From Leisingera sp. ANG59 (GTDB lineage Bacteria > Pseudomonadota > Alphaproteobacteria > Rhodobacterales > Rhodobacteraceae), in the NCBI RefSeq assembly GCF_013317235.1, contig NZ_WLCM01000007.1, positions 71,501 to 135,500 of the forward strand: a stretch of DNA of 64,000 nucleotides, written 5' to 3'. Positions 1-64,000 of the stretch are shown piece after piece; the stretch's first letter is position 1, and each line of letters starts with the position of its first letter. The position numbers and the translations under genes are program-made. The notes under the pieces were generated by a model. The model did not search any database. It had not been told where the DNA came from and was given only the letters and a program-made list of their open reading frames with translations.

Positions 1-48
1 CAGGATGTCCTGCGCGCCACCGCCCGCGCACCTCCTGCCGCCGTCTGA
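1..48 (+). CDS. C-terminal end of an upstream gene (partial)
   Basis: The first 16 codons of the window read open in frame 1 and end at TGA (46-48), giving a tail that finishes RAPPAAV. The copper chaperone gene starts 56 bases further on in the same direction, so the two may be co-transcribed. In many proteobacteria the partner of this chaperone is a SCO1/SenC-type protein, but 15 residues are too few to identify it here. A spurious open frame cannot be excluded. Confidence 0.4.
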   Translation, partial: QDVLRATARAPPAAV

Positions 49-103
49 CGGCCAAGAAAACCACCCATTTGAAAACTGAACATCCACTGAGAGGAGACAG
101 AAA

Positions 104-586
104 ATGTCCCTGAAGTCTGTTGTCTTTGCAGCCGCTGCTGCCGCTGCCTTTGCCACCTCCGCCTTTGCAGGCGATGCCATGATCATGGTGCACGGCCAGT
201 ACGCGCGGGTATCCTCGCCCACAGCCAAGGCCGGTGCGGCCTTCATGGAGATCATGAACAAGGGCGAAGCCGACGATCAGCTGATCGACGTGCGTTCCGA
301 CGTGGCCGCCAAGGTGCAGCTGCACACCCACAAGGAAGGCGATGACGGCGTCATGAAGATGATGCATGTGGAGGAAGGCTTTGCCGTGCCGGCAGGCGAA
401 ACCCACATGCTGATGCGCGGCGGCGATCATATCATGTTCATGGGCCTGAACCAGGAACTGAACCACGGCGACGTGGTGAAGGTTACGCTGGTGTTTGAGA
501 AGGCCGGCGAGGTCGAGATCGAAGTGCCGGTGGATCTGGAGCGTAAGGCCGAGGGCCACGGCGACCATTCCGGCTATTCCAACTGA
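104..586 (+). CDS. Copper chaperone PCu(A)C family protein
   Basis: Periplasmic copper chaperone of 160 residues. Residues 1-22 form a signal peptide (basic start, long Ala-rich core, ending AFAG). The mature part holds the family's Met/His-rich copper site, with EIMNKG, then MKMMHVEE and ETHMLMRGGDHIMFMGL, matching the H(M)X10MX21HXM layout. The family delivers Cu(I) to the CuA or CuB centre of cytochrome oxidase. GAGGAG lies just before the ATG. The C-terminus is His-rich (GHGDHSG), a possible extra metal site. Confidence 0.93.
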   Translation: MSLKSVVFAAAAAAAFATSAFAGDAMIMVHGQYARVSSPTAKAGAAFMEIMNKGEADDQLIDVRSDVAAKVQLHTHKEGDDGVMKMMHVEEGFAVPAGETHMLMRGGDHIMFMGLNQELNHGDVVKVTLVFEKAGEVEIEVPVDLERKAEGHGDHSGYSN

Positions 587-643
587 TCCGCTAGGGCAGG
601 GCGGGCGCGGCGTCAGGCCGCGCTGCAGCCCTCCTTCGCGCCC

Positions 644-669
644 AAAGCCCGCCCTGTTGCGGGCTTTTT
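644..669 (+). terminator. Intrinsic terminator after the copper chaperone gene
   Basis: Eight-base stem (AAGCCCGC / GCGGGCTT) with a six-base loop followed by a T-run on the plus strand. It lies between the convergent copper chaperone and sirtuin genes. Confidence 0.8.
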
Positions 670-680
670 GCCGCTTGGGG

Positions 681-1382
681 CTAGGTAAGCAGCTCCGCCA
701 CCCAGGCAGGCACGGTCTCGCTGGCCGGGCCAAAGCGGCGCTCTGCAAAGCGGGAGGCGGCGGCGGAGGGCTCCAGGTTCAGCTCCACCGTATGGGCGCC
801 CGCCAGATGCGCCTCGTCGACAAAGGCCGCCGCCGGATAAACCTCGCCCGAGGTGCCGATGGCGGCAAACAGATCCGCCCCGGCCAGATGGGCATAAATC
901 TCCTCCATGAAATACGGCATCTCGCCGAACCAGACCACGTCGGGCCGCCCCGCAGGCGCCGCGCAGGCGGGGCAGGGTTGGCCGGTTTGCATCTGCATTG
1001 GCGCAGCCCAGCGGTGGCTGCACGCACCGCACAGCGCGCCCGCCAGCGTCCCGTGCATATGAAGCACGCGGGACGCGCCGCCGGCCTCATGCAGCCCGTC
1101 CACATTCTGGGTCACGATCACCACCTCGCCCGGATGGTCCGCCTGCAGCCGCGCCAGCGCCTGATGCGCCGGGTTGGGCGCTGCCCCTGCCGCCTGCCTG
1201 CGGCGCGCGTTGTAGAAGCCGTGCACCAGGTCCGGGTTGCGCGCGAACGCCTCCGGCGTTGCCACATCCTCGATCCGGTGCTGCGCCCAGAGGCCGCCCT
1301 CGTCGCGGAAGGTGGCCAGCCCGCTTTCAGCAGAAATCCCGGCGCCGGTCAGGATCACGATCTTCCGGCTGCTCTTTCCCAT
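681..1382 (-). CDS. cobB: NAD-dependent protein deacylase, sirtuin (CobB type)
   Basis: Sir2-family deacylase of 233 residues, close to the usual CobB length. It shows the NAD site GAGISAESGLATFRD near the start, TQNVDGLHEAGG with the catalytic His region (LHMHG), a four-Cys zinc site (CGAC and CPAC), and VWFGEMP. The Tyr and Arg in FYNARRRQ match the Y-x-x-R signature of class III sirtuins, which remove succinyl and malonyl as well as acetyl groups. The start at MGKSSRK is chosen because the 17 codons upstream are not family-like. It is divergent from the phosphatase gene, 50 bp away. Confidence 0.93.
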   Translation of the reverse strand: MGKSSRKIVILTGAGISAESGLATFRDEGGLWAQHRIEDVATPEAFARNPDLVHGFYNARRRQAAGAAPNPAHQALARLQADHPGEVVIVTQNVDGLHEAGGASRVLHMHGTLAGALCGACSHRWAAPMQMQTGQPCPACAAPAGRPDVVWFGEMPYFMEEIYAHLAGADLFAAIGTSGEVYPAAAFVDEAHLAGAHTVELNLEPSAAASRFAERRFGPASETVPAWVAELLT

Positions 1383-1432
1383 CGCTGCAGAACCTCCTAT
1401 CACTGGCCCTGTCCAGCAGGAGCCATGACCCA

Positions 1433-1870
1433 ATGCCTACCCGTATTCTGTTTGTCTGCCTAGGAAACATCTGCCGCTCCCCGGCGGCCGAAGGCGTGTT
1501 CCGCGCGCTCTGTCCCGAGGTCGAGACCGACAGTGCAGGCACCGCCTCCTACCACGTTGGAGAGCCGCCCTACGGTCCGATGCAGGCGGCGGCGCGGGCG
1601 CGGGGGCTGGACATCTCCGACCTGCGCGCGCGGCAGTTCCGGCGCGGCGATTTCGAGGCCTTTGACCTGATCATCGCGATGGATGCCAGCAACCTGGAGG
1701 ACATCGAGGCCTTGCGCCCCTCAGGCAGCGAGACCCCGGTGCATCTGTTCACGGGCTATGCGCCGGAAACCGGCGCGGACCATGTGCCCGATCCCTATTA
1801 CACCCGCGATTTCGACGGCTGCCTCGACCTGATCGAGGCGGCAGCGAGAGGGCTGAAAACCGCACTCTGA
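1433..1870 (+). CDS. Low-molecular-weight protein-tyrosine phosphatase family protein
   Basis: 145 residues, full length for the family. The catalytic P-loop CLGNICRSP lies at residues 8-16 and the general-acid Asp sits in DPYYT near residue 122. The ATG is chosen because the preceding codons of the open frame overlap the sirtuin promoter side. The family dephosphorylates phosphotyrosine; the substrate here cannot be told. A small ATGACCCA overlap in another frame just upstream is not coding. The stop lies 1 base before the stop of the convergent LysR gene. Confidence 0.9.
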   Translation: MPTRILFVCLGNICRSPAAEGVFRALCPEVETDSAGTASYHVGEPPYGPMQAAARARGLDISDLRARQFRRGDFEAFDLIIAMDASNLEDIEALRPSGSETPVHLFTGYAPETGADHVPDPYYTRDFDGCLDLIEAAARGLKTAL

Positions 1871-1871
1871 C

Positions 1872-2837
1872 TTAGTCAGCGATCACCCGGAAGCCGCCGG
1901 CCAGGAACGGCAGCTGCTGCACCGCCGGGTCGATCATCTGGGTCTGCACCAGGCGGCGCACGGTCTCTGCCACGTCCCGCGGCACCCGGTCGGCCCAGTC
2001 GGCGGCGGTGAACAGCGAGATCGTGCGGGACATCTCGCCGAACGGCAGCGGGAAGGCATCGATCTGGTCGTGGAACCGGCCGGCGCGCATATAGCCCAGC
2101 GGCGTGGTGATCGCCCAGCCGATCCGCCGCGCCACCATCGCCATCAGCGCCAGATGCGAGCCGACCTCGAAGCGGTTCTCGAATTCCAGCTTCTGGCGGC
2201 TCAAGAGCCCCTCGATCTGCTGCGAGATCAGCTGCTCGCGGGCATAGCGCAGAAAGGGCAGGCTTTGCAGCTGCTCCGCCGCCTGCGCCGCGTCTGAGAC
2301 CGTGCCGCGCGGCGCCACCAGGATGAAGGGATCGCGCACCAGCGGGTATTCCACCAGCCCCTCGTGCAAGCCCCCGGCGGTGGCGGCAATGGCGATATGC
2401 AGCTCGCGGGCTTCCATTGCCCGCACCACGTCGTGGCTGGAGGCGGTGATCATCTTGAACCGGCACTGGGTCAGGCTGTCGGCCAGGATGGTGGCCAGCC
2501 GCGGCGTCAGGTCATTGTCGAAATCGTCGATCAGACCGATCGACAGCGCCTGCAGGTGGGTGAGGTCCATCACCGTCAGCTCGCTCTGGGCCAGCCGCAG
2601 CTCGCCCAGCACTGCCTCGGTGCGGGCCAGGAAGCTGCGCCCGGCGGCGGTCAGCACCATCGGGCGGCGGCCATGGTCGATCAGCTCGCTGTCCAGCGCC
2701 TTTTCCAGGTTGCGCATCTGCTGGCTGACCGCGGGCTGGCTGAGGCCGGTCATCTCGGCGGCCTGCGCCACCGATCCGGTTTTGGCCAGGGCCTCAAACA
2801 CTTCCAGCCCGCGCAGGGTAACGCCCTTGATTAACAT
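1872..2837 (-). CDS. LysR-family transcriptional regulator
   Basis: 321 residues. The N-terminal winged helix-turn-helix (about residues 8-67) shows LEVFEALAKTGSVAQAAEMTGLSQPAVSQQMRNLE, cut here across a typical LysR helix pair. The rest fits a periplasmic-binding-fold effector domain with EYPLVRDPFILVAPRG. LysR genes usually control a divergent neighbour, but the gene across the start is on the same strand (3053-3364), so no target can be assigned. The effector is unknown. Confidence 0.88.
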   Translation of the reverse strand: MLIKGVTLRGLEVFEALAKTGSVAQAAEMTGLSQPAVSQQMRNLEKALDSELIDHGRRPMVLTAAGRSFLARTEAVLGELRLAQSELTVMDLTHLQALSIGLIDDFDNDLTPRLATILADSLTQCRFKMITASSHDVVRAMEARELHIAIAATAGGLHEGLVEYPLVRDPFILVAPRGTVSDAAQAAEQLQSLPFLRYAREQLISQQIEGLLSRQKLEFENRFEVGSHLALMAMVARRIGWAITTPLGYMRAGRFHDQIDAFPLPFGEMSRTISLFTAADWADRVPRDVAETVRRLVQTQMIDPAVQQLPFLAGGFRVIAD

Positions 2838-2998
2838 ATGAACAGCTCCAATACCTTAGGCCGTTCTTTGCGGTTTGAGGCTGCGCGGTCAAGGGTGGCA
2901 ATGCCGCAGCCTTTCCCCCTTGCGAAAATGCCGCAGTACCGATGCATCAATTGAAATGGCGCTCCGGCGCGGCACTTCACGCACCGGAGATCCAACCG

Positions 2999-3025
2999 AA
3001 AAAAGGCGCCCCGCAGGGGCGCCCT
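2999..3025 (-). terminator. Intrinsic terminator after the small secreted protein gene
   Basis: On the minus strand the hairpin GGCGCCCC-TGC-GGGGCGCC is followed by six T residues. It lies about 30 bases beyond the stop of the 3053-3364 gene. Confidence 0.8.
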
Positions 3026-3052
3026 CGATCACCTTGGCGCTGTGCCGCCGCC

Positions 3053-3364
3053 TCAGCCGCAGCTGCGCGCCGCGTGGTCGCCAAAGGCCTTGTAGCGCAG
3101 CCACAGCCGCTCGTCGCTGCGGTTGCTGGACTGCCGCACCACCTGGGCCTGATGCGGATCGGCAAACCACTTGGAGACGGTCTTGCGCTCGGAGGCTGTC
3201 AGGCTGCGGTTGGCGGCCTGCTGGATGCAGCTGCACAAGCCGGGCGAGGCCGCGGTGCGGTCCGACTGGCGGCAGGCACGTTCAATGGCGCCGGCCTCGG
3301 CGCCCGCCGGTGCCAGTGCGGCCAGAAAGCCGGCGCACAGCGCGGTGGTCAGGAAATGTTTCAT
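3053..3364 (-). CDS. Conserved small secreted protein
   Basis: 103 residues with a cleavable signal peptide (MKHFLTTALCAGFLAALAP, then AEAGA). The mature part carries CSCIQQAA, WFADPHQAQ and RYKAFGDHAARSC, a pattern I recall from small conserved alphaproteobacterial proteins with paired cysteines. Some database entries call such proteins arginine transporters, which the sequence does not support. The start at MKHFLTT is set by the signal peptide. Function unknown; a periplasmic location is inferred. Confidence 0.75.
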   Translation of the reverse strand: MKHFLTTALCAGFLAALAPAGAEAGAIERACRQSDRTAASPGLCSCIQQAANRSLTASERKTVSKWFADPHQAQVVRQSSNRSDERLWLRYKAFGDHAARSCG

Positions 3365-3513
3365 CTGCTCATGCCCCATTCTTGGCAAGCGGGTCTGATG
3401 CCCGCGGAATTGGCCGCAGTATGCCAAAAGCGGGGGCGCGTTTCAATCGTGGTAAACGGGGAATGAAGGGGGCTGGAGCGCCATGCGGCACGGCCCTCCA
3501 GCGCTGGTTTCGC

Positions 3514-3696
3514 TCAGGTCTGGTTCGGTCCGCGCATTGCGCGGACAGCCTGGCGCACGGCCTTCCAGTCTGCCGCCTCGCTGTCCTTGCCGGCCTCTTC
3601 GCACTCACGCATTTTCTGCGCGGCCTCAGCCTCGGCCTTGTCGCCATGCGCGCTGTAGAGCGCGCGGGCATATTCAGCGGCTTTGATTGCATCCAT
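3514..3696 (-). CDS. Small conserved hypothetical protein (60 aa)
   Basis: 60 residues, charged and predicted helical, with MDAIKAAEYARALY, an Ala/Glu-rich middle and DWKAVRQAVRAMRG. A perfect AGGAGG lies 7 bases before this ATG on the minus strand, which decides the start against a longer frame. No membrane segment or known domain is visible. I recall similar short proteins in Rhodobacteraceae, but no function is known. Confidence 0.7.
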   Translation of the reverse strand: MDAIKAAEYARALYSAHGDKAEAEAAQKMRECEEAGKDSEAADWKAVRQAVRAMRGPNQT

Positions 3697-4018
3697 GCGG
3701 ATCGTCCTCCTGTGCTTGTGTCTCCCGCCAAGGGGCGCGCGTCTCGCGGTACGCATGGAGTATAGCGCATTTTGGGCGCCCGCGCAGGGGGCGGGGAGAA
3801 TTTGCGGGGTTTCGGCGCTTGGCGGAGAGGGTAGCGCACGACCGCGGTCGGCTGCGTAGCGCCCGCTAAAAGTGCCGCTATTGGGTCAGTTTGGCTGAAA
3901 CGATTGCGTAAACCACTGAGGAACGCGCCTGACCTTAGGGGAGGCGTAACACGCCTTCCCTGGGGGGGAAGGTCAGGCGTGTTCCGGCCTGCCGGCCGGG
4001 GGGGAACCAACTGTCAGC
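3697..4018. other. Intergenic region with palindromes
   Basis: No gene is supported here. It holds a perfect 12-base palindrome (CGACCGCGGTCG, 3839-3850) and a large nested inverted repeat (3922-3983, listed separately). It separates the core small genes from the accessory patch at 4.0-5.2 kb. Confidence 0.6.
3922..3983. repeat. Nested inverted repeat, GCGCCTGACCTT family
   Basis: Outer arms of 15 bases (3922-3936 and 3969-3983) match with one mismatch. An inner hairpin (about 3938-3961) is formed by GGAGGCGT and ACGCCTTCC. The 12-base core GCGCCTGACCTT recurs at 41241-41252 in another hairpin, so this looks like a dispersed repeat rather than a simple terminator. Confidence 0.7.
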
Positions 4019-4636
4019 TTATTGGAGCGCCTTGATGAATGTCCAAATGGCTTTGGCAACGGATTGAACACTTTCAGTTTGTGCCGTGACCGTGACGGCT
4101 GTCGCCCCTGCAGTCCATTTTGCACCGGTTTTTGCGAACTCCTTGGAACCCTCACGGATCATGTCATCCGCAACTGACCCGCAGCAGGCGGCCATGCGCA
4201 GGGAAATGTCCCAGAGGGCTTGGGCGATCTTTTCCAGCAGCGAAGGGGAGGGGGAAGGTTTTGCAATCTCCTCTCCCAGTTCCTCAACCTGTTTCCAGAT
4301 CAGCGCGAGGTCGGCCTGCATTGCACGCGCCGAAGCATCCTCCAGCGGCGGCCCGCCGTTGTCGCCGATCAGAGCGGCAACGGGTGTTCGTTCAACTGCG
4401 GCAAGCTGTTCCTTGAGGCGGGCGACTTCCTGCTCCAGCTCAAACAGGCTGCGGATGTGCTCGATTTCCTTGGCGACGGCTTTGTGGCCTGCGTCCCGTA
4501 TGTCATCGTCGATCAGCGCCACGCGCCGCTGGAGGTCCCAGTCAAGCGGTTTGCCGGAGAAGTAGCTCTGGTACCAAGCACACCAGTAGCTCCATTCGTT
4601 GGTTTTTTTGAAGGTTTTCCAGAAGCGCTTCCACAT
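4019..4636 (-). CDS. Hypothetical protein, accessory patch
   Basis: 205 residues, not recognised. The N-terminus is aromatic and basic (MWKRFWKTFKKTNEWSYW). A helical, probably coiled-coil stretch follows at about residues 55-90 (FELEQEVARLKEQLAAVER), then a Gly-Pro loop GDNGGPPLED and a second amphipathic region. No clear signal peptide or catalytic motif is seen. It is followed on the same strand side by another unknown gene (4788-5240). Base composition is less GC-rich than lepA next door, which suggests transfer. Confidence 0.6.
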   Translation of the reverse strand: MWKRFWKTFKKTNEWSYWCAWYQSYFSGKPLDWDLQRRVALIDDDIRDAGHKAVAKEIEHIRSLFELEQEVARLKEQLAAVERTPVAALIGDNGGPPLEDASARAMQADLALIWKQVEELGEEIAKPSPSPSLLEKIAQALWDISLRMAACCGSVADDMIREGSKEFAKTGAKWTAGATAVTVTAQTESVQSVAKAIWTFIKALQ

Positions 4637-4787
4637 TCATTGCACGTTTTGGGCGTCTCCGGCGCTTAGCCACAATGGAGCATTGAAGACGTTTTCCAAA
4701 GCTGGAATGGCGTTTGTACCGGCATGCTTTAACGGATCATCATGCCCAAGAATGCGAGTGTCGAATTCTGTCGCTGCGTAGGTTTGC

Positions 4788-5240
4788 TTATACCCCGGCT
4801 TGGGTATGTAAGGAGATTGCTTGGGCGGTGTTCTGGATGCATTTTAGCGCGGAAATAGGGCCTGAGGTGGTCTCTGAACGGGCCCAAAGCATATGAAATA
4901 TGGCCTCAGCTGTGTGCTGCAAGTCTGGTTGCGCCGTACTTGTCGATAGCCTTGAGGAAAGCTTTGCAATCTCATCAGTTGCGGATCTTGAAGCTCTGTG
5001 CAGTTTGCTGGTTTTTTCACTTGTGGAGGTGCCCGTGCTGCAAGCAATAGTAACTGCTCGAAAGCAAAGAAGAAGGTCTTCTTGTGTTGCTTCAGTGGAA
5101 TTGCGACTGCTCATTTGATTCATGAATATAGGCAGACAGCGAAGTGCTGATCGCGCGGTCAAGGCGTGGCAGGTCCGGGCATCCTTTGACTCTAACCAGT
5201 CTTCCAGTTGCATCTCAGTTTCGGAAGACTTCAAATCCAT
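4788..5240 (-). CDS. Hypothetical protein, accessory patch
   Basis: 150 residues, not recognised. The N-terminal half (LEDWLESKDARTCHALTARS, then ALRCLPIF) looks like a real helical domain: an acidic Trp-containing start followed by an Arg/Ala/Leu segment ending in Pro. The second half is Ser/Thr-rich. One 60-base line inside it (4801-4860) has 30 G/C, against 35 in a sampled lepA line. GTG at 5243 is an alternative start one codon upstream. It stands 85 bases from lepA, divergently. Confidence 0.5.
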   Translation of the reverse strand: MDLKSSETEMQLEDWLESKDARTCHALTARSALRCLPIFMNQMSSRNSTEATQEDLLLCFRAVTIACSTGTSTSEKTSKLHRASRSATDEIAKLSSRLSTSTAQPDLQHTAEAIFHMLWARSETTSGPISALKCIQNTAQAISLHTQAGV

Positions 5241-5325
5241 CACCGCGCCAGATTCCTAAAATATTGCTCGCGGTAGTCAAAGCGCCCGCTTGACCAAACC
5301 CCGAATCCAAATCATATGCCTGAGC

Positions 5326-7140
5326 ATGACTGACCTCGCTCACATCCGCAATTTCTCCATCGTCGCCCATATCGACCATGGCAAATCCACCCTCGCTGAC
5401 CGGCTCATCCAGGAGACCGGAACGGTGAAGGACCGCGATATGAAGGAACAGCTGCTCGACGCCATGGACATCGAGCGCGAGCGCGGGATCACCATCAAGG
5501 CCAACACCGTGCGCATCGACTACAAAGCGCAGAACGGCGAGACCTATGTCCTGAACCTGATCGACACCCCCGGCCACGTCGACTTTGCCTATGAGGTCTC
5601 CCGCTCCATGCGCGCGGTCGAAGGCTCGCTGCTGGTTGTCGACTCGACGCAAGGGGTGGAGGCGCAGACGCTGGCCAACGTCTACCAGGCGATTGATGCG
5701 GATCATGAGATCGTCCCCGTCCTGAACAAGATCGACCTGCCGGCTTCCGACTGCGACCGGGTGGCGGAGCAGATCGAGGATGTGATCGGCATCGACGCCA
5801 CCGGCGCCATTCAGGTCTCGGCCAAGACCGGCCAGGGCATCCGCGAAACGCTGGAGGCGATCGTGCAGCACCTGCCCGCGCCGCAGGGCACCCGCGACGC
5901 GCCGCTGAAGGCCATGCTGGTCGACTCCTGGTACGACAGCTACCTCGGCGTGATCGTTCTGGTCCGCATCATGGACGGCGTCCTGAAAAAGGGCATGCGG
6001 GTCAAGTTCATGTCGAACAATACCCTGCACCACGTCGACCGCATCGGCGTGTTCCGTCCCGCCATGCAGGTGGTGGATGAGCTGGGCCCGGGCGAGATCG
6101 GCTTCCTCACCGCCTCGATCAAGCAGGTGCGCGACACCCGCGTCGGCGACACCATCACCAACGACCGCAACGGTACCGAAAAGGCCCTGCCGGGCTTCAA
6201 ACCGGCGCAGCCGGTGGTGTTCTGCGGGCTGTTCCCGGTTGATTCAGCCGAATTCGAGGACCTGCGCGATGCCATCGACAAGCTGGCGCTCAATGACGCC
6301 TCCTTCAGCTTTGAAATGGAAACCTCCGCCGCCCTCGGCTTCGGATTCCGCTGCGGCTTCCTCGGGCTGTTGCACCTGGAGGTGATCCGCGACCGGATCG
6401 AACGCGAATACAACATCGAGCTGATCACCACCGCACCCAGCGTGATCTATCACATCTACATGAAGGGCAAGGACAATGTGCCCGGCGAGATGATCGAGCT
6501 GCACAACCCCGCCGACATGCCCGACCCCTCCAAGGTCGACCACATCCAGGAGCCGCGCATCAAGGCAACCATCCTGGTGCCGGACGAATACCTCGGCGAC
6601 GTGCTGAAGCTCTGCCAGGACCGCCGCGGCATCCAGATGGACCTGTCCTACGCCGGCTCCCGCGCCATGGTGGTCTATGACCTGCCGCTGAACGAGGTGG
6701 TGTTCGACTTCTACGACCGCCTGAAATCGGTGACCAAGGGCTATGCCTCCTTCGACTACCAGATGACCGGCTACCGCCAGGACAACCTGGTCAAGATGTC
6801 GGTGCTGGTGAACGACGAGCCGGTGGATGCGCTCTCCACCATGGTGCACCGCGACCGGGCAGAGATGCGCGGCCGGGCGATGTGCGAGAAGCTCAAGGAG
6901 CTGATCCCGCGCCACATGTTCAAGATCCCGATCCAGGCCGCCATCGGCGGCAAGGTGATCGCCCGCGAGACCCTCTCGGCGCTGCGCAAGGACGTGACCG
7001 CCAAATGCTACGGCGGCGACGCCACCCGGAAGCGGAAACTCTTGGACAAGCAGAAAGCGGGCAAGAAGAAGATGCGCCAGTTCGGCAAGGTGGATATCCC
7101 GCAGGAAGCGTTCATTTCCGCCCTCAAAATGGACAGCTGA
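5326..7140 (+). CDS. lepA: Elongation factor 4 (LepA), ribosome back-translocating GTPase
   Basis: 604 residues, full length. The GTPase domain has G1 AHIDHGKST, the G2 region ERGITIK, G3 DTPGH and G4 NKID. EF-G-like domains III and V and the LepA-specific C-terminal domain ([22 protein letters not shown]) follow. The start at [11 protein letters not shown] matches the family; 12 upstream in-frame codons are not conserved. No strong ribosome site is seen. LepA binds ribosomes stalled or mistranslocated under ionic stress. It is flanked on both sides by lower-GC accessory genes. Confidence 0.97.
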
Positions 7141-7159
7141 AGCTGTCCATTTCCGAGGG
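7122..7159. repeat. Inverted repeat spanning the lepA stop codon
   Basis: Twelve-base arms AAATGGACAGCT and AGCTGTCCATTT flank the two bases GA of the TGA stop. Outer CCCTC/GAGGG pairing lengthens the stem with a small bulge. There is no T-run, so it is not a standard terminator. Confidence 0.65.
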
Positions 7160-7243
7160 CGCGCGGGCGAAAGCGGTTGGCGCAGCCAATTGCGTGCCCG
7201 CACCGGAGTGTTCTGCGGCGGAAACACCTATTCAACGGTTCCA

Positions 7244-7266
7244 ACACGGGGCTTCGGCCCCGTTTT
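7244..7266 (+). terminator. Candidate intrinsic terminator of lepA
   Basis: The stem ACGGGGC / GCCCCGT is closed by the stable tetraloop TTCG and followed by four T residues. It lies about 105 bases beyond the lepA stop. Confidence 0.7.
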
Positions 7267-7307
7267 CTGTTTCTGCCCCTTCCAAAGTCCCGCCCGGCCG
7301 AGAGGCC

Positions 7308-7372
7308 GGGCAGCGCCCGATCCGCCCCCAAGGGCGGGCGCTTCGCCCCCACCCTCGGACCGGGCGCTGCCC
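7308..7372. repeat. Dispersed inverted-repeat element, copy A
   Basis: 65 bases bounded by GGGCAGCGCCCG (7308-7319) and its exact reverse complement CGGGCGCTGCCC (7361-7372), with GGGCGCTTCGC inside. The same ends and core occur at 8572-8666, and with one arm mismatch at 45297-45364. Confidence 0.8.
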
Positions 7373-7569
7373 TTCGAGTGGGTCAGTTATGAAGGCCATT
7401 AGCACAGAACCGCGTGGTTTCTTTTAAGAGTTCTGAGTAATGCTTGAATGCTTGAACAAACGGCACTAGAGACGCGCACTGATGGGCGGTCCAGATTGCG
7501 ACTTCGTCATAAGCATTTGAATTTTCTTAGATTCACAACCTGCTTGTTGGGCGTGGAGGTTCAAGTATC

Positions 7570-8181
7570 ATGAAAGAAAACGAGGGAGCCATGAACCAAT
7601 TATTTGTTACCGCGCCTCAACCGACGCTTAAACGCGTTGCCGATTTGGATGGACCTGACTTTTACCCCACTCCTGCTTGGGCAACCTACGCGCTGATTGA
7701 CAATGAAAAATTTCATGGCGACATTTGGGAATGCGCTTGTGGTGATGGAGCAATGAGTTCTGTTTTGAGCAGAACTGGGCAGAATGTCGAAAGTTCAGAT
7801 TTGTATGATCGTGGTTTCGGGGAACCCGGTATCGACTTTCGTGAGACTAATCGCACTGCGACAAACATTATTACAAATCCGCCGTTTAACGCCGCGGAGG
7901 ATTTTGTTCATACTGCACTAAAGGTTGCGGACAAGAAATTTGCTTTACTGCTAAGGTTGGCATTTCTTGAGGGAGCTAAACGGCGATCAACCATTTTTAG
8001 CAAAGCGCCTCCTAGTAGAGTCTGGGTGTTCAGCGAGAGAATTACATTCTATCCAAAAGGCGTGAAACGCAAAGGCAGTGGGACCACTGCCTATGCTTGG
8101 TTCGTCTGGGATAAGGACCATTGCGGCGGGACAGAGCTTAGCTGGTTGCCTACCGGTTACAAGAAAATGGACTTCAATTGA
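7570..8181 (+). CDS. Orphan DNA methyltransferase, phage-type adenine-specific
   Basis: 203 residues. It shows FYPTPAWATYALID near the start, SAM-binding motif I as WECACGDGAMS, and catalytic motif IV as NPPF (ITNPPFNAAEDF), typical of small N6-adenine methyltransferases in phages and islands. The end FVWDKDH resembles the same group. A GGAGG 10 bases before the first ATG supports this start; ATG at 7591 also has a purine-rich site. The sampled line 7861-7920 has 25 G/C of 60. The stop overlaps the stop of the convergent winged-helix gene by 8 bases. Confidence 0.82.
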   Translation: MKENEGAMNQLFVTAPQPTLKRVADLDGPDFYPTPAWATYALIDNEKFHGDIWECACGDGAMSSVLSRTGQNVESSDLYDRGFGEPGIDFRETNRTATNIITNPPFNAAEDFVHTALKVADKKFALLLRLAFLEGAKRRSTIFSKAPPSRVWVFSERITFYPKGVKRKGSGTTAYAWFVWDKDHCGGTELSWLPTGYKKMDFN

Positions 8182-8479
8182 GATTGGCGGCGTAGCGGCG
8201 TCCAGTTCTTGTAAGTGTCCAAGACTCTGTGGCTTTTTCGTAGTCCGCGATGCCACGAGCTGCCAAACCAGTGCTTTGGTTTCTGTGGCAAACCAAATTG
8301 CGAACCTTCTGAGAAAAATAGGTGTCGCTACGGTTTCTAGCCAGCTGGGCATCCTTGCCGGTTGGCTTGAGGCGCTTAGAGAGGCGCTGAATGAGTTCAG
8401 ACGTTGTAAGCGTTTGCCCTGAAACCTTCAGCATTTCTTTACAGGCTTCATCGCGGATTTGCGCTTCTGTGTATACCAT
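8174..8479 (-). CDS. Small winged-helix-like protein beside the methyltransferase
   Basis: 101 residues. The pattern EAQIRDEACKEMLKVSG, then TTSELIQRLSKRLKPTG, then FSQKVRNLVCHR, then a closing ESWTLTRTGRRYA strand pair resembles the DNA-binding winged helix found at the N-terminus of Mrr-type restriction proteins. No nuclease domain is present. AAGGAG lies 7 bases before the ATG, which excludes a longer upstream frame. It may be a regulator of the methyltransferase or the leftover of a restriction gene; both ideas are inference. Confidence 0.6.
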   Translation of the reverse strand: MVYTEAQIRDEACKEMLKVSGQTLTTSELIQRLSKRLKPTGKDAQLARNRSDTYFSQKVRNLVCHRNQSTGLAARGIADYEKATESWTLTRTGRRYAANLN

Positions 8480-8571
8480 ATGCACTCCTTGGTTGATGGT
8501 TATGCAAGTCAAGTTGGTAACGCATTCGTGATATTCAAGTATGGCATTAAATTTCGTTCGGCCGCCAAACC

Positions 8572-8666
8572 GGGCAGCGCCCGTCCCGCCCCCCGCCACG
8601 CCGGAGGCGTGCTTTCAGCACGATGCGGGCGCTTCGCTTCCCGCCCCGCCGGGCCGGGCGCTGCCC
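8572..8666. repeat. Dispersed inverted-repeat element, copy B
   Basis: 95 bases bounded by GGGCAGCGCCCG (8572-8583) and the exact reverse complement CGGGCGCTGCCC (8655-8666), with GGGCGCTTCGC inside. It has the same orientation as copy A, so the two form direct repeats around the methyltransferase patch. Confidence 0.8.
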
Positions 8667-8711
8667 TCCGCGTGCTGATCAGACCGAGGGTTTCCAAAAG
8701 GCCCAATGCAT

Positions 8712-9028
8712 ATGACAGATTTCGCCTCGGTTTCCTGGTCCTCACCGTTCACCCTGCCGTTCTCGGACATCGCCGGGTTTCTGGCCTTTGCAAGAGAGCA
8801 GAGAATGGCGATTGCCAGAATTGAGGTGCTGGACGGCAGCGGAAACCTTGTCAGATATCCAGTGGCCGGAAGCCCGGACGCCCCGCTCGCATCGCGTCTT
8901 TCCTGTTTCAGTTCAGCGAAAACAGCGCGCAGGACCTGGCTGCGTCTTTCAGCTACTACAAGCAAGTTCTGGCTGAAGTCACCGCCGAAGCCGGTTGGGA
9001 AGCGATGATCTGGCTGACGGAGGCCTGA
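8712..9028 (+). pseudogene. Small hypothetical gene broken by a one-base deletion
   Basis: Reading from ATG 8712 gives a protein-like start (MTDFASVSWSSPFTLPFSD ... IARIEVLDGSGNLVRYPVAG). The frame turns Ser/Arg-rich and poor after about 8885. The minus-one frame downstream is clearly protein-like (FLFQFSENSAQDLAASFSYY ... AGWEAMIWLTEA) and ends at TGA 9026-9028. Adding one C to the CCCC run near 8882 joins the halves as DAPARIASF, giving about 105 residues. The family is not recognised. It is either a real pseudogene or a sequencing error. Confidence 0.65.
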
Positions 9029-9139
9029 TTGGCCCATGCGCCACTCTCCGCGCATCCGCGGCCAGGCCACCATTCCGCTGCTGAAAACGCGCGCATTCCG
9101 TGTTATCCTCCGCGCTGTTCATCTGGGGAGGATAACACC

Positions 9140-9382
9140 ATGAAACACCTGACTTTGGCCGCCGCGATCACCCTCCTGGCGTCGCCGCTTCTGGCCGGGC
9201 AGTGCCCCGCCGACATTGCCGCCATCGACGCCGCGCTGGCGGCCGGGACGGAGCTGTCGGAGGAAGACCTGGCAACCGTTCAGGAACTCCGCGACGAAGG
9301 CCAGGCGCTGCATGACAGCGGCGATCATGATGCCTCGGTCGCGACCCTGGCCGAAGCCAAGGGGCTGCTGGGGATCGAGTAA
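9140..9382 (+). CDS. Small exported protein (80 aa)
   Basis: 80 residues with a signal peptide (MKHLTLAAAITLLASPLLAG). A helical acidic mature part follows (CPADIAAIDAALAAG, then EEDLATVQELRDEG, then a HDSGDHDASVATLAEAKGLL helix). GGGGAGGA precedes the ATG. I recall similar short periplasmic proteins in roseobacters but know no function. A bidirectional terminator follows directly. Confidence 0.75.
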   Translation: MKHLTLAAAITLLASPLLAGQCPADIAAIDAALAAGTELSEEDLATVQELRDEGQALHDSGDHDASVATLAEAKGLLGIE

Positions 9383-9397
9383 CCGGCAAAAAGAAAA

Positions 9398-9426
9398 ACG
9401 CCCGGCGGCAAACCGGGCGTTTTTTC
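9398..9426. terminator. Bidirectional intrinsic terminator
   Basis: The stem ACGCCCGG / CCGGGCGT has a seven-base loop, a T-run on the plus side and an A-run on the left that reads as T-run on the minus strand. It lies between the convergent small exported protein and the entericidin-like lipoprotein genes. Confidence 0.85.
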
Positions 9427-9453
9427 TGCTCTGCCGCTCCGGGGCAGGGCGGC

Positions 9454-9591
9454 TCAGAAGCTGTTCTGCACGTCCTGCGCCACGCCGCTGATCGCGTTGC
9501 CGGCCTTGGAAATGTCGCGCCCGGCGCCTTTGGCGGTCTCGCAGGCCGCCAGCCCCAGCAGCAGCAGCGCACAGGTCAAAATCCGCATCAT
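9454..9591 (-). CDS. Entericidin A/B-like small lipoprotein
   Basis: About 45 residues: MMRILTCALLLLGLAAC is a lipoprotein signal with the lipobox GLAAC, followed by ETAKGAGRDISKAGNAI and a short end (GVAQDVQNSF). This matches the entericidin family of tiny envelope lipoproteins, whose founding members act as toxin and antidote in E. coli; in alphaproteobacteria single copies are common and their role is unclear. ATG at 9588 is an equal alternative start. AGGAG lies upstream. Confidence 0.8.
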   Translation of the reverse strand: MMRILTCALLLLGLAACETAKGAGRDISKAGNAISGVAQDVQNSF

Positions 9592-9781
9592 CGGTGAAGG
9601 CTCCTCATCTCTGCTCAAACCTCTTCGGCGGATGTCTAGCAAGCCGCCCCGGCCCATACCAGAGGATTTGCAGGCCAGAGGATTTGCAGGCGGACGGACC
9701 GGGCGGAGTTGAGCGAGGTCAAGGCGGCGCAGGCCGCGCCGGGCCAGGCTGCGGCGGAACCGGAACAGGAGGACTGACCCT

Positions 9782-10108
9782 ATGGACCTGACCACCCGCA
9801 AACAGGCGCTGGAGGCGCGCCGCGCTGAACTGACCGGCCATCTTGCCAAGGTCGAGCACACGCTTGACGCGCCGATGCCGAAGGACTGGGAGGACCGCGC
9901 CTCCGAACGCCAGGGCGACGAGGTGCTGGAAAGCCTTGGCAGGGCGGAGCTGGACGAGCTGCGCCGGATCGACGCCGCGTTGGAGCGGATCAAAGCAGGC
10001 ACCTACGGCATCTGCGCGGCGTGCGGCGAGCGGATTTCCGAGGCGCGGCTGGACCTGCTGCCCGCCGCCCCGCTGTGCAAGACCTGCGCGGGGGCTGCGG
10101 CGGGGTAG
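9782..10108 (+). CDS. DksA/TraR-family zinc-finger protein (first of a pair)
   Basis: 108 residues. An N-terminal helical part (KQALEARRAELTGHLAKVEH, acidic DELRRIDAALERI) is followed by a C4 zinc finger: CAACGERIS and CKTC. This is the short form of DksA-like proteins, which bind the RNA polymerase secondary channel in better-known members. It lacks most of the coiled-coil length of DksA. CAGGAGGACTGACCCT precedes the ATG. It is followed after 154 bases by a paralogue with the same layout. Confidence 0.88.
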   Translation: MDLTTRKQALEARRAELTGHLAKVEHTLDAPMPKDWEDRASERQGDEVLESLGRAELDELRRIDAALERIKAGTYGICAACGERISEARLDLLPAAPLCKTCAGAAAG

Positions 10109-10189
10109 GGGCCGGCCTCCGGTTCGGTGGGGATTTACCAGAAATTTGCAACTTATGAGGTAGTGCAATCCCCGTAAATCGCGAGTATA

Positions 10190-10203
10190 TTGACGTGGAT
10201 CAA
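10190..10203. promoter_or_regulatory. FNR/FnrL-like box upstream of the second DksA-like gene
   Basis: TTGAC-GTGG-ATCAA matches the FNR consensus TTGAT-N4-ATCAA at nine of ten defined positions. It is centred about 67 bases before the ATG of the gene at 10263, a usable activator distance if transcription starts 25-30 bases before that ATG. Confidence 0.6.
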
Positions 10204-10262
10204 GGAGATGGAACTGACCCGGGGGGCAAGTTGCGCAAAACCTGAACTGGAGGGCATGGACT

Positions 10263-10577
10263 ATGGACTTTTCCGCCAGAAAGCAATTGCTTGAAGCGCG
10301 GCGCCAGCAACTGGCCGGGCTGCTGACCCGGACCGGGCAGGCGCCGCGGGCGCCCCGCATGGGGTCCCACCGCCAGCCGCGGTCAGAGCGCGGCGCCGGC
10401 TGCGCGATTGAGGTTCTGCCCTACGCCAGCCATGACGAGCTGCGCCGGATCGAAGCGGCGCTGGCCCGCTTGCGCGACGGCTCCTACGGCTACTGCCGGA
10501 TCTGCGGCGATGACATGGGGGACGACTGGCTGGACCAGCGCCCGGCCTCTCCCTTCTGCAAATCCTGCTCCCAGTAA
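10263..10577 (+). CDS. DksA/TraR-family zinc-finger protein (second of a pair)
   Basis: 104 residues, paralogous to the preceding gene (KQLLEARRQQLAGLL; DELRRIEAALARLRDGSYG), with a C4 finger CRICGDDM and CKSC. The linker between helix and finger is Arg/Pro-rich and lacks the acidic residues of the first copy. An FNR-like box lies upstream, so expression may respond to low oxygen. A strong terminator follows. Confidence 0.85.
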   Translation: MDFSARKQLLEARRQQLAGLLTRTGQAPRAPRMGSHRQPRSERGAGCAIEVLPYASHDELRRIEAALARLRDGSYGYCRICGDDMGDDWLDQRPASPFCKSCSQ

Positions 10578-10621
10578 CCGCGGCGCCCTCGGCGGCGCGG
10601 ACGTGCACCTCCTTCCGCTTG

Positions 10622-10652
10622 CCAGCGGCCTGCCGGGCCGCTGGCCTTTTTG
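10622..10652 (+). terminator. Intrinsic terminator after the DksA-like pair
   Basis: Ten-base perfect stem GCCAGCGGCC / GGCCGCTGGC with a five-base loop and a T5 run. Confidence 0.85.
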
Positions 10653-10786
10653 CGTCGGCGCGCAAGGAGCAGTTGCCCCGCGGCAGCGCTGCACTACTTT
10701 AGCCCTTCGTGCGCACAGGCCCCGTTGCCGTGCCGGGCGGGATATGCCACAACCGGCCTGACCGACTGAACAAATGAGTTTAGCAG

Positions 10787-11440
10787 ATGCCAGAATTCAC
10801 TGAGCGCCGCCGCATGATGGTGGATACCCAGATCCGTCCCTCGGATGTCACCAAATACCCGATCATCGAGGCCATGCTGGCAGTCCCGCGGGAGAAATTT
10901 GTGCCGGCCGCGCAGCGCGAGGCGGCCTATGCCGACCAGAACGTGCGGCTGGGCGGCGGCCGGGTGCTGCTGGAGCCGCGCACCCTGGCCAAGATGCTGG
11001 ACGCGGTGGATCTGCAAAACGACGAACTGGTGCTCGATGTGGCCTGCGGGTTTGGCTATTCCACCGCGGTTGCGGCCCGGATCGCGCAGATGGTGATCGG
11101 CGTCGAGGAAGACGAGGCGATGGCGGCGGACGCCCAGGAGCTGCTGAGCGAGACCGGCGCCGACAATGCCATCGTGCACACCGGTCCGCTGGCGGAAGGC
11201 GCGGCGGAACATGGCGCCTATGACGTGATCCTGGTGCAGGGCGGTGCCGAGGAGCTTCCCGCGGCGCTGCTGGACCAGCTCAAGGACGGCGGCCGCATCG
11301 CCGCGCTGATGGTGGCCGGCAACCTGGGTGAGGTCAAAATCGGGTACAAGACCGGCGGCCGGATCTCCTGGCGGTTTGAATTCAACGCCAGCGCGCCGTT
11401 GCTGCCGGGCTTTGCCGCGGCACGGGAATTCGCGCTCTGA
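10787..11440 (+). CDS. pcm: Protein-L-isoaspartate O-methyltransferase family protein
   Basis: 217 residues. It has the family start region (IIEAMLAVPREKFVPAAQR, AYADQNVRL) and a SAM-binding motif I written DVACGFGYST, which departs from the usual GTGSGYQ of repair enzymes. The GQTIS-type substrate loop is replaced by GGGRVLLEPRTLAKM. This divergent form is usual beside tolC in alphaproteobacteria, so true isoaspartate repair is not assured. tolC follows in the same direction. Confidence 0.8.
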   Translation: MPEFTERRRMMVDTQIRPSDVTKYPIIEAMLAVPREKFVPAAQREAAYADQNVRLGGGRVLLEPRTLAKMLDAVDLQNDELVLDVACGFGYSTAVAARIAQMVIGVEEDEAMAADAQELLSETGADNAIVHTGPLAEGAAEHGAYDVILVQGGAEELPAALLDQLKDGGRIAALMVAGNLGEVKIGYKTGGRISWRFEFNASAPLLPGFAAAREFAL

Positions 11441-11570
11441 GCCTTCGGGCCTGGCGCCGCGGCAGCTGCTGCCGCAACACGAGAACGAAGGCCGGGCGCC
11501 GCGCATGACGGCGCCCGGAACAGGGACCAACCCACCGCGGCTGGCGGCGCGGCAAAAGATAAGGCAACCG

Positions 11571-12995
11571 ATGCGAATGAAATTTCCTGCGAGTGTGTTT
11601 AAGGCTTTTGTGTTTGCCGGCGGCGTGACCGCCACTGTGATGATGCCGCTCAAGGCAGCGGCGGACAACCTGTCCGACGCGATGATCGGCGCGTATAAGA
11701 CCAGCGGCCTGCTGGAGCAGAACCGGGCGCTGCTGCGCGCCGCGGATGAGGATGTTGCGATCGCGCTGTCGCAGCTGCGGCCGCTGATCGAATGGACCGT
11801 CACCGCCAGCCATTCCTACGCCCGCGGCGCCAACCAGGTCGGCGTTTTCAACGAGGCGACGAGCAACGACATCAGCACCCAGCTGCAGCTGACCCAGCTG
11901 CTCTATGACGGCGGCGAGACGCGCCTGCGCAAGGACGCCGCGCAGGAGCTGGTGCTGGCCACCCGCCAGCAGCTGCTTGGAGTGGAGCAGCAGGTGCTCC
12001 TGTCCGCGGTGCAGGCCTATGTCGGTGTGCTGCAGGGCCAGGAAAACGTCGCCCTGCGCCGCAACAACCTGCGACTTCTGCAGGAGGAGCAGAAGGCCGC
12101 ACAGGACCGTTTCGAGGTCGGCGAGGTCACCCGCACCGATGTCGCCCTGGCTGAAAGCCGGGTCGCCGCCGCGCGCGCCAACCTGACCGATGCCGAGGGC
12201 ACTTTGCTGACCGCCCGCGCAACCTATCAGCAGGTTGTCGGCCATGCGCCCGGCAGCATTGCCGGCCAGCCCCGGCTGCCTTCCCGCACCACGTCGCTGG
12301 ACCGCGCGCAGTCCATTGCGCAGCGCAACCAGCCGGATCTGCTGGCACAGCAGCACGCGGTCAAGGCCGCCGACATCCTGGTCCAGGCCGCAACCCGCGC
12401 CCTGGGGCCGAGCGTCAGCTTCCGCGCCACCGCCGGGCTGAGCGACGACATCAACGATGGCACCGGCATTAGTTCGGATGCAACGGCGGCGGTGGTCATG
12501 TCGCAGGAGCTGTATACCGGCGGCCGCAACGCCGCCACCCGGCGCCGCGCCATCGCCAGCGCCGATGCCGAGCGCGGCACCCTGATCACCACCCAGCGGT
12601 CGGTGCGCCAGGCGGTCAGCGCCGCCTTCTACAATGCCGAAACCGCCCGCGTCAGCCTGATCTCCTCGGGCGAGCGGGTGCGTGCCTCCAAGGTCGCCTT
12701 TGACGGTATCCGCGAGGAAGCCACCCTGGGCGCCCGCACCACGCTGGACGTGCTGCAGGCGGAACAGGAATACCTCGACGCCCAGACCGAGCAGGTGAAC
12801 TCCCGCGCCAACCAGGCGATTGCCGCCTACCAGCTGCTGCAATCGCAGGGCCTGCTGACTGCGGAACACCTCGGCCTGGCGGTGGAGATCTACGATCCGA
12901 CGCTCTATTACAACCTGGTCAAGGACGCGCCGGCCCAGCACAGCAAGCGCGGCAAGGATCTGGACCGCGTGCTCAAGGCCTTGGGGCGGGACTGA
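11571..12995 (+). CDS. tolC: TolC-family outer-membrane efflux/secretion channel
   Basis: 474 residues, normal for TolC. A signal peptide (VFKAFVFAGGVTATVMMPLK, ending AAA) is followed by two OEP repeats, each with long helices (LLEQNRALLRAADEDVA; QLTQLLYDGGETRLRKDA; and later SQELYTGGRNAATRRRAIA). It forms the outer-membrane exit duct of type I secretion and RND pumps. The start is placed at ATG 11571 (11577 is equal); upstream in-frame codons run into the pcm end. It sits in the pcm-tolC-PopZ-like order known from other alphaproteobacteria. Confidence 0.92.
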   Translation: MRMKFPASVFKAFVFAGGVTATVMMPLKAAADNLSDAMIGAYKTSGLLEQNRALLRAADEDVAIALSQLRPLIEWTVTASHSYARGANQVGVFNEATSNDISTQLQLTQLLYDGGETRLRKDAAQELVLATRQQLLGVEQQVLLSAVQAYVGVLQGQENVALRRNNLRLLQEEQKAAQDRFEVGEVTRTDVALAESRVAAARANLTDAEGTLLTARATYQQVVGHAPGSIAGQPRLPSRTTSLDRAQSIAQRNQPDLLAQQHAVKAADILVQAATRALGPSVSFRATAGLSDDINDGTGISSDATAAVVMSQELYTGGRNAATRRRAIASADAERGTLITTQRSVRQAVSAAFYNAETARVSLISSGERVRASKVAFDGIREEATLGARTTLDVLQAEQEYLDAQTEQVNSRANQAIAAYQLLQSQGLLTAEHLGLAVEIYDPTLYYNLVKDAPAQHSKRGKDLDRVLKALGRD

Positions 12996-13072
12996 CAATT
13001 CACTCTATCTGTTGTGCGGGAACGGGAAGGCCGCTACACTCTGACTCAACAGGCAAGAGTGGTAAAAAATCA

Positions 13073-14191
13073 ATGTCCGACCCAGTTACCCACGCCGAGA
13101 TTGAAGATGTCCTGTCCTCGATCCGCCGTCTGGTGAGCGAAGACACCCGGGAACAGCCCGCGGCGCCGGAACCGGCGGCGCGGCTGGTGCTGACGCCCGC
13201 CCTGCGGGTGCAGGAATCCGCCCCTCGCAACGATCTGCCGTCTGACCATGAGGCGGAGCCTGCTGAGCAGCCGGAAACGCAATCACAGGCTGAGCCCCGG
13301 CAGATTGCCTCCGGTGCTGCCGCGGATGCCGGACCCGCCGCCGAAGACGCTGCCAGCCCGCTGATCGAGGAGCCGCCGCTGGCTTTCCGCCATCACAGGG
13401 AACTGTCCCGGTCGCGGCGCAATGCTGCCGCGGCGGATCCCTCTGAATCCGAACAGGCAGATACAGATCAAGCAAACCCGGACGCGCCCTGGGGCAATCC
13501 GGAAACCACCCTGTTTGCAGCCGCGGCTGGTGCCGGTCGGCACGGCGCTGCTGCGGCGGAAGAAGCTGAGACCGGGGCCGGGATTGACGCGGAGGCTGGG
13601 GCCGCTGACCCAGCGCCCGTCCTGCTCAAGGACGGCGGGCTCGCGGGCGGCACTGCCGGCGCCCGGGCCGCCTCCGTGGTCCGCAAGATCGCCGAGATGG
13701 AGGCGCGCAGCTCTGCCGCGCAGGCCAGCACTCAGCAGGCCGGTACCCAGCAGGCGGGCACGCAACATGACTGGGAGCCGGACAGCCAGACCGAAGCGCC
13801 CTTTGCCGGCGCCGACACCATCGAATGGCGCGACGAGCCGCTGCCGCTGCGCCGCGAACAGGACCCGGAGGAAGAAATCCTGGATGTTCCGGCGTCCTGT
13901 TTCGAACCGGAAACCGTCACAGCCCCGGACAATCCCGAGGCTGCGCTGAACCCGCACTCGGCGGCTGCTTCGGCGGAAACGGCGGTGGAAGATGCGGTCA
14001 CCGGCGCGGCCATGGACACCCTGGCGGAGGAGGGCGACAGCTTCCTCGACGAGGACGCCCTGCGCGATCTGGTGGCCTCCATAGTGCGCGAGGAACTGCA
14101 AGGCCCCTTGGGCGAGCGCATCACCCGCAACGTCCGCAAACTGGTCCGCCGCGAAATCCAGCGCGCTTTGGCCGCCCACGATCTGCTGTGA
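13073..14191 (+). CDS. PopZ-like / DUF2497-type polar scaffold candidate
   Basis: 372 residues. A short conserved N-terminal helix (THAEIEDVLSSIRRLVSED) and a conserved C-terminal helical region (LRDLVASIVREELQGPLG, RKLVRREIQRALAAHDLL) enclose about 270 residues of Ala/Pro/Glu-rich disordered sequence. This is the architecture of the Caulobacter polar organiser PopZ: N-terminal client-binding helix, acidic Pro-rich linker and C-terminal oligomerisation helices. Position after tolC is the PopZ position in Caulobacter and rhizobia, as I recall. The linker includes a TQQAG repeat stretch near residues 222-230. Assignment is by pattern and synteny. Confidence 0.65.
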   Translation: MSDPVTHAEIEDVLSSIRRLVSEDTREQPAAPEPAARLVLTPALRVQESAPRNDLPSDHEAEPAEQPETQSQAEPRQIASGAAADAGPAAEDAASPLIEEPPLAFRHHRELSRSRRNAAAADPSESEQADTDQANPDAPWGNPETTLFAAAAGAGRHGAAAAEEAETGAGIDAEAGAADPAPVLLKDGGLAGGTAGARAASVVRKIAEMEARSSAAQASTQQAGTQQAGTQHDWEPDSQTEAPFAGADTIEWRDEPLPLRREQDPEEEILDVPASCFEPETVTAPDNPEAALNPHSAAASAETAVEDAVTGAAMDTLAEEGDSFLDEDALRDLVASIVREELQGPLGERITRNVRKLVRREIQRALAAHDLL

Positions 14192-14290
14192 ACGGGCCAG
14201 GCTGAAGACCGGGGCGGACTGAAGAACCGGGCAGGTTGAGGTTTCGCTTCCGGCTCAAGAGAAAACGGGAAACCAGTCCCGCGGCTGCGG

Positions 14291-15745
14291 TCAGAACCGC
14301 ACCGGCTGCGCCAGTTCCAGCAGCTGATCGAGGTCCATGTAGCGCTCCAGGTGATCGGCCAGCGCATCCAGCGTCTCCTCGACGCCGTCCTCGTATCCCG
14401 CTTGGCTTTCATGGCCGAGGCTTGCCAGCACGCTGGCGCGGAAGGCGTCTTCGGAAAACAGACCGTGCAGGTACGAACCCTTGACGCGCCCGTCGGCGGA
14501 GGCCGCGCCTTCGGGCCGTCCGCCGATGCTGAGCCATGCCCGGCTGCAATCGGCGCCGGTGGTGCGGCCCATGTGGATCTCATAGCCGCTTACGGGCAGG
14601 TTGCCGTCGCGGGTTACGGCCTCGGTCAGCGTCACCCGCTTTTCCCCTGCCATCACCGTGTGCACGTCCAGCAGGCCTAGGCCGTCCACCTTGCCGGGCC
14701 GCCCGTCGACGCCCTCGGGATCGTCGATGGTCTTGCCCAGCATCTGGTAGCCGCCGCACAAGCCCAGCACATGGCCGCCGCGGCGGTAATGCGCCTGGAT
14801 GTCGATGTCCCAGCCCTGCGCGCGCAGGTAGTTGAGGTCGCCGATGGTCGACTTGCTGCCCGGCAGAATGATCAGATCCGCATCGCCGGGCAGGGCGCGC
14901 CCGGGCGGCACGATCTCCACCGTCACCTCCGGCTCCGCCGCCAGCGGGTCGAGGTCGTCGAAATTCGCCATCCGTTCCAGCTGCGGCACCACCACCTTGC
15001 AGGCGCCGCCCTGGCGCGAGGCGATGTCCATCATGTCCTCGGCCGGCAGTTTCCAGGCGTCCCAGAACCACGGCACCACACCCAGCGAAGGCCAGCCGGT
15101 GCGGGCGGCGATATCGTCCCGGCCGCCGTCAAACAGGCTCAGGTCTCCGCGAAACCTGTTCACCATGAACCCCACGACCCGCTCCAGGTCATGGCGTTCA
15201 AGCACCGCATGGGTGCCGACAATCTGCGCAATCACCCCGCCGCGGTGGATGTCGCCGGCAATCACCACCGGCACCTCAGCCGCACAGGCAAAGCCCATGT
15301 TGGCGATGTCGTTCTTGCGCAGGTTGGTCTCGGCAGGCGATCCCGCGCCCTCGATCAGCACCAGATCGGTGTCCGCCGCCAGCCGGTGAAAGCTCTCCAG
15401 CGCCGCCTCCAACAGGCCCGATTTGTCGCGCATGAAGGACCCGGCTCCTTGGGTGCCGCGGCGCTTGCCCTGCACGATCACCTGGGCGCCAGTATCAGTC
15501 TCCGGCTTCAAGAGCACCGGGTTCATGTCGGTATGCGGCGCGCGTTTAGCAGCCCGCGCCTGCAGCGCCTGGGCGCGGCCGATTTCACCGCCCTCCGGCG
15601 TGACGGCGGCGTTGTTCGACATGTTCTGCGGCTTGAACGGCGCGACCTTCAGCCCGCGCCGCACATAGGCGCGCGCCAGCCCTGCCACCAGCAGTGACTT
15701 GCCGACATTGCTGCCGGTGCCCTGGATCATGATTGCGCGTGCCAT
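14291..15745 (-). CDS. cobQ: Cobyric acid synthase
   Basis: 484 residues. The N-terminal ATP-binding domain opens [12 protein letters not shown]; the C-terminal glutamine amidotransferase domain has the nucleophile Cys in [10 protein letters not shown] and the His in YLHGLF. It amidates the b, d, e and g side chains of adenosyl-cobyrinate diamide in B12 synthesis. The start at MARAIMIQ is chosen because 47 upstream in-frame codons have no family match. It converges on the PopZ-like gene. No other cobalamin gene is in the window. Confidence 0.95.
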
Positions 15746-15883
15746 CAGCCGCTCCCTGCCTGCGCCCCGTAACTCATGGGGCCTGCATAGCAGGTTAGAC
15801 GCCCCCGTCCATGGGGGCTGTGCCGCAAGCGGCCCGCGGCAGCCGCCGCGCGACAGGCTGACCCTGCGGAAAGCCATGGCGCG

Positions 15884-15916
15884 CAAAAGAAAAACGCGCC
15901 CCTAAGGGCGCGCTTT
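15884..15916 (-). terminator. Intrinsic terminator after the 105-residue conserved protein gene
   Basis: On the minus strand the stem CGCGCCC / GGGCGCG with loop TTAG is followed by a T-rich run (TTTTTCTTTT). Confidence 0.8.
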
Positions 15917-15938
15917 TCAGCAATGCGCAAGGGAAGCC

Positions 15939-16256
15939 TTAGGCGGCTTCAGCCTGCGCAGCGTTGCGGCGTTCGCTTTCTTCACGCGACAAAGCAACCG
16001 AGGTCCGCACACCGCGGCCCACGAAGTCCATCAGGCCTTCCACAACCCGTTCGTTCGGGTCGATGCCGGCGCAGGACAGCACTTCGCGGCCATCGCGAGA
16101 GCGTGCCCAGCGGGCGATCTGTTCCGGGCCATTGCCGTATTTCTTGTCGTCGGCGATGGCGTCATCCAGTGCGGCCAGGACAACGGCTGCAAACAGTTTG
16201 CGGGCGCGGTTGCCTTGCTCGTTATTATAAGCGGTGCCGTCTACGAAATCTCGCAT
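15939..16256 (-). CDS. Conserved Rhodobacterales protein (DUF6280-like)
   Basis: 105 residues, cytoplasmic, very regular in composition (FVDGTAYNNEQGNRARKLFA; VVLAALDDAIADDKKYG; IARWARSRDGREVLSCAGI; GLMDFVGRGVRTSVALS). I recognise it as a highly conserved short Rhodobacterales protein and recall the family name DUF6280 with moderate certainty. No catalytic motif is seen. It is divergent from efp across 220 bases. Confidence 0.75.
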   Translation of the reverse strand: MRDFVDGTAYNNEQGNRARKLFAAVVLAALDDAIADDKKYGNGPEQIARWARSRDGREVLSCAGIDPNERVVEGLMDFVGRGVRTSVALSREESERRNAAQAEAA

Positions 16257-16475
16257 CTCGTATCCCTTGTTGTTCTTGCTATTGCAATTTTCGGCGTAGC
16301 GCTGCTTATGACGGAAGTGTGACGATTCGGATAGAGCGCAGATGCATAGCTTTCATGCAAATTGCGCATAGCTTTTTCACGCTTCCTCCACACCATATCC
16401 TTGTCTTGCCAGCGGTAAGCCTGCCAGATATAGGGTCTTGCAAATTATCATCAACCATCTGAAAGGCATTTTCCC

Positions 16476-17039
16476 ATGCCCAAGATCAACGGCAACGAAA
16501 TCCGTCCCGGCAACGTGCTGGAACATAATGGCGGCCTTTGGGCAGCGGTGAAAGTCGACCACGTGAAGCCCGGCAAGGGCGGTGCATTCGCCCAGGTCGA
16601 GATGCGCAACCTGCGCAACGGCTCCAAGCTGAACGAGCGCTTCCGCTCGGCGGACAAGGTGGAGCGCGTCCGCCTGGAGCAGAAGGACCAGCAGTTCCTC
16701 TACGAAAGCGACGGCATGCTGGTGTTCATGGATGCCGAAACCTATGAGCAGATCGAGCTGCCCGCGGACCTCCTGGGCGACCGCCGCCCGTTCCTGCAGG
16801 ACGGCATGACCATCGTGGTGGAATTCTACGAGAGCGAGGCGCTGAACGCGACCCTGCCGCAGAAAGTGACCTGCAAGATCGTCGAGACCGAGCCGGTCGT
16901 CAAAGGCCAGACTGCGGCGAACTCCTTCAAGCCGGCGATCCTCGACAACGGCGTCAAGGTCATGGTGCCGCCCTTCGTCGGCCAGGACGAGATGATCGTG
17001 GTCAACACCGAGACCATGGAATATTCCGAGCGCGCCTGA
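16476..17039 (+). CDS. efp: Translation elongation factor P
   Basis: 187 residues, full length, three beta-barrel domains. The loop VKPGKGGAF carries Lys34, the residue that is beta-lysylated by EpmA in many bacteria and that reaches the peptidyl-transferase centre to rescue polyproline stalling. The C-terminal signature ([11 protein letters not shown]) is also intact. The gene stands alone between a divergent small gene and a strong terminator; no epmA/epmB is nearby. Confidence 0.97.
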
Positions 17040-17063
17040 ACAGGGACGCCTTCGGAAAAACGG

Positions 17064-17095
17064 AAAAGCCGCCCTCCCTCGGGGGCGGCTTTTTC
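17064..17095 (+). terminator. Intrinsic terminator of efp
   Basis: Stem AAAGCCGCCC / GGGGCGGCTTT with a T5 run, 25 bases after the efp stop. Confidence 0.85.
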
Positions 17096-17112
17096 TGTTT
17101 CTGCGCACCGCC

Positions 17113-17160
17113 CAAGACTTTTCAGAAAAGTCTTGGCAAAAGTTTTCTGAAAACTTTTGC
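17113..17160. repeat. Two abutting perfect palindromes
   Basis: CAAGACTTTT-CAG-AAAAGTCTTG (17113-17135) is followed with no gap by GCAAAAGTTTT-CTG-AAAACTTTTGC (17136-17160). Both stems are perfect (10 and 11 bases), both have three-base loops, and the two share the AGTTTT/AAAACT core. They lie between convergent efp and a secreted-protein gene. Confidence 0.85.
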
Positions 17161-17177
17161 GCAGGCAGCTGGCCGGG

Positions 17178-17723
17178 TCACCCCGCCGGCAGCGCCGGAT
17201 CAAAACCGCATTCATCCATCATCTTGCCATAGGCTGCGGTGAACCCGCTGAGCGAGGCCTCGTAGAACATGTCGTTGCCGGCCCAGAACTCCACCCAGCT
17301 GCCCTGTTTCATCGCCTGCAGCATCACCAGCTGGTCCTGGAGCCGCAGCGCGCTTTCGGCCTCGGCCAGCCCTTCCTCGCTGATCCAGGAATTGATCCCC
17401 GCCGCGATGGAAAAGCTGCGGTCGAAGTCAAAGATGAAATCCACCGTGCCGCCCTGCTGCATCAGCGTCGGGTAATGCCGCGGCGCATATTCCTGCACCT
17501 TGGCCATCGGGTAGACCGCGGGCGGGCCCGCATCGCCGGAAAACACCTCCAGCGCCAGCAGCGGATCGCCATCGCCGCCGGTCCAGGCGCGGCAGGTCAG
17601 ATAGCTGTCCTGCTCGGTCTCATGGGGCTCTGTGGCGGCATGCCAGTCCTTATAATTCCAGTACTCCGCCCAAACCGGGAAGGCCGCCAGCGCGGCGAAA
17701 CAAACTCCAAACAACAGTCGCAT
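17178..17723 (-). CDS. Hypothetical secreted protein
   Basis: 181 residues with a signal peptide (MRLLFGVCFAALAAFPVWA, then EYWNYKDW). The mature part has one Cys near the start (YLTCRAW) and one near the end (DECGFDP), a possible disulfide. No known domain is recognised. The start at MRLLFG is preferred over an upstream ATG because it gives a standard signal peptide. Confidence 0.7.
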   Translation of the reverse strand: MRLLFGVCFAALAAFPVWAEYWNYKDWHAATEPHETEQDSYLTCRAWTGGDGDPLLALEVFSGDAGPPAVYPMAKVQEYAPRHYPTLMQQGGTVDFIFDFDRSFSIAAGINSWISEEGLAEAESALRLQDQLVMLQAMKQGSWVEFWAGNDMFYEASLSGFTAAYGKMMDECGFDPALPAG

Positions 17724-17783
17724 CAAATACCCTTTCAGCAAATCTGACGGCGATCCTAACGCAAGGAGATGAACAGAGGCTTG

Positions 17784-18587
17784 TCAGAAGCCCAATGCCT
17801 CCAGGCGGGCCTTCACCATGCTGCGGTAGCCGCTGCCGAACAGCCGCAGATGCACCAGCGCGGGCCATAACTGATAGATGGCGCGGCGCGCCTCATACCC
17901 TGGCTCCAGCGCGCCATAGCTGTCGAGAAAGGCCGCGGGCGGCGCGCCGAACAAATGCAGCATCGCCAGATCCACCTCGCCATGCCCCCAGTAACAGGCC
18001 GGGTCGATCAGATAGGCGGCCTGTCCGCTGAACAGCACATTGCCGCTCCACAGATCGCCATGCAGCAGGGCCGCGGGCGGCGCGGCGGGCAGCAGCTCCG
18101 GCAGCCGGAGGCAAAGCGCCTCAACCCGCTGCCGCAGATCGCGGGGCAGGGCGTCCGGGCTTGCCAGCAGGCGGCGGCTGGCCCAGAACTCCACCCAGTT
18201 TTCCAACGGCGCATTGGGAATCTCAACACCGCCAAACGCGTAGTCCTCCGCCCAGCCGTAGTGCGGGCCGGTCGCGGCATGCAGCTGCCGCAAGGAATGC
18301 CCCAGCGCCTGCCAGCCATCCGCGCCGGCCGCGGTTTCCTCCAGCGCGTCCATCAGCAGCACAGGGCCTGCCACGCCAAGAACCTCCGGCGCCGGCGCGC
18401 CTGCGTCCCGGATCGCGCACAGCATCGCGGCCTCGGCCGCAACCAGCGGCCCGGACTTGGCGACCACCCGGCGGCCGTCTGTCAGGTCAAGAAGCTGCAC
18501 CTCCGACAGGTCGCCGCCGTGCAGCGGGCTGCTGCGCGCAATGCCCGCGCCTAGCAGGGAAAGAACCGTTTCGGCCAGCCCGCTCAC
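17784..18587 (-). CDS. Fructosamine kinase family protein
   Basis: 267 residues with the aminoglycoside-phosphotransferase/fructosamine-3-kinase fold: an N-terminal lobe with VAKSGPLVAAEAAML, catalytic loop LLHGDLWSGNVLF, and metal-binding LIDPACYWGHGEVDLAM. The family phosphorylates sugars linked to amines on proteins so that they detach. Its ATG overlaps the last four bases of ygfZ (ATGA), so it is translationally coupled to that gene. Confidence 0.88.
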   Translation of the reverse strand: MSGLAETVLSLLGAGIARSSPLHGGDLSEVQLLDLTDGRRVVAKSGPLVAAEAAMLCAIRDAGAPAPEVLGVAGPVLLMDALEETAAGADGWQALGHSLRQLHAATGPHYGWAEDYAFGGVEIPNAPLENWVEFWASRRLLASPDALPRDLRQRVEALCLRLPELLPAAPPAALLHGDLWSGNVLFSGQAAYLIDPACYWGHGEVDLAMLHLFGAPPAAFLDSYGALEPGYEARRAIYQLWPALVHLRLFGSGYRSMVKARLEALGF

Positions 18588-19318
18588 TCTTGCCAGGTGA
18601 CGCGGGCGTCCCCCGCCTGCATCTCCCCCTTGGCGCGGTCAAGGCGCAAATAGGCGATGCCCCTGCCGCCGGACTGGGTGAACAGCGTGCCCACCACCTT
18701 GCCGCCGGCGGTGATTTCCGTGCCGACCGGCGCCGCACCCTCAACCGCCACCGTGCGCAAGCCCTTGCGCAGCTCGGTCTTGTGCTTCATCCGCGCCGTC
18801 ACCTCCTGGCCGACATAGCAGCCCTTGCGGAAATCGACGCCCTTCAGCGCCTCGAACCCGGCTTCCAGTATATAGGTTTCCGGCCCCAGCTCGATGCCGG
18901 TTTCGGGAATGCAGTGGGCGACCCGGATGGCGTCCCAGTCGGTGCCGTCATCACCGCCCTCGGCGCCATATAGCCGCCAGCCCATCGCCGGGTGGCGCGG
19001 GTCCGCCAGCGCGCCCTCCGGTGCCGCGCCGGTGCCGCGTTTCACCTGCAGGTCCGTCATTTCCAGCTGCACATCGGCGCGCAGCCGGTACATGTTCAGC
19101 CGCTTCAGCAGCCCCTCGGCCAGCGAGGCTTCCACATCCAGCAGCACCGCATCGCCGTCTGCCGCCAGAAAGAAGTCGGCGATGTATTTGCCTTGCGGCG
19201 TCAGCAGCGCGGCATAGACCAGGCCTTCGCTCAGCCGGTCCACATTGCTGGTCACAAGATCCTGCAGGAAGCTCTTGGCGTCAGCGCCATTCAGGCGCAG
19301 GATGCGGCGGTCGCTCAT
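18584..19318 (-). CDS. ygfZ: YgfZ-type folate-binding iron-sulfur protein repair factor
   Basis: 244 residues. It has the GcvT-like fold with LNGADAKSFLQDLVTSNVD near the start and the diagnostic KGCYVGQEVTARMKH motif near residue 180. YgfZ/IBA57 proteins use tetrahydrofolate in maintaining certain 4Fe-4S enzymes such as MiaB. The start at MSDRRILRL fits the family; a much longer upstream frame runs antisense through the glycosyltransferase. It overlaps the fructosamine kinase gene by four bases. Confidence 0.92.
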   Translation of the reverse strand: MSDRRILRLNGADAKSFLQDLVTSNVDRLSEGLVYAALLTPQGKYIADFFLAADGDAVLLDVEASLAEGLLKRLNMYRLRADVQLEMTDLQVKRGTGAAPEGALADPRHPAMGWRLYGAEGGDDGTDWDAIRVAHCIPETGIELGPETYILEAGFEALKGVDFRKGCYVGQEVTARMKHKTELRKGLRTVAVEGAAPVGTEITAGGKVVGTLFTQSGGRGIAYLRLDRAKGEMQAGDARVTWQE

Positions 19319-19417
19319 GTGTTTTCTCCTGTCTGCCTCAGGGGGCGTTTCACTGCTTGGCCCAGTGATATAGGAAGCAGGGCGGAAGAAAACAGCAAAT
19401 CCGCCCAAGGAGGGCTC

Positions 19418-20098
19418 ATGCCCGCGCCGCTCAGCATCGTCATTCCCACCCTGAACGCCGAAGGAGAGCTGCCCGCCACGCTGGAGCATCTGATGGAGGG
19501 GCTGGCCGCCGGGCTGATCCGCGAGCTGGTGATCACAGACGGCGGCTCCACCGATGCCACCCGCGCCATTGCCGAAGCCGCCGGCGCTGAATGGATCAGC
19601 GGCGCGCCGTCGCGCGGCGGCCAGCTGCGCCGGGGCTGCGCGGCAGCAGAGGGGGAGTGGCTGCTGGTGATCCATGCCGACACCCATCTGGAGCCGGGCT
19701 GGGCTGCGGCGGTGGCGCAGCACCTGCAGGAGGGGCACGGCAGCCCGGCCTGTTTCCGGCTGCGCTTCCGGGCGCGCGGCTTGATGCCGGCCTGGGTCGC
19801 GGCCTGGGCCAATCTGCGCACGCGCCTGATCGGGCTGCCTTATGGCGATCAGGGCCTGCTGATTGCCCGCGCGGATTATGAGGCTGCGGGCGGCTACCCG
19901 GATCAGCCGCTTATGGAAGACGTGGCGCTGGTGCGGCGCCTGCACAGGCTGACGGTGCTGCCAAGCAGCGCGCTGACCAGCGCCGTGCGCTACCAGCGCG
20001 CGGGCTGGCTGCGGCGCGGCGGGCGCAACCTGTGGACGCTGACCAGATACGCTATGGGGGTCTCTCCCGAGAAACTGGCTGCGGATTACAGAAAGTGA
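19418..20098 (+). CDS. Family 2 glycosyltransferase, TIGR04283-like
   Basis: 226 residues. The GT-A start SIVIPTLNAEGELPATLEHL, the DGGSTDAT loop, metal-binding VIHADTHLEPGW, and the short C-terminus GDQGLLIARADYE with PLMEDVALVRRL fit the small glycosyltransferases sometimes called arsenosugar biosynthesis enzymes. No arsenic gene lies near, so that name should not be taken as a function. AAGGAGG precedes the ATG. Confidence 0.85.
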   Translation: MPAPLSIVIPTLNAEGELPATLEHLMEGLAAGLIRELVITDGGSTDATRAIAEAAGAEWISGAPSRGGQLRRGCAAAEGEWLLVIHADTHLEPGWAAAVAQHLQEGHGSPACFRLRFRARGLMPAWVAAWANLRTRLIGLPYGDQGLLIARADYEAAGGYPDQPLMEDVALVRRLHRLTVLPSSALTSAVRYQRAGWLRRGGRNLWTLTRYAMGVSPEKLAADYRK

Positions 20099-20146
20099 AG
20101 TGATCTGCCGGGCGCTGTCCTATGTCGCAAGTTAAAGGAGCCGGGC

Positions 20147-22009
20147 TCAGCCGAACACCTTGCTGGCAAAGCGGCGGAACCAGCGGTTCTTGCCGCGGGC
20201 GCTGCCGCCGGGCACCTGTTCGGCCTGGGCGGCGATGCCCTTGGTGTCCACCACCGTCTTGCCGTCCTGGAACTGCAGCCGGTAGAGGTCGGCATAGATG
20301 CCGCCGCGGGCCAGCAGCTCCTCGTGGCTGCCCTGGTCCACCACCCGGCCGCGGTCCATCACCACGATCTTGTCGGCGTTGCGGATGGTCGACAGCCGGT
20401 GCGCGATCACCAGCGTGGTGCGGCCGCCCGACAGCTTGTCCAGCGCCTGCTGCACCACCTTCTCCGACTGCGCATCCAGCGCCGAGGTCGCCTCGTCCAG
20501 CAGCAGAACCGGCGTGTCGCGCAACAGCGCGCGGGCAATCACCACCCGCTGCCGCTGGCCGCCCGACAGCGCCGATCCGCGCGGCCCCACCCTGGTCTCC
20601 AGACCATGCTCCAGCTTGGGCAGGAAATCCGACACATGCGAGGCATCCAGCGCTGCCTGCAATTCCTCATCGCTCACATCGGTGCGGCCCAGCACGATGT
20701 TTTCCCGCAGCGTCTCGTCAAACAGCAGCGCATCCTGGGTCACCACCGAGAACAGGCTGCGCAGATCGGCGGTCTTCAGGGCGTCCACCGGGACACCGCC
20801 CACCGAGACACGCCCCTCCTGCGGGTCGACCATGCGGGTCAGCAGGTTGAAGATGGTGGACTTGCCCGCCCCCGAGGCGCCGACCAGCGCCGTGGTCTTG
20901 CCGCCTTCGGCCACCAGCGACAGACTGTGCAGGATCTTGCTGTCGCCATAGCTGAGGCTGACGTTCTCGAGGTTGATCGGCGGCAGCCCTTCGGGGGCCG
21001 GTTCCGGGTTCTCGGGCTCTGTCAGCAGAATCGGCGCATCGAGCAGTTCCTTGACCCGCTCCAGCGAGGCCGCCGCGGTCTGCCAGACACCGGAAATTGC
21101 CGCCAGCCGCCGCATCGGTTCGAACGACAGGCCGACCGAAGTGAAGAAGGCCATGAACTGGCCGACGGTTTTCTCGCCCGCGATGATCTCGTTGCCGCCA
21201 TACAGCAGCACCGCCATGAACCCGGCACCGGCCATGATGTCGGTCATCCCCGAGATCGACGCGCCGCCCAGCGCGGTCTTCACATCGGCCTTGACCAGAT
21301 TGTCCATCACGGTCCCGAAACGCGCATTCTGATAGTCTTCCAGCCGGTTCAGCTTGATCGGCACGATGCCGTGGAAGATCTCGTTCAGCCGGGTCGACAG
21401 CTTGGCGCTCAGGTCCCGCGACAGCGTCGCCTTCCTGCGCACATAACGCTGCGCCATCTTGATCGGCGCCAGCAGCACCGGCACCCCGATCAACAGCACC
21501 AATGTCCAGCGCCAGTCGATGCTGACGGCGACGCCCAGCACCGCAATCAGGGAGACGAAATCCTTGCCGGCGCCGGTGATCACCGCCCGCCACACGGAAT
21601 CGATGGCGCTGACATCGCCCAGGACGCGGTGCATCAGAACCCCCGGCGGGTGCTCCTGGTGAAAGGCCGGGTCCTGCCGGATCAGCCGCGCCAGCATATC
21701 CTTGCGCAGATGCGCGGCGGAGGTCTGCGAGACCTTGCTCAGCAGCACCTTCTGGGTGACGCCGGACACGCCGCGCAGGGCGAAGATGCAGAAGAACGCC
21801 AGGCTCACCCAGAACAGAGCATCGGTGTTGCCTTCGACAAACACCAGGTCGAACATCGGCTGCATCATGTAGCCAAGCGCGCCCATGGTGCCGCCTTCAA
21901 TCAGCATGAAGATCACGGCGATGCCCAGAAGCCCGATGTACCGGCGCAGATAACCGCGCCACAGCCAGCCCAGAAGCTCCCGTGCGGATTTATGCTCCTG
22001 CTGGCTCAT
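20147..22009 (-). CDS. MsbA-type ABC exporter (fused permease and ATPase)
   Basis: 620 residues. About six membrane segments in the first 320 residues (type I exporter fold) are followed by a nucleotide-binding domain with Walker A GASGAGKST, signature LSGGQRQRV, Walker B VLLLDEATSALD and the H-loop VIAHRLST. Members flip lipid A or other amphipathic substrates; the substrate here is unknown. ATG 22009 has AGGAG nine bases upstream, whereas the longer start at 22072 has none. Confidence 0.9.
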   Translation of the reverse strand: MSQQEHKSARELLGWLWRGYLRRYIGLLGIAVIFMLIEGGTMGALGYMMQPMFDLVFVEGNTDALFWVSLAFFCIFALRGVSGVTQKVLLSKVSQTSAAHLRKDMLARLIRQDPAFHQEHPPGVLMHRVLGDVSAIDSVWRAVITGAGKDFVSLIAVLGVAVSIDWRWTLVLLIGVPVLLAPIKMAQRYVRRKATLSRDLSAKLSTRLNEIFHGIVPIKLNRLEDYQNARFGTVMDNLVKADVKTALGGASISGMTDIMAGAGFMAVLLYGGNEIIAGEKTVGQFMAFFTSVGLSFEPMRRLAAISGVWQTAAASLERVKELLDAPILLTEPENPEPAPEGLPPINLENVSLSYGDSKILHSLSLVAEGGKTTALVGASGAGKSTIFNLLTRMVDPQEGRVSVGGVPVDALKTADLRSLFSVVTQDALLFDETLRENIVLGRTDVSDEELQAALDASHVSDFLPKLEHGLETRVGPRGSALSGGQRQRVVIARALLRDTPVLLLDEATSALDAQSEKVVQQALDKLSGGRTTLVIAHRLSTIRNADKIVVMDRGRVVDQGSHEELLARGGIYADLYRLQFQDGKTVVDTKGIAAQAEQVPGGSARGKNRWFRRFASKVFG

Positions 22010-22214
22010 GACTGCGCGCTCCTGCGGGAAATTCGTGTCATTGCGGGCCTTTCCCTGTCGTTCCTGCGCCATTTAAGCAGGTGGGGGGCAGCGCGCAAGC
22101 AATTCGCCGTGACCCTGCGTCCTTGGCAATTGACGCTGCCCGCCCTGCAGATACTGTGCCGTCATGGGTAACCGCGGCAGCCCCGGGGCGGCGCGCTTTC
22201 AGGGAATATCAGGC

Positions 22215-23423
22215 ATGAGCGGAGCGGCGAACGTATCGGCAGGGCGGCAGTATCTGGCCATACCGGGGCCTTCGGTGGTGCCGGACCGGGTGCTGCAGGC
22301 AATGCACCGGCCGTCGCCCAACATCTACGCGGGCGAGCTGGTGGAGATGACCGCCGCCCTGATCCCGGACCTGCGCCGGGTGGCGCGCACGGATCATCAC
22401 GCGGCGGTATATATCGCCAACGGCCACGGCGCCTGGGAGGCGGCGCTGCAGAACACCCTGCAGCCCGGCGACCTGGTGCTGGTGCCCGCCTCGGGCCGCT
22501 TTGCCATCGGCTGGTCGGAAATGGCTGAAGGCTTGGGGATCGGGACCGAGGTCCTGGACTTCGGCACCAGCGCCCCCTGGGACATGGCGCGGATTGCTGA
22601 GGTGCTGGCCGCCGACAAGACACACCGCATCAAGGCGGTGCTGGGCGTGCATGTGGACACCTCCAGTTCGATCCGCAACGACATCGCGGGCCTGCGCCGC
22701 CTGCTGGACCAGGCCGGCCACCCGGCGCTGCTGATGGCCGACTGCATCGCTTCCCTGGGCTGCGAGCGCTTCGAGATGGATGCCTGGGGCGTCGATGTCA
22801 TGGTCACCGCCAGCCAGAAGGGGCTGATGATGCCGCCGGGCCTCAGCTTCGTGTTCTTCAACGATAAGGCCGCCGCGGCGCGGGCGGCGCTGCCGCGGAT
22901 CAGCCGCTACTGGGACTGGGAACCGCGCGCCCACCCGGCCGAGTTCTACCAGTATTTCGGCGGCACCGCGCCCACCCATCACCTCTACGGGCTGCGCGCC
23001 GCGCTCGACATGATCCACGGCGAAGGCCTTGAAAACGTGTGGGACCGCCACGCCCGCCTGGCCCGAGCCATCTGGGCCGCCTGCGAGGCCTGGGGCGCAG
23101 ACGGCCCGCTGCGGATGAACGTGGCGGACCGCTCCTTGCGCTCCCACGCGGTCACCGCGCTGCATATCGGCGCGCCGGACGGCACCCGGCTGCGCGCCTG
23201 GCTGGAGCAGAACCTGGGCCTGACGCTGGGCATCGGCCTCGGCATGGCCGCCCCAAAGAGCCCGGAATGGCACGGCTTTTTCCGGCTCGGCCACATGGGG
23301 CACGTGAACGGTCAGATGGTGATGGGATTGCTGGGCGGCATAGAAACCGGCCTCACCGCGCTGAATATCCCGCACGGCACTGGCGCGCTGGACGCAGCTG
23401 CACGGGGGCTGGCGGGCCGCTGA
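22215..23423 (+). CDS. Class V aminotransferase (serine/alanine-glyoxylate type)
   Basis: 402 residues, PLP-dependent. It shows the family start YLAIPGPSVVPDRVLQAM, NGHGAWEAALQN, the Asp of LLMADCIASLG and the PLP Lys in VTASQKGLMMPPG. The end fits the small domain (GIGLGMAAPKSPEWHGFFRL). Likely reactions are serine-glyoxylate, alanine-glyoxylate or purine-catabolic transamination; sequence alone does not decide. The start at MSGAANVSAG is chosen from the family alignment as recalled. Confidence 0.85.
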   Translation: MSGAANVSAGRQYLAIPGPSVVPDRVLQAMHRPSPNIYAGELVEMTAALIPDLRRVARTDHHAAVYIANGHGAWEAALQNTLQPGDLVLVPASGRFAIGWSEMAEGLGIGTEVLDFGTSAPWDMARIAEVLAADKTHRIKAVLGVHVDTSSSIRNDIAGLRRLLDQAGHPALLMADCIASLGCERFEMDAWGVDVMVTASQKGLMMPPGLSFVFFNDKAAAARAALPRISRYWDWEPRAHPAEFYQYFGGTAPTHHLYGLRAALDMIHGEGLENVWDRHARLARAIWAACEAWGADGPLRMNVADRSLRSHAVTALHIGAPDGTRLRAWLEQNLGLTLGIGLGMAAPKSPEWHGFFRLGHMGHVNGQMVMGLLGGIETGLTALNIPHGTGALDAAARGLAGR

Positions 23424-23456
23424 AGGCCCGTCTGCAGCAGCCGGGCTGCGCGGGGG

Positions 23457-23651
23457 TCACGCCTTATGCGAGTTCAGCCGGATCTCCAGCCTGGTGATGA
23501 AATGGTTGATCAGCACGGCCAGCACCAGCACCGGCACCAGCCCGTACATCACCCAGAGCACAAAGAAGATCCACATCAGGTTGATGCCGGCAAACATGAT
23601 CGCGGCGGTAAAGAAATCCGGCATGGCGTCCGGCAGTTCAGGGTCACGCAT
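23457..23651 (-). CDS. Small membrane protein (64 aa)
   Basis: 64 residues with two adjacent hydrophobic stretches (FFTAAIMFAGINLMWIFFVL and MYGLVPVLVLAVLINHF) and a basic tail (RLEIRLNSHKA). GGGAGA lies eight bases before the ATG. It follows the aminotransferase gene on the same strand after 90 bases. Function unknown. Confidence 0.65.
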   Translation of the reverse strand: MRDPELPDAMPDFFTAAIMFAGINLMWIFFVLWVMYGLVPVLVLAVLINHFITRLEIRLNSHKA

Positions 23652-23741
23652 GACAATTCTCCCGGTGATACCCTTTGATGGTAGTCCGGGACCGGTGAAT
23701 GTCCGGTAAAACTGCTGCGATCAGGCCTCCGCCGGCAGGTT

Positions 23742-24851
23742 TCAGCCGCCCCGTGCTGTGTCCAGCGCCAGCGGCAGCGCCGCGGCAAAGGCGTCCAGCT
23801 CCGCCGCTGGCCCGCAGCTCACCCTTATGCAGCGGTTCTGCGGTTCGGCAAACGGCATCCGCACAAAGACCCCCTGATCCACCAGCCCATCCAGCACCGC
23901 CTTGGCAAATGCCCCGTCCCGGCCGCAGTCGATGGCGACGAAATTGGTGGCAGAGGGCAGGGCGCTCAGCCCGTTTTCCGCGGCGATGCCGGCAATCCGC
24001 TCGCGCGCCGCCTCAATCTGCGCCAGCACCTCTGCCAGCCAGTCCTGATCCTGCAGCGCCGCCAGCGCGCCGGCCTGCGCCGCCCGGTTCATGCCGAAAT
24101 GGTTGCGCACCTTGTTGAAGGCGGCGATCAGCTCGGGATGGCCGATGGCATAGCCCACCCGCGCGCCGGCCATGGCATAGGCCTTGGAAAAGGTCCGCAT
24201 CCGGATCACCCGCATGTCATCCGCGCTGATGGGCGCCGCGGTGCCTTCCGGCGCGCATTCGACATAGGCCTCGTCCAGCAGCAGCAGGCAGCCCTCCGGC
24301 AGATGCTCCAGCGCCGCCGCAATCTCCGCGCCCTTATGCCAGCTGCCCATCGGATTGTCCGGATTGGCCAGGTAGACGATCCTGGCATCGACCTCCGCCG
24401 CTTTGGCAAACAGCGCCCCGAAATCCTCGCGGTCGTCCTTGTAGGGCACCGTATGGATCACCCCGCCAAAGCCCGCCACATGGTAGTTGAAGGTCGGATA
24501 GGCCCCCAGCGACGTGACCACCGCATCGCCCGGCCCGACCAGCAGCCGCACCAGGTACCCCAGCAGCCCGTCGATGCCCTCGCCGACGATGATATGCGCC
24601 GGGCTAACCCCGTGATGCGCCGCCAGCGCGTGGCGCAGATCAAAGTTCTCCGCATCGCCGTATTTCCAGATTTCCGCCGCGGCCTTGGCCATCGCCTCAA
24701 CGGCCTTGGGCGACGGGCCGAAGATGTTCTCATTCGCCCCCAGCCGCGCGGCAAAGGCATGGCCGCGGGCGCGCTCCTGGGTCTCGGGGCCGACAAAGGG
24801 CACGGTGGCGGGCAGGGATTGGGCAAGCGGGGTGTAGCGGGGACCAGTCAT
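23742..24851 (-). CDS. Histidinol-phosphate aminotransferase-like PLP enzyme
   Basis: 369 residues, class I/II aminotransferase fold. It has LGANENIFGPSPKAVEAM, the loop GEGIDGLLG, the Asn-Pro pair in LANPDNPMGS, the PLP-binding Asp and Tyr in LLLDEAYVE, the Schiff-base Lys in TFSKAYAMAG, and a C-terminal Arg in CIRVSCG. This fits the HisC branch but does not prove histidine synthesis; no his genes are nearby, and roseobacters commonly carry a second HisC. Divergent from the lactonase-like gene. Confidence 0.85.
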   Translation of the reverse strand: MTGPRYTPLAQSLPATVPFVGPETQERARGHAFAARLGANENIFGPSPKAVEAMAKAAAEIWKYGDAENFDLRHALAAHHGVSPAHIIVGEGIDGLLGYLVRLLVGPGDAVVTSLGAYPTFNYHVAGFGGVIHTVPYKDDREDFGALFAKAAEVDARIVYLANPDNPMGSWHKGAEIAAALEHLPEGCLLLLDEAYVECAPEGTAAPISADDMRVIRMRTFSKAYAMAGARVGYAIGHPELIAAFNKVRNHFGMNRAAQAGALAALQDQDWLAEVLAQIEAARERIAGIAAENGLSALPSATNFVAIDCGRDGAFAKAVLDGLVDQGVFVRMPFAEPQNRCIRVSCGPAAELDAFAAALPLALDTARGG

Positions 24852-24945
24852 GGCCGCAGATAAGCGCAAGCGCGGGCGGCGGGCAAGGCTTGCGTCCCTC
24901 CTGAGGGAGGCGCAGTCTGCATCAAGTTTTCAAAGGGATTCTTTC

Positions 24946-26016
24946 ATGCGCATTGCCCTGGCCCTGCTGGCTGCCGCCCTCGGTTACCTCCTGTTCTGGC
25001 CGGTGCCGGTCGACCCTGTCGCCTACGGCCCGCCGCAGCCGCCGGGTTTCACCGGCGATTACGCGGAAAACAATGCGCTGGATGCGGCCGCGCTGGTCCA
25101 TTTGCCAGACGGAGAACTGGGGCCGGAGGACATCGCCCGAACCCCGGACGGCGCCATCTACACCACCAGCCTCGCAGGCAATCTCTACCGTATCGACGGC
25201 GCTGAACCTGTCCTGATTGATCAGCTCGGCGGCCGCCCGCTGGGGCTCAAGGCAGGCCCGGACGGCGCGCTTTTTATCGCCGACAGTTTCCGCGGAATCC
25301 TGCGCTGGTCCGGCCCCGGCTCGCTGGAGGTCGTGGCGGACAGCATTGACGGCGCCCCGATCGTCTATGCCAACCAGCTCGACGTGGCCCGCGACGGCAC
25401 CGTCTATTTCTCCAACTCCTCCGACCGCTTCGACCCGGAAACCATGGGCGGCACCAAGCCGACCTCGATCCTGACGATCTGGGAGCAGTCGGACAGCGGC
25501 TACGTCGCCCGCATCCGCCCCGATGGCAGTGCCGAGAAGATCGCCACGGGCTTCGTCTACACCAACGGCATCGCGCTCTCGCCGGAGGAGGATTTCCTGC
25601 TGATCAACGAGACCGGCCGCGCCCGCATCCACCGGCTCTGGCTCAAGGGGGACCGGGCAGGCGAGCGCGAGGTGTTCCTCGACAACCTCCCCGGCTACCC
25701 CGACAATCTGGAGGCGCAAGGCGACGGCACCTACTGGCTCGCCTTCGCCAGCCCGCGGGTGCCGTCGGAAAAACTGATGCCCTATCCTTTCCTGCGCAAG
25801 CTGATCTGGCGCCTCGGCCCGATGGTGCGCCCGGCGCCGGTCCATCGCGGCATGCTGGTGCAGCTGGACGGGCAGGGGAATGTGCTGCGCAGCCTGCAGG
25901 ACCCTGACGGCCGCCTTGGCGTTACCACCGGCGGCAAGGTGATGAACGGGCAGCTTTATGTCATGACCCTCGACTCGCCGTTCTTCGCCCGGATGCCCCT
26001 GACGCCCCGCCCCTGA
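24946..26016 (+). CDS. SMP-30/strictosidine-synthase-like beta-propeller protein
   Basis: 356 residues. An N-terminal hydrophobic anchor (MRIALALLAAALGYLLFWPV) leads into a six-bladed propeller with GLKAGPDGALFIADSF, ANQLDVARDGTVYFSNSS, FVYTNGIALSPEEDFLLI and a late GVTTGGKVMNGQLYVM. The family includes calcium-dependent lactonases and strictosidine-synthase-like esterases. Substrate unknown; membrane-anchored or periplasmic location is inferred. Confidence 0.83.
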   Translation: MRIALALLAAALGYLLFWPVPVDPVAYGPPQPPGFTGDYAENNALDAAALVHLPDGELGPEDIARTPDGAIYTTSLAGNLYRIDGAEPVLIDQLGGRPLGLKAGPDGALFIADSFRGILRWSGPGSLEVVADSIDGAPIVYANQLDVARDGTVYFSNSSDRFDPETMGGTKPTSILTIWEQSDSGYVARIRPDGSAEKIATGFVYTNGIALSPEEDFLLINETGRARIHRLWLKGDRAGEREVFLDNLPGYPDNLEAQGDGTYWLAFASPRVPSEKLMPYPFLRKLIWRLGPMVRPAPVHRGMLVQLDGQGNVLRSLQDPDGRLGVTTGGKVMNGQLYVMTLDSPFFARMPLTPRP

Positions 26017-26089
26017 CCTCAGGTAGGGCTGGCATGTCCGCCGGTTCCGGGGCAGGCTGCATGTAAACCGGAACCGAGGGGGAGCAGCC

Positions 26090-26875
26090 ATGAAAAAAGT
26101 CACCACCGGCTACAAGGACCGCATCGCCTATGTCACGCTTGCCCGCCCGGACAAGCACAACGCCCTGGATGAGGAGATGATTGATGCGATCATCGCCGCA
26201 GGCCAGGAGGTGGCAGAGTCGGACGCCCGCGCGGTGGTGCTCTCAGGCGCCGGCAAAAGCTTCTGCGCGGGCCTCGACATGGCGGCGCTGGCCGGCTTTG
26301 CGCAGCGCGACCTCAGCAGCCTGATCATGGAGCGCACCCACCATGACGCCAATGCGTTCCAGGAGGTGGCGATGGTCTGGCGCCGGGTGCCGGTGCCGGT
26401 GATTGCGGCCATCCACGGCGCCTGTTTCGGCGGCGGGCTGCAGATCGCGCTGGGCGCCGACATCCGCATCGCCCACCCGGAGGCGCAGCTGTCGGTGATG
26501 GAGATGAAATGGGGCCTGATCCCCGACATGGGCGGCATGGCGCTGTTGCCGCGGCTGGTGCGCAGCGACGTGCTGCGCCGCCTCGCCTGGACGGCGGAGA
26601 ATGTGGCGGCGCCGCAGGCGCTCGACTGGGGGCTGGTCACCGAACTGGCCGGCAGCCCGCTCAGCCGCGCAAATGAACTGGCGCAGGAAATCGCGGGCAA
26701 GAGCCCCTCCGCGGTGCGCGCCGCCAAACGGCTGATTGCCTATGCCGAAAGCGGTGCCTCCCAGGCGGATGTGCTGCTGCGCGAAAGCGCCGAGCAGCTG
26801 GAGCTGATCGGCAAGCCCGACCAGATCGAGGCGGTGGCCGCCCAGCTGCAAAAGCGGCCGCCGGATTTCCGCTGA
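26090..26875 (+). CDS. Crotonase / enoyl-CoA hydratase family protein
   Basis: 261 residues. Oxyanion-hole sequences are GAGKSFCAGLDM and HGACFGGGLQIALGADIRIA; the second catalytic carboxylate position falls in EMKWGLIPDMGG. The family acts on acyl-CoA thioesters (hydration, isomerisation, hydrolysis); which one is not clear. GGGGGAGCAGCC precedes the ATG. It is not embedded in a recognisable beta-oxidation operon. Confidence 0.88.
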   Translation: MKKVTTGYKDRIAYVTLARPDKHNALDEEMIDAIIAAGQEVAESDARAVVLSGAGKSFCAGLDMAALAGFAQRDLSSLIMERTHHDANAFQEVAMVWRRVPVPVIAAIHGACFGGGLQIALGADIRIAHPEAQLSVMEMKWGLIPDMGGMALLPRLVRSDVLRRLAWTAENVAAPQALDWGLVTELAGSPLSRANELAQEIAGKSPSAVRAAKRLIAYAESGASQADVLLRESAEQLELIGKPDQIEAVAAQLQKRPPDFR

Positions 26876-27313
26876 TCCGCGCCGTCCGGCTTTTTTCTGG
26901 TCAAAAATACCCATGCCCCGGGTGCCGCCGGGCGGTGCCGCCGGGCGGTGCCGCCGGCGGCACCCGGGGCCGCGTCGGGACAGGGAATTTACGCTTCAGT
27001 AACGTCTTCGGATTCTGCAACAGCGGAATGTCGCCAAATTGTCTGGAAACCCTTTCCGGCAGGCGGGAAACCGCCGCCCGCCGGCAGGAAAATGCCGCGT
27101 AAAACCAGCGCCAATCCCCGTTAACTTTTTGGCAACATCTGGGGGCGAATTCTGCCTTCAGCAGGGCGCAAGAATGGCCAATCCAGCATCTGGAAATCTG
27201 CTGACCGGCGGCCCGGCGGGCCTCTGGATGGCCGCTTGCACCCTGAAGAACTGCAATAGAACCGGCGGCGGCTAGGACGCACCGCGGCCGGGCTTCAGAA
27301 AGGAGTGAGGCTG
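26876..27313. other. Intergenic region with a GC-rich hairpin and short tandem repeat
   Basis: At about 26914-26969 GCCCCGGGTGCCGCC is the reverse complement of GGCGGCACCCGGGGC, with two copies of GGGCGGTGCCGCC between. The remaining 340 bases hold only a doubtful 78-codon frame (27039-27275), which I do not support, and the ribosome site of the next small gene. Confidence 0.6.
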
Positions 27314-27511
27314 ATGCAACTGGTGCAGAAGAAGTGGTTCATCCTGTTTGAAAGCGGCGGCCTGCTGTCCCGGACCGGGGACAGGATCACCTATTTCTAC
27401 GACGAGGCGCTGAGCTTCGGAGACCGCGAGGAGGCGCAGCGCTATCTGGCGGTGAACGAGAACAAGGTCAGCTATGCCGGGCTGCGCCCGTCGCTGACCC
27501 AGGCCGCGTGA
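27314..27511 (+). CDS. Small conserved hypothetical protein (65 aa)
   Basis: 65 residues: MQLVQKKWFILFESGGLLSR, ITYFYDEALSFGDREEAQRY, then a short polar end. AAGGAGTGAGGCTG gives a good ribosome site. Its stop overlaps the GTG start of the next gene by four bases (GTGA), which supports both as real and coupled. No known domain. Confidence 0.6.
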   Translation: MQLVQKKWFILFESGGLLSRTGDRITYFYDEALSFGDREEAQRYLAVNENKVSYAGLRPSLTQAA

Positions 27512-27786
27512 GCGGGTGGCTGACCGCCAGCCGCACGGCGGAACGGCTTGCCGTCAGCGACGGAAAGATGCCCAGGTCCGCGCGCTGGCTGCTGGCGCTG
27601 ACGGGGGTGATGATCTCCGCCTCGGCGCTGATCTTCTGGGCCTGGCTCGGCGGTGCGGGCCAGGCGCCGGAGGAGCAGCCCGGCTGGTTCACCCTGACCG
27701 CGCTGCGCTTCTTTTGGCTGCCCTTCCTCAGCGGCGCCGGGCTGGTGCTGGCGGTGTGCTGCGCCGGGCGCAACAGCAGCTGGTGA
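27508..27786 (+). CDS. Small membrane protein (92 aa), GTG start
   Basis: 92 residues with two predicted membrane segments (LLALTGVMISASALIFWAW and FFWLPFLSGAGLVLAVCCAG). It starts with GTG inside the stop of the preceding gene, so translation is probably coupled. A perfect 14-base terminator hairpin follows at once. Function unknown. Confidence 0.6.
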   Translation: MSGWLTASRTAERLAVSDGKMPRSARWLLALTGVMISASALIFWAWLGGAGQAPEEQPGWFTLTALRFFWLPFLSGAGLVLAVCCAGRNSSW

Positions 27787-27794
27787 CACCAACG

Positions 27795-27830
27795 GAGAAG
27801 GCCGCGCCCGGGTGCAGGCGCGGCCTTCTC
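27795..27830. terminator. Bidirectional terminator hairpin
   Basis: Perfect 14-base stem GAGAAGGCCGCGCC / GGCGCGGCCTTCTC with an eight-base loop, between convergent genes. T-tracts are short, so efficiency is uncertain. Confidence 0.65.
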
Positions 27831-27850
27831 AATTTCCGGTCTGCAAAGCC

Positions 27851-28753
27851 TTACAGCGAGGCGTCGTAGATCTTGCCGATGTTGGCACCCAGCGCCGCAT
27901 CGTATTCCGCGTCGGACATCGCCACGTTCAGCCCCTCGGTCAGCGCGCGGCTGAAGGAAGCGATCATCTTGCTGTTCTGCGCCAGGCGCGCGCAAGCGTC
28001 ATCGGTGGTGTAGCCGCCGGACAGCGCCACAACCCGCACCACATTGGCGTGATCGGCCAGATCATCATAGAGGCCCGCCTTGGACGGGATGGTCAGCTTC
28101 AGCGCCACTTTGCTGTCCGCCGGCAGGGCATCCAGCTGCGCCTTGATCTCTGCTTTCAGCAGCTCTTCGGCCTCAGCTTTGGTGGCAGAGTTGATGTCCA
28201 CTTCCGGCTCGATGATCGGCACCAGGCCGGCCGCAACGATCTGCTGGCCCACCTCGAACTGCTGGGCGACCACCGCCTTGATGCCCTCGGCATTGGCTTC
28301 CTTGATGACCGAGCGCATCTTGGTGCCGAAGATGCCCTTCTCGCTGGCGCGCGCCAGCAGCGCGTCCAGTTCCGGCATCGGCTTCATCATCTGCACGCCG
28401 TTGGCCTCATCGGCCAGGCCCTTGTCCACCTTCAGGAACGGCACCACGCCGCAGTTGCTCCACAGGAACTCGGCAGTCGGCTTGCCTTCGATCTCGCCGT
28501 CCATGGTCTTCTCGAACAGGATCGCGCCCAGGATGCGCTCCTTGCCGAAGCTCGGCGAGGTGATGATGCGGGTGCGCATCTTGTGGATCTCGGCGAACAT
28601 CTCGTCGTCGTTCGAATAGGCGTCCTCGTTCACGCCATAAAGCGCCAGCGCCTTCGGGGTCGAGCCGCCGGACTGGTCCAGCGCGGCAATGAAGCCCTTG
28701 CCGGAGGCGATGCGGTCGAGTTGTTCCTGATGAACAGAAGCGTCTTTGGCCAT
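27851..28753 (-). CDS. fda: Class I fructose-bisphosphate aldolase
   Basis: 300 residues. It matches the bacterial class I aldolase: [17 protein letters not shown] near the start, the Schiff-base Lys region [22 protein letters not shown] and a conserved end. It cleaves or condenses fructose-1,6-bisphosphate in glycolysis/gluconeogenesis without metal. The MocR regulator gene lies 170 bases upstream on the same strand, with no evidence of co-regulation. Confidence 0.93.
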
Positions 28754-28923
28754 AATGCGTCACTCTTCTTTGGAATGGTCTGTCTTGGCGCTGTCTATAG
28801 CGCGAATCTGCCGGGAAACAACGGGGTGTTGCGCTAACGGAAGAAGGATTTCCGCGCATCCCGCGCCATGTTGCAGCGCATTTCCGCAACCGGGGCCGGG
28901 CCGGGCCGCAGCTGCCCGCCTGT

Positions 28924-30300
28924 TCAGCCCAGCCAGTCCTTGCGGGTGACGGCATCGTTCAGCGCCAGCAGGTCCTCGCGCAGCTCCTCCAGGCCGACCG
29001 GCCCGCCCAGGCACACCCGCACCGCTTCCTCCGGCAGGCCGGAGACGGTGAAGGCGTCGCTGGGCATGATGCCGATCTGGCGCCCCGCCATGCGGCCCAT
29101 CACCTCGGCCCGGCTGGTGCCGCGGGGCAGGGTGAGCCACAGGTTGAAGGCCAGCGGGTCGCTCTCGACAAAACATTCCTGCAGCACCTGTGCCGCCAGC
29201 GCCTGCCGCTCCGCCGCGGCCTTGCGGATGAAGCGCTGAAGCTCGGCCGCGGTGCCGTCCTCGATCCAGCGGCCCAGCAGCGCCAGGTTCAGCGGCGACA
29301 CCATCACATGCATCGACCGCAGCGCCTGGCTGAACTGGCCCAGCAGGGCGCGTTTCGGCACCGTGGTATAGGCCAGCCGCAGCCCGGCGCCGAAGCACTT
29401 GGAGAGGCCGGCAATATGCCAGCCCAGATCGGGGATCAGGCTGCTGACCGGCTGCGGCGCGCCGTTGTCGACAAAGCAATAGGCGTCATCCTCGATCAGC
29501 GGCAGCTCATGTGTCTGCAGCACCGCGGCAATCTCCTGCCGCCGCTTGGCCGGAATGGTCCTCGTGGTCGGGTTCTGCAGTGTCGGGTTGAGGTACAGCG
29601 CCGCAGGCCAGTCGCCGGTGATGGCCTTCTCCAGCGCATCCGGCAGGATGCCGTCCTTGTCCGCCGGCAGGCCGATCAGCCGGATCCCCTGCCGCGCCGC
29701 GATGGAGCGCAGGCCGGGATAGGTCACCTCCTCGCACAGCAGGGTGGAGCCCGGCTCGCACAGCACCGTCAGAATGGCATAGAGGCTGGCATGCGCCCCC
29801 GGTGTGATCACCAGCCGCTCCGGCGCGCAGGGCAGCCCGTTGGCCTGCATCCACTCCGCCGCCAGGGCGCGGTCCTGCGGGCTGCCGGTCACCGACTGGT
29901 AGCGCAGCAGCGGCAGCAGGTTGGCAGAGACATGCTCCAGCCCCTTTTGCATCCGTGCCAGCAGCGCCGGGTCGTCCGGCTCCGGCGGCATGTTCATCAT
30001 CGGGTCTTCTTCCAGCGCCCGGCGCGGGTCGGGGCGCTCGGGCAGCGCGTCCCGGCTGCGCACGAAGGTGCCGCGGCCGACAAAGCTCTCGATATAGCCG
30101 CGCCGCACCGCCTCCGCGTAACCGCGAGACACGGTGGAGAAATCCACCCCCAGATCCTGCGCCACCCGCCGCTGCGGCGGCAGCCGGTCGCCGGGTGCCA
30201 GCACGCCGGCGTCGATGTCGGCGCCGATCGCCTCCGCAAGCTCAATGTAGCGGGGCCGGGTGCCGTCCAGACGGGCAGGGGTCCATTGTTTCATCGCCAT
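28924..30300 (-). CDS. MocR-type regulator (GntR HTH fused to aminotransferase fold)
   Basis: 458 residues. An N-terminal GntR winged helix (RYIELAEAIGADIDAG, PPQRRVAQDLGVDFSTVSRG) is joined to a class I aminotransferase-like domain with TPGAHASLYAILTVL, the Asn-Pro loop LNPTLQNPTTR, EDDAYCFVD and the PLP Lys in LSKCFGAGLRLAY. MocR proteins sense PLP or amino compounds. A palindromic candidate operator lies in the 140-base gap to the divergent DUF983 gene. ATG 30294 is a possible alternative start. Confidence 0.9.
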   Translation of the reverse strand: MAMKQWTPARLDGTRPRYIELAEAIGADIDAGVLAPGDRLPPQRRVAQDLGVDFSTVSRGYAEAVRRGYIESFVGRGTFVRSRDALPERPDPRRALEEDPMMNMPPEPDDPALLARMQKGLEHVSANLLPLLRYQSVTGSPQDRALAAEWMQANGLPCAPERLVITPGAHASLYAILTVLCEPGSTLLCEEVTYPGLRSIAARQGIRLIGLPADKDGILPDALEKAITGDWPAALYLNPTLQNPTTRTIPAKRRQEIAAVLQTHELPLIEDDAYCFVDNGAPQPVSSLIPDLGWHIAGLSKCFGAGLRLAYTTVPKRALLGQFSQALRSMHVMVSPLNLALLGRWIEDGTAAELQRFIRKAAAERQALAAQVLQECFVESDPLAFNLWLTLPRGTSRAEVMGRMAGRQIGIMPSDAFTVSGLPEEAVRVCLGGPVGLEELREDLLALNDAVTRKDWLG

Positions 30301-30360
30301 GTCTCCGGTTGGCGCATTGTTGCCTGAATGACTGGTTCAATGCCGGACCGCGGCAATAAA

Positions 30361-30390
30361 TGCAACATCAATGTTTGCATATTGATTGCA
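30361..30390. promoter_or_regulatory. Candidate MocR operator
   Basis: ATCAAT-N8-ATTGAT (30367-30386) lies within wider TGCAA/TTGCA arms (30361-30365 and 30386-30390). It is an A/T-rich palindrome in a GC-rich gap between a MocR regulator gene and a divergent gene, where such regulators commonly bind. It has not been tested. Confidence 0.5.
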
Positions 30391-30440
30391 TTCAATCCGG
30401 GAATCGCGTTATCAGGCGCCGGAACCCAAGGAGACGCGCG

Positions 30441-30821
30441 ATGACCCAAGCGGACGTTTTGCACCAGGACCAGCGGGAGCTTAAGCCTGCATTGTGGAAG
30501 GGGCTGCGGCTGCGCTGCCCGAACTGCGGCGGCGGCAAGCTGCTGCACAGCTACCTGAAGGTGAACGACAGCTGCACCGAATGCGGCCAGGAGCTGCACC
30601 ACCAGCGCGCCGATGACGGCCCGGCCTATCTGACCATCCTGGTGGTGGGCCACATCCTCGGCTTTGCGCTGCACATCGTCTACACCCAGCTGCGCCCGGA
30701 CCCCTGGACGCTGGCGATCATCATGTCGGTGATCACGGTGGGGGCCTCGCTGATCATGCTGCCGCGGATGAAGGGGCTGGTGGTGGCCTATCAATGGGCC
30801 AAGCGGATGCACGGCTTCTGA
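30441..30821 (+). CDS. DUF983 family membrane protein
   Basis: 126 residues. An N-terminal zinc-ribbon-like part (LRCPNCGGGKLLH and CTECGQEL) is followed by two membrane segments (YLTILVVGHILGFALHIVY and LAIIMSVITVGASLIML) and a YQWAKRMHGF end. This is the DUF983 layout. Function unknown. AAGGAG lies upstream of the ATG, and a terminator follows. Confidence 0.88.
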   Translation: MTQADVLHQDQRELKPALWKGLRLRCPNCGGGKLLHSYLKVNDSCTECGQELHHQRADDGPAYLTILVVGHILGFALHIVYTQLRPDPWTLAIIMSVITVGASLIMLPRMKGLVVAYQWAKRMHGF

Positions 30822-30847
30822 GCCGGAAAAACAGACTATCAAAATGC

Positions 30848-30875
30848 AAAAGGCGGGCCAGCGGCCCGCCTTTTT
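30848..30875 (+). terminator. Intrinsic terminator after the DUF983 gene
   Basis: Stem AAGGCGGGCC / GGCCCGCCTT with a three-base loop and a T5 run. Confidence 0.85.
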
Positions 30876-30888
30876 CTGTTCTCTCCCA

Positions 30889-30956
30889 GCGCCGCGCAGC
30901 GGCGCCGGGCCCAACGGGTGCTGCTCATGTGTCATGAGCAAAGCAGCGGGCGGGAG
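30889..30956. repeat. Dispersed CCCAAC/GGCGGGAG repeat, copy 1
   Basis: About 68 bases: GC hairpin GCGCCGCGCAGCGGCGC, then GGGCCCAAC, a second hairpin (GCTGCTCATG / CATGAGCAAAGCAGC) and GGGCGGGAG. The same order and length occur at 56670-56740 and 59561-59631. Confidence 0.65.
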
Positions 30957-30974
30957 ATCCCCGCCTGCCGGGGG

Positions 30975-32618
30975 TTACACCAGCCGCGAGGCGTCCTTGG
31001 CCGCGCGGACGAAATCGTCGAACAGCGGATGCGGCGCGAAGGGTTTGGATTTCAGCTCCGGGTGGAACTGCACGCCGATGAACCACGGGTGGTCTTTCCA
31101 CTCCACGATCTCCGGCAGGCGGCCGTCCGGCGACATGCCGGAGAAGGAGAGGCCGCATTTTTCCAGCTGCTCCTGATACTTGGTGTCGACCTCGTAACGG
31201 TGGCGGTGGCGCTCCTCGATGTGGGTGCTGCCATAGACACCGGCGACCTTGGAGCCCTCGGCCAGGGTCGCGTCATAGGCGCCCAGGCGCATGGTGCCGC
31301 CCTTGTCGTCGCCGACCTTGCGCTCGACCATCGTGTTGCCCTGCACCCATTCCTTAAGGTGGTAGACCACCGGCTCGAAGCGCTTCTTGCCGGCCTCGTG
31401 GTCGAACTCCTCGGAGCCGGCCTCGGAAATGCCCGCGACGTTGCGCGCGGCTTCGATCACCGCCATCTGCATGCCGAGGCAGATGCCCAGGTAGGGGACC
31501 TTGTTTTCACGTGCGTATTGCGCCGCCTTGATCTTGCCCTCGGTGCCGCGCTCGCCAAAGCCGCCGGGCACCAGGATTGCATGGTAGCCCTGCAGGTAGG
31601 GGGCGGCGTCTTCCTTGTCGAACAGCTCGGCATCGACCCATTCGATCTTAACCTTCACCCGGTTCGACATGCCGCCGTGGGTCAGCGCCTCGGCGATGGA
31701 TTTATAGGCGTCCTCCAGCTGGGTGTATTTGCCGACGATGGCCACCTTCACTTCGCCTTCGGGGTTGTAGATGCGGTCGGCCACATCTTCCCAGCGCTCC
31801 AGGTTGGGCTTCGGGGCCGGGGCGATGCCAAAGGCGTCCAGCACCGCCTGGTCGAGGCCTTCGCGGTGATAGGCCAGCGGCGCCTCGTAGATCGACTTCA
31901 GGTCCTGCGCGGCAATCACAGAGTCGGCGCGCACGTTGCAGAACAGCGCCAGCTTCTCGCGTTCCTTGACCGGGATCGGGCCTTCGGAGCGGCAGACCAG
32001 GATGTCGGGCGCCAGGCCGATGGAGCGCAGCTCCTTCACCGAGTGCTGGGTCGGCTTGGTCTTCAGTTCGCCGGAGGCCTTGATGTAGGGCAGCAGCGTC
32101 AGGTGCATGAAGATGCATTCGCCGCGCGGCTTGTCCTGGGCGAACTGGCGGATCGCCTCGAAGAACGGCAGGCCCTCGATGTCGCCGACGGTGCCGCCGA
32201 TCTCGCAGAGCATGAAGTCGACCTCATCCTCGCCGATCGAGATGAAGTCCTTGATTTCATTGGTGACGTGGGGGATCACCTGGATGGTCTTGCCGAGGTA
32301 GTCGCCGCGGCGCTCCTTCTCCAGCACGTTGGTGTAGATCCGGCCCGACGAGATCGAGTCGGTCTTGCGCGCGGGAACCCCGGTGAAACGCTCGTAATGG
32401 CCCAGGTCCAGATCGGTCTCGGCGCCGTCGTCGGTGACGAAGACCTCGCCGTGCTCAAACGGGCTCATGGTGCCCGGATCGACGTTCAGATAGGGGTCCA
32501 GCTTGCGCAGCCGGACCGAGTAGCCCCGCGCCTGCAGCAGAGCGCCAAGCGCCGCCGAAGCCAGGCCTTTGCCCAGGGATGAAACAACACCGCCAGTGAT
32601 GAAGATAAAACGCGCCAT
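30975..32618 (-). CDS. pyrG: CTP synthase
   Basis: 547 residues, full length. The N-terminal synthetase domain has [13 protein letters not shown] and [15 protein letters not shown]; the C-terminal glutamine amidotransferase has PGGFGERG, the nucleophile Cys in LGICLGMQ, and His/Glu in GVQFHPEL. It makes CTP from UTP, ATP and glutamine. secG lies 172 bases upstream on the same strand, the usual alphaproteobacterial order. Confidence 0.97.
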
Positions 32619-32790
32619 ATGTGTTCGGCTGCCCCCGTGAGAAGTCAGATTTCAGCTGCCCGGCGGTGATCGGAATCATTCCAAAAACCGCAGCATCACG
32701 GGACTTCATATATAAAGGATTCGCGCGAAATGCGCAAGGGAACCGCAAGATGCTGTTGCGGTTCCTATAACCCTCTCAAGGTGTAGTGGA

Positions 32791-33165
32791 TCAGTCTGCG
32801 CTGGGAACCAGCGGAGCGTTGTCGCCCTCGCTGGGCGGCAGAAGATCGCTGCCCAGCGGTGCCGCCGGGGCTTCGGGTGTCTCGCCTGCGTCTTCCTGCG
32901 GCACGCCGATGCGGTCGGCCACTGAGGAGCCCGCGGATTTCTGCGCCGCCATGATGGTCAGGGTGATCGAGGTGCAGATGAAGGCGATGGCCAGCAGCCA
33001 GGTCACCTTGCCAAGCGCGGTTGCCGCCGCCCGGCCGGAGATCGCGCCGCCGCCGCCGCCGCCGCCGCCCATGCCCAGGCCGCCGCCTTCGGAGCGCTGC
33101 AGCAGAACCACGGCGATCAGGCCGAGAGCCAGAAGAAGATGGATGATCAGAACAACGTTTTCCAT
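32791..33165 (-). CDS. secG: Preprotein translocase subunit SecG
   Basis: 124 residues. Two membrane segments (VVLIIHLLLALGLIAVVLLQ and LLAIAFICTSITLTIMA) flank the hallmark Gly-rich loop GGGLGMGGGGGGGGAISGR. The Pro/Ala-rich tail is normal for alphaproteobacteria. SecG joins SecYE and aids SecA cycling. The start at MENVVLII is chosen; upstream in-frame codons have no SecG match. Confidence 0.94.
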   Translation of the reverse strand: MENVVLIIHLLLALGLIAVVLLQRSEGGGLGMGGGGGGGGAISGRAAATALGKVTWLLAIAFICTSITLTIMAAQKSAGSSVADRIGVPQEDAGETPEAPAAPLGSDLLPPSEGDNAPLVPSAD

Positions 33166-33337
33166 GGGTCCCTGCGGCGGTTGGCTAAGTACCGGGCGGT
33201 AAATAGGCAAGATTGCCCGGGGGGGCAAGGGCGGAGTTTGCCTGCTGACGCGAACTGCCCGGCAGGTCACGCAACGTGAATGCTTGCATCATGAAACGTG
33301 ACTGGACAGCAGCCCCTGCGGGGGCGCAGCATGGGGT

Positions 33338-33964
33338 ATGCCCCATGATCATTCCGACCACCCGCACGCCCTGCTGCCGCCCGATCCCGCCCTGCGGGTG
33401 AAGGCGCTGGAAACGATTCTCACCGAAAAGGGCCTGATCGACCCCGCCGCGCTGGAGGAGATCATCGACACCTATCAGAACAGGATCGGCCCGCAGAACG
33501 GTGCAAGGGTGGTGGCCAAGGCGTGGAACGACCCGGATTTCAAGGCGGCGCTGCTGGCCGATGCCGGCCCGGTGCTGGCGGAGCTGGGCTATTACGGCCG
33601 CCAGGGCGAGCATATGGTGGTGGTGGAGAACACCCCGGTGCTGCACAACATGGTCGTCTGCACCCTGTGCAGCTGCTACCCGTGGCCGCTCCTGGGCATT
33701 CCGCCGGGCTGGTACAAATCCGATGCCTACCGCGCCCGCGCGGTGCGCGAGCCGCGCAAGGTGCTGGCGGAGTTCGGGGTGACGCTGCCCAAGGAGGCTG
33801 CGGTTCGGGTCTGGGATTCGACCGCGGAGGTCCGCTATCTGGTGTTGCCGATGCGGCCCGAGGGTGCTGAGGACCTGAGCGAGGCGGAGCTGGCGGCGCT
33901 GGTCACCCGCGACAGCATGATCGGCACCGGTCTGGCAAAGGTGCCGGGGGAGGCGCCGGCATGA
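33338..33964 (+). CDS. nthA: Nitrile hydratase alpha subunit, cobalt type
   Basis: 208 residues, normal length. The metal claw [10 protein letters not shown] carries three Cys and one Ser; Thr before the Leu (CTLCSC) is the signature of Co(III) enzymes, as iron enzymes have CSLCSC. The two outer claw residues are oxidised to sulfinate/sulfenate in characterised members. The enzyme hydrates nitriles to amides in the cytoplasm. The stop overlaps the beta-subunit ATG by four bases. Confidence 0.96.
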
Positions 33965-34638
33965 CCCGGGTGCATGACATGGGCGGGCGATTCGGCGACG
34001 GGCCGGTACAGCCTGAGGCCGAGGACGCGCCGGTCTTTGCCGAGGACTGGCACGCCCGCGCGCTGGCGGTGACGCTGGCCTGCGGCGCGCTGGGGCAGTG
34101 GAACATCGACACCTCGCGCCACGCGCGGGAGAAGCTGCCGCCCAAGGATTACACACGGTTTTCCTATTACGAGAAATGGATCTCGGCGCTGGCGGATCTG
34201 CTGGTCGAAAAGGGCGTGCTGACGCGGGACGACCTGCAGGGCAAGGGCGCCGCCGGGCTGCATGCGCTGGCGGAGCGGGCCTTGAAAGCGGAGAACGTGG
34301 CGGGAGCGCTGGCCAAAGGCGGTCCTGCGGACCGCGTAGGCGGGTCTGCGCCGCGGTTCTCCCCCGGGCAGGCAGTGCGGACGCGAATCCCTGCGGATAA
34401 CAGCCTGGTTGATGGCGGCCATACCCGGCTGCCGCAATACGCCGCCGGGGTGCCGGGCTATATCCTGAGGCTGCATGGCACGCATGTGCTGCCCGACAGC
34501 AATGCCCACGGGCTGGGCGAGGCGCCGGAGCCGCTGTACGCGGTGCGCTTCTTTTCCCGCGCGCTGTGGGCGCATCCGGAGCATCCCGATGACGAGGTGG
34601 TGCTGGACCTGTGGCAGAGCTACCTGGAGCCGCTATGA
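33961..34638 (+). CDS. nthB: Nitrile hydratase beta subunit
   Basis: 225 residues. It opens with the conserved [15 protein letters not shown] and ends with a barrel domain ([38 protein letters not shown]). It packs on the alpha subunit to form the active site. It is coupled to both neighbours by ATGA-type overlaps. Confidence 0.95.
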
Positions 34639-34967
34639 GTGAGTGTGCCGAAGTATCCGCGCCGGAGCCGGTCTTTGCCGAACCCTGGCACGCGCAGGTC
34701 TTTGCCCTGACCGTGCATCTGAATGAAAGCGGCCGGTTCAGCTGGGGCGACTGGGTGGAACGGTTTTCAGCGACGCTCAAGCGCCATGGGTTGAGCCGCG
34801 AGCTGGACGGCGGCGAGGATTACTTCCGCGCCTGGCTGGAGACGCTGGAGATGTTCCTGGCCGAGGATGGGGCGGCGTCACGCGCCGAGGCCGAGGTGAT
34901 GCGCAGCCGCTGGGAGGAGGCGTATCTCAGCACCCCGCATGGCGCACCGGTGCATCTGCGCGGCTGA
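34635..34967 (+). CDS. Nitrile hydratase accessory (activator) protein
   Basis: 110 residues. EPVFAEPWHAQVFALTVHLN and FSWGDWVERFSATLKRH are homologous to the N-terminal part of the beta subunit ([18 protein letters not shown]), as in known cobalt-type accessory proteins that insert the metal by subunit exchange. Start ATG lies inside the beta stop codon. No cobalt transporter or amidase gene follows, so amide use must be encoded elsewhere. Confidence 0.9.
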   Translation: MSECAEVSAPEPVFAEPWHAQVFALTVHLNESGRFSWGDWVERFSATLKRHGLSRELDGGEDYFRAWLETLEMFLAEDGAASRAEAEVMRSRWEEAYLSTPHGAPVHLRG

Positions 34968-35671
34968 GCGCGCAGTTTTGGCCGCCGTGGCGGTTGGTGC
35001 CGGGGCGGTTTTACCTTGATAGTCTGTTTCGTTCCATATTCTTCGGGTCTGCGCTGTGTCCCGGTTAAGGGGGCGGCGCCGCCGGGTGGAGGTGGACAGA
35101 CCCCACGGGGGGCCTGCTCGGACAGGATATCCTGGACGACCCCCTTTTTATCGGGGCCGGTCTCCGGGTGTTGCGCAGGCAGCTCCACAGATGCCTGCGC
35201 CTCGTATCATGGGCCCGCGCGCGGGAACCATGGCGGGGGATCGCGATCATCCGGGAGTATGGAATATTGAAATGAGGATAGCGTGAAGGCACCGTACGCC
35301 GGGTCCGCAACACCCAGCCCGGAACAAGGCGCGCATTGCCTTGCAATGCGCGAGAGGCCGCCCCGCCGGGCTGGCGCTTTCGAGAGGGCAACGCTCCTTC
35401 ATTAACTCGTACGGATGTTGCAGGGATAAAGTGCCCCGAACAGGCGTCGCTGCGCCGCCCCGCGGGCAGGCGCACGCCCTCCATTCTGTGTGGTGTCCTT
35501 TGGGAATCAGCGGCAAGCACACGCATTCGCGCCCGCCCAGGCAGGCGCAGCCCTTGGTGAATGGTGCTAAATCCCCAGCTAAGCGATCCTCTGCGGCGAA
35601 TTTGCGGTTCCCCTGCCTGCGCAGCATCGCTATATGAGCGTGGGTTTGAACCAGACTGTAAAGGACCGGAT
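34968..35671. other. Long intergenic region between nitrile hydratase genes and purA
   Basis: 704 bases with no supported protein gene. It holds a weak promoter-like pair (TTGATA at 35016 and TATTCT at 35037, spacing 15), a terminator-like hairpin with T5 (35107-35149), a perfect nine-base hairpin (35173-35200) and a short GTG frame of 40 codons (35283-35405) that I cannot support. A small RNA ending at 35149 is possible. Confidence 0.5.
35107..35149 (+). terminator. Terminator of the nitrile hydratase operon or of a small RNA
   Basis: An outer GGGGG/CCCCC stem encloses the perfect palindrome CAGGATATCCTG and is followed by T5. It lies 140 bases after the accessory gene stop. Confidence 0.6.
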
Positions 35672-36985
35672 ATGGCCAATGTCGTCGTAGTCGGCGCCCA
35701 GTGGGGCGACGAGGGTAAAGGCAAGATCGTGGATTGGCTGAGCGAGCGCGCTGACGTGATCGCCCGCTTCCAGGGCGGCCATAACGCCGGCCATACGCTG
35801 GTCATTGACGGCAAGGTCTACAAGCTGCACGCGCTGCCTTCGGGCGTGGTGCGCGGCGGCAAGCTGTCGGTCATCGGCAACGGCGTGGTGCTGGACCCCT
35901 GGCATCTGCTGAAAGAGATCGAGACTGTGCGCGCCCAGGGCGTCGAGATCACGCCGGACACGCTGATGATCGCCGAAAACACCCCGCTGATCCTGCCGCT
36001 GCACGGCGAGTTGGACCGCGCGCGCGAGGAAGCGTCAAGCAAAGGCACCAAGATCGGCACCACCGGCCGCGGCATCGGCCCGGCCTATGAGGACAAGGTG
36101 GGCCGCCGCGCCATCCGCGTGGCCGATCTGGCGGATGAGGCCACTCTGGTGGCCCGCGTCGACCGGGCGCTGCAGCACCATGATCCGCTGCGCAAGGGTC
36201 TGGGCGTCGATCCCATCGATCGCGATGCGCTGATTGCTCAGCTGAAAGAGATCGCACCGCAGATTCTGCCCTATGCGGCGCCAGTATGGAAAGTGCTGAA
36301 CGAGAAGCGCAAGGCGGGCAAGCGGATCCTGTTCGAAGGCGCCCAGGGCGCGCTGCTGGACATTGATTTCGGCACCTACCCGTTTGTGACCTCCTCGAAC
36401 GTGATTGCAGGCCAGGCGGCCACCGGCGTGGGCATCGGCCCGGGCTCGATCGATTACGTGCTGGGCATCGTCAAGGCCTATACCACCCGTGTCGGCGAGG
36501 GCCCGTTCCCGACCGAGCTGCTGAAGGAAGACGGCACCCCGGATGCGGATGGCGAGCGTCTGGGCACCCGCGGCCATGAGTTCGGCACCACCACCGGCCG
36601 CCAGCGCCGCTGCGGCTGGTTTGATGCGGCGCTGGTGCGCCAGACCTGCGCCACCTCCGGCATCAAGGGCATCTGCCTGACCAAGCTGGACGTGCTGGAC
36701 GGGTTTGAAACCCTGAAGATCTGCACCGGCTATGAGCTGGACGGCGAGACACTGGATTACCTGCCGACCGCGGCCGACCAGCAGGCCCGCTGCAAGCCGG
36801 TCTACGAGGAAATGCCGGGCTGGAGCGAGTCGACCGAAGGCGCGCGCAGCTGGAACGACCTGCCGGCCAATGCGATCAAATACGTGAAGCGCGTGGAAGA
36901 GCTGATCGAATGCCCGGTCGCGCTGCTGTCCACCAGCCCGGAGCGGGAGGACACCATCCTGGTGACCGACCCGTTCGCCGACTGA
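35672..36985 (+). CDS. purA: Adenylosuccinate synthetase
   Basis: 437 residues, full length. GTP-binding loop [14 protein letters not shown], catalytic His in [12 protein letters not shown]-site [19 protein letters not shown] and [14 protein letters not shown] are all intact. It catalyses the first committed step from IMP to AMP. The start at MANVVVVG is family-typical. The stop shares one base with the ATG of the DUF2842 gene. Confidence 0.97.
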
Positions 36986-37221
36986 TGGCAGAGAAACAAG
37001 GCCTGAGCTACAAGGCCCGGCGGCGCTGGGCCCTGGTGATCCTGCTGGTCGGGATGCCGGTTTATATCGTGGCTGCGGTCACGGTGATGAACTGGCTGGA
37101 CCGGCCGCCCTTGTGGCTGGAGCTGATCGTCTATGTCGCGCTGGGCATCGTCTGGGTGCTGCCGTTCAAGTTCGTGTTCCGCGGCGTCGGCAAGGAAGAC
37201 CCGGACGCCGGGGATCAGTAA
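36985..37221 (+). CDS. DUF2842 family membrane protein
   Basis: 78 residues: a basic start (SYKARRRW), two membrane segments (ALVILLVGMPVYIVAAVTVM and LELIVYVALGIVWVLPF), and a FVFRGVG end, matching alphaproteobacterial DUF2842. TGATG coupling to purA. Function unknown. Confidence 0.85.
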   Translation: MAEKQGLSYKARRRWALVILLVGMPVYIVAAVTVMNWLDRPPLWLELIVYVALGIVWVLPFKFVFRGVGKEDPDAGDQ

Positions 37222-37338
37222 GGGGAGGCGCGCGGCCCCGCAGGTTTGCTGAGAAGAGGGGCGCTGCCCCTCTTGACCTGGCGGCCAATTCACCCCGGAG
37301 TACTTCCGCAAAGGTGAATAACGGTCTGGTTTGAAATG

Positions 37339-37368
37339 AAAAAGGCGGCCTCGCGGGGCCGCCTTTTT
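37339..37368. terminator. Bidirectional intrinsic terminator
   Basis: Stem AAAAAGGCGGCC / GGCCGCCTTTTT between the convergent DUF2842 and acidic-protein genes, with A-run and T-run on either side. Confidence 0.85.
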
Positions 37369-37387
37369 CTGTTGGTCTGCAGACTGT

Positions 37388-39391
37388 TCAGCCTGCGGCG
37401 CGTTTGCCGGGTTTGAAGCCGATGTCGCCGGAAGCGGTGAACTTGCCGTTGCCGGAGCGCTCGATCTTGCCGTCGCGCAGCAGCTGGCCGAAGGAGCGCA
37501 GACCGTCCTCGCGGTTGAAGTCGCTGCTGCCGGCGGTGCGCACCGTGTTCATCAGCTGCGGGCGCGAGAAGTGGTCGCGGCCTTCGACAAAGCTCATATA
37601 GGCCGCGGCGGCCTCCAGCAGCTCATGCAGTTCGGCGGCACCGCGTTCTTCGGCGTAGGCCGCAAAGCCGCTGCTGTCGCCGTCGGTCCCGGAGGCAAGC
37701 ACACCGGCCGAGACCCGACGCGGGCGAATTGGTTGCGGCTGTTGCTGTTCGGCGCCGTCGTCGATGCGCTGTTCTGCCACCAGTTTCAGCGGGGCAGGCC
37801 GGGCGGCAGGGCTGGCCGGGCGTTCCGAGGCGGCCTGACGGGTTTCCGGGCGGCGCGGGCGCACCACGCTGGCCAGGTCGTCGCGGTAGGGCTGCGCCTC
37901 GTCACCATCGCCGTCAGCCTCCGCGCCGCCGGCTTTGGTTGCGGCGACGGCAGCGCGCAGCTGGCTGTAGGCCTCGCGCGAGGAAGCGGTTTCCGGGTCT
38001 TCCAGTTTTTCGTCGGCGGCGGCCATCAGGCGGGAGACATCGCTGTCGGCCAGGCCGGGTGCTGCGGTGTCCGCGGCGGTGGTTTCTTCTTCACCCGCAT
38101 CTGCTTCTGCGGGCTGTTCGGAGGCGGCGAGGATTTCCGCTTCCACCTCGGCCAGCTCGCGCATCAGGTCGGCTTCATCCTCTTCCGAGAGCAGGGCCTG
38201 CTCCGACTCAGCCCTGGCAGTGTCAGCGGCCTTCTGTTCCGCCTCCTCCAGCCGGCCCGAGGCAAGCGCCTCGTCGAACACGGCGCGCTTGATCTTGGTG
38301 ATGCGGACGCGGGCCGGAGCTTTGGCGGGCGCGGGGGTCTCTTCTTCCTCGCCGCCGGCCGCTAGGATGCTGCTGTCCCCAGAGCTGTCCTCTGTGCTGT
38401 CCGCTTCGGATTCCGGGCCGTCTTCGGCGAGGCCGGTGAAAATCCCGTCTTCGGCCTCTTCCGCATTGCCATCGTCTTCGGCTGCCGGGGCCTGTTCGGG
38501 CCCGGCGGTGTCTTCTGCTTCCGCGCCGGCGGTGGCCATGTTCAGGTCCAGGCGGTCCAGGGCGCGGGCGATTTCGTCGTCGCCCTCGTCATCGGTTTCA
38601 GCTGCGGCGTCATCGGCCGGCAGGGCGGCGGAGATGTCCTCCTCGGCGCCTTCCAGCACGTCGTCGGCGTGCTCGTCCTCGCTGAAGTCCTCCTCGGGGG
38701 TCTGTGCGACCACGGCGCGGATGCGCTGCAGCTTGGCGGCGATGCTGTCGGCGGCGGGGGCGGCTGCCGGGGCTACGGCCGCAACCGGCTCTGCTTCTGC
38801 TTCGGGTTGCGCCGCTTCGTCCTCTGCCTCGGTGAAGCCGGCTTCGGCTTCGTTCACTTCCAGCAGTTCGACGGCGGGGGCGGGCTCTTCTTCGCTTGCG
38901 GTTCCCAGCACAGCGGCGATGGCTTCTTCGGCTTCGGCTTCGGCTTCGGCTTCGGCTTCGGCTTCGGCTTCGGCTTCGGCTTCGGCTTCGGCTTCGGCTT
39001 CGGCTTCGGCTTCGGCTTCGGCTTCGGCTTCGGCTTCGGCTTCTGCTGCCGGCGCCTCAGCGGGGGCCGGAGTGGGCGCGGGCTGTTCAGCCACCGGGGC
39101 AGCCGGGGCTGCGGCAGCAGCTGCCCCAAGCGCCGGAGCGGCGGCGCGCAGGTGGATGCCGCCCTCGCCGGTGCGGGCCTCGACCTGGCGGGCGATCTCG
39201 CGCTGGGCGATACGGGCCAGCATGTCGGCGTCCGGCTGCGGCGGCTCGGCGCCGAAGTAACGGTCATCCGCGGCAAGGTCGCGGAAATACTCGGCAATCG
39301 CCTTCATCGTGCCGAAGGAATCCTCGAACCCTTCCAATGTGCAGGAAAAGGTTCCATAGGATACGGTCAAGACTTTGTTGTTGTGTACCAT
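37388..39391 (-). CDS. Large acidic low-complexity protein with Glu-Ala repeat
   Basis: 667 residues. A conserved N-terminal domain (NNKVLTVSYGTFSCTLEGFE, then AIAEYFRDLAADDRYFG, then DMLARIAQREIARQVEA) and a conserved C-terminal domain (ELLEAAAAYMSFVEGRDHFS, then EDGLRSFGQLLRDGKIERSG) frame about 430 residues of disordered Glu/Ala/Asp-rich sequence. This includes 19 perfect Glu-Ala pairs near residues 117-154. I recall the same ends in many Rhodobacteraceae; function unknown. ATG 39391 starts at the conserved part; GTG 39412 is a longer alternative. Confidence 0.75.
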   Translation of the reverse strand: MVHNNKVLTVSYGTFSCTLEGFEDSFGTMKAIAEYFRDLAADDRYFGAEPPQPDADMLARIAQREIARQVEARTGEGGIHLRAAAPALGAAAAAAPAAPVAEQPAPTPAPAEAPAAEAEAEAEAEAEAEAEAEAEAEAEAEAEAEAEAEAEAEAEEAIAAVLGTASEEEPAPAVELLEVNEAEAGFTEAEDEAAQPEAEAEPVAAVAPAAAPAADSIAAKLQRIRAVVAQTPEEDFSEDEHADDVLEGAEEDISAALPADDAAAETDDEGDDEIARALDRLDLNMATAGAEAEDTAGPEQAPAAEDDGNAEEAEDGIFTGLAEDGPESEADSTEDSSGDSSILAAGGEEEETPAPAKAPARVRITKIKRAVFDEALASGRLEEAEQKAADTARAESEQALLSEEDEADLMRELAEVEAEILAASEQPAEADAGEEETTAADTAAPGLADSDVSRLMAAADEKLEDPETASSREAYSQLRAAVAATKAGGAEADGDGDEAQPYRDDLASVVRPRRPETRQAASERPASPAARPAPLKLVAEQRIDDGAEQQQPQPIRPRRVSAGVLASGTDGDSSGFAAYAEERGAAELHELLEAAAAYMSFVEGRDHFSRPQLMNTVRTAGSSDFNREDGLRSFGQLLRDGKIERSGNGKFTASGDIGFKPGKRAAG
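38930..39043. repeat. Tandem hexanucleotide array, 19 perfect GGCTTC units
   Basis: 114 bases without an imperfection, encoding (Glu-Ala)19 on the minus strand. One imperfect unit (GGCTTCTTC) precedes it on the plus strand. Whole-unit slippage changes length by two residues and keeps the frame. Confidence 0.97.
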
Positions 39392-39522
39392 AAGCTCGCT
39401 CGTCTTCGTCACATACGTTGTCGTTCACCATAAAGGCTGGAAGGACCAATTTTGCTCGAATCCGTGCAATTGATCGTATCATTTTGTGTTCACAATGTGT
39501 CTTGTTTCCAAAATAGGCGGGA

Positions 39523-40197
39523 ATGCAGCGCATGAATACCAAGATTGTAAACGTATCGGAACCAATCACCCTGGTGGGCGGCGGCGAAGTGGTGCCGGGC
39601 GCGCTGGCGGAGGCCTTGGCGCTGGCGCCGGTGCTGGTGGCGGCGGATGGCGGCGCTGCGGCGGCGCTTGCGGCGGGGCATGTGCCGCGGGCGGTGATCG
39701 GCGATTTCGACTCGCTGAGCGATGCGGTGCGGGCGCAGCTGCCGCCGGAGAGCCTGCACCCGGTGGCGGAGCAGGACAGCACCGATTTCGACAAGGCGCT
39801 GAGGCTGATAGCGGCGCCGGCGGTGCTGGCGGTGGGGTTCCTGGGCGCGCGGGTGGATCACCAATTGGCGGCGTTCAGCACGCTGGTGCAGGGACATGAG
39901 ACGCCCTGTGTGCTGGTGGGCGAAACGGAGGTGGCTTTCCATCTGACCCGTGCCGTGGACCTGCCTGCCCGCGCGGGAGAGGTTGTTTCGCTGTTTCCGA
40001 TGCAGGAGGTGACGGGGCGGTCCGAGGGGCTGGAATGGCCCATCGACGGCCTGCGGATGTCGCCGATGGGGCGGATCGGCACCTCGAACCGGGCAACAGG
40101 ACCAGTGCGGCTGGTGCCGGAGGGGCCGGGTCTGCTGGCCATCGTGCCGCGGCGGCTGCTGGCGGATGTGCTGAGCGGGATCAGGGGCGACCGCTAG
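39523..40197 (+). CDS. Thiamine diphosphokinase
   Basis: 224 residues. LVGGGEVVPGAL, LVAADGGAAAAL, the metal/diphosphate motif IGDFDSLSDAV and QDSTDFDKALRLI match bacterial thiamine pyrophosphokinases (COG1564), which convert thiamine and ATP to thiamine diphosphate. ATG 39532 (MNTKIV) is an alternative start. No thiamine-synthesis gene or TPP riboswitch is visible nearby. Confidence 0.9.
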   Translation: MQRMNTKIVNVSEPITLVGGGEVVPGALAEALALAPVLVAADGGAAAALAAGHVPRAVIGDFDSLSDAVRAQLPPESLHPVAEQDSTDFDKALRLIAAPAVLAVGFLGARVDHQLAAFSTLVQGHETPCVLVGETEVAFHLTRAVDLPARAGEVVSLFPMQEVTGRSEGLEWPIDGLRMSPMGRIGTSNRATGPVRLVPEGPGLLAIVPRRLLADVLSGIRGDR

Positions 40198-40224
40198 GCC
40201 GCAGGCTGGTTTCCGGGCCGGATG

Positions 40225-41139
40225 TCAGGCGGGGTTGATGCGCTCTTGGGTCTCCGTGGCCTTGCGCTCGCGCATCACTGCGTAAAGGCCGGCGCTGATG
40301 GTCAGCAGGATGCCGAAGGCGGCGAGGGTGTTGGGAAGTTCGGAGAAAATCAGCCAGCCGAAGAACACTGCCACCGGGATTTCCAGGTATTGCATCGAGG
40401 CGAGGGTGGAGGTGGGGGCAAACCGCAGGCTCCAGGTCATCATCAGATGCGCCACGGTGCCGAGCGCGCCGGCGGCGGCCAGCAGGGTCCAGGTGTCCTG
40501 CGGCGGCGGGGCGGTGGAGAGGGCGGGCAGGCCGATGGCGTCGCCGATCAGGAACACCGGCGCCAGCAGCACGGTGCCCATTGCGCCGGCCACGGCCTGA
40601 ACCGCGATCGGGTCGGTTTCCTTGGCGATCTTGCGGGTGATCAGCATGAACAGGGCAAAGATCACCGCCACCAGCAGCGGCCAGAGCGCGTTCCAGCCGA
40701 CCGCGGCAAAGCTGGGCTGAATGACCAGCAAGGTGCCGGCAAAGCCGACCACGCAGGCGCCGAGGCGGCGCAGGCCGACCTCTTCGTTCAGGACGTATCT
40801 GCCCAGGAGGAGCATGATGAAAGGCATCACGAAGGCAATCGCAACGGCATCGGCCAAGGGCAGGTAGCGGAAGGCGGTGAACATGGCGCCGATGCCGCCC
40901 ATCTGCAGCAGGGTGCGCAGGAACAGGAGCGGCGCCACCCGGCGCGACAGGCTGAGCGGCAGCCGCAGGGCCAGGGCCAAAGGCAGCAGGATCGCGGCCT
41001 GGGCGGCAAAGCGGATGAAGACAATCTGGGCAACCGGCACCCGGTTGGTCAGCAGTTTTGCAATGGCGTCCCCGAGAGGGATCACCATGCAGAAGCCCAG
41101 CATCAGGGCGATGCCGAGGAGGGGCCGGTCCTGTGTCAT
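40225..41139 (-). CDS. DMT-superfamily (EamA) transporter
   Basis: 304 residues with about ten membrane segments in two EamA halves (start LLGIALMLGFCMVIPLGDAI; second half LWPLLVAVIFALFMLITRKI). A short conserved RFAAQAAILLPLAL pattern and SMQYLEIPVAVFFGWLIF near the end fit the RhaT/EamA family. Export or import substrate unknown. Confidence 0.88.
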   Translation of the reverse strand: MTQDRPLLGIALMLGFCMVIPLGDAIAKLLTNRVPVAQIVFIRFAAQAAILLPLALALRLPLSLSRRVAPLLFLRTLLQMGGIGAMFTAFRYLPLADAVAIAFVMPFIMLLLGRYVLNEEVGLRRLGACVVGFAGTLLVIQPSFAAVGWNALWPLLVAVIFALFMLITRKIAKETDPIAVQAVAGAMGTVLLAPVFLIGDAIGLPALSTAPPPQDTWTLLAAAGALGTVAHLMMTWSLRFAPTSTLASMQYLEIPVAVFFGWLIFSELPNTLAAFGILLTISAGLYAVMRERKATETQERINPA

Positions 41140-41240
41140 GGCGGCAGGCTAGGCCTGCGCAGTGTGCAGTGCAAGCTGGAGTTGCGGGGAAAGGAGAGGT
41201 GTTGCGTCCCTTTGGGACATGTCGCGCTGCGGCAGGGCCC

Positions 41241-41269
41241 GCGCCTGACCTTCCCCACCGGTCAGGCGC
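41241..41269. repeat. Hairpin of the GCGCCTGACCTT family
   Basis: Perfect ten-base arms GCGCCTGACC / GGTCAGGCGC with a nine-base loop. The following GCGCCTAACC (41274-41283) pairs with the right arm with one mismatch, so alternative folding is possible. The 12-base core also occurs at 3925-3936. Confidence 0.7.
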
Positions 41270-41336
41270 ATACGCGCCTAACCAAGGTCAGCCACGGGCC
41301 TTATGTCACGCCAATTTGGCAGGAAAGCTTGGGGGC

Positions 41337-42710
41337 TCAGCAGTTCGGCACATTCACGGCGAGGCCGCCGAGCGAGGTTTCCTTGTACTTGTCGTGCATG
41401 TCGGCGCCGGTCTGGCGCATGGTTTCGATGCAGGCGTCCAGCGGCACGAAGTGCTGGCCGTCGCCGCGCAGCGCGAGGGATGCGGCGGAGACCGCCTTGA
41501 TCGCCGCGAGGCCGTTGCGCTCGATGCAGGGCACCTGCACCAGGCCCTTCACGGGATCGCAGGTCATGCCCAGGTGATGCTCCAGCGCGATCTCGGCGGC
41601 GTTTTCCACCTGCTCCGGGGTGCCGCCCATGACGGCGCAGAGGCCGGCGGCGGACATCGCGGCGGCCGAGCCGACCTCAGCCTGGCAGCCGGCCTCGGCG
41701 CCGGAGATCGAGGCGTTATACTTGACCAGGCCGGCAATCGCGGCAGCGGTCAGCAGGAAGTCCTCGACGTGGCTTTCCGAGGCGCCCGGCACATGGTCGA
41801 GGTAATAGCGGATCACCGCGGGCAGGGTGCCTGCGGCGCCGTTGGTCGGCGCGGTCACCACCTGGCCGCCGGCCGCGTTTTCCTCGTTCACCGCCATCGC
41901 GTAGACGCTCATCCAGTCGTTGATGGTGTGCGGCGCGGTCAGGTTCTTGCCGCGCTCAGCCATCAGCGCGTCATAGATGCCCTTGGCGCGGCGGCGCACC
42001 TTGAGGCCGCCGGGCAGGATGCCGTCGCGCTCCAGCCCGCGGTTGATGCAGTCGTTCATCACCTGCCAAATGCGGGCGGTGCCCTTGGCGAGGCTTTCGG
42101 AGCAGCCGCGGGAGATCTCGTTGGCGCGTTTCATTTCGGCGATCGACTTGCCGCTGGCCTTGGCCATCTCCAGCATCTCAGCCGCGGATTTGAACGGGTA
42201 AGGGACCGGGTCGCCTTCGTCGGTGGCCTTGCCTGCGGCCAGTTCCTCCTCGGTCACGACAAAGCCGCCGCCGATCGAGTAGAACACCTGTTTCAGGATC
42301 ACGTCGCCCTGGGCGTCGGTGGCCATCAGGATCATGCCGTTGGCGTGGCCCGGCAGCGCGTGATCATAGTCGAAGATCATGTCCGCCTTGGGGTCGAAGT
42401 GCAGCGCGCCCAGCCCCTCGGGGTGCATGGTGTGGGTTTTGTCCAGCTCCGCCAGGAAGGCCTTGGCCTTCTCGTCATCATAGTCATGGGCGACAAAGCC
42501 GCCGAGGCCGAGGATGGTGGCGCGGTCGGTGGCGTGGCCGACGCCGGTGAAGGCGAGCGAGCCGTGCAGCGAGGCGCGCAGGCCGTGGAATTCGAAGGGC
42601 GAGGCACGCATCATGTCGAGGAAGCGCGCGGCGGCGACCATCGGCCCCATGGTGTGGGAGGACGACGGGCCGATGCCCACTTTGAACATGTCGAAAACGG
42701 AGAGGAACAT
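41337..42710 (-). CDS. sdaA: L-serine ammonia-lyase, single-chain iron-sulfur type
   Basis: 457 residues. The beta domain starts [19 protein letters not shown]; the alpha domain has [39 protein letters not shown] and [15 protein letters not shown]. The cysteines are in the positions that hold the 4Fe-4S cluster in this family. It deaminates serine to pyruvate. ATG 42710 shares one base with the stop of the upstream glutathione transferase gene. Confidence 0.95.
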
Positions 42711-43417
42711 TAGGTGGCTGATCCTTCTGGGGGATTGGCGTAGGCCGGGGATGTGAACGGGGTGGCGCCGAGGCCCTCGGCTTCGCGGGCCACGGCAACG
42801 GCGGGGCGGTGTTCCAGCGCAGCACAGAGGCGCTGCAGGCTGGGGTAATGGGCGATGACAAACCAGGACTTGTCGGCTTGCGCCGGGTAGAGCGCCATCC
42901 AGCGCATCTGGCAGGCGAGGTAATAATCCAGAACCGAGGGCTGCGGCGCGCCGAGCCAGGCGGGGCGCTGGGCGGCGGTCTGGTCGAGGCTGGTCAGATG
43001 GATATGCAGGCGCTGGCGCAGGACCTTTTGCAGCTGCTGCTGATCGGCTTTCTCCGCGCCGATGTACTTCTCCGGATAGAACAGCATCCGCAGGTCGGCG
43101 TGCAGCGTGTTGGAGGCAAAGAACAGCCACTTCAGGAACGCGGCGCGGTCCGCGCTGCCGGGCTGCGGCGCCATCGCGGCGTGGCGTTCGGAGAGCCACA
43201 GCAGGATGGCGGCGGTTTCAAACAGCGGCCCGTCCGGGGTTTCCAGCACCGGGATCAGCCCACCCGGGTTCAGTGCCCGGTAGGCGGGGCTGTTCTGCGC
43301 CTCTGCCCGGCGGTCGACCAGAACCGTCTCATACGGCAGGCCAAGCTCCTCCAGCACCAGCCGGATGACCAGTGAGGCGTTGTCAGGGGCGTAGTGCAGG
43401 CGGTACTCGGGTTTCAT
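42710..43417 (-). CDS. Glutathione S-transferase family protein
   Basis: 235 residues. N-terminal thioredoxin-like domain (YAPDNASLVIRLVLEELGLP, NPGGLIPVLETPDGPLFE with the cis-Pro, and the Glu-Thr/Ser pair that binds glutathione) and an all-helical C-terminal domain. It lies directly upstream of sdaA with one-base overlap, so the two are probably one transcript. Substrate unknown. Confidence 0.87.
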   Translation of the reverse strand: MKPEYRLHYAPDNASLVIRLVLEELGLPYETVLVDRRAEAQNSPAYRALNPGGLIPVLETPDGPLFETAAILLWLSERHAAMAPQPGSADRAAFLKWLFFASNTLHADLRMLFYPEKYIGAEKADQQQLQKVLRQRLHIHLTSLDQTAAQRPAWLGAPQPSVLDYYLACQMRWMALYPAQADKSWFVIAHYPSLQRLCAALEHRPAVAVAREAEGLGATPFTSPAYANPPEGSAT

Positions 43418-43549
43418 GACGCAATATTATGACGCAGACCTGGGGAATATGTGTCCGTTTCCGGCGTTTCCAATAGGAAACCCGCCTTTGTGATGCATGT
43501 TTGGCAATCGGGATTGCGAGCGGCGGAAAGAAGCCGGCCGCTCAGTGCT

Positions 43550-44329
43550 TTACAGCCGCCTGGCGGTGCAGACGAAATGGGTGAGCGAGAAGAAAAACCG
43601 CCCTTCCGCCGCCAGTTCCTCCTGTTCCTGCGCCCAGGCGGCGGCGTCGTCTGTGTCGGTGGCGCCGCTTTCAACCGCATAGGCGCGGATCAGGCGGATC
43701 ATCATGGCGGCCAGCCCGTCCGGGCGCAGGCTGGTGTCGCAGATGGTCAGGGGCTGCAGGGCCTCCACCGCGAACCCGCAGGCGCGCAGTTCCTCCGGCA
43801 GACGGGCAGGGATGGCGCGTTCGGCCGTATGGGCGTCCCAGATGTCCAGCAACCGCTGCATCCGGGCCGCGTTGTCGCTGTTCCAGGCCAGGGTGTCCCA
43901 GTGGATGTCGCCGATCACAAGACGGCCGTCCGGCTGCAGCACGCGGTGCAGGGCGCGCAGCGCCGGGCGGCGGCTGGTAATGTATTCGAACACCTGCACC
44001 GAGACCGCCTTGTTGAAGCTTTCCGGCTCGAACGGCAGGCTGGCGGCGTCGCTTTCAGTAAGGGTGGTGTTTGCGCGCCCTTCCAGCCGCTGGCGGGCGG
44101 CGGCCAGCATGTCCGGGCTGGCGTCCAGCCCGGCCACATGGCCCGCGGGGCCGACCGCGCGGGCGAGTTCCAGCGTCAGCAGCCCGTTGCCGCAGCCAAG
44201 ATCCAGGATGCGCTCGCCCGGCTGCGGTGCCAGCGCGTCGAAATTGGCCCGCCGCCGCCGGCAGATGTCGGCGCCCTGATAGGCGTCCTCCAGCACGCGG
44301 GTGGTTTCCTCGTCGAATTGCAGCATCAT
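43550..44329 (-). CDS. Class I SAM-dependent methyltransferase
   Basis: 259 residues. SAM motif I is ILDLGCGNGLLTLELARAVG, motif II LDASPDMLAAA, and LPFEPESFNKAVSVQVFEYI fits the small-molecule methyltransferases of the UbiE/ArsM type. RVLQPDGRLVIGDIHWDT follows. No arsenic-binding Cys pattern is seen, so the substrate is unknown. Divergent from rpiA. Confidence 0.85.
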   Translation of the reverse strand: MMLQFDEETTRVLEDAYQGADICRRRRANFDALAPQPGERILDLGCGNGLLTLELARAVGPAGHVAGLDASPDMLAAARQRLEGRANTTLTESDAASLPFEPESFNKAVSVQVFEYITSRRPALRALHRVLQPDGRLVIGDIHWDTLAWNSDNAARMQRLLDIWDAHTAERAIPARLPEELRACGFAVEALQPLTICDTSLRPDGLAAMMIRLIRAYAVESGATDTDDAAAWAQEQEELAAEGRFFFSLTHFVCTARRL

Positions 44330-44467
44330 GTCCCTCCGTCCGGGTTAGAGGTCTAGGGCGAATTGCCTGGATTTCCAGCCGGGCGGCGGGCGCGGGCAAA
44401 AGCCCTCTCGCGCGGGGGCGGCCGACCGCCTATAACGGCGGGGAAAGCATCTGCATGGAGACCTGTG

Positions 44468-45256
44468 ATGACCAGCGAGCTGTCCCCCATCGACAAGGCG
44501 AAATTCGTGGCCGCCAAGCGCGCGGCGGAGATGGTCGAGGACGGCATGCGGGTGGGGCTGGGCACCGGGTCGACCGCGGCCTGGCTGGTGCGCTGCCTGG
44601 GCGATCTGGTGCAGAACGAGGGCCTGCGGATCACCGCGGTGCCGACCTCCAGCCGCACCGCGGCGCTGGCGCGGGATGTGGGCATCAAGGTGGTCCCGCT
44701 GGATGAGGCCAAATGGCTGGACGTGACCATCGACGGCGCCGATGAGGTCGACCCGGACCTGAACCTGATCAAGGGCGGCGGCGGCGCGCATCTGCAGGAG
44801 AAGATCGTCGCCACGGCCTCGGACCAGATGGTGGTGATCGCGGATGCCAGCAAGATGGTGGACACGCTGGGCGCCTTCCCGCTGCCGGTGGAGGTGCTGC
44901 CGTTCGGCTGGCAGAGCAGCCAGGCGCTGATCGAGGAGACGCTGGTGTCGATGGATGTCATGGGGCGGATGACGACCCTGCGGATGAACGGCGACGCGCC
45001 GTTCATGAGCGACGAGGGGAATTACATCCTCGACCTGCATCTGAAACGGATCGGCAATCCGCGCCAGTTGGCGCTGGTGCTGAACCAGATTCCCGGGGTG
45101 ATCGAGAACGGGCTGTTCATTGACATCTGCGACACGGTGGTGATCGGCTATGGCGACGGGCGCGTCGAGGTGCGTGACATCAACGAGGGCACCGTCGAGA
45201 AGGACAAGCTGGAGTTTGCCGAGAGCGACAACCTGTTCACCGATCTGGCTGATTGA
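44468..45256 (+). CDS. rpiA: Ribose-5-phosphate isomerase A
   Basis: 262 residues. Substrate loop GLGTGSTAAWLV, catalytic Asp in DGADEVDPDLNLIKGGGGAH, Glu and Lys in LQEKIVA all intact. It interconverts ribose-5-phosphate and ribulose-5-phosphate. Placed upstream of gor in the order usual for this family. Start at MTSELSPIDKAKF after GGAGACCTGTG. Confidence 0.96.
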   Translation: MTSELSPIDKAKFVAAKRAAEMVEDGMRVGLGTGSTAAWLVRCLGDLVQNEGLRITAVPTSSRTAALARDVGIKVVPLDEAKWLDVTIDGADEVDPDLNLIKGGGGAHLQEKIVATASDQMVVIADASKMVDTLGAFPLPVEVLPFGWQSSQALIEETLVSMDVMGRMTTLRMNGDAPFMSDEGNYILDLHLKRIGNPRQLALVLNQIPGVIENGLFIDICDTVVIGYGDGRVEVRDINEGTVEKDKLEFAESDNLFTDLAD

Positions 45257-45296
45257 GACCCGCCATTCCGCAAATGTTGGGCTCGGCCGGGAGGCC

Positions 45297-45364
45297 GGGC
45301 AGCGCCCGTCCCGCCCCACCGGGACGGGCGCTTCGCTTCCAGCACGGCGGGGCGGGCGCCGCCC
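45297..45364. repeat. Dispersed inverted-repeat element, copy C
   Basis: 68 bases with left end GGGCAGCGCCCG (45297-45308), internal GGGCGCTTCGC and right end CGGGCGCCGCCC (45353-45364), one mismatch from the reverse complement of the left end. Same orientation as copies A and B. It lies between rpiA and gor. Confidence 0.75.
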
Positions 45365-45516
45365 TGAATGTTCCGATACAGGAAATCCGCCTCACAACCC
45401 TGTGCAAATTCAATGCAAAAGGTTGAATGCGGCGCTGGAACGCCCACTTGGGCATATGGCGTTTGGTGGCCCGTTATGGGATACACCTGATCAAGAAATG
45501 CAAAGGGCAGAACTTC

Positions 45517-46872
45517 ATGAGCTTTGATTACGATCTGTTTGTCATCGGCGGCGGCTCCGGCGGGGTGCGGGCAGCGCGCGTGGCGGCGCAGGAAGGCGCC
45601 AAGGTGGCGCTGGCCGAAGAGGACCGGTACGGCGGCACCTGCGTGATCCGCGGCTGCGTGCCGAAGAAGCTGATGGTGTTCGCATCGGAGTATTCGGGCA
45701 TGGTCGAGGACGCGCAGGCTTATGGCTGGGACATCAAGGCGGGCGGCTTTGACTGGGATGCCTTCAAGGGCAAGCTGCATGGCGAGCTGGACCGGCTGGA
45801 AGGCATCTACCGCAACATCCTGAAGAACAACGGCGTCGAGAGCTTCGACAGCCGTGCCAAACTGGCCGATGCCCATACGGTGGAGCTGGCCGACGGCACC
45901 CGCAAGACCGCCAAGCATATCCTGATCGCCACCGGCGGCTGGCCGACGGTGCCGGAATTCCCGGGTTCGGAACTGGCGATCACCTCGAACGAGATGTTCC
46001 ACCTGGACAAGCTGCCGGAAAGCCTGCTGATTGTCGGCGGCGGCTATATCGCCAGCGAGTTCGCGGGCATCATGAACGGCTTGGGCGTCAACACCACCCA
46101 GTTCTACCGCGGGGCGCAGATCCTGCGCGGTTTCGACGACGAGGCGCGCGGGCTGATTTCCGAGGAGATGTGCCAGGCGGGCATTGACGTGCATCTGGGC
46201 ACCAATGTGCTGGAGATGCGCAAGGAAGGCGACAAGATCCGGGTCAAGTCCACCAACGGCCAGGAGCGGCTGTTCGACAAGGTGATGTATGCCACCGGGC
46301 GCCACCCCAACGCTGACAACCTTGGTCTTGAGGAGCTCGGCGTGGAGCGCGGCCGCAATGGCGAGATCATCGTGGATGAGTTCAGCCAGACCTCAGTGCC
46401 GTCGGTCTATGCGATCGGCGATGTGACCAACCGGGTGGCGCTGACGCCGGTGGCGATCCGCGAGGCGATGGCCTTTGTCGAGACCGTGTTCAAAGGGAAT
46501 CCCACCAGCCCCGACCATGAGCTGATCCCGACCGCGATTTTCACCCAGCCGGAGATGGGCACCATCGGGTTGAGCGAGGAAGAGGCGCGCGAGCAGGAGC
46601 CGATCGAGGTCTATGCGACCTCGTTCAAACCGATGCAGCAGGCCTTTGCAGGCCGGGCGCAGCGGGTGCTGATGAAGCTGATCGTTTCGAAGCAGACCCG
46701 CAAGGTGCTGGGCTGCCATATCGTCGCACCCGGCGCGGGCGAGATGATCCAGCTGGCCGGGATTGCCGTAAAAATGGGTGCAACCAAAGAAGATTTCGAC
46801 CGTACGGTTGCGGTGCACCCGACAATGTCGGAAGAGTTGGTGACACTGAAGACTCCGGTGCGCTCGGCCTGA
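45517..46872 (+). CDS. gor: Glutathione-disulfide reductase
   Basis: 451 residues. FAD-binding VIGGGSGGVRAARVAA, redox disulfide GGTCVIRGCVPKKL, NADPH-site GGGYIASEFAGIMNGLG, YAIGDVTNRVALTPVA, and a C-terminal interface with the active-site His/Glu region VAVHPTMSEELVT. It regenerates reduced glutathione from NADPH. Start at MSFDYDLFVIG is set by the FAD motif; 30 upstream in-frame codons are not family-like. Confidence 0.96.
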   Translation: MSFDYDLFVIGGGSGGVRAARVAAQEGAKVALAEEDRYGGTCVIRGCVPKKLMVFASEYSGMVEDAQAYGWDIKAGGFDWDAFKGKLHGELDRLEGIYRNILKNNGVESFDSRAKLADAHTVELADGTRKTAKHILIATGGWPTVPEFPGSELAITSNEMFHLDKLPESLLIVGGGYIASEFAGIMNGLGVNTTQFYRGAQILRGFDDEARGLISEEMCQAGIDVHLGTNVLEMRKEGDKIRVKSTNGQERLFDKVMYATGRHPNADNLGLEELGVERGRNGEIIVDEFSQTSVPSVYAIGDVTNRVALTPVAIREAMAFVETVFKGNPTSPDHELIPTAIFTQPEMGTIGLSEEEAREQEPIEVYATSFKPMQQAFAGRAQRVLMKLIVSKQTRKVLGCHIVAPGAGEMIQLAGIAVKMGATKEDFDRTVAVHPTMSEELVTLKTPVRSA

Positions 46873-46953
46873 ACGGGCAAACCGGCAACAACAGACCTCA
46901 CATGCGGCCCTTCCTGAAGAAGGGATGGGCGGCAGCAAACGGATAGGAGACAA

Positions 46954-48093
46954 ATGGCGGGCAATAGCGGTGGCCCATGGGGGGGCGGTGGCTCCTCCGG
47001 CGGCGGAGGAGGCAACCGGGGCAACAACGGCGGAGGCGGCGGCGGCCGCAAGCCGGAGGATCCCCAGATCCCGGAAATCGATGAGCTGGTGAAGAAAGGC
47101 CAGGAACAGCTGCGCGTGCTGATGGGCGGGCGCGGCGGCTCCGGCGGGCGCGGCGGCGGCGCCGGCGGCGGTGCGCCGCTGTTCACCAAGGGCACCCTGG
47201 GGCTGGCGGTCATCGCCGGCGTGGTGCTGTGGGGCTTTGCCAGCGTCTATACCGTCAAGCCGGAAGAGCAGTCGGTGGAGCTGTTCCTGGGCGAATATTC
47301 TGCGACCGGCCAGCCGGGCCTGAACTTTGCGCCCTGGCCGCTGGTCACCAAGGAGGTGATTCCGGTGCGGGTGGAGCAGACCGAGAACATCGGCTCCGGC
47401 GCCCGCGGCTCTGACGCCGGGCTGATGCTGACCGGGGACGAGAACATCATCGACGTGGATTTCCAGGTGGTGTGGAACATCTCCGATCCGGCGCGGTTCC
47501 TGTTCAACCTGCGCGATCCGCGCTCGACCATCAATGCGGTGTCGGAATCGGCGATGCGCGAGATCATCGCCCAGTCCGAGCTGGCACCGATCCTGAACCG
47601 CGACCGCGGCGCCATCACCGCCCGTTTGGAAGAGCTGATCCAGGACACGCTGGACAGCTATGACAGCGGCGTGAACATCGTGCGGGTGAACTTTGACGGC
47701 GCCGACCCGCCGGAGCCGGTGAAGGATGCCTTCCGCGAAGTGCAGTCCGCTGGCCAGGAACGCGACCGGCTGGAAAAGCAGGCTGACGCCTATGCCAACC
47801 GCAAGCTGGCTGGCGCCCGCGGCCAGGCGGCGCAGACGCTGGAAGAGGCCGAGGCCTACCGTGCCCAGGTGGTGAACGAGGCCCAGGGTGAGGCCAGCCG
47901 CTTCACCGCGGTTCTGGAAGAATACCAGAAAGCGCCGGAAGTGACCCGCAAGCGCCTGTACCTGGAAACCATGGAAGAGGTCCTGGGCCGGGTCGACAAG
48001 ATCATCCTGGATGACACTGCAGGCGGCGAAGGCCAGGGCGTCGTGCCCTATCTGCCGCTCAATGAGCTGCGCAAGCCGCAGGAGGGCAACTGA
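46954..48093 (+). CDS. hflK: HflK, FtsH protease modulator
   Basis: 379 residues. A Gly/Asn-rich N-terminal tail (GGGGSSGGGGGNRGNNG) precedes one membrane segment (LGLAVIAGVVLWGFASVYTV) and the SPFH/prohibitin domain with SVELFLGEYSATGQPGLN and a long coiled coil (QERDRLEKQADAYANRKLAG). It forms with HflC the large membrane-anchored cage around FtsH. TGATG overlap with hflC. Confidence 0.96.
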   Translation: MAGNSGGPWGGGGSSGGGGGNRGNNGGGGGGRKPEDPQIPEIDELVKKGQEQLRVLMGGRGGSGGRGGGAGGGAPLFTKGTLGLAVIAGVVLWGFASVYTVKPEEQSVELFLGEYSATGQPGLNFAPWPLVTKEVIPVRVEQTENIGSGARGSDAGLMLTGDENIIDVDFQVVWNISDPARFLFNLRDPRSTINAVSESAMREIIAQSELAPILNRDRGAITARLEELIQDTLDSYDSGVNIVRVNFDGADPPEPVKDAFREVQSAGQERDRLEKQADAYANRKLAGARGQAAQTLEEAEAYRAQVVNEAQGEASRFTAVLEEYQKAPEVTRKRLYLETMEEVLGRVDKIILDDTAGGEGQGVVPYLPLNELRKPQEGN

Positions 48094-48974
48094 TGCGGAA
48101 ATCTACTCTTCTTCTGCCCGTCCTGGTGGTTCTGGGCATTGCGGCGCTGTCGTCGATCTTCATCGTGGACGAGCGTGAAAAGGCGCTGGTGCTGCGCTTT
48201 GGCCGGGTGGTCGATGTCAAGGAGACCCCTGGGCTGGCGTTCAAGCTGCCGGTTATCGACAATGTGGTGCGCTATGACGACCGCATCCTGAGCCTGGAAG
48301 TCGGCCCGCTGGAGGTCACGCCGCTGGATGACCGCCGCCTGATCGTGGATGCGTTCTCGCGCTACCGGATTGCCGATGTGGAAACCTTCCGCCAGGCGGT
48401 CGGCGGCGGCGGCATCGGCGGTGCCGAGCTGCGGCTGGACAAGATCATGCGGGCGCAGACCCGCGAGGTGCTGGGCTCCGTGAGCTCCAACGACATCCTG
48501 TCCTCGGACCGATTTGCGCTGATGCTGCGAATCCGCAACGGCGCGATCGCCCAGGCCCGCCAGCTGGGGCTGGAGGTGATCGACGTGCGGCTGAAGCGCA
48601 CCGACCTGCCGCAGGCCAACCTGGAAGCCACCTTTGCCCGGATGCGCGCCGAGCGCGAGCGGGAAGCGGCGGACGAGATCGCCCGCGGTGAAGAGGCGGC
48701 GCAGCGCGTCCGCGCCCAGGCGGACCGGACCGAGGTCGAGCTGGTGTCGGAAGCCGAGCGCGAAGCCGAGGTGATCCGCGGTGAAGCGGACGCCGAGCGC
48801 AACGCGATCTTTGCCTCTGCCTATGGCCGCGATGCGGAGTTCTTCGAGTTCTACCGTTCGCTGAACGCCTATGCGAATTCGCTGCTGGCCGGGAATTCCT
48901 CGCTGGTGCTGTCGCCGGACAACGAGTTCTTCAACTACCTGAAGTCCTCGGGCGGCAAGGCGGCAACCCAGTAA
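48093..48974 (+). CDS. hflC: HflC, FtsH protease modulator
   Basis: 293 residues. One N-terminal membrane segment (LLLPVLVVLGIAALSSIFIV) leads into an SPFH domain (ALVLRFGRVVDVKETPGLAF) and a charged coiled coil (RMRAEREREAADEIARGEEA). Partner of HflK; the pair is coupled by one-base stop/start overlap, as is the next small gene. Confidence 0.96.
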   Translation: MRKSTLLLPVLVVLGIAALSSIFIVDEREKALVLRFGRVVDVKETPGLAFKLPVIDNVVRYDDRILSLEVGPLEVTPLDDRRLIVDAFSRYRIADVETFRQAVGGGGIGGAELRLDKIMRAQTREVLGSVSSNDILSSDRFALMLRIRNGAIAQARQLGLEVIDVRLKRTDLPQANLEATFARMRAEREREAADEIARGEEAAQRVRAQADRTEVELVSEAEREAEVIRGEADAERNAIFASAYGRDAEFFEFYRSLNAYANSLLAGNSSLVLSPDNEFFNYLKSSGGKAATQ

Positions 48975-49168
48975 TGGGGTTCATCTTCCTGGCCCTCGGG
49001 CTGGTGCTGATTGCAGAGGGGCTGGTGTACGCACTGGCCCCTTCGCTTGTGGAGCGGCTGCTGGAAATGCTGCGCACCCTGAGTGAGGAGCAGCGCCGCA
49101 ATGCGGGGCTGGCGGCACTGGTGCTGGGGCTGATCCTGGTTTGGCTGGCGTTCCGGCTGGGGTTCTGA
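48974..49168 (+). CDS. DUF2065 family small membrane protein
   Basis: 64 residues, two membrane segments (FIFLALGLVLIAEGLVYALA and GLAALVLGLILVWLAFRLGF) separated by a short charged loop (MLRTLSEEQRRNA). It overlaps the hflC stop by one base. DUF2065 genes near hflC are common in proteobacteria; a role with HflKC is likely by position only. Confidence 0.88.
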   Translation: MGFIFLALGLVLIAEGLVYALAPSLVERLLEMLRTLSEEQRRNAGLAALVLGLILVWLAFRLGF

Positions 49169-49199
49169 CGGCCCGGTCGCGGCGGCCCTTGGGAAACAG

Positions 49200-49238
49200 A
49201 AAAGCGCGGGCTGAAGCCAGCCCGCGCTGTTTTTTTTG
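49200..49238. terminator. Intrinsic terminator after hflK-hflC-DUF2065
   Basis: Stem AGCGCGGGCT / AGCCCGCGCT with a six-base loop and an eight-base T-run, between convergent genes. Confidence 0.9.
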
Positions 49239-49253
49239 AGTGCCGGCAGATGG

Positions 49254-51416
49254 TCAGGCTGCGGAAGGCAGAGCGGTTTCGCCAGCCACCAGCGCTTGCC
49301 AGCTGTCGGCGGGCTCAACCGTGAAGCCGCCGACGGCCTGAACCAGGCTGCCTGCTTCGCGGCGCAGCAGCTGGCTTGCGGCGGCGGTTTCCTCCAGCAT
49401 GGCGGCGTTCTGCTGCGCATTCCGGTCCAAGGCGGTGATGGCGGCGTTCACTTCGGTGAGGCTGCCGGCCTGGCCGGTGGCGGCATCGGAGATTTCCCGC
49501 ACCTTGCCGACGATCTGATCGACAACGTTCTGGATAACCGCCAGTGCCTCCCCGGTCTGTTCCACAAGGCCGACGCCGGTGTCGACTTCGCGGCCGCTGT
49601 TCTTGATCAGCTCATTGATTTCCCCGGCCGCGCCGGCGGACCGTTGGGCAAGATTGCGGACCTCGGAAGCGACGACGGCAAAACCGCGCCCGGCTTCGCC
49701 TGCGCGGGCGGCCTCGACACCTGCGTTCAAGGCCAGCAGATTGGTCTGGAAGGCGATGTCGTCGATCAGGTCGGTGATCCTGGCAATGGCCTGCGACGAG
49801 TCCGCAACCCGGCGGATCGCCCGGATCGACTCGCTGGCCAGTTCATGGGCCGACAGCGCCTGCTGCTGTGCGTCGCTCACGTAGCTGTTGGCCTGCCGGG
49901 CGTTTTCCGCCGTGCTTTGAACCGCCTCGTTCAGGGTCTGAAGGGAGCCGGCGGTTTCCTCCAGCGAAGCGGCGGAGTGCTCGCCGCGGCGGGAGGCGTC
50001 CTCTGCGGCGCCGGCGATTTCATCGGAGGTGCTGAGCAGCGTGCGGCTGCTGCTGGTCAGCTGGCCAACCATTGCGCGGAGGTTCGCATTGAGCGTGTCG
50101 ATCGTCCCGGAAATCTCCTTGAACACCCCCTGGTGGCCGCTTGGCATGCGGTGGGTGAGGTCGCCCTGTGACAAGGCGCGCAGCGCCTGCATCACATCGC
50201 CGACACCGCGTTCCGCGGCCTCGCCGATCTGGTTCACGCCGCGGGCCAGGCCGGCAAAGCCGCTGTCGCTGCCGCCGGTGCTGATCCGCCTGGAAAAATC
50301 GCCGGCGCCGCAGGCCGAAATCACCTCGGAGACCTCGCCCATCAGCTGGTCCTTCTGTCTGAGGTCATTGCGGAACACTTCCAGAGCGCTGGAGATGGAC
50401 GCGACTTCGGTAATGCGGGAGGCGGGCAGCTCCTTGGAGTAATCGCCGGCCATCAGGCCTTGCAGAACGCTGCTGGCCCGGGCCAGGGGCCGGGAAATGC
50501 CGAAAGCGAGCTTCAGGCTGATCACGACGAACAGGGCGAGGCCGCCGAGGCCGGCCGCAAGGGCAGTTTTCTGGGCGGACTGCTCCACCAGGGCTGCCTG
50601 GACGCGAACGTCTGCCAGCAGCACGCGGGACTGGTCGCGCAGGGACATCAGGACGGGTTCCGCCTCGGCGAACCTCGCGGAAAGCTCCTTGCGCAGCTGC
50701 TTTTCGGACAGCGATTCACCGACGAAAGCCTGAAAGGCGCCCTGGTAAGTGGCCAGGAGGGCTTCGATTTCGGAACGCTGCGTCTGGTCGGCGTAGTAAC
50801 TGCTGGGAAATTCAAGGAATTCCGAAACGCGGGCGTTCAGGCGGTCGAGATACTTGTCTGCGCCGCGCAGCAGGAAATCCTTTTCATGGCGCCGCATCAT
50901 CAGCATTTGGACCTGCATCTCCGGGCGGTTGATGTCCTTGAGCCTGGTTTCGACTTCGTGGACTGCACTGCGCAGGCTGCCCTGGAGGCCGGATTTCTCA
51001 TCCAGCCCCAGCCGGCGGTGACTGTCCGCAAGCTGCAGGAACCCGGCGCCATAGGCGTCAATCGAGGTTTTGAGGGCGGCAAATTCCTTTTCATGGCCGG
51101 CGAAGCCCTGGATTGCGGCGCCCTGAGTGCGGGCGGACTCCAGAGTGGAGATCAGGTTTGCCATCACTTCGGCATGGCGTTCGGCGCTTATTTCATTGCG
51201 GCGCAGCAGAAAGTCCTTTTCCGCCCGCCGGGCTGACAGGAATTCAATCTCCAGATCGTCAAGCGTTGCGGCCAGGGATTCGATCCGGTCCATTTCGGAC
51301 AGTGTGCTGCCTCGGACAGCATCGGTGTAACGGGCAATGCCGATCTGGGCGAACATGACTGCGGCAGCCAGGACGACGATGGAGAGGATTGCAGTCTTGA
51401 TAGAGGTCTTCATCAA
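49254..51416 (-). CDS. Methyl-accepting chemotaxis protein with helical bimodular-type sensor
   Basis: 720 residues. Membrane segment 1 ([20 protein letters not shown]), then a roughly 250-residue all-helical periplasmic part with two related motifs ([12 protein letters not shown] and [16 protein letters not shown]) like the HBM ligand domain, membrane segment 2 ([20 protein letters not shown]), HAMP, and a signalling domain with the hairpin [20 protein letters not shown] plus [15 protein letters not shown]. No C-terminal CheR-binding pentapeptide is seen. HBM domains of known receptors bind organic acids; the ligand here is unknown. No che genes are near. Confidence 0.92.
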
Positions 51417-51710
51417 TTTGAAGGCTCCGGTATTGTGAGGGAGTGGAAGTCCATCCGTAGGGCGGTATTCCTAAAAAACGGTGGAAACCCGGTGGTGCCC
51501 GGTTCAAAGACCGGCGCAGTGCAGCGGGTGCCCGCTCCGGCACAGGTCGCGGGCCTGCGGGTCTTCACGCTGGCTTGAAAGCTTGCATCATTGGTTGCGT
51601 GCCGGGCGGAAGTTCCTACATTGGGACCATAAGACTATGGCCGGTGCTGACGGCGTTTGCGCCACCCAGAGGCCGGAGACCAAGAATTGAAAATGACAAG
51701 GAGTAGATCC

Positions 51711-53198
51711 GTGCAGCCACAGGCAATTGCAATTTCCGGCCGGGCAGGCGGCAGCGGCGCGATGATCCGGCTGGCCTGGCTTGCGGTGCTGACCGCGGCG
51801 GTCCTGCTGATGCAGGCGGTATCCGCAATGGCCCGGCCCGAAAGCCTGGCACCGCTGGCCGAGCGGGTGAGCCCGGCGGTCGTCAACATTACTACCAGCA
51901 CCCTCGTGGAGGGCCGCACCGGGCCGCAGGGCATCGTGCCGGAAGGCTCGCCGTTCGAGGAATTCTTCCGTGAATTCCAGGACCGCAACGGCAATGGCAA
52001 CCGGCCGCGCCGCTCGTCTGCCTTGGGCTCCGGCTTTGTAATTTCCGAGGACGGCTATATCGTTACCAACAACCATGTGATCGACGGCGCCGACGAGATC
52101 GAGATCGAGTTCTTTCCGGGCGAAGGCCAGCCCAAGGAGCTGCTGCCCGCAAAGGTGATCGGCACCGATCCCAACACCGATATCGCGCTGCTGAAGGTGG
52201 AAGCGCCGGCGGCGCTGAAATACGTCAAGTTCGGCGACAGCGACACCGCCCGGGTCGGCGACTGGGTGGTGGCGATGGGCAACCCGCTGGGGCAGGGGTT
52301 CTCCGTGTCGGCAGGCATCGTTTCGGCCCGCAACCGCGAGCTGTCGGGCTCCTATGACGACTACATCCAGACCGATGCGGCGATCAACCGGGGCAACTCC
52401 GGCGGGCCGCTGTTCAACATGGACGGTGATGTGGTGGGTGTGAACACCGCGATCCTGTCGCCCAACGGCGGCTCCATCGGCATCGGTTTCTCCATGGCGT
52501 CCAACGTGGTGGTCAAGGTGGTCGCGCAGCTGAAGGAGTTCGGCGAGACCCGCCGCGGCTGGCTGGGTGTGAAGATCCAGGACGTGGATTCGGATCTGGC
52601 TGAGGCGATGGGCCTGGAAAAAGCCCGCGGCGCGCTGGTGACCGACGTGCCTGAAGGCCCTGCCAAGGAGGGCGGCGTGCTGGCCGGCGACGTGATCGTC
52701 AGCTTTGACGGCGTCGATGTGCAGGACACCCGCGGCCTGGTGCGCCAGGTCGGCAATGCCGAGGTCGGCAAGACCGTGCGCGTGGTGGTCTACCGCGAGG
52801 GCAAGACGGAAACCCTGCGGGTGACCCTGGGCCGCCGTGAGGATGCCGAGCGCGGCCCGTCCAGCGAAAGCGGCAGCGGCGGGGCGCCGGGCAGCACCGA
52901 GAAGGAGCTGCTGGGCCTGTCGGTCGGCGTGCTGACCGACCAGATGCGCGCCGAGCTGAATGTGGCCGGAGATGTTGAAGGCCTGGCGGTTCTGTCGGTG
53001 GATGAGACCTCCGAGGCCTGGGAGAAGGGCCTGCGCGCCGGTGACGTGATCACCGAGGCGGGCCAGCAGAAGGTGGCCACGATCAGCGACCTGGAGGCGC
53101 GCGTCAGCGAGGCCAAGGAGGCCGGGCGCAAGTCGCTTCTGCTGCTGGTGCGCCGCGGCGGCGAGCCGCGCTTTGTGGCGCTGAACCTTTCGGAGTGA
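51711..53198 (+). CDS. degP: Do/DegP-family periplasmic serine protease
   Basis: 495 residues from GTG 51711, which has AAGGAG seven bases upstream; ATG 51693 is an alternative. A signal/anchor (IRLAWLAVLTAAVLLMQAVS) is followed by a trypsin-like domain with the triad His in VTNNHVIDGA, Asp in DPNTDIALLKV and Ser in RGNSGGPLFN, then two PDZ domains (RRGWLGVKIQDV and LLGLSVGVLTDQM). It degrades or refolds envelope proteins under stress. Placement after hflKC fits a membrane quality-control cluster. Confidence 0.94.
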   Translation: MQPQAIAISGRAGGSGAMIRLAWLAVLTAAVLLMQAVSAMARPESLAPLAERVSPAVVNITTSTLVEGRTGPQGIVPEGSPFEEFFREFQDRNGNGNRPRRSSALGSGFVISEDGYIVTNNHVIDGADEIEIEFFPGEGQPKELLPAKVIGTDPNTDIALLKVEAPAALKYVKFGDSDTARVGDWVVAMGNPLGQGFSVSAGIVSARNRELSGSYDDYIQTDAAINRGNSGGPLFNMDGDVVGVNTAILSPNGGSIGIGFSMASNVVVKVVAQLKEFGETRRGWLGVKIQDVDSDLAEAMGLEKARGALVTDVPEGPAKEGGVLAGDVIVSFDGVDVQDTRGLVRQVGNAEVGKTVRVVVYREGKTETLRVTLGRREDAERGPSSESGSGGAPGSTEKELLGLSVGVLTDQMRAELNVAGDVEGLAVLSVDETSEAWEKGLRAGDVITEAGQQKVATISDLEARVSEAKEAGRKSLLLLVRRGGEPRFVALNLSE

Positions 53199-53545
53199 CC
53201 CGGGGCAGATGGTCCTGAAATCATGGGGAAGGCCGGGCAAATGCCCGGCCTTTTGCTTTGCAGCCCGGCCCGAGATTTATTGAGAGGCCTTGGCAGAAGC
53301 CTTTGAAAATTTTTGCCCAGGGCTGCTGCCGGGCGGCGGTTCTGGGGAAAGGGGCTGAAAAAGGGGAAGAGCCATGTGCTGGCGGGCACATGGCTCTTGC
53401 TGGACAGGCAGCCATCGGGGTGGAACGGTCAATGGCCGTCTATGAGCCGCTTATGGCGTGCGGCGGCGGCCGGTTCTGTGACCGGGATTACAGAGTGCGG
53501 AATTTGTCGCGGAAACCTGCAGCTTTTCCGGCAGCGGCAGCAGGG
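53199..53545. other. Intergenic region after the Do-family protease gene
   Basis: It holds the protease terminator (53229-53254) and a perfect 12-base hairpin (AAGAGCCATGTG / CACATGGCTCTT, 53367-53398) with an eight-base loop. No protein-coding frame is convincing in the rest. Confidence 0.6.
53229..53254 (+). terminator. Intrinsic terminator of the Do-family protease gene
   Basis: Stem AAGGCCGGGC / GCCCGGCCTT with loop AAAT and a short T-run. Confidence 0.85.
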
Positions 53546-54214
53546 TCAGATTGAATCCGGTTCCGCCAGCACCGCCAGTTCGCTGCGGTCGAGGATCTGC
53601 ACGCCGCCGCGGCTGATGCCGACCAGGCCGCTGCGTTTCCAGGCGGCGAGCGTTTTGGACACCGCCTCGCGGGTGGCGCCGACGAATTCCGCCAGTTCCG
53701 CCTGCGACAGCGCCACGCGGCCGTCGCTGGTCTCGGGTGCGAGATACAAGAGCTTGCGGGCCAGCCGCACCGGCATCGGCAGGAACACCTGCTCATTGAG
53801 CTGGGTGTTCATCCAGCGCATCCGCTGGCCGGCCAGCCGCAACAGGTCCGCGGCGAGGTCGGGGTGCTCGCGGATCTGCGCCAGCACGTCGCCGCTGCGC
53901 AACCGCAAGACGCGGCTGGGCTCGGCGGCGATGGCGGTGGCGGTGCGCTCGCCGGGGTCAAACAGGGTGATCTCGCCGAACACGGCACCCGGGCGCATCA
54001 TGTCGAGCGACAGCTTGCGGCCCGAGGCGGAGAGCACCGAGAACTCCAGCGCGCCTTCGGCAATCGCATAAAGCGCATCGCCTGCATCGCCCTGCTCGAA
54101 CAGCACCTCGCCCTGGCGCAGGCGGACCTCGGTGGCCTGGCTCTCCAGCATCCGGCGCAGCGGGCCGGAGGCACCGGAGAGAAAGCCGGTGTCCGGCAGG
54201 CGGGTGGTAAGCAT
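53546..54214 (-). CDS. Crp/Fnr-family transcriptional regulator (no cysteines)
   Basis: 222 residues. A cyclic-nucleotide-binding fold (VLFEQGDAGDALYAIAEGAL; PGAVFGEITLFDPGERTAT) and a C-terminal winged helix with the recognition region LAEFVGATREAVSKTLAAWK. It contains no cysteine at all, so it cannot be an oxygen-sensing FnrL with an iron-sulfur cluster. The start at MLTTRLPDTG is preferred. The lipoprotein gene lies upstream on the same strand. Confidence 0.9.
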   Translation of the reverse strand: MLTTRLPDTGFLSGASGPLRRMLESQATEVRLRQGEVLFEQGDAGDALYAIAEGALEFSVLSASGRKLSLDMMRPGAVFGEITLFDPGERTATAIAAEPSRVLRLRSGDVLAQIREHPDLAADLLRLAGQRMRWMNTQLNEQVFLPMPVRLARKLLYLAPETSDGRVALSQAELAEFVGATREAVSKTLAAWKRSGLVGISRGGVQILDRSELAVLAEPDSI

Positions 54215-54302
54215 GGTGTGCGTCTCATTCGTGTCTGTTGCCCGGTGCGCGGACCTTAGCAGAGGGTTCGCCGGCTGGGAACAGGGAGCTGAACCGGATG
54301 GT

Positions 54303-54842
54303 TCAGCCGGCCACGGCAATCAGGCCCAGCCTGCGGGCGGAGGCCAGCGTCAGGGTGCCGCTGTCCAGCCCCAGCGGCGCCTGGTAGCGCTGCACCGCCG
54401 CGCGGGTGGCGGCGTCCATCTGGCCGTGCACCGGGCCGCGGTAGAGCCCGCGCGCCGCCAGCGCCCGCTGCACCGTGCGGATGAACTCCGGGGTCATCAT
54501 TTCGGGGCAGGGGATCTCGATCCACTGCTCCCGCCGCGGCTGCACGATCTGCTGGCTGGTCTCGGTGCGGAAGGTTGCGGGGCGGATCACCCGGCCGCTG
54601 GCGTCCAGCTGCGCTGGCTGTGCCAGCACCTGGCTGGTGACGGTTTCAATCACGGCGGGGGAGGTGTGCTTGCTCCAGCAGGTGCCGGGCGGCGCACCCG
54701 GAGGCGCATAGCGGCCTTCGCGGGAGACTTCGCTGCCGGGGCCGCCCTGTTGCGGCTGGACGCAGGCGGGCAGCGCCGCGAGCATGGCCAGCAGCAGGGC
54801 CGGCGCCAGGCGGCGGCTGGGGTGGGGTCTCGGTGGCGTCAT
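54303..54842 (-). CDS. Putative peptidoglycan-binding lipoprotein
   Basis: 179 residues. A signal with lipobox LAALPAC is followed by a Gln/Gly-rich spacer, and a C-terminal peptidoglycan-binding-like domain (PEFIRTVQRALAARGLYRGP; DAATRAAVQRYQAPLGLDSG). An outer-membrane or periplasmic anchoring role is inferred. Function otherwise unknown. Confidence 0.8.
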   Translation of the reverse strand: MTPPRPHPSRRLAPALLLAMLAALPACVQPQQGGPGSEVSREGRYAPPGAPPGTCWSKHTSPAVIETVTSQVLAQPAQLDASGRVIRPATFRTETSQQIVQPRREQWIEIPCPEMMTPEFIRTVQRALAARGLYRGPVHGQMDAATRAAVQRYQAPLGLDSGTLTLASARRLGLIAVAG

Positions 54843-54902
54843 GCCCGGGTTGCCTCATGCCGGTGCCGCAGTCCATGCCGGCGCCGTTGCTTCGGCAGCA
54901 GC

Positions 54903-55840
<938 letters not shown>

Positions 55841-55841
<1 letters not shown>

Positions 55842-56647
55842 TGGCTGCCGGGCCGGCGGCGCGGCGTCTGCGGATGCGCGCCCGGCCCGGTTCCGCCCGC
55901 CGCGTCTGGCGGGCGTTGTGTTTGGGGCTGGCCCTGGCCGGCCCCTCTGCGCTGGCGGCTGAAGACAGGATTGTCTCGGCCCGTTACGGCGAACCCACCT
56001 CGCGCTATGGCCATGCGGTGCTGGGCGATGATTTGGAATACGGCGCGCTGGAGCTGACGGTTGAAAACAGCGGTGCTGACGGGCTGTCCGCCAAGGCCGT
56101 CTATCAGACATCCGAGATTCTGATCCGGCTGCCGCGGGATCATGTGTTTGAGGACATCGCGCCGCGGCTGGCGGATGTGGATGGCGACGGCAATCCCGAA
56201 GTGCTGGTGGTCGAGACCGATGTGGCAGCGGGCGCCCAGCTGGCCATTTATGACGCGCGCGGTGAAAAGATCGCCGAGACCCCGCATATCGGCATAAGCC
56301 ACCGCTGGCTGGCGCCCATCGGCGCCGCGGATCTGGATGGTGACGGATATGCGGAGATTGCCTATGTCGACCGGCCGCATCTGGCAAAGACCCTGCGCAT
56401 CTGGCGTTTCCGGGACGGCGCGCTGCACGAGGTTGCCAGCAAGCCCGGGCTGACCAATCACCGCATCGGCGAGGACTTCATCACCTCCGGCATCCGCGAC
56501 TGCGGTGAGGGGCCGGAGCTGGTGCTGGTCAGCGGCGGCTGGCAGCGGATCATGGCGGCGCGGCTGCGGGAGGGTGAAATATCCGCCCGGGACATTGGAG
56601 TCTTCGACCCCGGAGCAGGTCTGACAGAGGCGCTGGCCTGCCGCTGA
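55841..56647 (+). CDS. FG-GAP/VCBS repeat exported protein
   Basis: 268 residues. A basic N-terminus with a signal peptide (RALCLGLALAGPSALAAED) leads to calcium-loop-like motifs DVDGDGNPEVLVVET and DLDGDGYAEIAYVDR, which mark FG-GAP/VCBS propeller blades. Only about half a propeller is present. TGATG coupling to the ferredoxin gene. Role unknown. Confidence 0.82.
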
Positions 56648-56669
56648 CCACAGCGGGTGCAACGGGTCC

Positions 56670-56740
56670 GCGCCGCGCCTTGCGCGGCGCCCGGCCCAAC
56701 TGCCCGGCTCATCCCCCGGATGGGCTGAAACAGGCGGGAG
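56670..56740. repeat. Dispersed CCCAAC/GGCGGGAG repeat, copy 2
   Basis: 71 bases: hairpin GCGCCGCGC-CTT-GCGCGGCGC, then CCGGCCCAAC, a second short hairpin (CATCCCCCGGATG) and GGCGGGAG at 56733-56740. Same order and length as copies 1 and 3. Confidence 0.7.
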
Positions 56741-56894
56741 CGCGCGCCCCGGCCTTGCATAAGATCCTTGCCTGCGGCCTTGGGCGGTTCTGCATTCGCG
56801 TTTCCGAATTCTTCACTCCCTTCGCGTAGCCTGCGGCAAATGGGGAAATGCCCGGCGGCGCCGGCTGGGGCATGTTTTCACAGGAGACACGCGC

Positions 56895-58619
56895 GTGAGT
56901 TTTACACCCTATGTGTTCGGCACCGGTATCGCCGGCTGGACCTTCCTGCAGCGGACCCAGGCCCAGCAGCAGGAAGTCTATGAAAAATCACCCGTTCTGG
57001 ACCGCCGGGTGCAGGATTTCAAAGAGCGCATCACCAGCATCCAAAGCTCGGACCAGTTGCTGGACGATTACAACCTTCTGCAGGTGACACTGGGCGCCTT
57101 TGGCCTGGATGAAGACATCAACAACCGCGCCTTCATCCAGAAGGTACTGGATTCCGACCTGAGTGATTCCAAGTCCTTTGTGAACCGCCTCAATGACAGC
57201 CGCTATCTGGCGCTGGCAAAGACCTTCGGCTTCAACAGCCCGGACGGTCCGCAGCTGCCGAGTGCCAAAGGCGGCAGCGAATTTGCGGGCATTTCCACCG
57301 CGGATGACCTGCTGTCCAACTCAACCCTGCTGAAAAAAGCGCTGGACAACGTCGGGCTCAAGGGGATGGAAAACAACCAGTTCTTTCTTCAGAAGGTGCT
57401 GGAATCAGACCTCAGCGATCCGGAGTCCTTTGCCAACAAGCTGACCGATACCAGGTTCGCCGATTTTGCCAAACAATTCGAATTCGGCAAACCGCCGGAG
57501 TATGACAGCAGCATCCAGGCGCTGGTGTCGGAATTCAACCAGCACACCGACGGGCTGGCGAGCGCCGATGACCTGCTGGAGGATGAAGACCTGCTGCAGG
57601 CGGTGATCGAGACCTTCGACCTGGAACGCACCAGCAAGGACTTCCTGCGCCGGGTGCTGAATTCGGACACCACCGATCCGGATTCTTTCGTGAACCAGCT
57701 GGAGGACACGCGCTATCTGAATGTCTCCCGCGCATTCGGTTTCGGCTATCCGGACATCAACGCGATGACCGACCCGGATGAGCTGCTGCAGAACCCGGAG
57801 CTGCTGGCGGATGCGCTGGACCTGTTCAACGTCAGCGACCGGGGCGAGACCTACTTGCGCCAGGTGCTGGAGTCCGACCTGAACGACCCGAACTCCTTTG
57901 TGAACCAGCCGGAAAACATTGCCTATTACGATTTTGCAGAGGCGTTCCAGAACACCTGGCCGGATCATGTCAGCAAGATGCAGGTGTTTTCCAATGAGAT
58001 CACCGACAAGCTGGACAGCCTGTCCTCTGCGACGGAGCTGGTGTTCGACCTGAGCCTGTTCGAGGCCTCGCTGGACATTTTCGGGCTGAGCCACCGGGAC
58101 AGCGATTTCAATGTCATGATCAAGACGCTGGATTCGGATCTGTCCTCGGAAATCTCCTATGCCAATCTGCACCATGACAAGAACATGAAAGCAATGGCTT
58201 ATGCCTTCTCCTTCAACAAGGGGGAGATCGCGCAGGACTACCCGGACGGCTTTGCCGAGGAAATTGCCGATCTTTATACAACACGCCAGTTCGAGATCGA
58301 GATCGGCAATTCAGATCCCAACATGCGGCTGGCGCTGGCGCTGGAGCGTGAGTTGCAGGCGGTGGCGGATGAAGGCGGCAGCGAGAACGCCCATTGGTAC
58401 AACATCATGGGCTCACCGCCGCTGCGCACCGTGTTCGAGACCGCCTTGGCGCTGCCGTCCAATTTCGGGCAGCTGGATATCGAGCGCCAGCTGGTGGAGA
58501 TGAAGGACCGGGCCTTTTCCGCCTTTGGCACCACCCATCCGGCGGATTTCCTGGAGCCGGACATGCTCGACCAGTTCCGCAGGCGGTTTCTGCTGATGAC
58601 GGATCTGGGCGGTTTCTGA
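56895..58619 (+). CDS. DUF1217 family protein (flagellum-associated family)
   Basis: 574 residues from GTG with CAGGAG eight bases upstream. About five copies of a 70-residue helical repeat are seen, each with a pattern like FIQKVLDSDLSDSKSFVNRL and RYLALAKTFGF (second FLQKVLESDLSDPESFANKL; third FLRRVLNSDTTDPDSFVNQL). DUF1217 proteins occur in Rhodobacteraceae flagellar loci. No flagellar gene is adjacent here, so the link is by family only. No signal peptide. Confidence 0.85.
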   Translation: MSFTPYVFGTGIAGWTFLQRTQAQQQEVYEKSPVLDRRVQDFKERITSIQSSDQLLDDYNLLQVTLGAFGLDEDINNRAFIQKVLDSDLSDSKSFVNRLNDSRYLALAKTFGFNSPDGPQLPSAKGGSEFAGISTADDLLSNSTLLKKALDNVGLKGMENNQFFLQKVLESDLSDPESFANKLTDTRFADFAKQFEFGKPPEYDSSIQALVSEFNQHTDGLASADDLLEDEDLLQAVIETFDLERTSKDFLRRVLNSDTTDPDSFVNQLEDTRYLNVSRAFGFGYPDINAMTDPDELLQNPELLADALDLFNVSDRGETYLRQVLESDLNDPNSFVNQPENIAYYDFAEAFQNTWPDHVSKMQVFSNEITDKLDSLSSATELVFDLSLFEASLDIFGLSHRDSDFNVMIKTLDSDLSSEISYANLHHDKNMKAMAYAFSFNKGEIAQDYPDGFAEEIADLYTTRQFEIEIGNSDPNMRLALALERELQAVADEGGSENAHWYNIMGSPPLRTVFETALALPSNFGQLDIERQLVEMKDRAFSAFGTTHPADFLEPDMLDQFRRRFLLMTDLGGF

Positions 58620-58915
58620 CGCGCGGGGGCCAGATCCATTGATCCCGCCCCCGCCGGGGCAGGCCGATTGATCTGAAGCCAGCCTGTGTGCCGCAGCCAG
58701 TCTGTGTGTTCGGCGTTGGCCGCCCGCTGCAGCGCTCAGCTGCGGGCGGCCAATGCTTGCCGGTATCCTGAAAATTACCGGTGCCCTGAAAGAACCTTCC
58801 CTTGGCGTTCAGCAAGCGGCCTTGGGGTGGGCATGTTCTGCCATCGTTTGCGCCCGGGTTGGAGCGGCTCAAAGGCGGCTGTGCTGCTTGCCATGCGGAA
58901 GGGCCGGACCGGGGC
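58620..58915. other. Intergenic region with a GC-rich hairpin
   Basis: Perfect 12-base arms TTGGCCGCCCGC (58716-58727) and GCGGGCGGCCAA (58742-58753) form a hairpin with a 14-base loop. Before it AGCCTGTGTG and AGTCTGTGTG form an imperfect direct repeat. No gene is supported. Confidence 0.6.
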
Positions 58916-59401
58916 TCAGGCTTGGGCCGGGCCGCCGGGAACAGCCTTCTCCATGGTCACCGAAGTCGGCCTGTCGAACCCCGGATGCGCGGTCTCGCCG
59001 GTCTTGCGGAACCCCATCCTGGCAAAGGCGGCGCGGTTGCCCGTCAGCTCGATCCGGGTCTGCAGCCGCAGCACCGGCAGGCCAAGCGCCCTGGCGCGGG
59101 ACGCGGCAAGATCCACCAATGCGCGGGCCAGCCCGGTGCCGCGCTGAGCCTCCTCCACCGCGAGTTTTCCCAGATACAGGCAATCGGGCCTGGGCGTCAG
59201 GAAGACGCAGGCCAAGGGCGGTGTGCCGGCCGCCCAGATCTCGCCGCTGCGGCATTGGTCCTGAAGGGAGGCCAGCGTCAGAAGGTGCATGGAGGAGGGC
59301 GGATCGATGCGACCCTCCATACAGGCGAAGCTGCGCCGGATCAGGTCGAGCACATCAACGAGGCTGGGGTCATCGGGTGCAAGTCGGCGGGGGGCGGTCA
59401 T
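58916..59401 (-). CDS. GNAT-family N-acetyltransferase
   Basis: 161 residues. The acetyl-CoA-binding strand and loop read CLYLGKLAVEEAQRGTGLAR, followed by ALVDLAASRARALGLPVLRL and FARMGFRKTGET. The substrate is unknown. A 22-codon frame (59398-59466) ends on this ATG with ATGA overlap and might be a leader peptide. Confidence 0.85.
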   Translation of the reverse strand: MTAPRRLAPDDPSLVDVLDLIRRSFACMEGRIDPPSSMHLLTLASLQDQCRSGEIWAAGTPPLACVFLTPRPDCLYLGKLAVEEAQRGTGLARALVDLAASRARALGLPVLRLQTRIELTGNRAAFARMGFRKTGETAHPGFDRPTSVTMEKAVPGGPAQA

Positions 59402-59466
59402 TGGGTAACCCCGTCAGCAGGCGGAGAGGGCAATCGCGGCCGGCGGATGGCAGTTTTGCGCGTCAT
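59398..59466 (-). CDS. Possible 22-residue leader peptide before the GNAT gene
   Basis: Frame starts MTRKTAIRRP and ends with TGA overlapping the GNAT start (ATGA). GAAGGA lies seven bases before its ATG. It is too short to judge by composition; translational coupling is the only argument. Confidence 0.25.
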   Translation of the reverse strand: MTRKTAIRRPRLPSPPADGVTQ

Positions 59467-59560
59467 GGGGTGTCCTTCCTGTCCGGCAGGATATTCCGCC
59501 GCTGCGGTGCGGGCAAATCCGGAGGAGGGGAAGATGCCTGCGCCTGCGGGGCGCAGGCCG

Positions 59561-59631
59561 CCGGGCGCGGCAGCGCCCGGCCACGCCCAACTGCGAGTGG
59601 CAATCTGTGATTGGCCGGGAGCAGGCGGGAG
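59561..59631. repeat. Dispersed CCCAAC/GGCGGGAG repeat, copy 3
   Basis: 71 bases: hairpin GGGCGCGGCAGCGCCC, then GGCCACGCCCAAC (three extra bases before CCCAAC), and GGCGGGAG at 59624-59631. It lies between the GNAT and purD genes. Confidence 0.65.
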
Positions 59632-59654
59632 CCGTCCCGGCAACAAGCCCGGGG

Positions 59655-60920
59655 TTACTTCAGCGCCCGCCAGCCGATGTCGCGGCGGAAGAAGCCCTGC
59701 GGCCAGTCGATTCCGTCCACCATCGCATAGGCGCGGTCGCGGGCCTCCTGCAGGGTTTCGCCGCGGGCGGTGACGTTCAGCACCCGGCCGCCAACCGCCA
59801 GCACCTTGCCGTCCTGTTCCTGGGTGCCCGCATGGAACACCATGTTGCTGCTGTCCTCGGGCAGCGCGTCCAGCCCCTTGATTCCGGAGCCTTTTTCATA
59901 CGAGCCAGGATAGCCTTCAGCCGCCATCACCACGGTGATCGCGTGATCGTCCGCCCAGTTCACCTGCGCTTCGCCCAGGCGGCCCTCAGCCGCCGCGTGC
60001 ATCAGGTCCAGCGCCTGGGCACCGAGGCGCATCATCAGCACCTGGCATTCCGGATCACCAAAGCGGACGTTGTATTCCACCAAGCGGGGCTGGCCGTCCT
60101 TGATCATCAGGCCCGCATAGAGCACCCCCTGATACGGCATGCCGCGTTCCGCCATCACTTTCATGGTGGGCTTGACGATTTCTTCCATCGCCTTCGCCTC
60201 GACCTCCGCCGACAGCACCGGGGCCGGGGAATAGGCGCCCATGCCGCCGGTGTTGAGCCCGGTGTCGCCTTCGCCGACCCGCTTGTGGTCCTGGGCGGAA
60301 CCGATCGCCAGCACGTCTTCGCCGTCAACCAGCACGAACAGGGAGGCCTCTTCGCCTTCCATGAATTCCTCGATCACCACTTCGGCGCCGGCGCCGCCGA
60401 AGGCGCCGCCGAACATGTCGTCGATGGCGGCGAGGGCTTCCTCTTCGGTCATGGCGATGATCACGCCCTTGCCGGCCGCCAGACCGTCGGCCTTGACCAC
60501 CGTCGGCGCGCCGTGCTTGCGCACATGCGCCTTGGCGGCCTCGGCATCGGTGAAATGGCCGTAGCCTGCGGTGGGGGCACCCGCCGCGTCGCAGATTTCC
60601 TTGGTGAAGCTCTTGGAGGCCTCCAGCCGGGCCGCGGCCTCGGAGGGGCCGAACACCAGAAGACCTGCCTCGCGCAGCCGGTCGGCAACGCCCGCGGCCA
60701 GCGGCGCCTCGGGGCCGACGATCACGAAGTCGATGGCATTCTCCTCGGCGAACGCCGCCACTGTGCCGCCGTCCTCGATGTCGAAGGATGCGCAATCGGC
60801 GATCTGGGCAATGCCGGCATTGCCCGGCGCCACGATCAGCTTGTCGCATTTGGGGTTCTGCATCACTGCCCAGGCCAGTGCATGTTCACGCCCGCCGCTG
60901 CCGAGGATAAGGATGTTCAT
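59655..60920 (-). CDS. purD: Phosphoribosylamine-glycine ligase
   Basis: 421 residues, full length. NILILGSGGREHALAWAV, the ATP-grasp region APTVVKADGLAAGKGVIIAM, QDHKRVGEGDTGLNTGGMGA and YNVRFGDPECQ are all intact. It forms glycinamide ribonucleotide in purine synthesis. Divergent from xseA. It is the second purine gene here after purA, but the two are not linked. Confidence 0.97.
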   Translation of the reverse strand: MNILILGSGGREHALAWAVMQNPKCDKLIVAPGNAGIAQIADCASFDIEDGGTVAAFAEENAIDFVIVGPEAPLAAGVADRLREAGLLVFGPSEAAARLEASKSFTKEICDAAGAPTAGYGHFTDAEAAKAHVRKHGAPTVVKADGLAAGKGVIIAMTEEEALAAIDDMFGGAFGGAGAEVVIEEFMEGEEASLFVLVDGEDVLAIGSAQDHKRVGEGDTGLNTGGMGAYSPAPVLSAEVEAKAMEEIVKPTMKVMAERGMPYQGVLYAGLMIKDGQPRLVEYNVRFGDPECQVLMMRLGAQALDLMHAAAEGRLGEAQVNWADDHAITVVMAAEGYPGSYEKGSGIKGLDALPEDSSNMVFHAGTQEQDGKVLAVGGRVLNVTARGETLQEARDRAYAMVDGIDWPQGFFRRDIGWRALK

Positions 60921-61055
60921 TGGCGCATTCTCCGATCTGCCTGAGCCCTGTGACCCCGCGGCGCCTGCCGGGGGCTTGCCTTGCTTGCCGCGCGTTCTAT
61001 GCTGCGCGCGACTTCAAAACAAGACCGGCCAAAGGCCGCAGGAGAGCAGCCCCCG

Positions 61056-62552
61056 ATGTCCGACCTGTTTGACGACCCGCAGCCCGGGCAGAACGCCCCG
61101 GAATTCACCGTTTCCGAGATTTCCGGCGAGGTGAAACGCACGCTGGAGGGCAGTTTCGGGCGCATCCGGGTGCGGGGCGAAGTCGGGCGGGTGTTCAAGG
61201 CGCGCTCCGGCCATCTCTACTACGACATCAAGGACGACCGTTCGGTGCTGGCCTGCACCACTTGGAAGGGGCAGATCAGCGGGTTATCGGTGGTGCCGGA
61301 GGAAGGGCTGGAGGTGGTTGTCACCGGCCGCCTGACCGCGTTCGGCGCCCAGTCCAAGTACAACATGAACGTGGATGAGGTGGCGGTTGCCGGCCAGGGG
61401 GCGCTGATGGCGCTGCTGGAGAAGCGCAAGAAGCAGCTGGAGGCCGAGGGGCTGTTTGCGCCGGAGCGCAAGAAGCCGCTGCCGTACCTGCCGCAGATCA
61501 TCGGGGTGGTGACCTCGCCGTCGGGCGCGGTGATCCGCGATATCCTGCACCGCTTGCGCGACCGTTTCCCGCGCAAGGTGCTGGTCTGGCCGGTGGCGGT
61601 GCAGGGGCAGAACTGCGCGCCCGAGGTCGCCCGCGCCATCCAGGGCTTCAACCGGCTGACGCCGGGCGGCGCGCTGCCGCGGCCCGATCTGATCATCGTC
61701 GCCCGCGGCGGCGGCTCGATCGAGGATCTGTGGGGCTTCAACGAGGAGATCGTGGCGCGTGCCGCGGCGGCCTCGCAGATCCCGCTGATCTCAGCCGTCG
61801 GGCATGAGACGGATACCACGCTGATCGACTTTGTTTCCGACCGCCGGGCACCGACCCCGACCGCGGCGGCTGAGCTGGCGGTGCCGGTGCGGCTGGAGCT
61901 GATGGCCTGGTCCGAGAACCAGGGCGCGCGGCTGACGCGGGCGGCCGGGCAGGCGGTGCAATTGCGGCGCCAGCGGCTGAACGATCTGGCGCGCGCACTG
62001 CCCAAGCCCGACACATTGCTGGAGACCCCGCGCCAGCGGCTGGACCGGATTTCCGACCGGCTGCCCGGTGCGCTGATCAGCGGCGTGCAGCGGCGGCGGG
62101 TGCATCTGAGCGAAACCGCGGCCAGCTTGCGCCCGGCCACCCTGCGCCAGTTGGTTGAGGGGCGGCGCGACCGGCTGCAGAACCTGTCCTCACGCCTCAG
62201 CCTGCGGCCGATCCAGCGGGAGATGGCGGCGCAGAAGGATGCGCTGGGGCGGCTGGCCCAGCGGCTGGATGCAGCGCAGGCCGCGCGCATCGACCGCCAG
62301 CGCCAGGCCCTGACCGCCGCCGGGCGGCAGCTGGAGATTCTCAGCTACAAGGCGACCCTGGAGCGCGGCTATGCGGTGGTGCGTTCGGGCGATGAGATCC
62401 TGACCACCAGGGCCGCCGCCGCCAAGGCAGGCGCCCTGCAGATCGAATTTGCAGACGGCACGCTGGATCTGGAGGGCGGGGCGGCACAGGCGCCGAAAAA
62501 GGAAGCGCCGAAACCTCCAGCAGAGGGCGGCGGCCAGGGCTCGCTGTTCTAG
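61056..62552 (+). CDS. xseA: Exodeoxyribonuclease VII large subunit
   Basis: 498 residues. An N-terminal OB fold (FTVSEISGEVKRTLEGSFG) is followed by the nuclease domain with IGVVTSPSGAVIRDILHRL, RGGGSIEDLWGFNEE and SAVGHETDTTLIDFVSDRRA, then a long coiled coil and a Lys/Pro-rich end. It degrades single-stranded DNA with the small subunit XseB, which is not in the window. Start at MSDLFDDP after AGGAGAGCAGC. Confidence 0.95.
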   Translation: MSDLFDDPQPGQNAPEFTVSEISGEVKRTLEGSFGRIRVRGEVGRVFKARSGHLYYDIKDDRSVLACTTWKGQISGLSVVPEEGLEVVVTGRLTAFGAQSKYNMNVDEVAVAGQGALMALLEKRKKQLEAEGLFAPERKKPLPYLPQIIGVVTSPSGAVIRDILHRLRDRFPRKVLVWPVAVQGQNCAPEVARAIQGFNRLTPGGALPRPDLIIVARGGGSIEDLWGFNEEIVARAAAASQIPLISAVGHETDTTLIDFVSDRRAPTPTAAAELAVPVRLELMAWSENQGARLTRAAGQAVQLRRQRLNDLARALPKPDTLLETPRQRLDRISDRLPGALISGVQRRRVHLSETAASLRPATLRQLVEGRRDRLQNLSSRLSLRPIQREMAAQKDALGRLAQRLDAAQAARIDRQRQALTAAGRQLEILSYKATLERGYAVVRSGDEILTTRAAAAKAGALQIEFADGTLDLEGGAAQAPKKEAPKPPAEGGGQGSLF

Positions 62553-62571
62553 CGGGTCATCTGCTGCGGCC

Positions 62572-62967
62572 TCAGGCGCCGACCTCGGGGCCGTAGCACA
62601 GCATCTCCTCGCCGATATCCTCGGCCTCGTAAAGCTCTGTCGAGGCCGGGTCGTCCTCGAACCGGGCGGTCAGGCCGCGGGACGTCAGCTCGAAGGTCCA
62701 GCACTGCGGATCATCGCGGTTTTCATAGACAAAACAGATCTGGCCACCCTCTTCGTACCAGTTGCCCTCCTGGCATTTGCCGTCCAGGAAGGACCAGATC
62801 ACCCGGCGGTCCGGCAAATAGCGTTCGACCCCGTACATGGCGCCGCCGAAGCCGTAGAACAGCGTGCGGCCCTGGGTGTAGCGGTCGAACTCGCTTGCGC
62901 TCAGCGGCTCGCCTGCCGCCAGCGGGGCGGGCAGGGCAGTCAGCAGGAGAATCATCAATGTGCGCAT
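62572..62967 (-). CDS. Hypothetical secreted protein
   Basis: 131 residues with a signal peptide (MRTLMILLLTALPAPLAAG). The mature part has a Tyr/Gly-rich middle (FDRYTQGRTLFYGFGGAMYG; DRRVIWSFLDGKCQEGNWYE) and four Cys, possibly disulfides. Known domain not recognised, though the layout recalls small periplasmic proteins of Rhodobacteraceae. It converges on xseA with 19 bases between stops. Confidence 0.7.
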   Translation of the reverse strand: MRTLMILLLTALPAPLAAGEPLSASEFDRYTQGRTLFYGFGGAMYGVERYLPDRRVIWSFLDGKCQEGNWYEEGGQICFVYENRDDPQCWTFELTSRGLTARFEDDPASTELYEAEDIGEEMLCYGPEVGA

Positions 62968-63098
62968 GAGGCCATTGTGCCTCAGGAGTGGTTCCACCTC
63001 CAAGCGTTGCGTGTTTCCGGGCAGGCTCCCGCAGGGTCATCTTTGACCGGACGCGTCCGCAGGCGGCAGACTGCCGGAAAACGAAGGGGTGGCAGGCG

Positions 63099-63741
63099 AT
63101 GACGGCGGAACTGATGCTTTGGGCGGGGGCCGGGGGCTGTGCATTGATTTACCTTTTCCTTGCGGCGCAGCCGCCCGGACTGCTGCGCAGTGTGCTGAAG
63201 ACAGCATCAGTCGCTTTGCTGGCGGTGGCGGCGCTGCTGGCGGACGCGCCCTTGCTGCTGGCCCTGGCGCTGGCCCTGTGCGCGCTGGGCGATCTGTTCC
63301 TGTCGCGAGACGGCGAGGCGGCGTTCATGGCGGGCGTCGGTGCCTTTGCCGCCGGGCATCTGGCCTATGCGGTGCTGTTCCTGACGCGGGAGGCGAGCGA
63401 CGCGGCGCGGCTGCTGCAGATGCCCGGCGCGGCCTTCGCGGCAGGTCTGCTGGTGCTGGGGCTGATGATGGCGAAAATCCTGGCGCCGCGCGCCGGGGCG
63501 CTGAAGGGGGCTGTGCTGGGGTACATCCCGATCATCCTTGGCATGGGGGCGGCGGCGCTGACGCTGCCGTTTGGTTCGTGGGTCTTTGCCGCTGCCTGCG
63601 CCTTCATGCTGTCGGATATGGTGCTGGCGGCGGAAACCTTTGTGCTGCCGGAGGATCATGCGCTGCGCCGGATCACGCCATATACGGTCTGGCCGCTCTA
63701 TTGGGGGGGCGCAAGCGGGCTTTGTGGCGGCATTTTCCTGA
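63099..63741 (+). pseudogene. Lysoplasmalogenase (YhhN family) interrupted by a G7 frameshift
   Basis: From ATG 63099 the frame is a clear YhhN membrane protein (LALCALGDLFLSRDGEAAFM; AFMLSDMVLAAETFVLPE; PYTVWPLYW), with about eight membrane segments. At G7 (63703-63709) the expected ending YWGAQAGFVAAF and its stop (63739-63741) lie in the next frame, as if one G had been added to G6. Read as given, the frame has no stop and runs on into ftsY. Intact, it would hydrolyse the vinyl-ether bond of lysoplasmalogens; 213-214 residues if restored. Confidence 0.8.
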
Positions 63742-63818
63742 TTTCTGCGGCGCGTTGCGCTTTGCACTCCGCCGAAATCCGCATTAGGTGGGGTGCAGAC
63801 CCTTTTGCGGAGACCAAG

Positions 63819-64000
63819 ATGGCGTTTTTCTCAAAGCTCAAGGAGCGGCTGTTCAAATCCTCCTCCAAGCTCGAGCAGGGGCTCGATGCGATTGTCGAGG
63901 AGGGCGCGGAGAGCGGTGCGGCGGAGGCTGCGGAGACTCAAGCTGAGGCCCATGTCGAGGCGCTGGCGGAGTCCCCGGCGGTAACGCCTGAGCAGCCTGC
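63819..64000 (+). CDS. ftsY: FtsY, signal recognition particle receptor (partial)
   Basis: The first 60 codons are visible: MAFFSKLKERLFKSSSKLEQ, then GLDAIVEEGAESGAAEAAE and an acidic Ala/Glu-rich stretch, the usual FtsY N-terminal membrane-targeting region. The GTPase part lies beyond the window. It is 77 bases after the restored lysoplasmalogenase stop and in the same frame as the unbroken upstream sequence. Confidence 0.85.
   Translation, partial: MAFFSKLKERLFKSSSKLEQGLDAIVEEGAESGAAEAAETQAEAHVEALAESPAVTPEQP

Follow-up and report, generated by a model that had tools for sequence, protein, structure and literature searches.

The yhhN-ftsY locus and its joined reading frame

The window, a 64,000-nucleotide stretch of Leisingera sp. 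ANG59 (contig C76, positions 71501-135500, from a draft assembly of 108 contigs and 5.33 Mb), ends within a plus-strand pair of genes, yhhN and ftsY. The part of yhhN that retains the ancestral frame (63099-63702) encodes a lysoplasmalogenase-like membrane protein with 72.6-90.1% protein identity to its counterparts in 17 other Leisingera species. The YhhN domain (PF07947) is recognised on 63099-63701 with E 8e-29 and 104.2 bits, well above the curated cut-off of 25.6, and its profile is covered from position 2 to 178 of 182. This part is followed by a run of seven G residues (63703-63709). In relatives the last residues of YhhN are encoded by the bases aligned with 63710-63738, which in the window are read one frame off, and the TGA aligned with 63739-63741, here out of frame, closes the gene. 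Comparison with relatives delimits a spacer of 77 bases (63742-63818), in which the shifted frame contains no stop codon. The start of ftsY occupies the remaining positions 63819-64000.

The frame opened by the yhhN ATG at 63099 is not interrupted up to the end of the window. Beyond it, the frame continues through ftsY to a stop codon at C76:136507-136509, approximately 1 kb past the window end. The joined frame has 636 codons when begun at this ATG, or 673 when begun at the first GTG (62988), and Pfam finds in it YhhN (PF07947), SRP54_N (PF02881) and the SRP54 GTPase (PF00448). Thus the open yhhN frame running into ftsY through a G7 tract, described in an earlier note on this DNA, is confirmed, and the position given there for the ancestral yhhN stop is borne out by the alignment.

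The ftsY gene itself is complete. From its ATG at 63819 it encodes a protein of 396 amino acids with both FtsY domains, SRP54_N (E 2.1e-9) and the SRP54 GTPase (E 3e-72; Pfam matches in L032:1320-2507), and it has matches in relatives. The ATG is preceded, at a distance of 6 bases, by GGAG (63809-63812), a Shine-Dalgarno-like motif and putative ribosome-binding site. Both the motif and the ATG are present in all 18 aligned Leisingera sequences, and translation of FtsY is therefore expected to begin at its own start as before. Two blocks of the spacer (approximately 63755-63770 and 63779-63790) are conserved in these 18 sequences, with small differences and at an unchanged distance, as an ftsY promoter might be. 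A consensus scan of 63600-63900 yielded no promoter of the sigma-70 type.

The tract and the spacer in relatives

Twenty other Leisingera were considered, and 17 of them have a yhhN match in the fetched ftsY locus (the exceptions are G005, G008 and G020). In these 17 species the tract consists of six G residues in 13 cases and of four in 4 cases. Among 70 further loci there are 22 tracts of G6, 43 of G4 and 5 of G2 or G3, and none of G7; ten Leisingera loci repeating genomes already counted were omitted from this alignment. The comparison of tract length in close relatives, proposed in the earlier note, therefore sets the window apart from all of them, and a long or variable G tract is not kept at this site in either set.

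In all 17 Leisingera species yhhN ends before ftsY, with the ending YWGAQ..F..FS followed by a stop codon. Of 102 loci from relatives in which YhhN was matched, or 91 when the ten repeated Leisingera loci and one other repeat are removed, none reads through into ftsY; the frame stops 182-216 codons past the start of the match. In a sample of 295 genomes of the family, YhhN was found in 85, with 87 matches including that of the window. Only two other stop-to-stop frames around YhhN in this sample exceed 480 amino acids (633 and 609). None of the five longest among the 86 other frames (633, 609, 477, 454 and 419 amino acids) is fused to FtsY, the two genes being in different frames or separated by stop codons. 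Relatives with an intact in-frame fusion, which the earlier note had named as grounds for abandoning its explanation, are thus absent among the loci and family genomes examined. A conserved, evolved YhhN-FtsY fusion was rejected, as no examined relative reads through. As far as these sequence searches extend, the inserted base and the fused frame are private to this genome record.

The entry of the shifted frame into ftsY is a consequence of the spacer length. Between the ancestral yhhN stop and the ftsY ATG the window has 77 bases, as do 15 of the 17 other Leisingera species, and the remaining two have 78 and 87; with 77 bases, a shift of +1 falls in the register of ftsY. When the same shift was read in the 17 relatives, six would yield a fusion and the other 11 would meet a stop codon or come out of register. 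This comparison gives no sign that selection keeps the shifted frame open, and with six relatives that would fuse as well, the fused frame is incidental.

The likely course of events is therefore short. A tract of six G residues near the 3' end of yhhN would have expanded by a single base, in this genome record only; the frame would then be carried past the yhhN stop, and the 77-base spacer would make it, by chance, the frame of ftsY. The fused frame would have no selected role. We hold it very likely that a one-base expansion private to this record, with an accidental fused frame, is all that distinguishes the locus, and that it is an ordinary event. Homopolymer frameshifts of this sort are a known kind of event in draft and natural genomes. 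Like them, the window shows a G run altered by one base in one genome only; unlike them, it has a shifted frame that by chance leads into the neighbouring gene.

Consequences for YhhN and FtsY

The YhhN residues up to YWG are retained, whereas the C-terminal end after YWG differs in the window. A C-terminal Y...Q motif occurs in 91 of 91 relatives; the open frame of the window keeps its tyrosine and loses its glutamine. This motif is a conservation found in the present analysis and no published criterion. A lysine, two aspartates, a histidine and a tyrosine resembling, by eye, the proposed active-site set listed in PMC11994398 all precede the G tract. According to the same paper, mutants of the proposed active-site residues of human TMEM86 are mostly inactive. 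For YhhN of M. tuberculosis, PMC9052158 gives eight predicted helices, a cytoplasmic C-terminus and a tyrosine among the putative active-site residues, and the tyrosine before the G tract may correspond to the latter. Compared with the YhhN/TMEM86 lysoplasmalogenases, the window protein thus has the recognised domain and active-site-like residues, but has another end after YWG and lacks the glutamine. The frameshift probably reduces or abolishes YhhN activity.

Loss of yhhN seems to be tolerated in the genus. In 3 of the 20 other Leisingera, no YhhN match was observed beside ftsY in the approximately 1.5 kb fetched (G005, G008 and G020; loci L024, L023 and L021), and G008 has no match genome-wide. 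A frameshift in yhhN would then be tolerable as well.

The signs of an older decay of yhhN are mixed. In alignment column 199, close before the tract, the residue A is replaced by T in the window, and the 17 other sequences agree there. The ratio of amino-acid to silent changes is 11:23 on the window yhhN branch versus 8:30 in two sisters (P 0.30); other outgroups give 12:16 versus 6:21 (P 0.15) and 10:11 versus 4:18 (P 0.055). The ftsY of the same genome has 2:51, from which its yhhN differs clearly (P 0.0004), whereas the yhhN and ftsY of the two sisters, with 8:30 and 11:47, show no difference (P 0.80). However, the pairwise dN/dS of the window yhhN, 0.217, is only the fifth highest of 12 Leisingera (range 0.169-0.225); that of ftsY is 0.045 (range 0.045-0.067). 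Thus the change counts lean toward an older loss and dN/dS does not, and the case is not convincing. The bases past the tract still spell the ancestral yhhN ending nearly unchanged, with the TGA in place, and hence the change is either recent or an error.

As for FtsY, its own ATG and its ribosome-binding site would still serve for translation and leave the cell with the normal protein. Set beside the bacterial SRP receptor, the window gene agrees in its full-length product with both domains; it is unlike it in that the frame extends into yhhN on the upstream side. The product that begins at the ftsY ATG is unchanged. In practice the locus matters mainly for annotation: automatic gene calling will produce a YhhN-FtsY protein of 636-673 amino acids and hide the normal ftsY start. 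That start should be set at 63819, with yhhN marked as frameshifted.

Origin of the seventh G

Homopolymer runs were surveyed in regions of 180-200 kb from the genome of the window and three relatives. Among comparable in-gene runs of at least five bases, one of 171 changes the frame in the window genome, namely the G7; the counts for the three relatives are 0 of 157, 1 of 139 and 1 of 143. (These 171 were kept from 196 runs; those outside genes, within 150 bases of the gene 5' end, in the last 6 bases, or not alignable in two relatives were omitted.) For runs of at least six bases in called genes, the G7 is again the only one to change the frame among 24 comparable runs, and the relatives have one flagged run each out of 21, 21 and 17. 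The contig is therefore not prone to homopolymer frame changes, and a generally error-prone assembly was rejected. The background of about one event per region fits one error and one natural slip alike.

Two other tests were less informative. An earlier frame test, which took in all mechanically called ORFs, marked 20 of 172 places in the window genome and 12-21 in the relatives, but it was swamped by shadow ORFs and missed the G7, whose position is too close to the end of the gene. When 141 orthologue groups were aligned one gene at a time, the outcome was four rows private to the window genome and ten mixed rows, some with changes there, mostly noise from over-long start calls. The private rows comprise the G7, two changes near gene starts, and one gene with both +2 and +1.

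The earlier note offered either an assembly error or a real frameshift, and this alternative stands, since the extra base is private and no examined relative has a fusion; a general proneness to homopolymer errors is not supported, and a single error at this site is possible. Slippage of the tract in vivo, also raised in the earlier note, gains no backing from the comparison, in which no examined relative retains a G7 at this position. That the true tract of the strain is G6, with one base added in assembly, falls just short of an even chance in our estimate. The difference occurs in one genome only and in a homopolymer, the ancestral ending and stop are still there, dN/dS of yhhN gives no indication of relaxed constraint, and the draft, besides its 108 contigs, has two solitary N bases (C76:3236 and 9500, outside the window but on its contig), where base calls are unresolved. 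Against an artefact is the run census, in which the G7 stands alone. To a recent slippage mutation that damaged yhhN, with FtsY made from its own start and any fusion protein a by-product, we would give an even chance. A run of six G residues is an ordinary target of slippage, and the contig is otherwise clean; the substitution in the otherwise invariant column close before the tract and the lean of the change counts point the same way, as does the absence of yhhN beside ftsY in three other Leisingera. The unexceptional dN/dS of yhhN speaks against it. Overall, a recent natural slip during replication and one assembly error are about equally likely, with the slip slightly favoured in view of the otherwise clean contig.

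A functional YhhN-FtsY fusion, or a switch operated by tract length, tethering FtsY to the membrane, seems very improbable. Read in the shifted frame, residues 204-222 are still a hydrophobic segment (mean hydropathy 1.46), after which come charged residues and a linker encoded by the spacer. The C-terminus of the M. tuberculosis protein is predicted to be cytoplasmic (PMC9052158); a fusion would keep FtsY on the cytosolic side, anchored to the membrane, and FtsY tethered in this way reportedly functions in vivo (PMC2780400, citing Zelazny 1997). On the other hand, neither the G7 nor the fused frame occurs in the examined relatives, four Leisingera have only G4, and an identical slip would produce no fusion in 11 of 17. 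We found no literature joining FtsY, fusion and lysoplasmalogenase. The strongest form of the idea, by which the G7 is real and YhhN-FtsY is made beside free FtsY as a permanently membrane-anchored SRP receptor, with slippage in the tract setting their ratio, is more improbable still. Were the fusion protein in fact produced, nature would offer an example of an SRP receptor held by a membrane protein unrelated to it.

In one other locus (L178, positions 1928-1930; G154:C23, minus strand), yhhN and ftsY are in the same frame with a stop codon between them, and loss of this stop would join the frames too.
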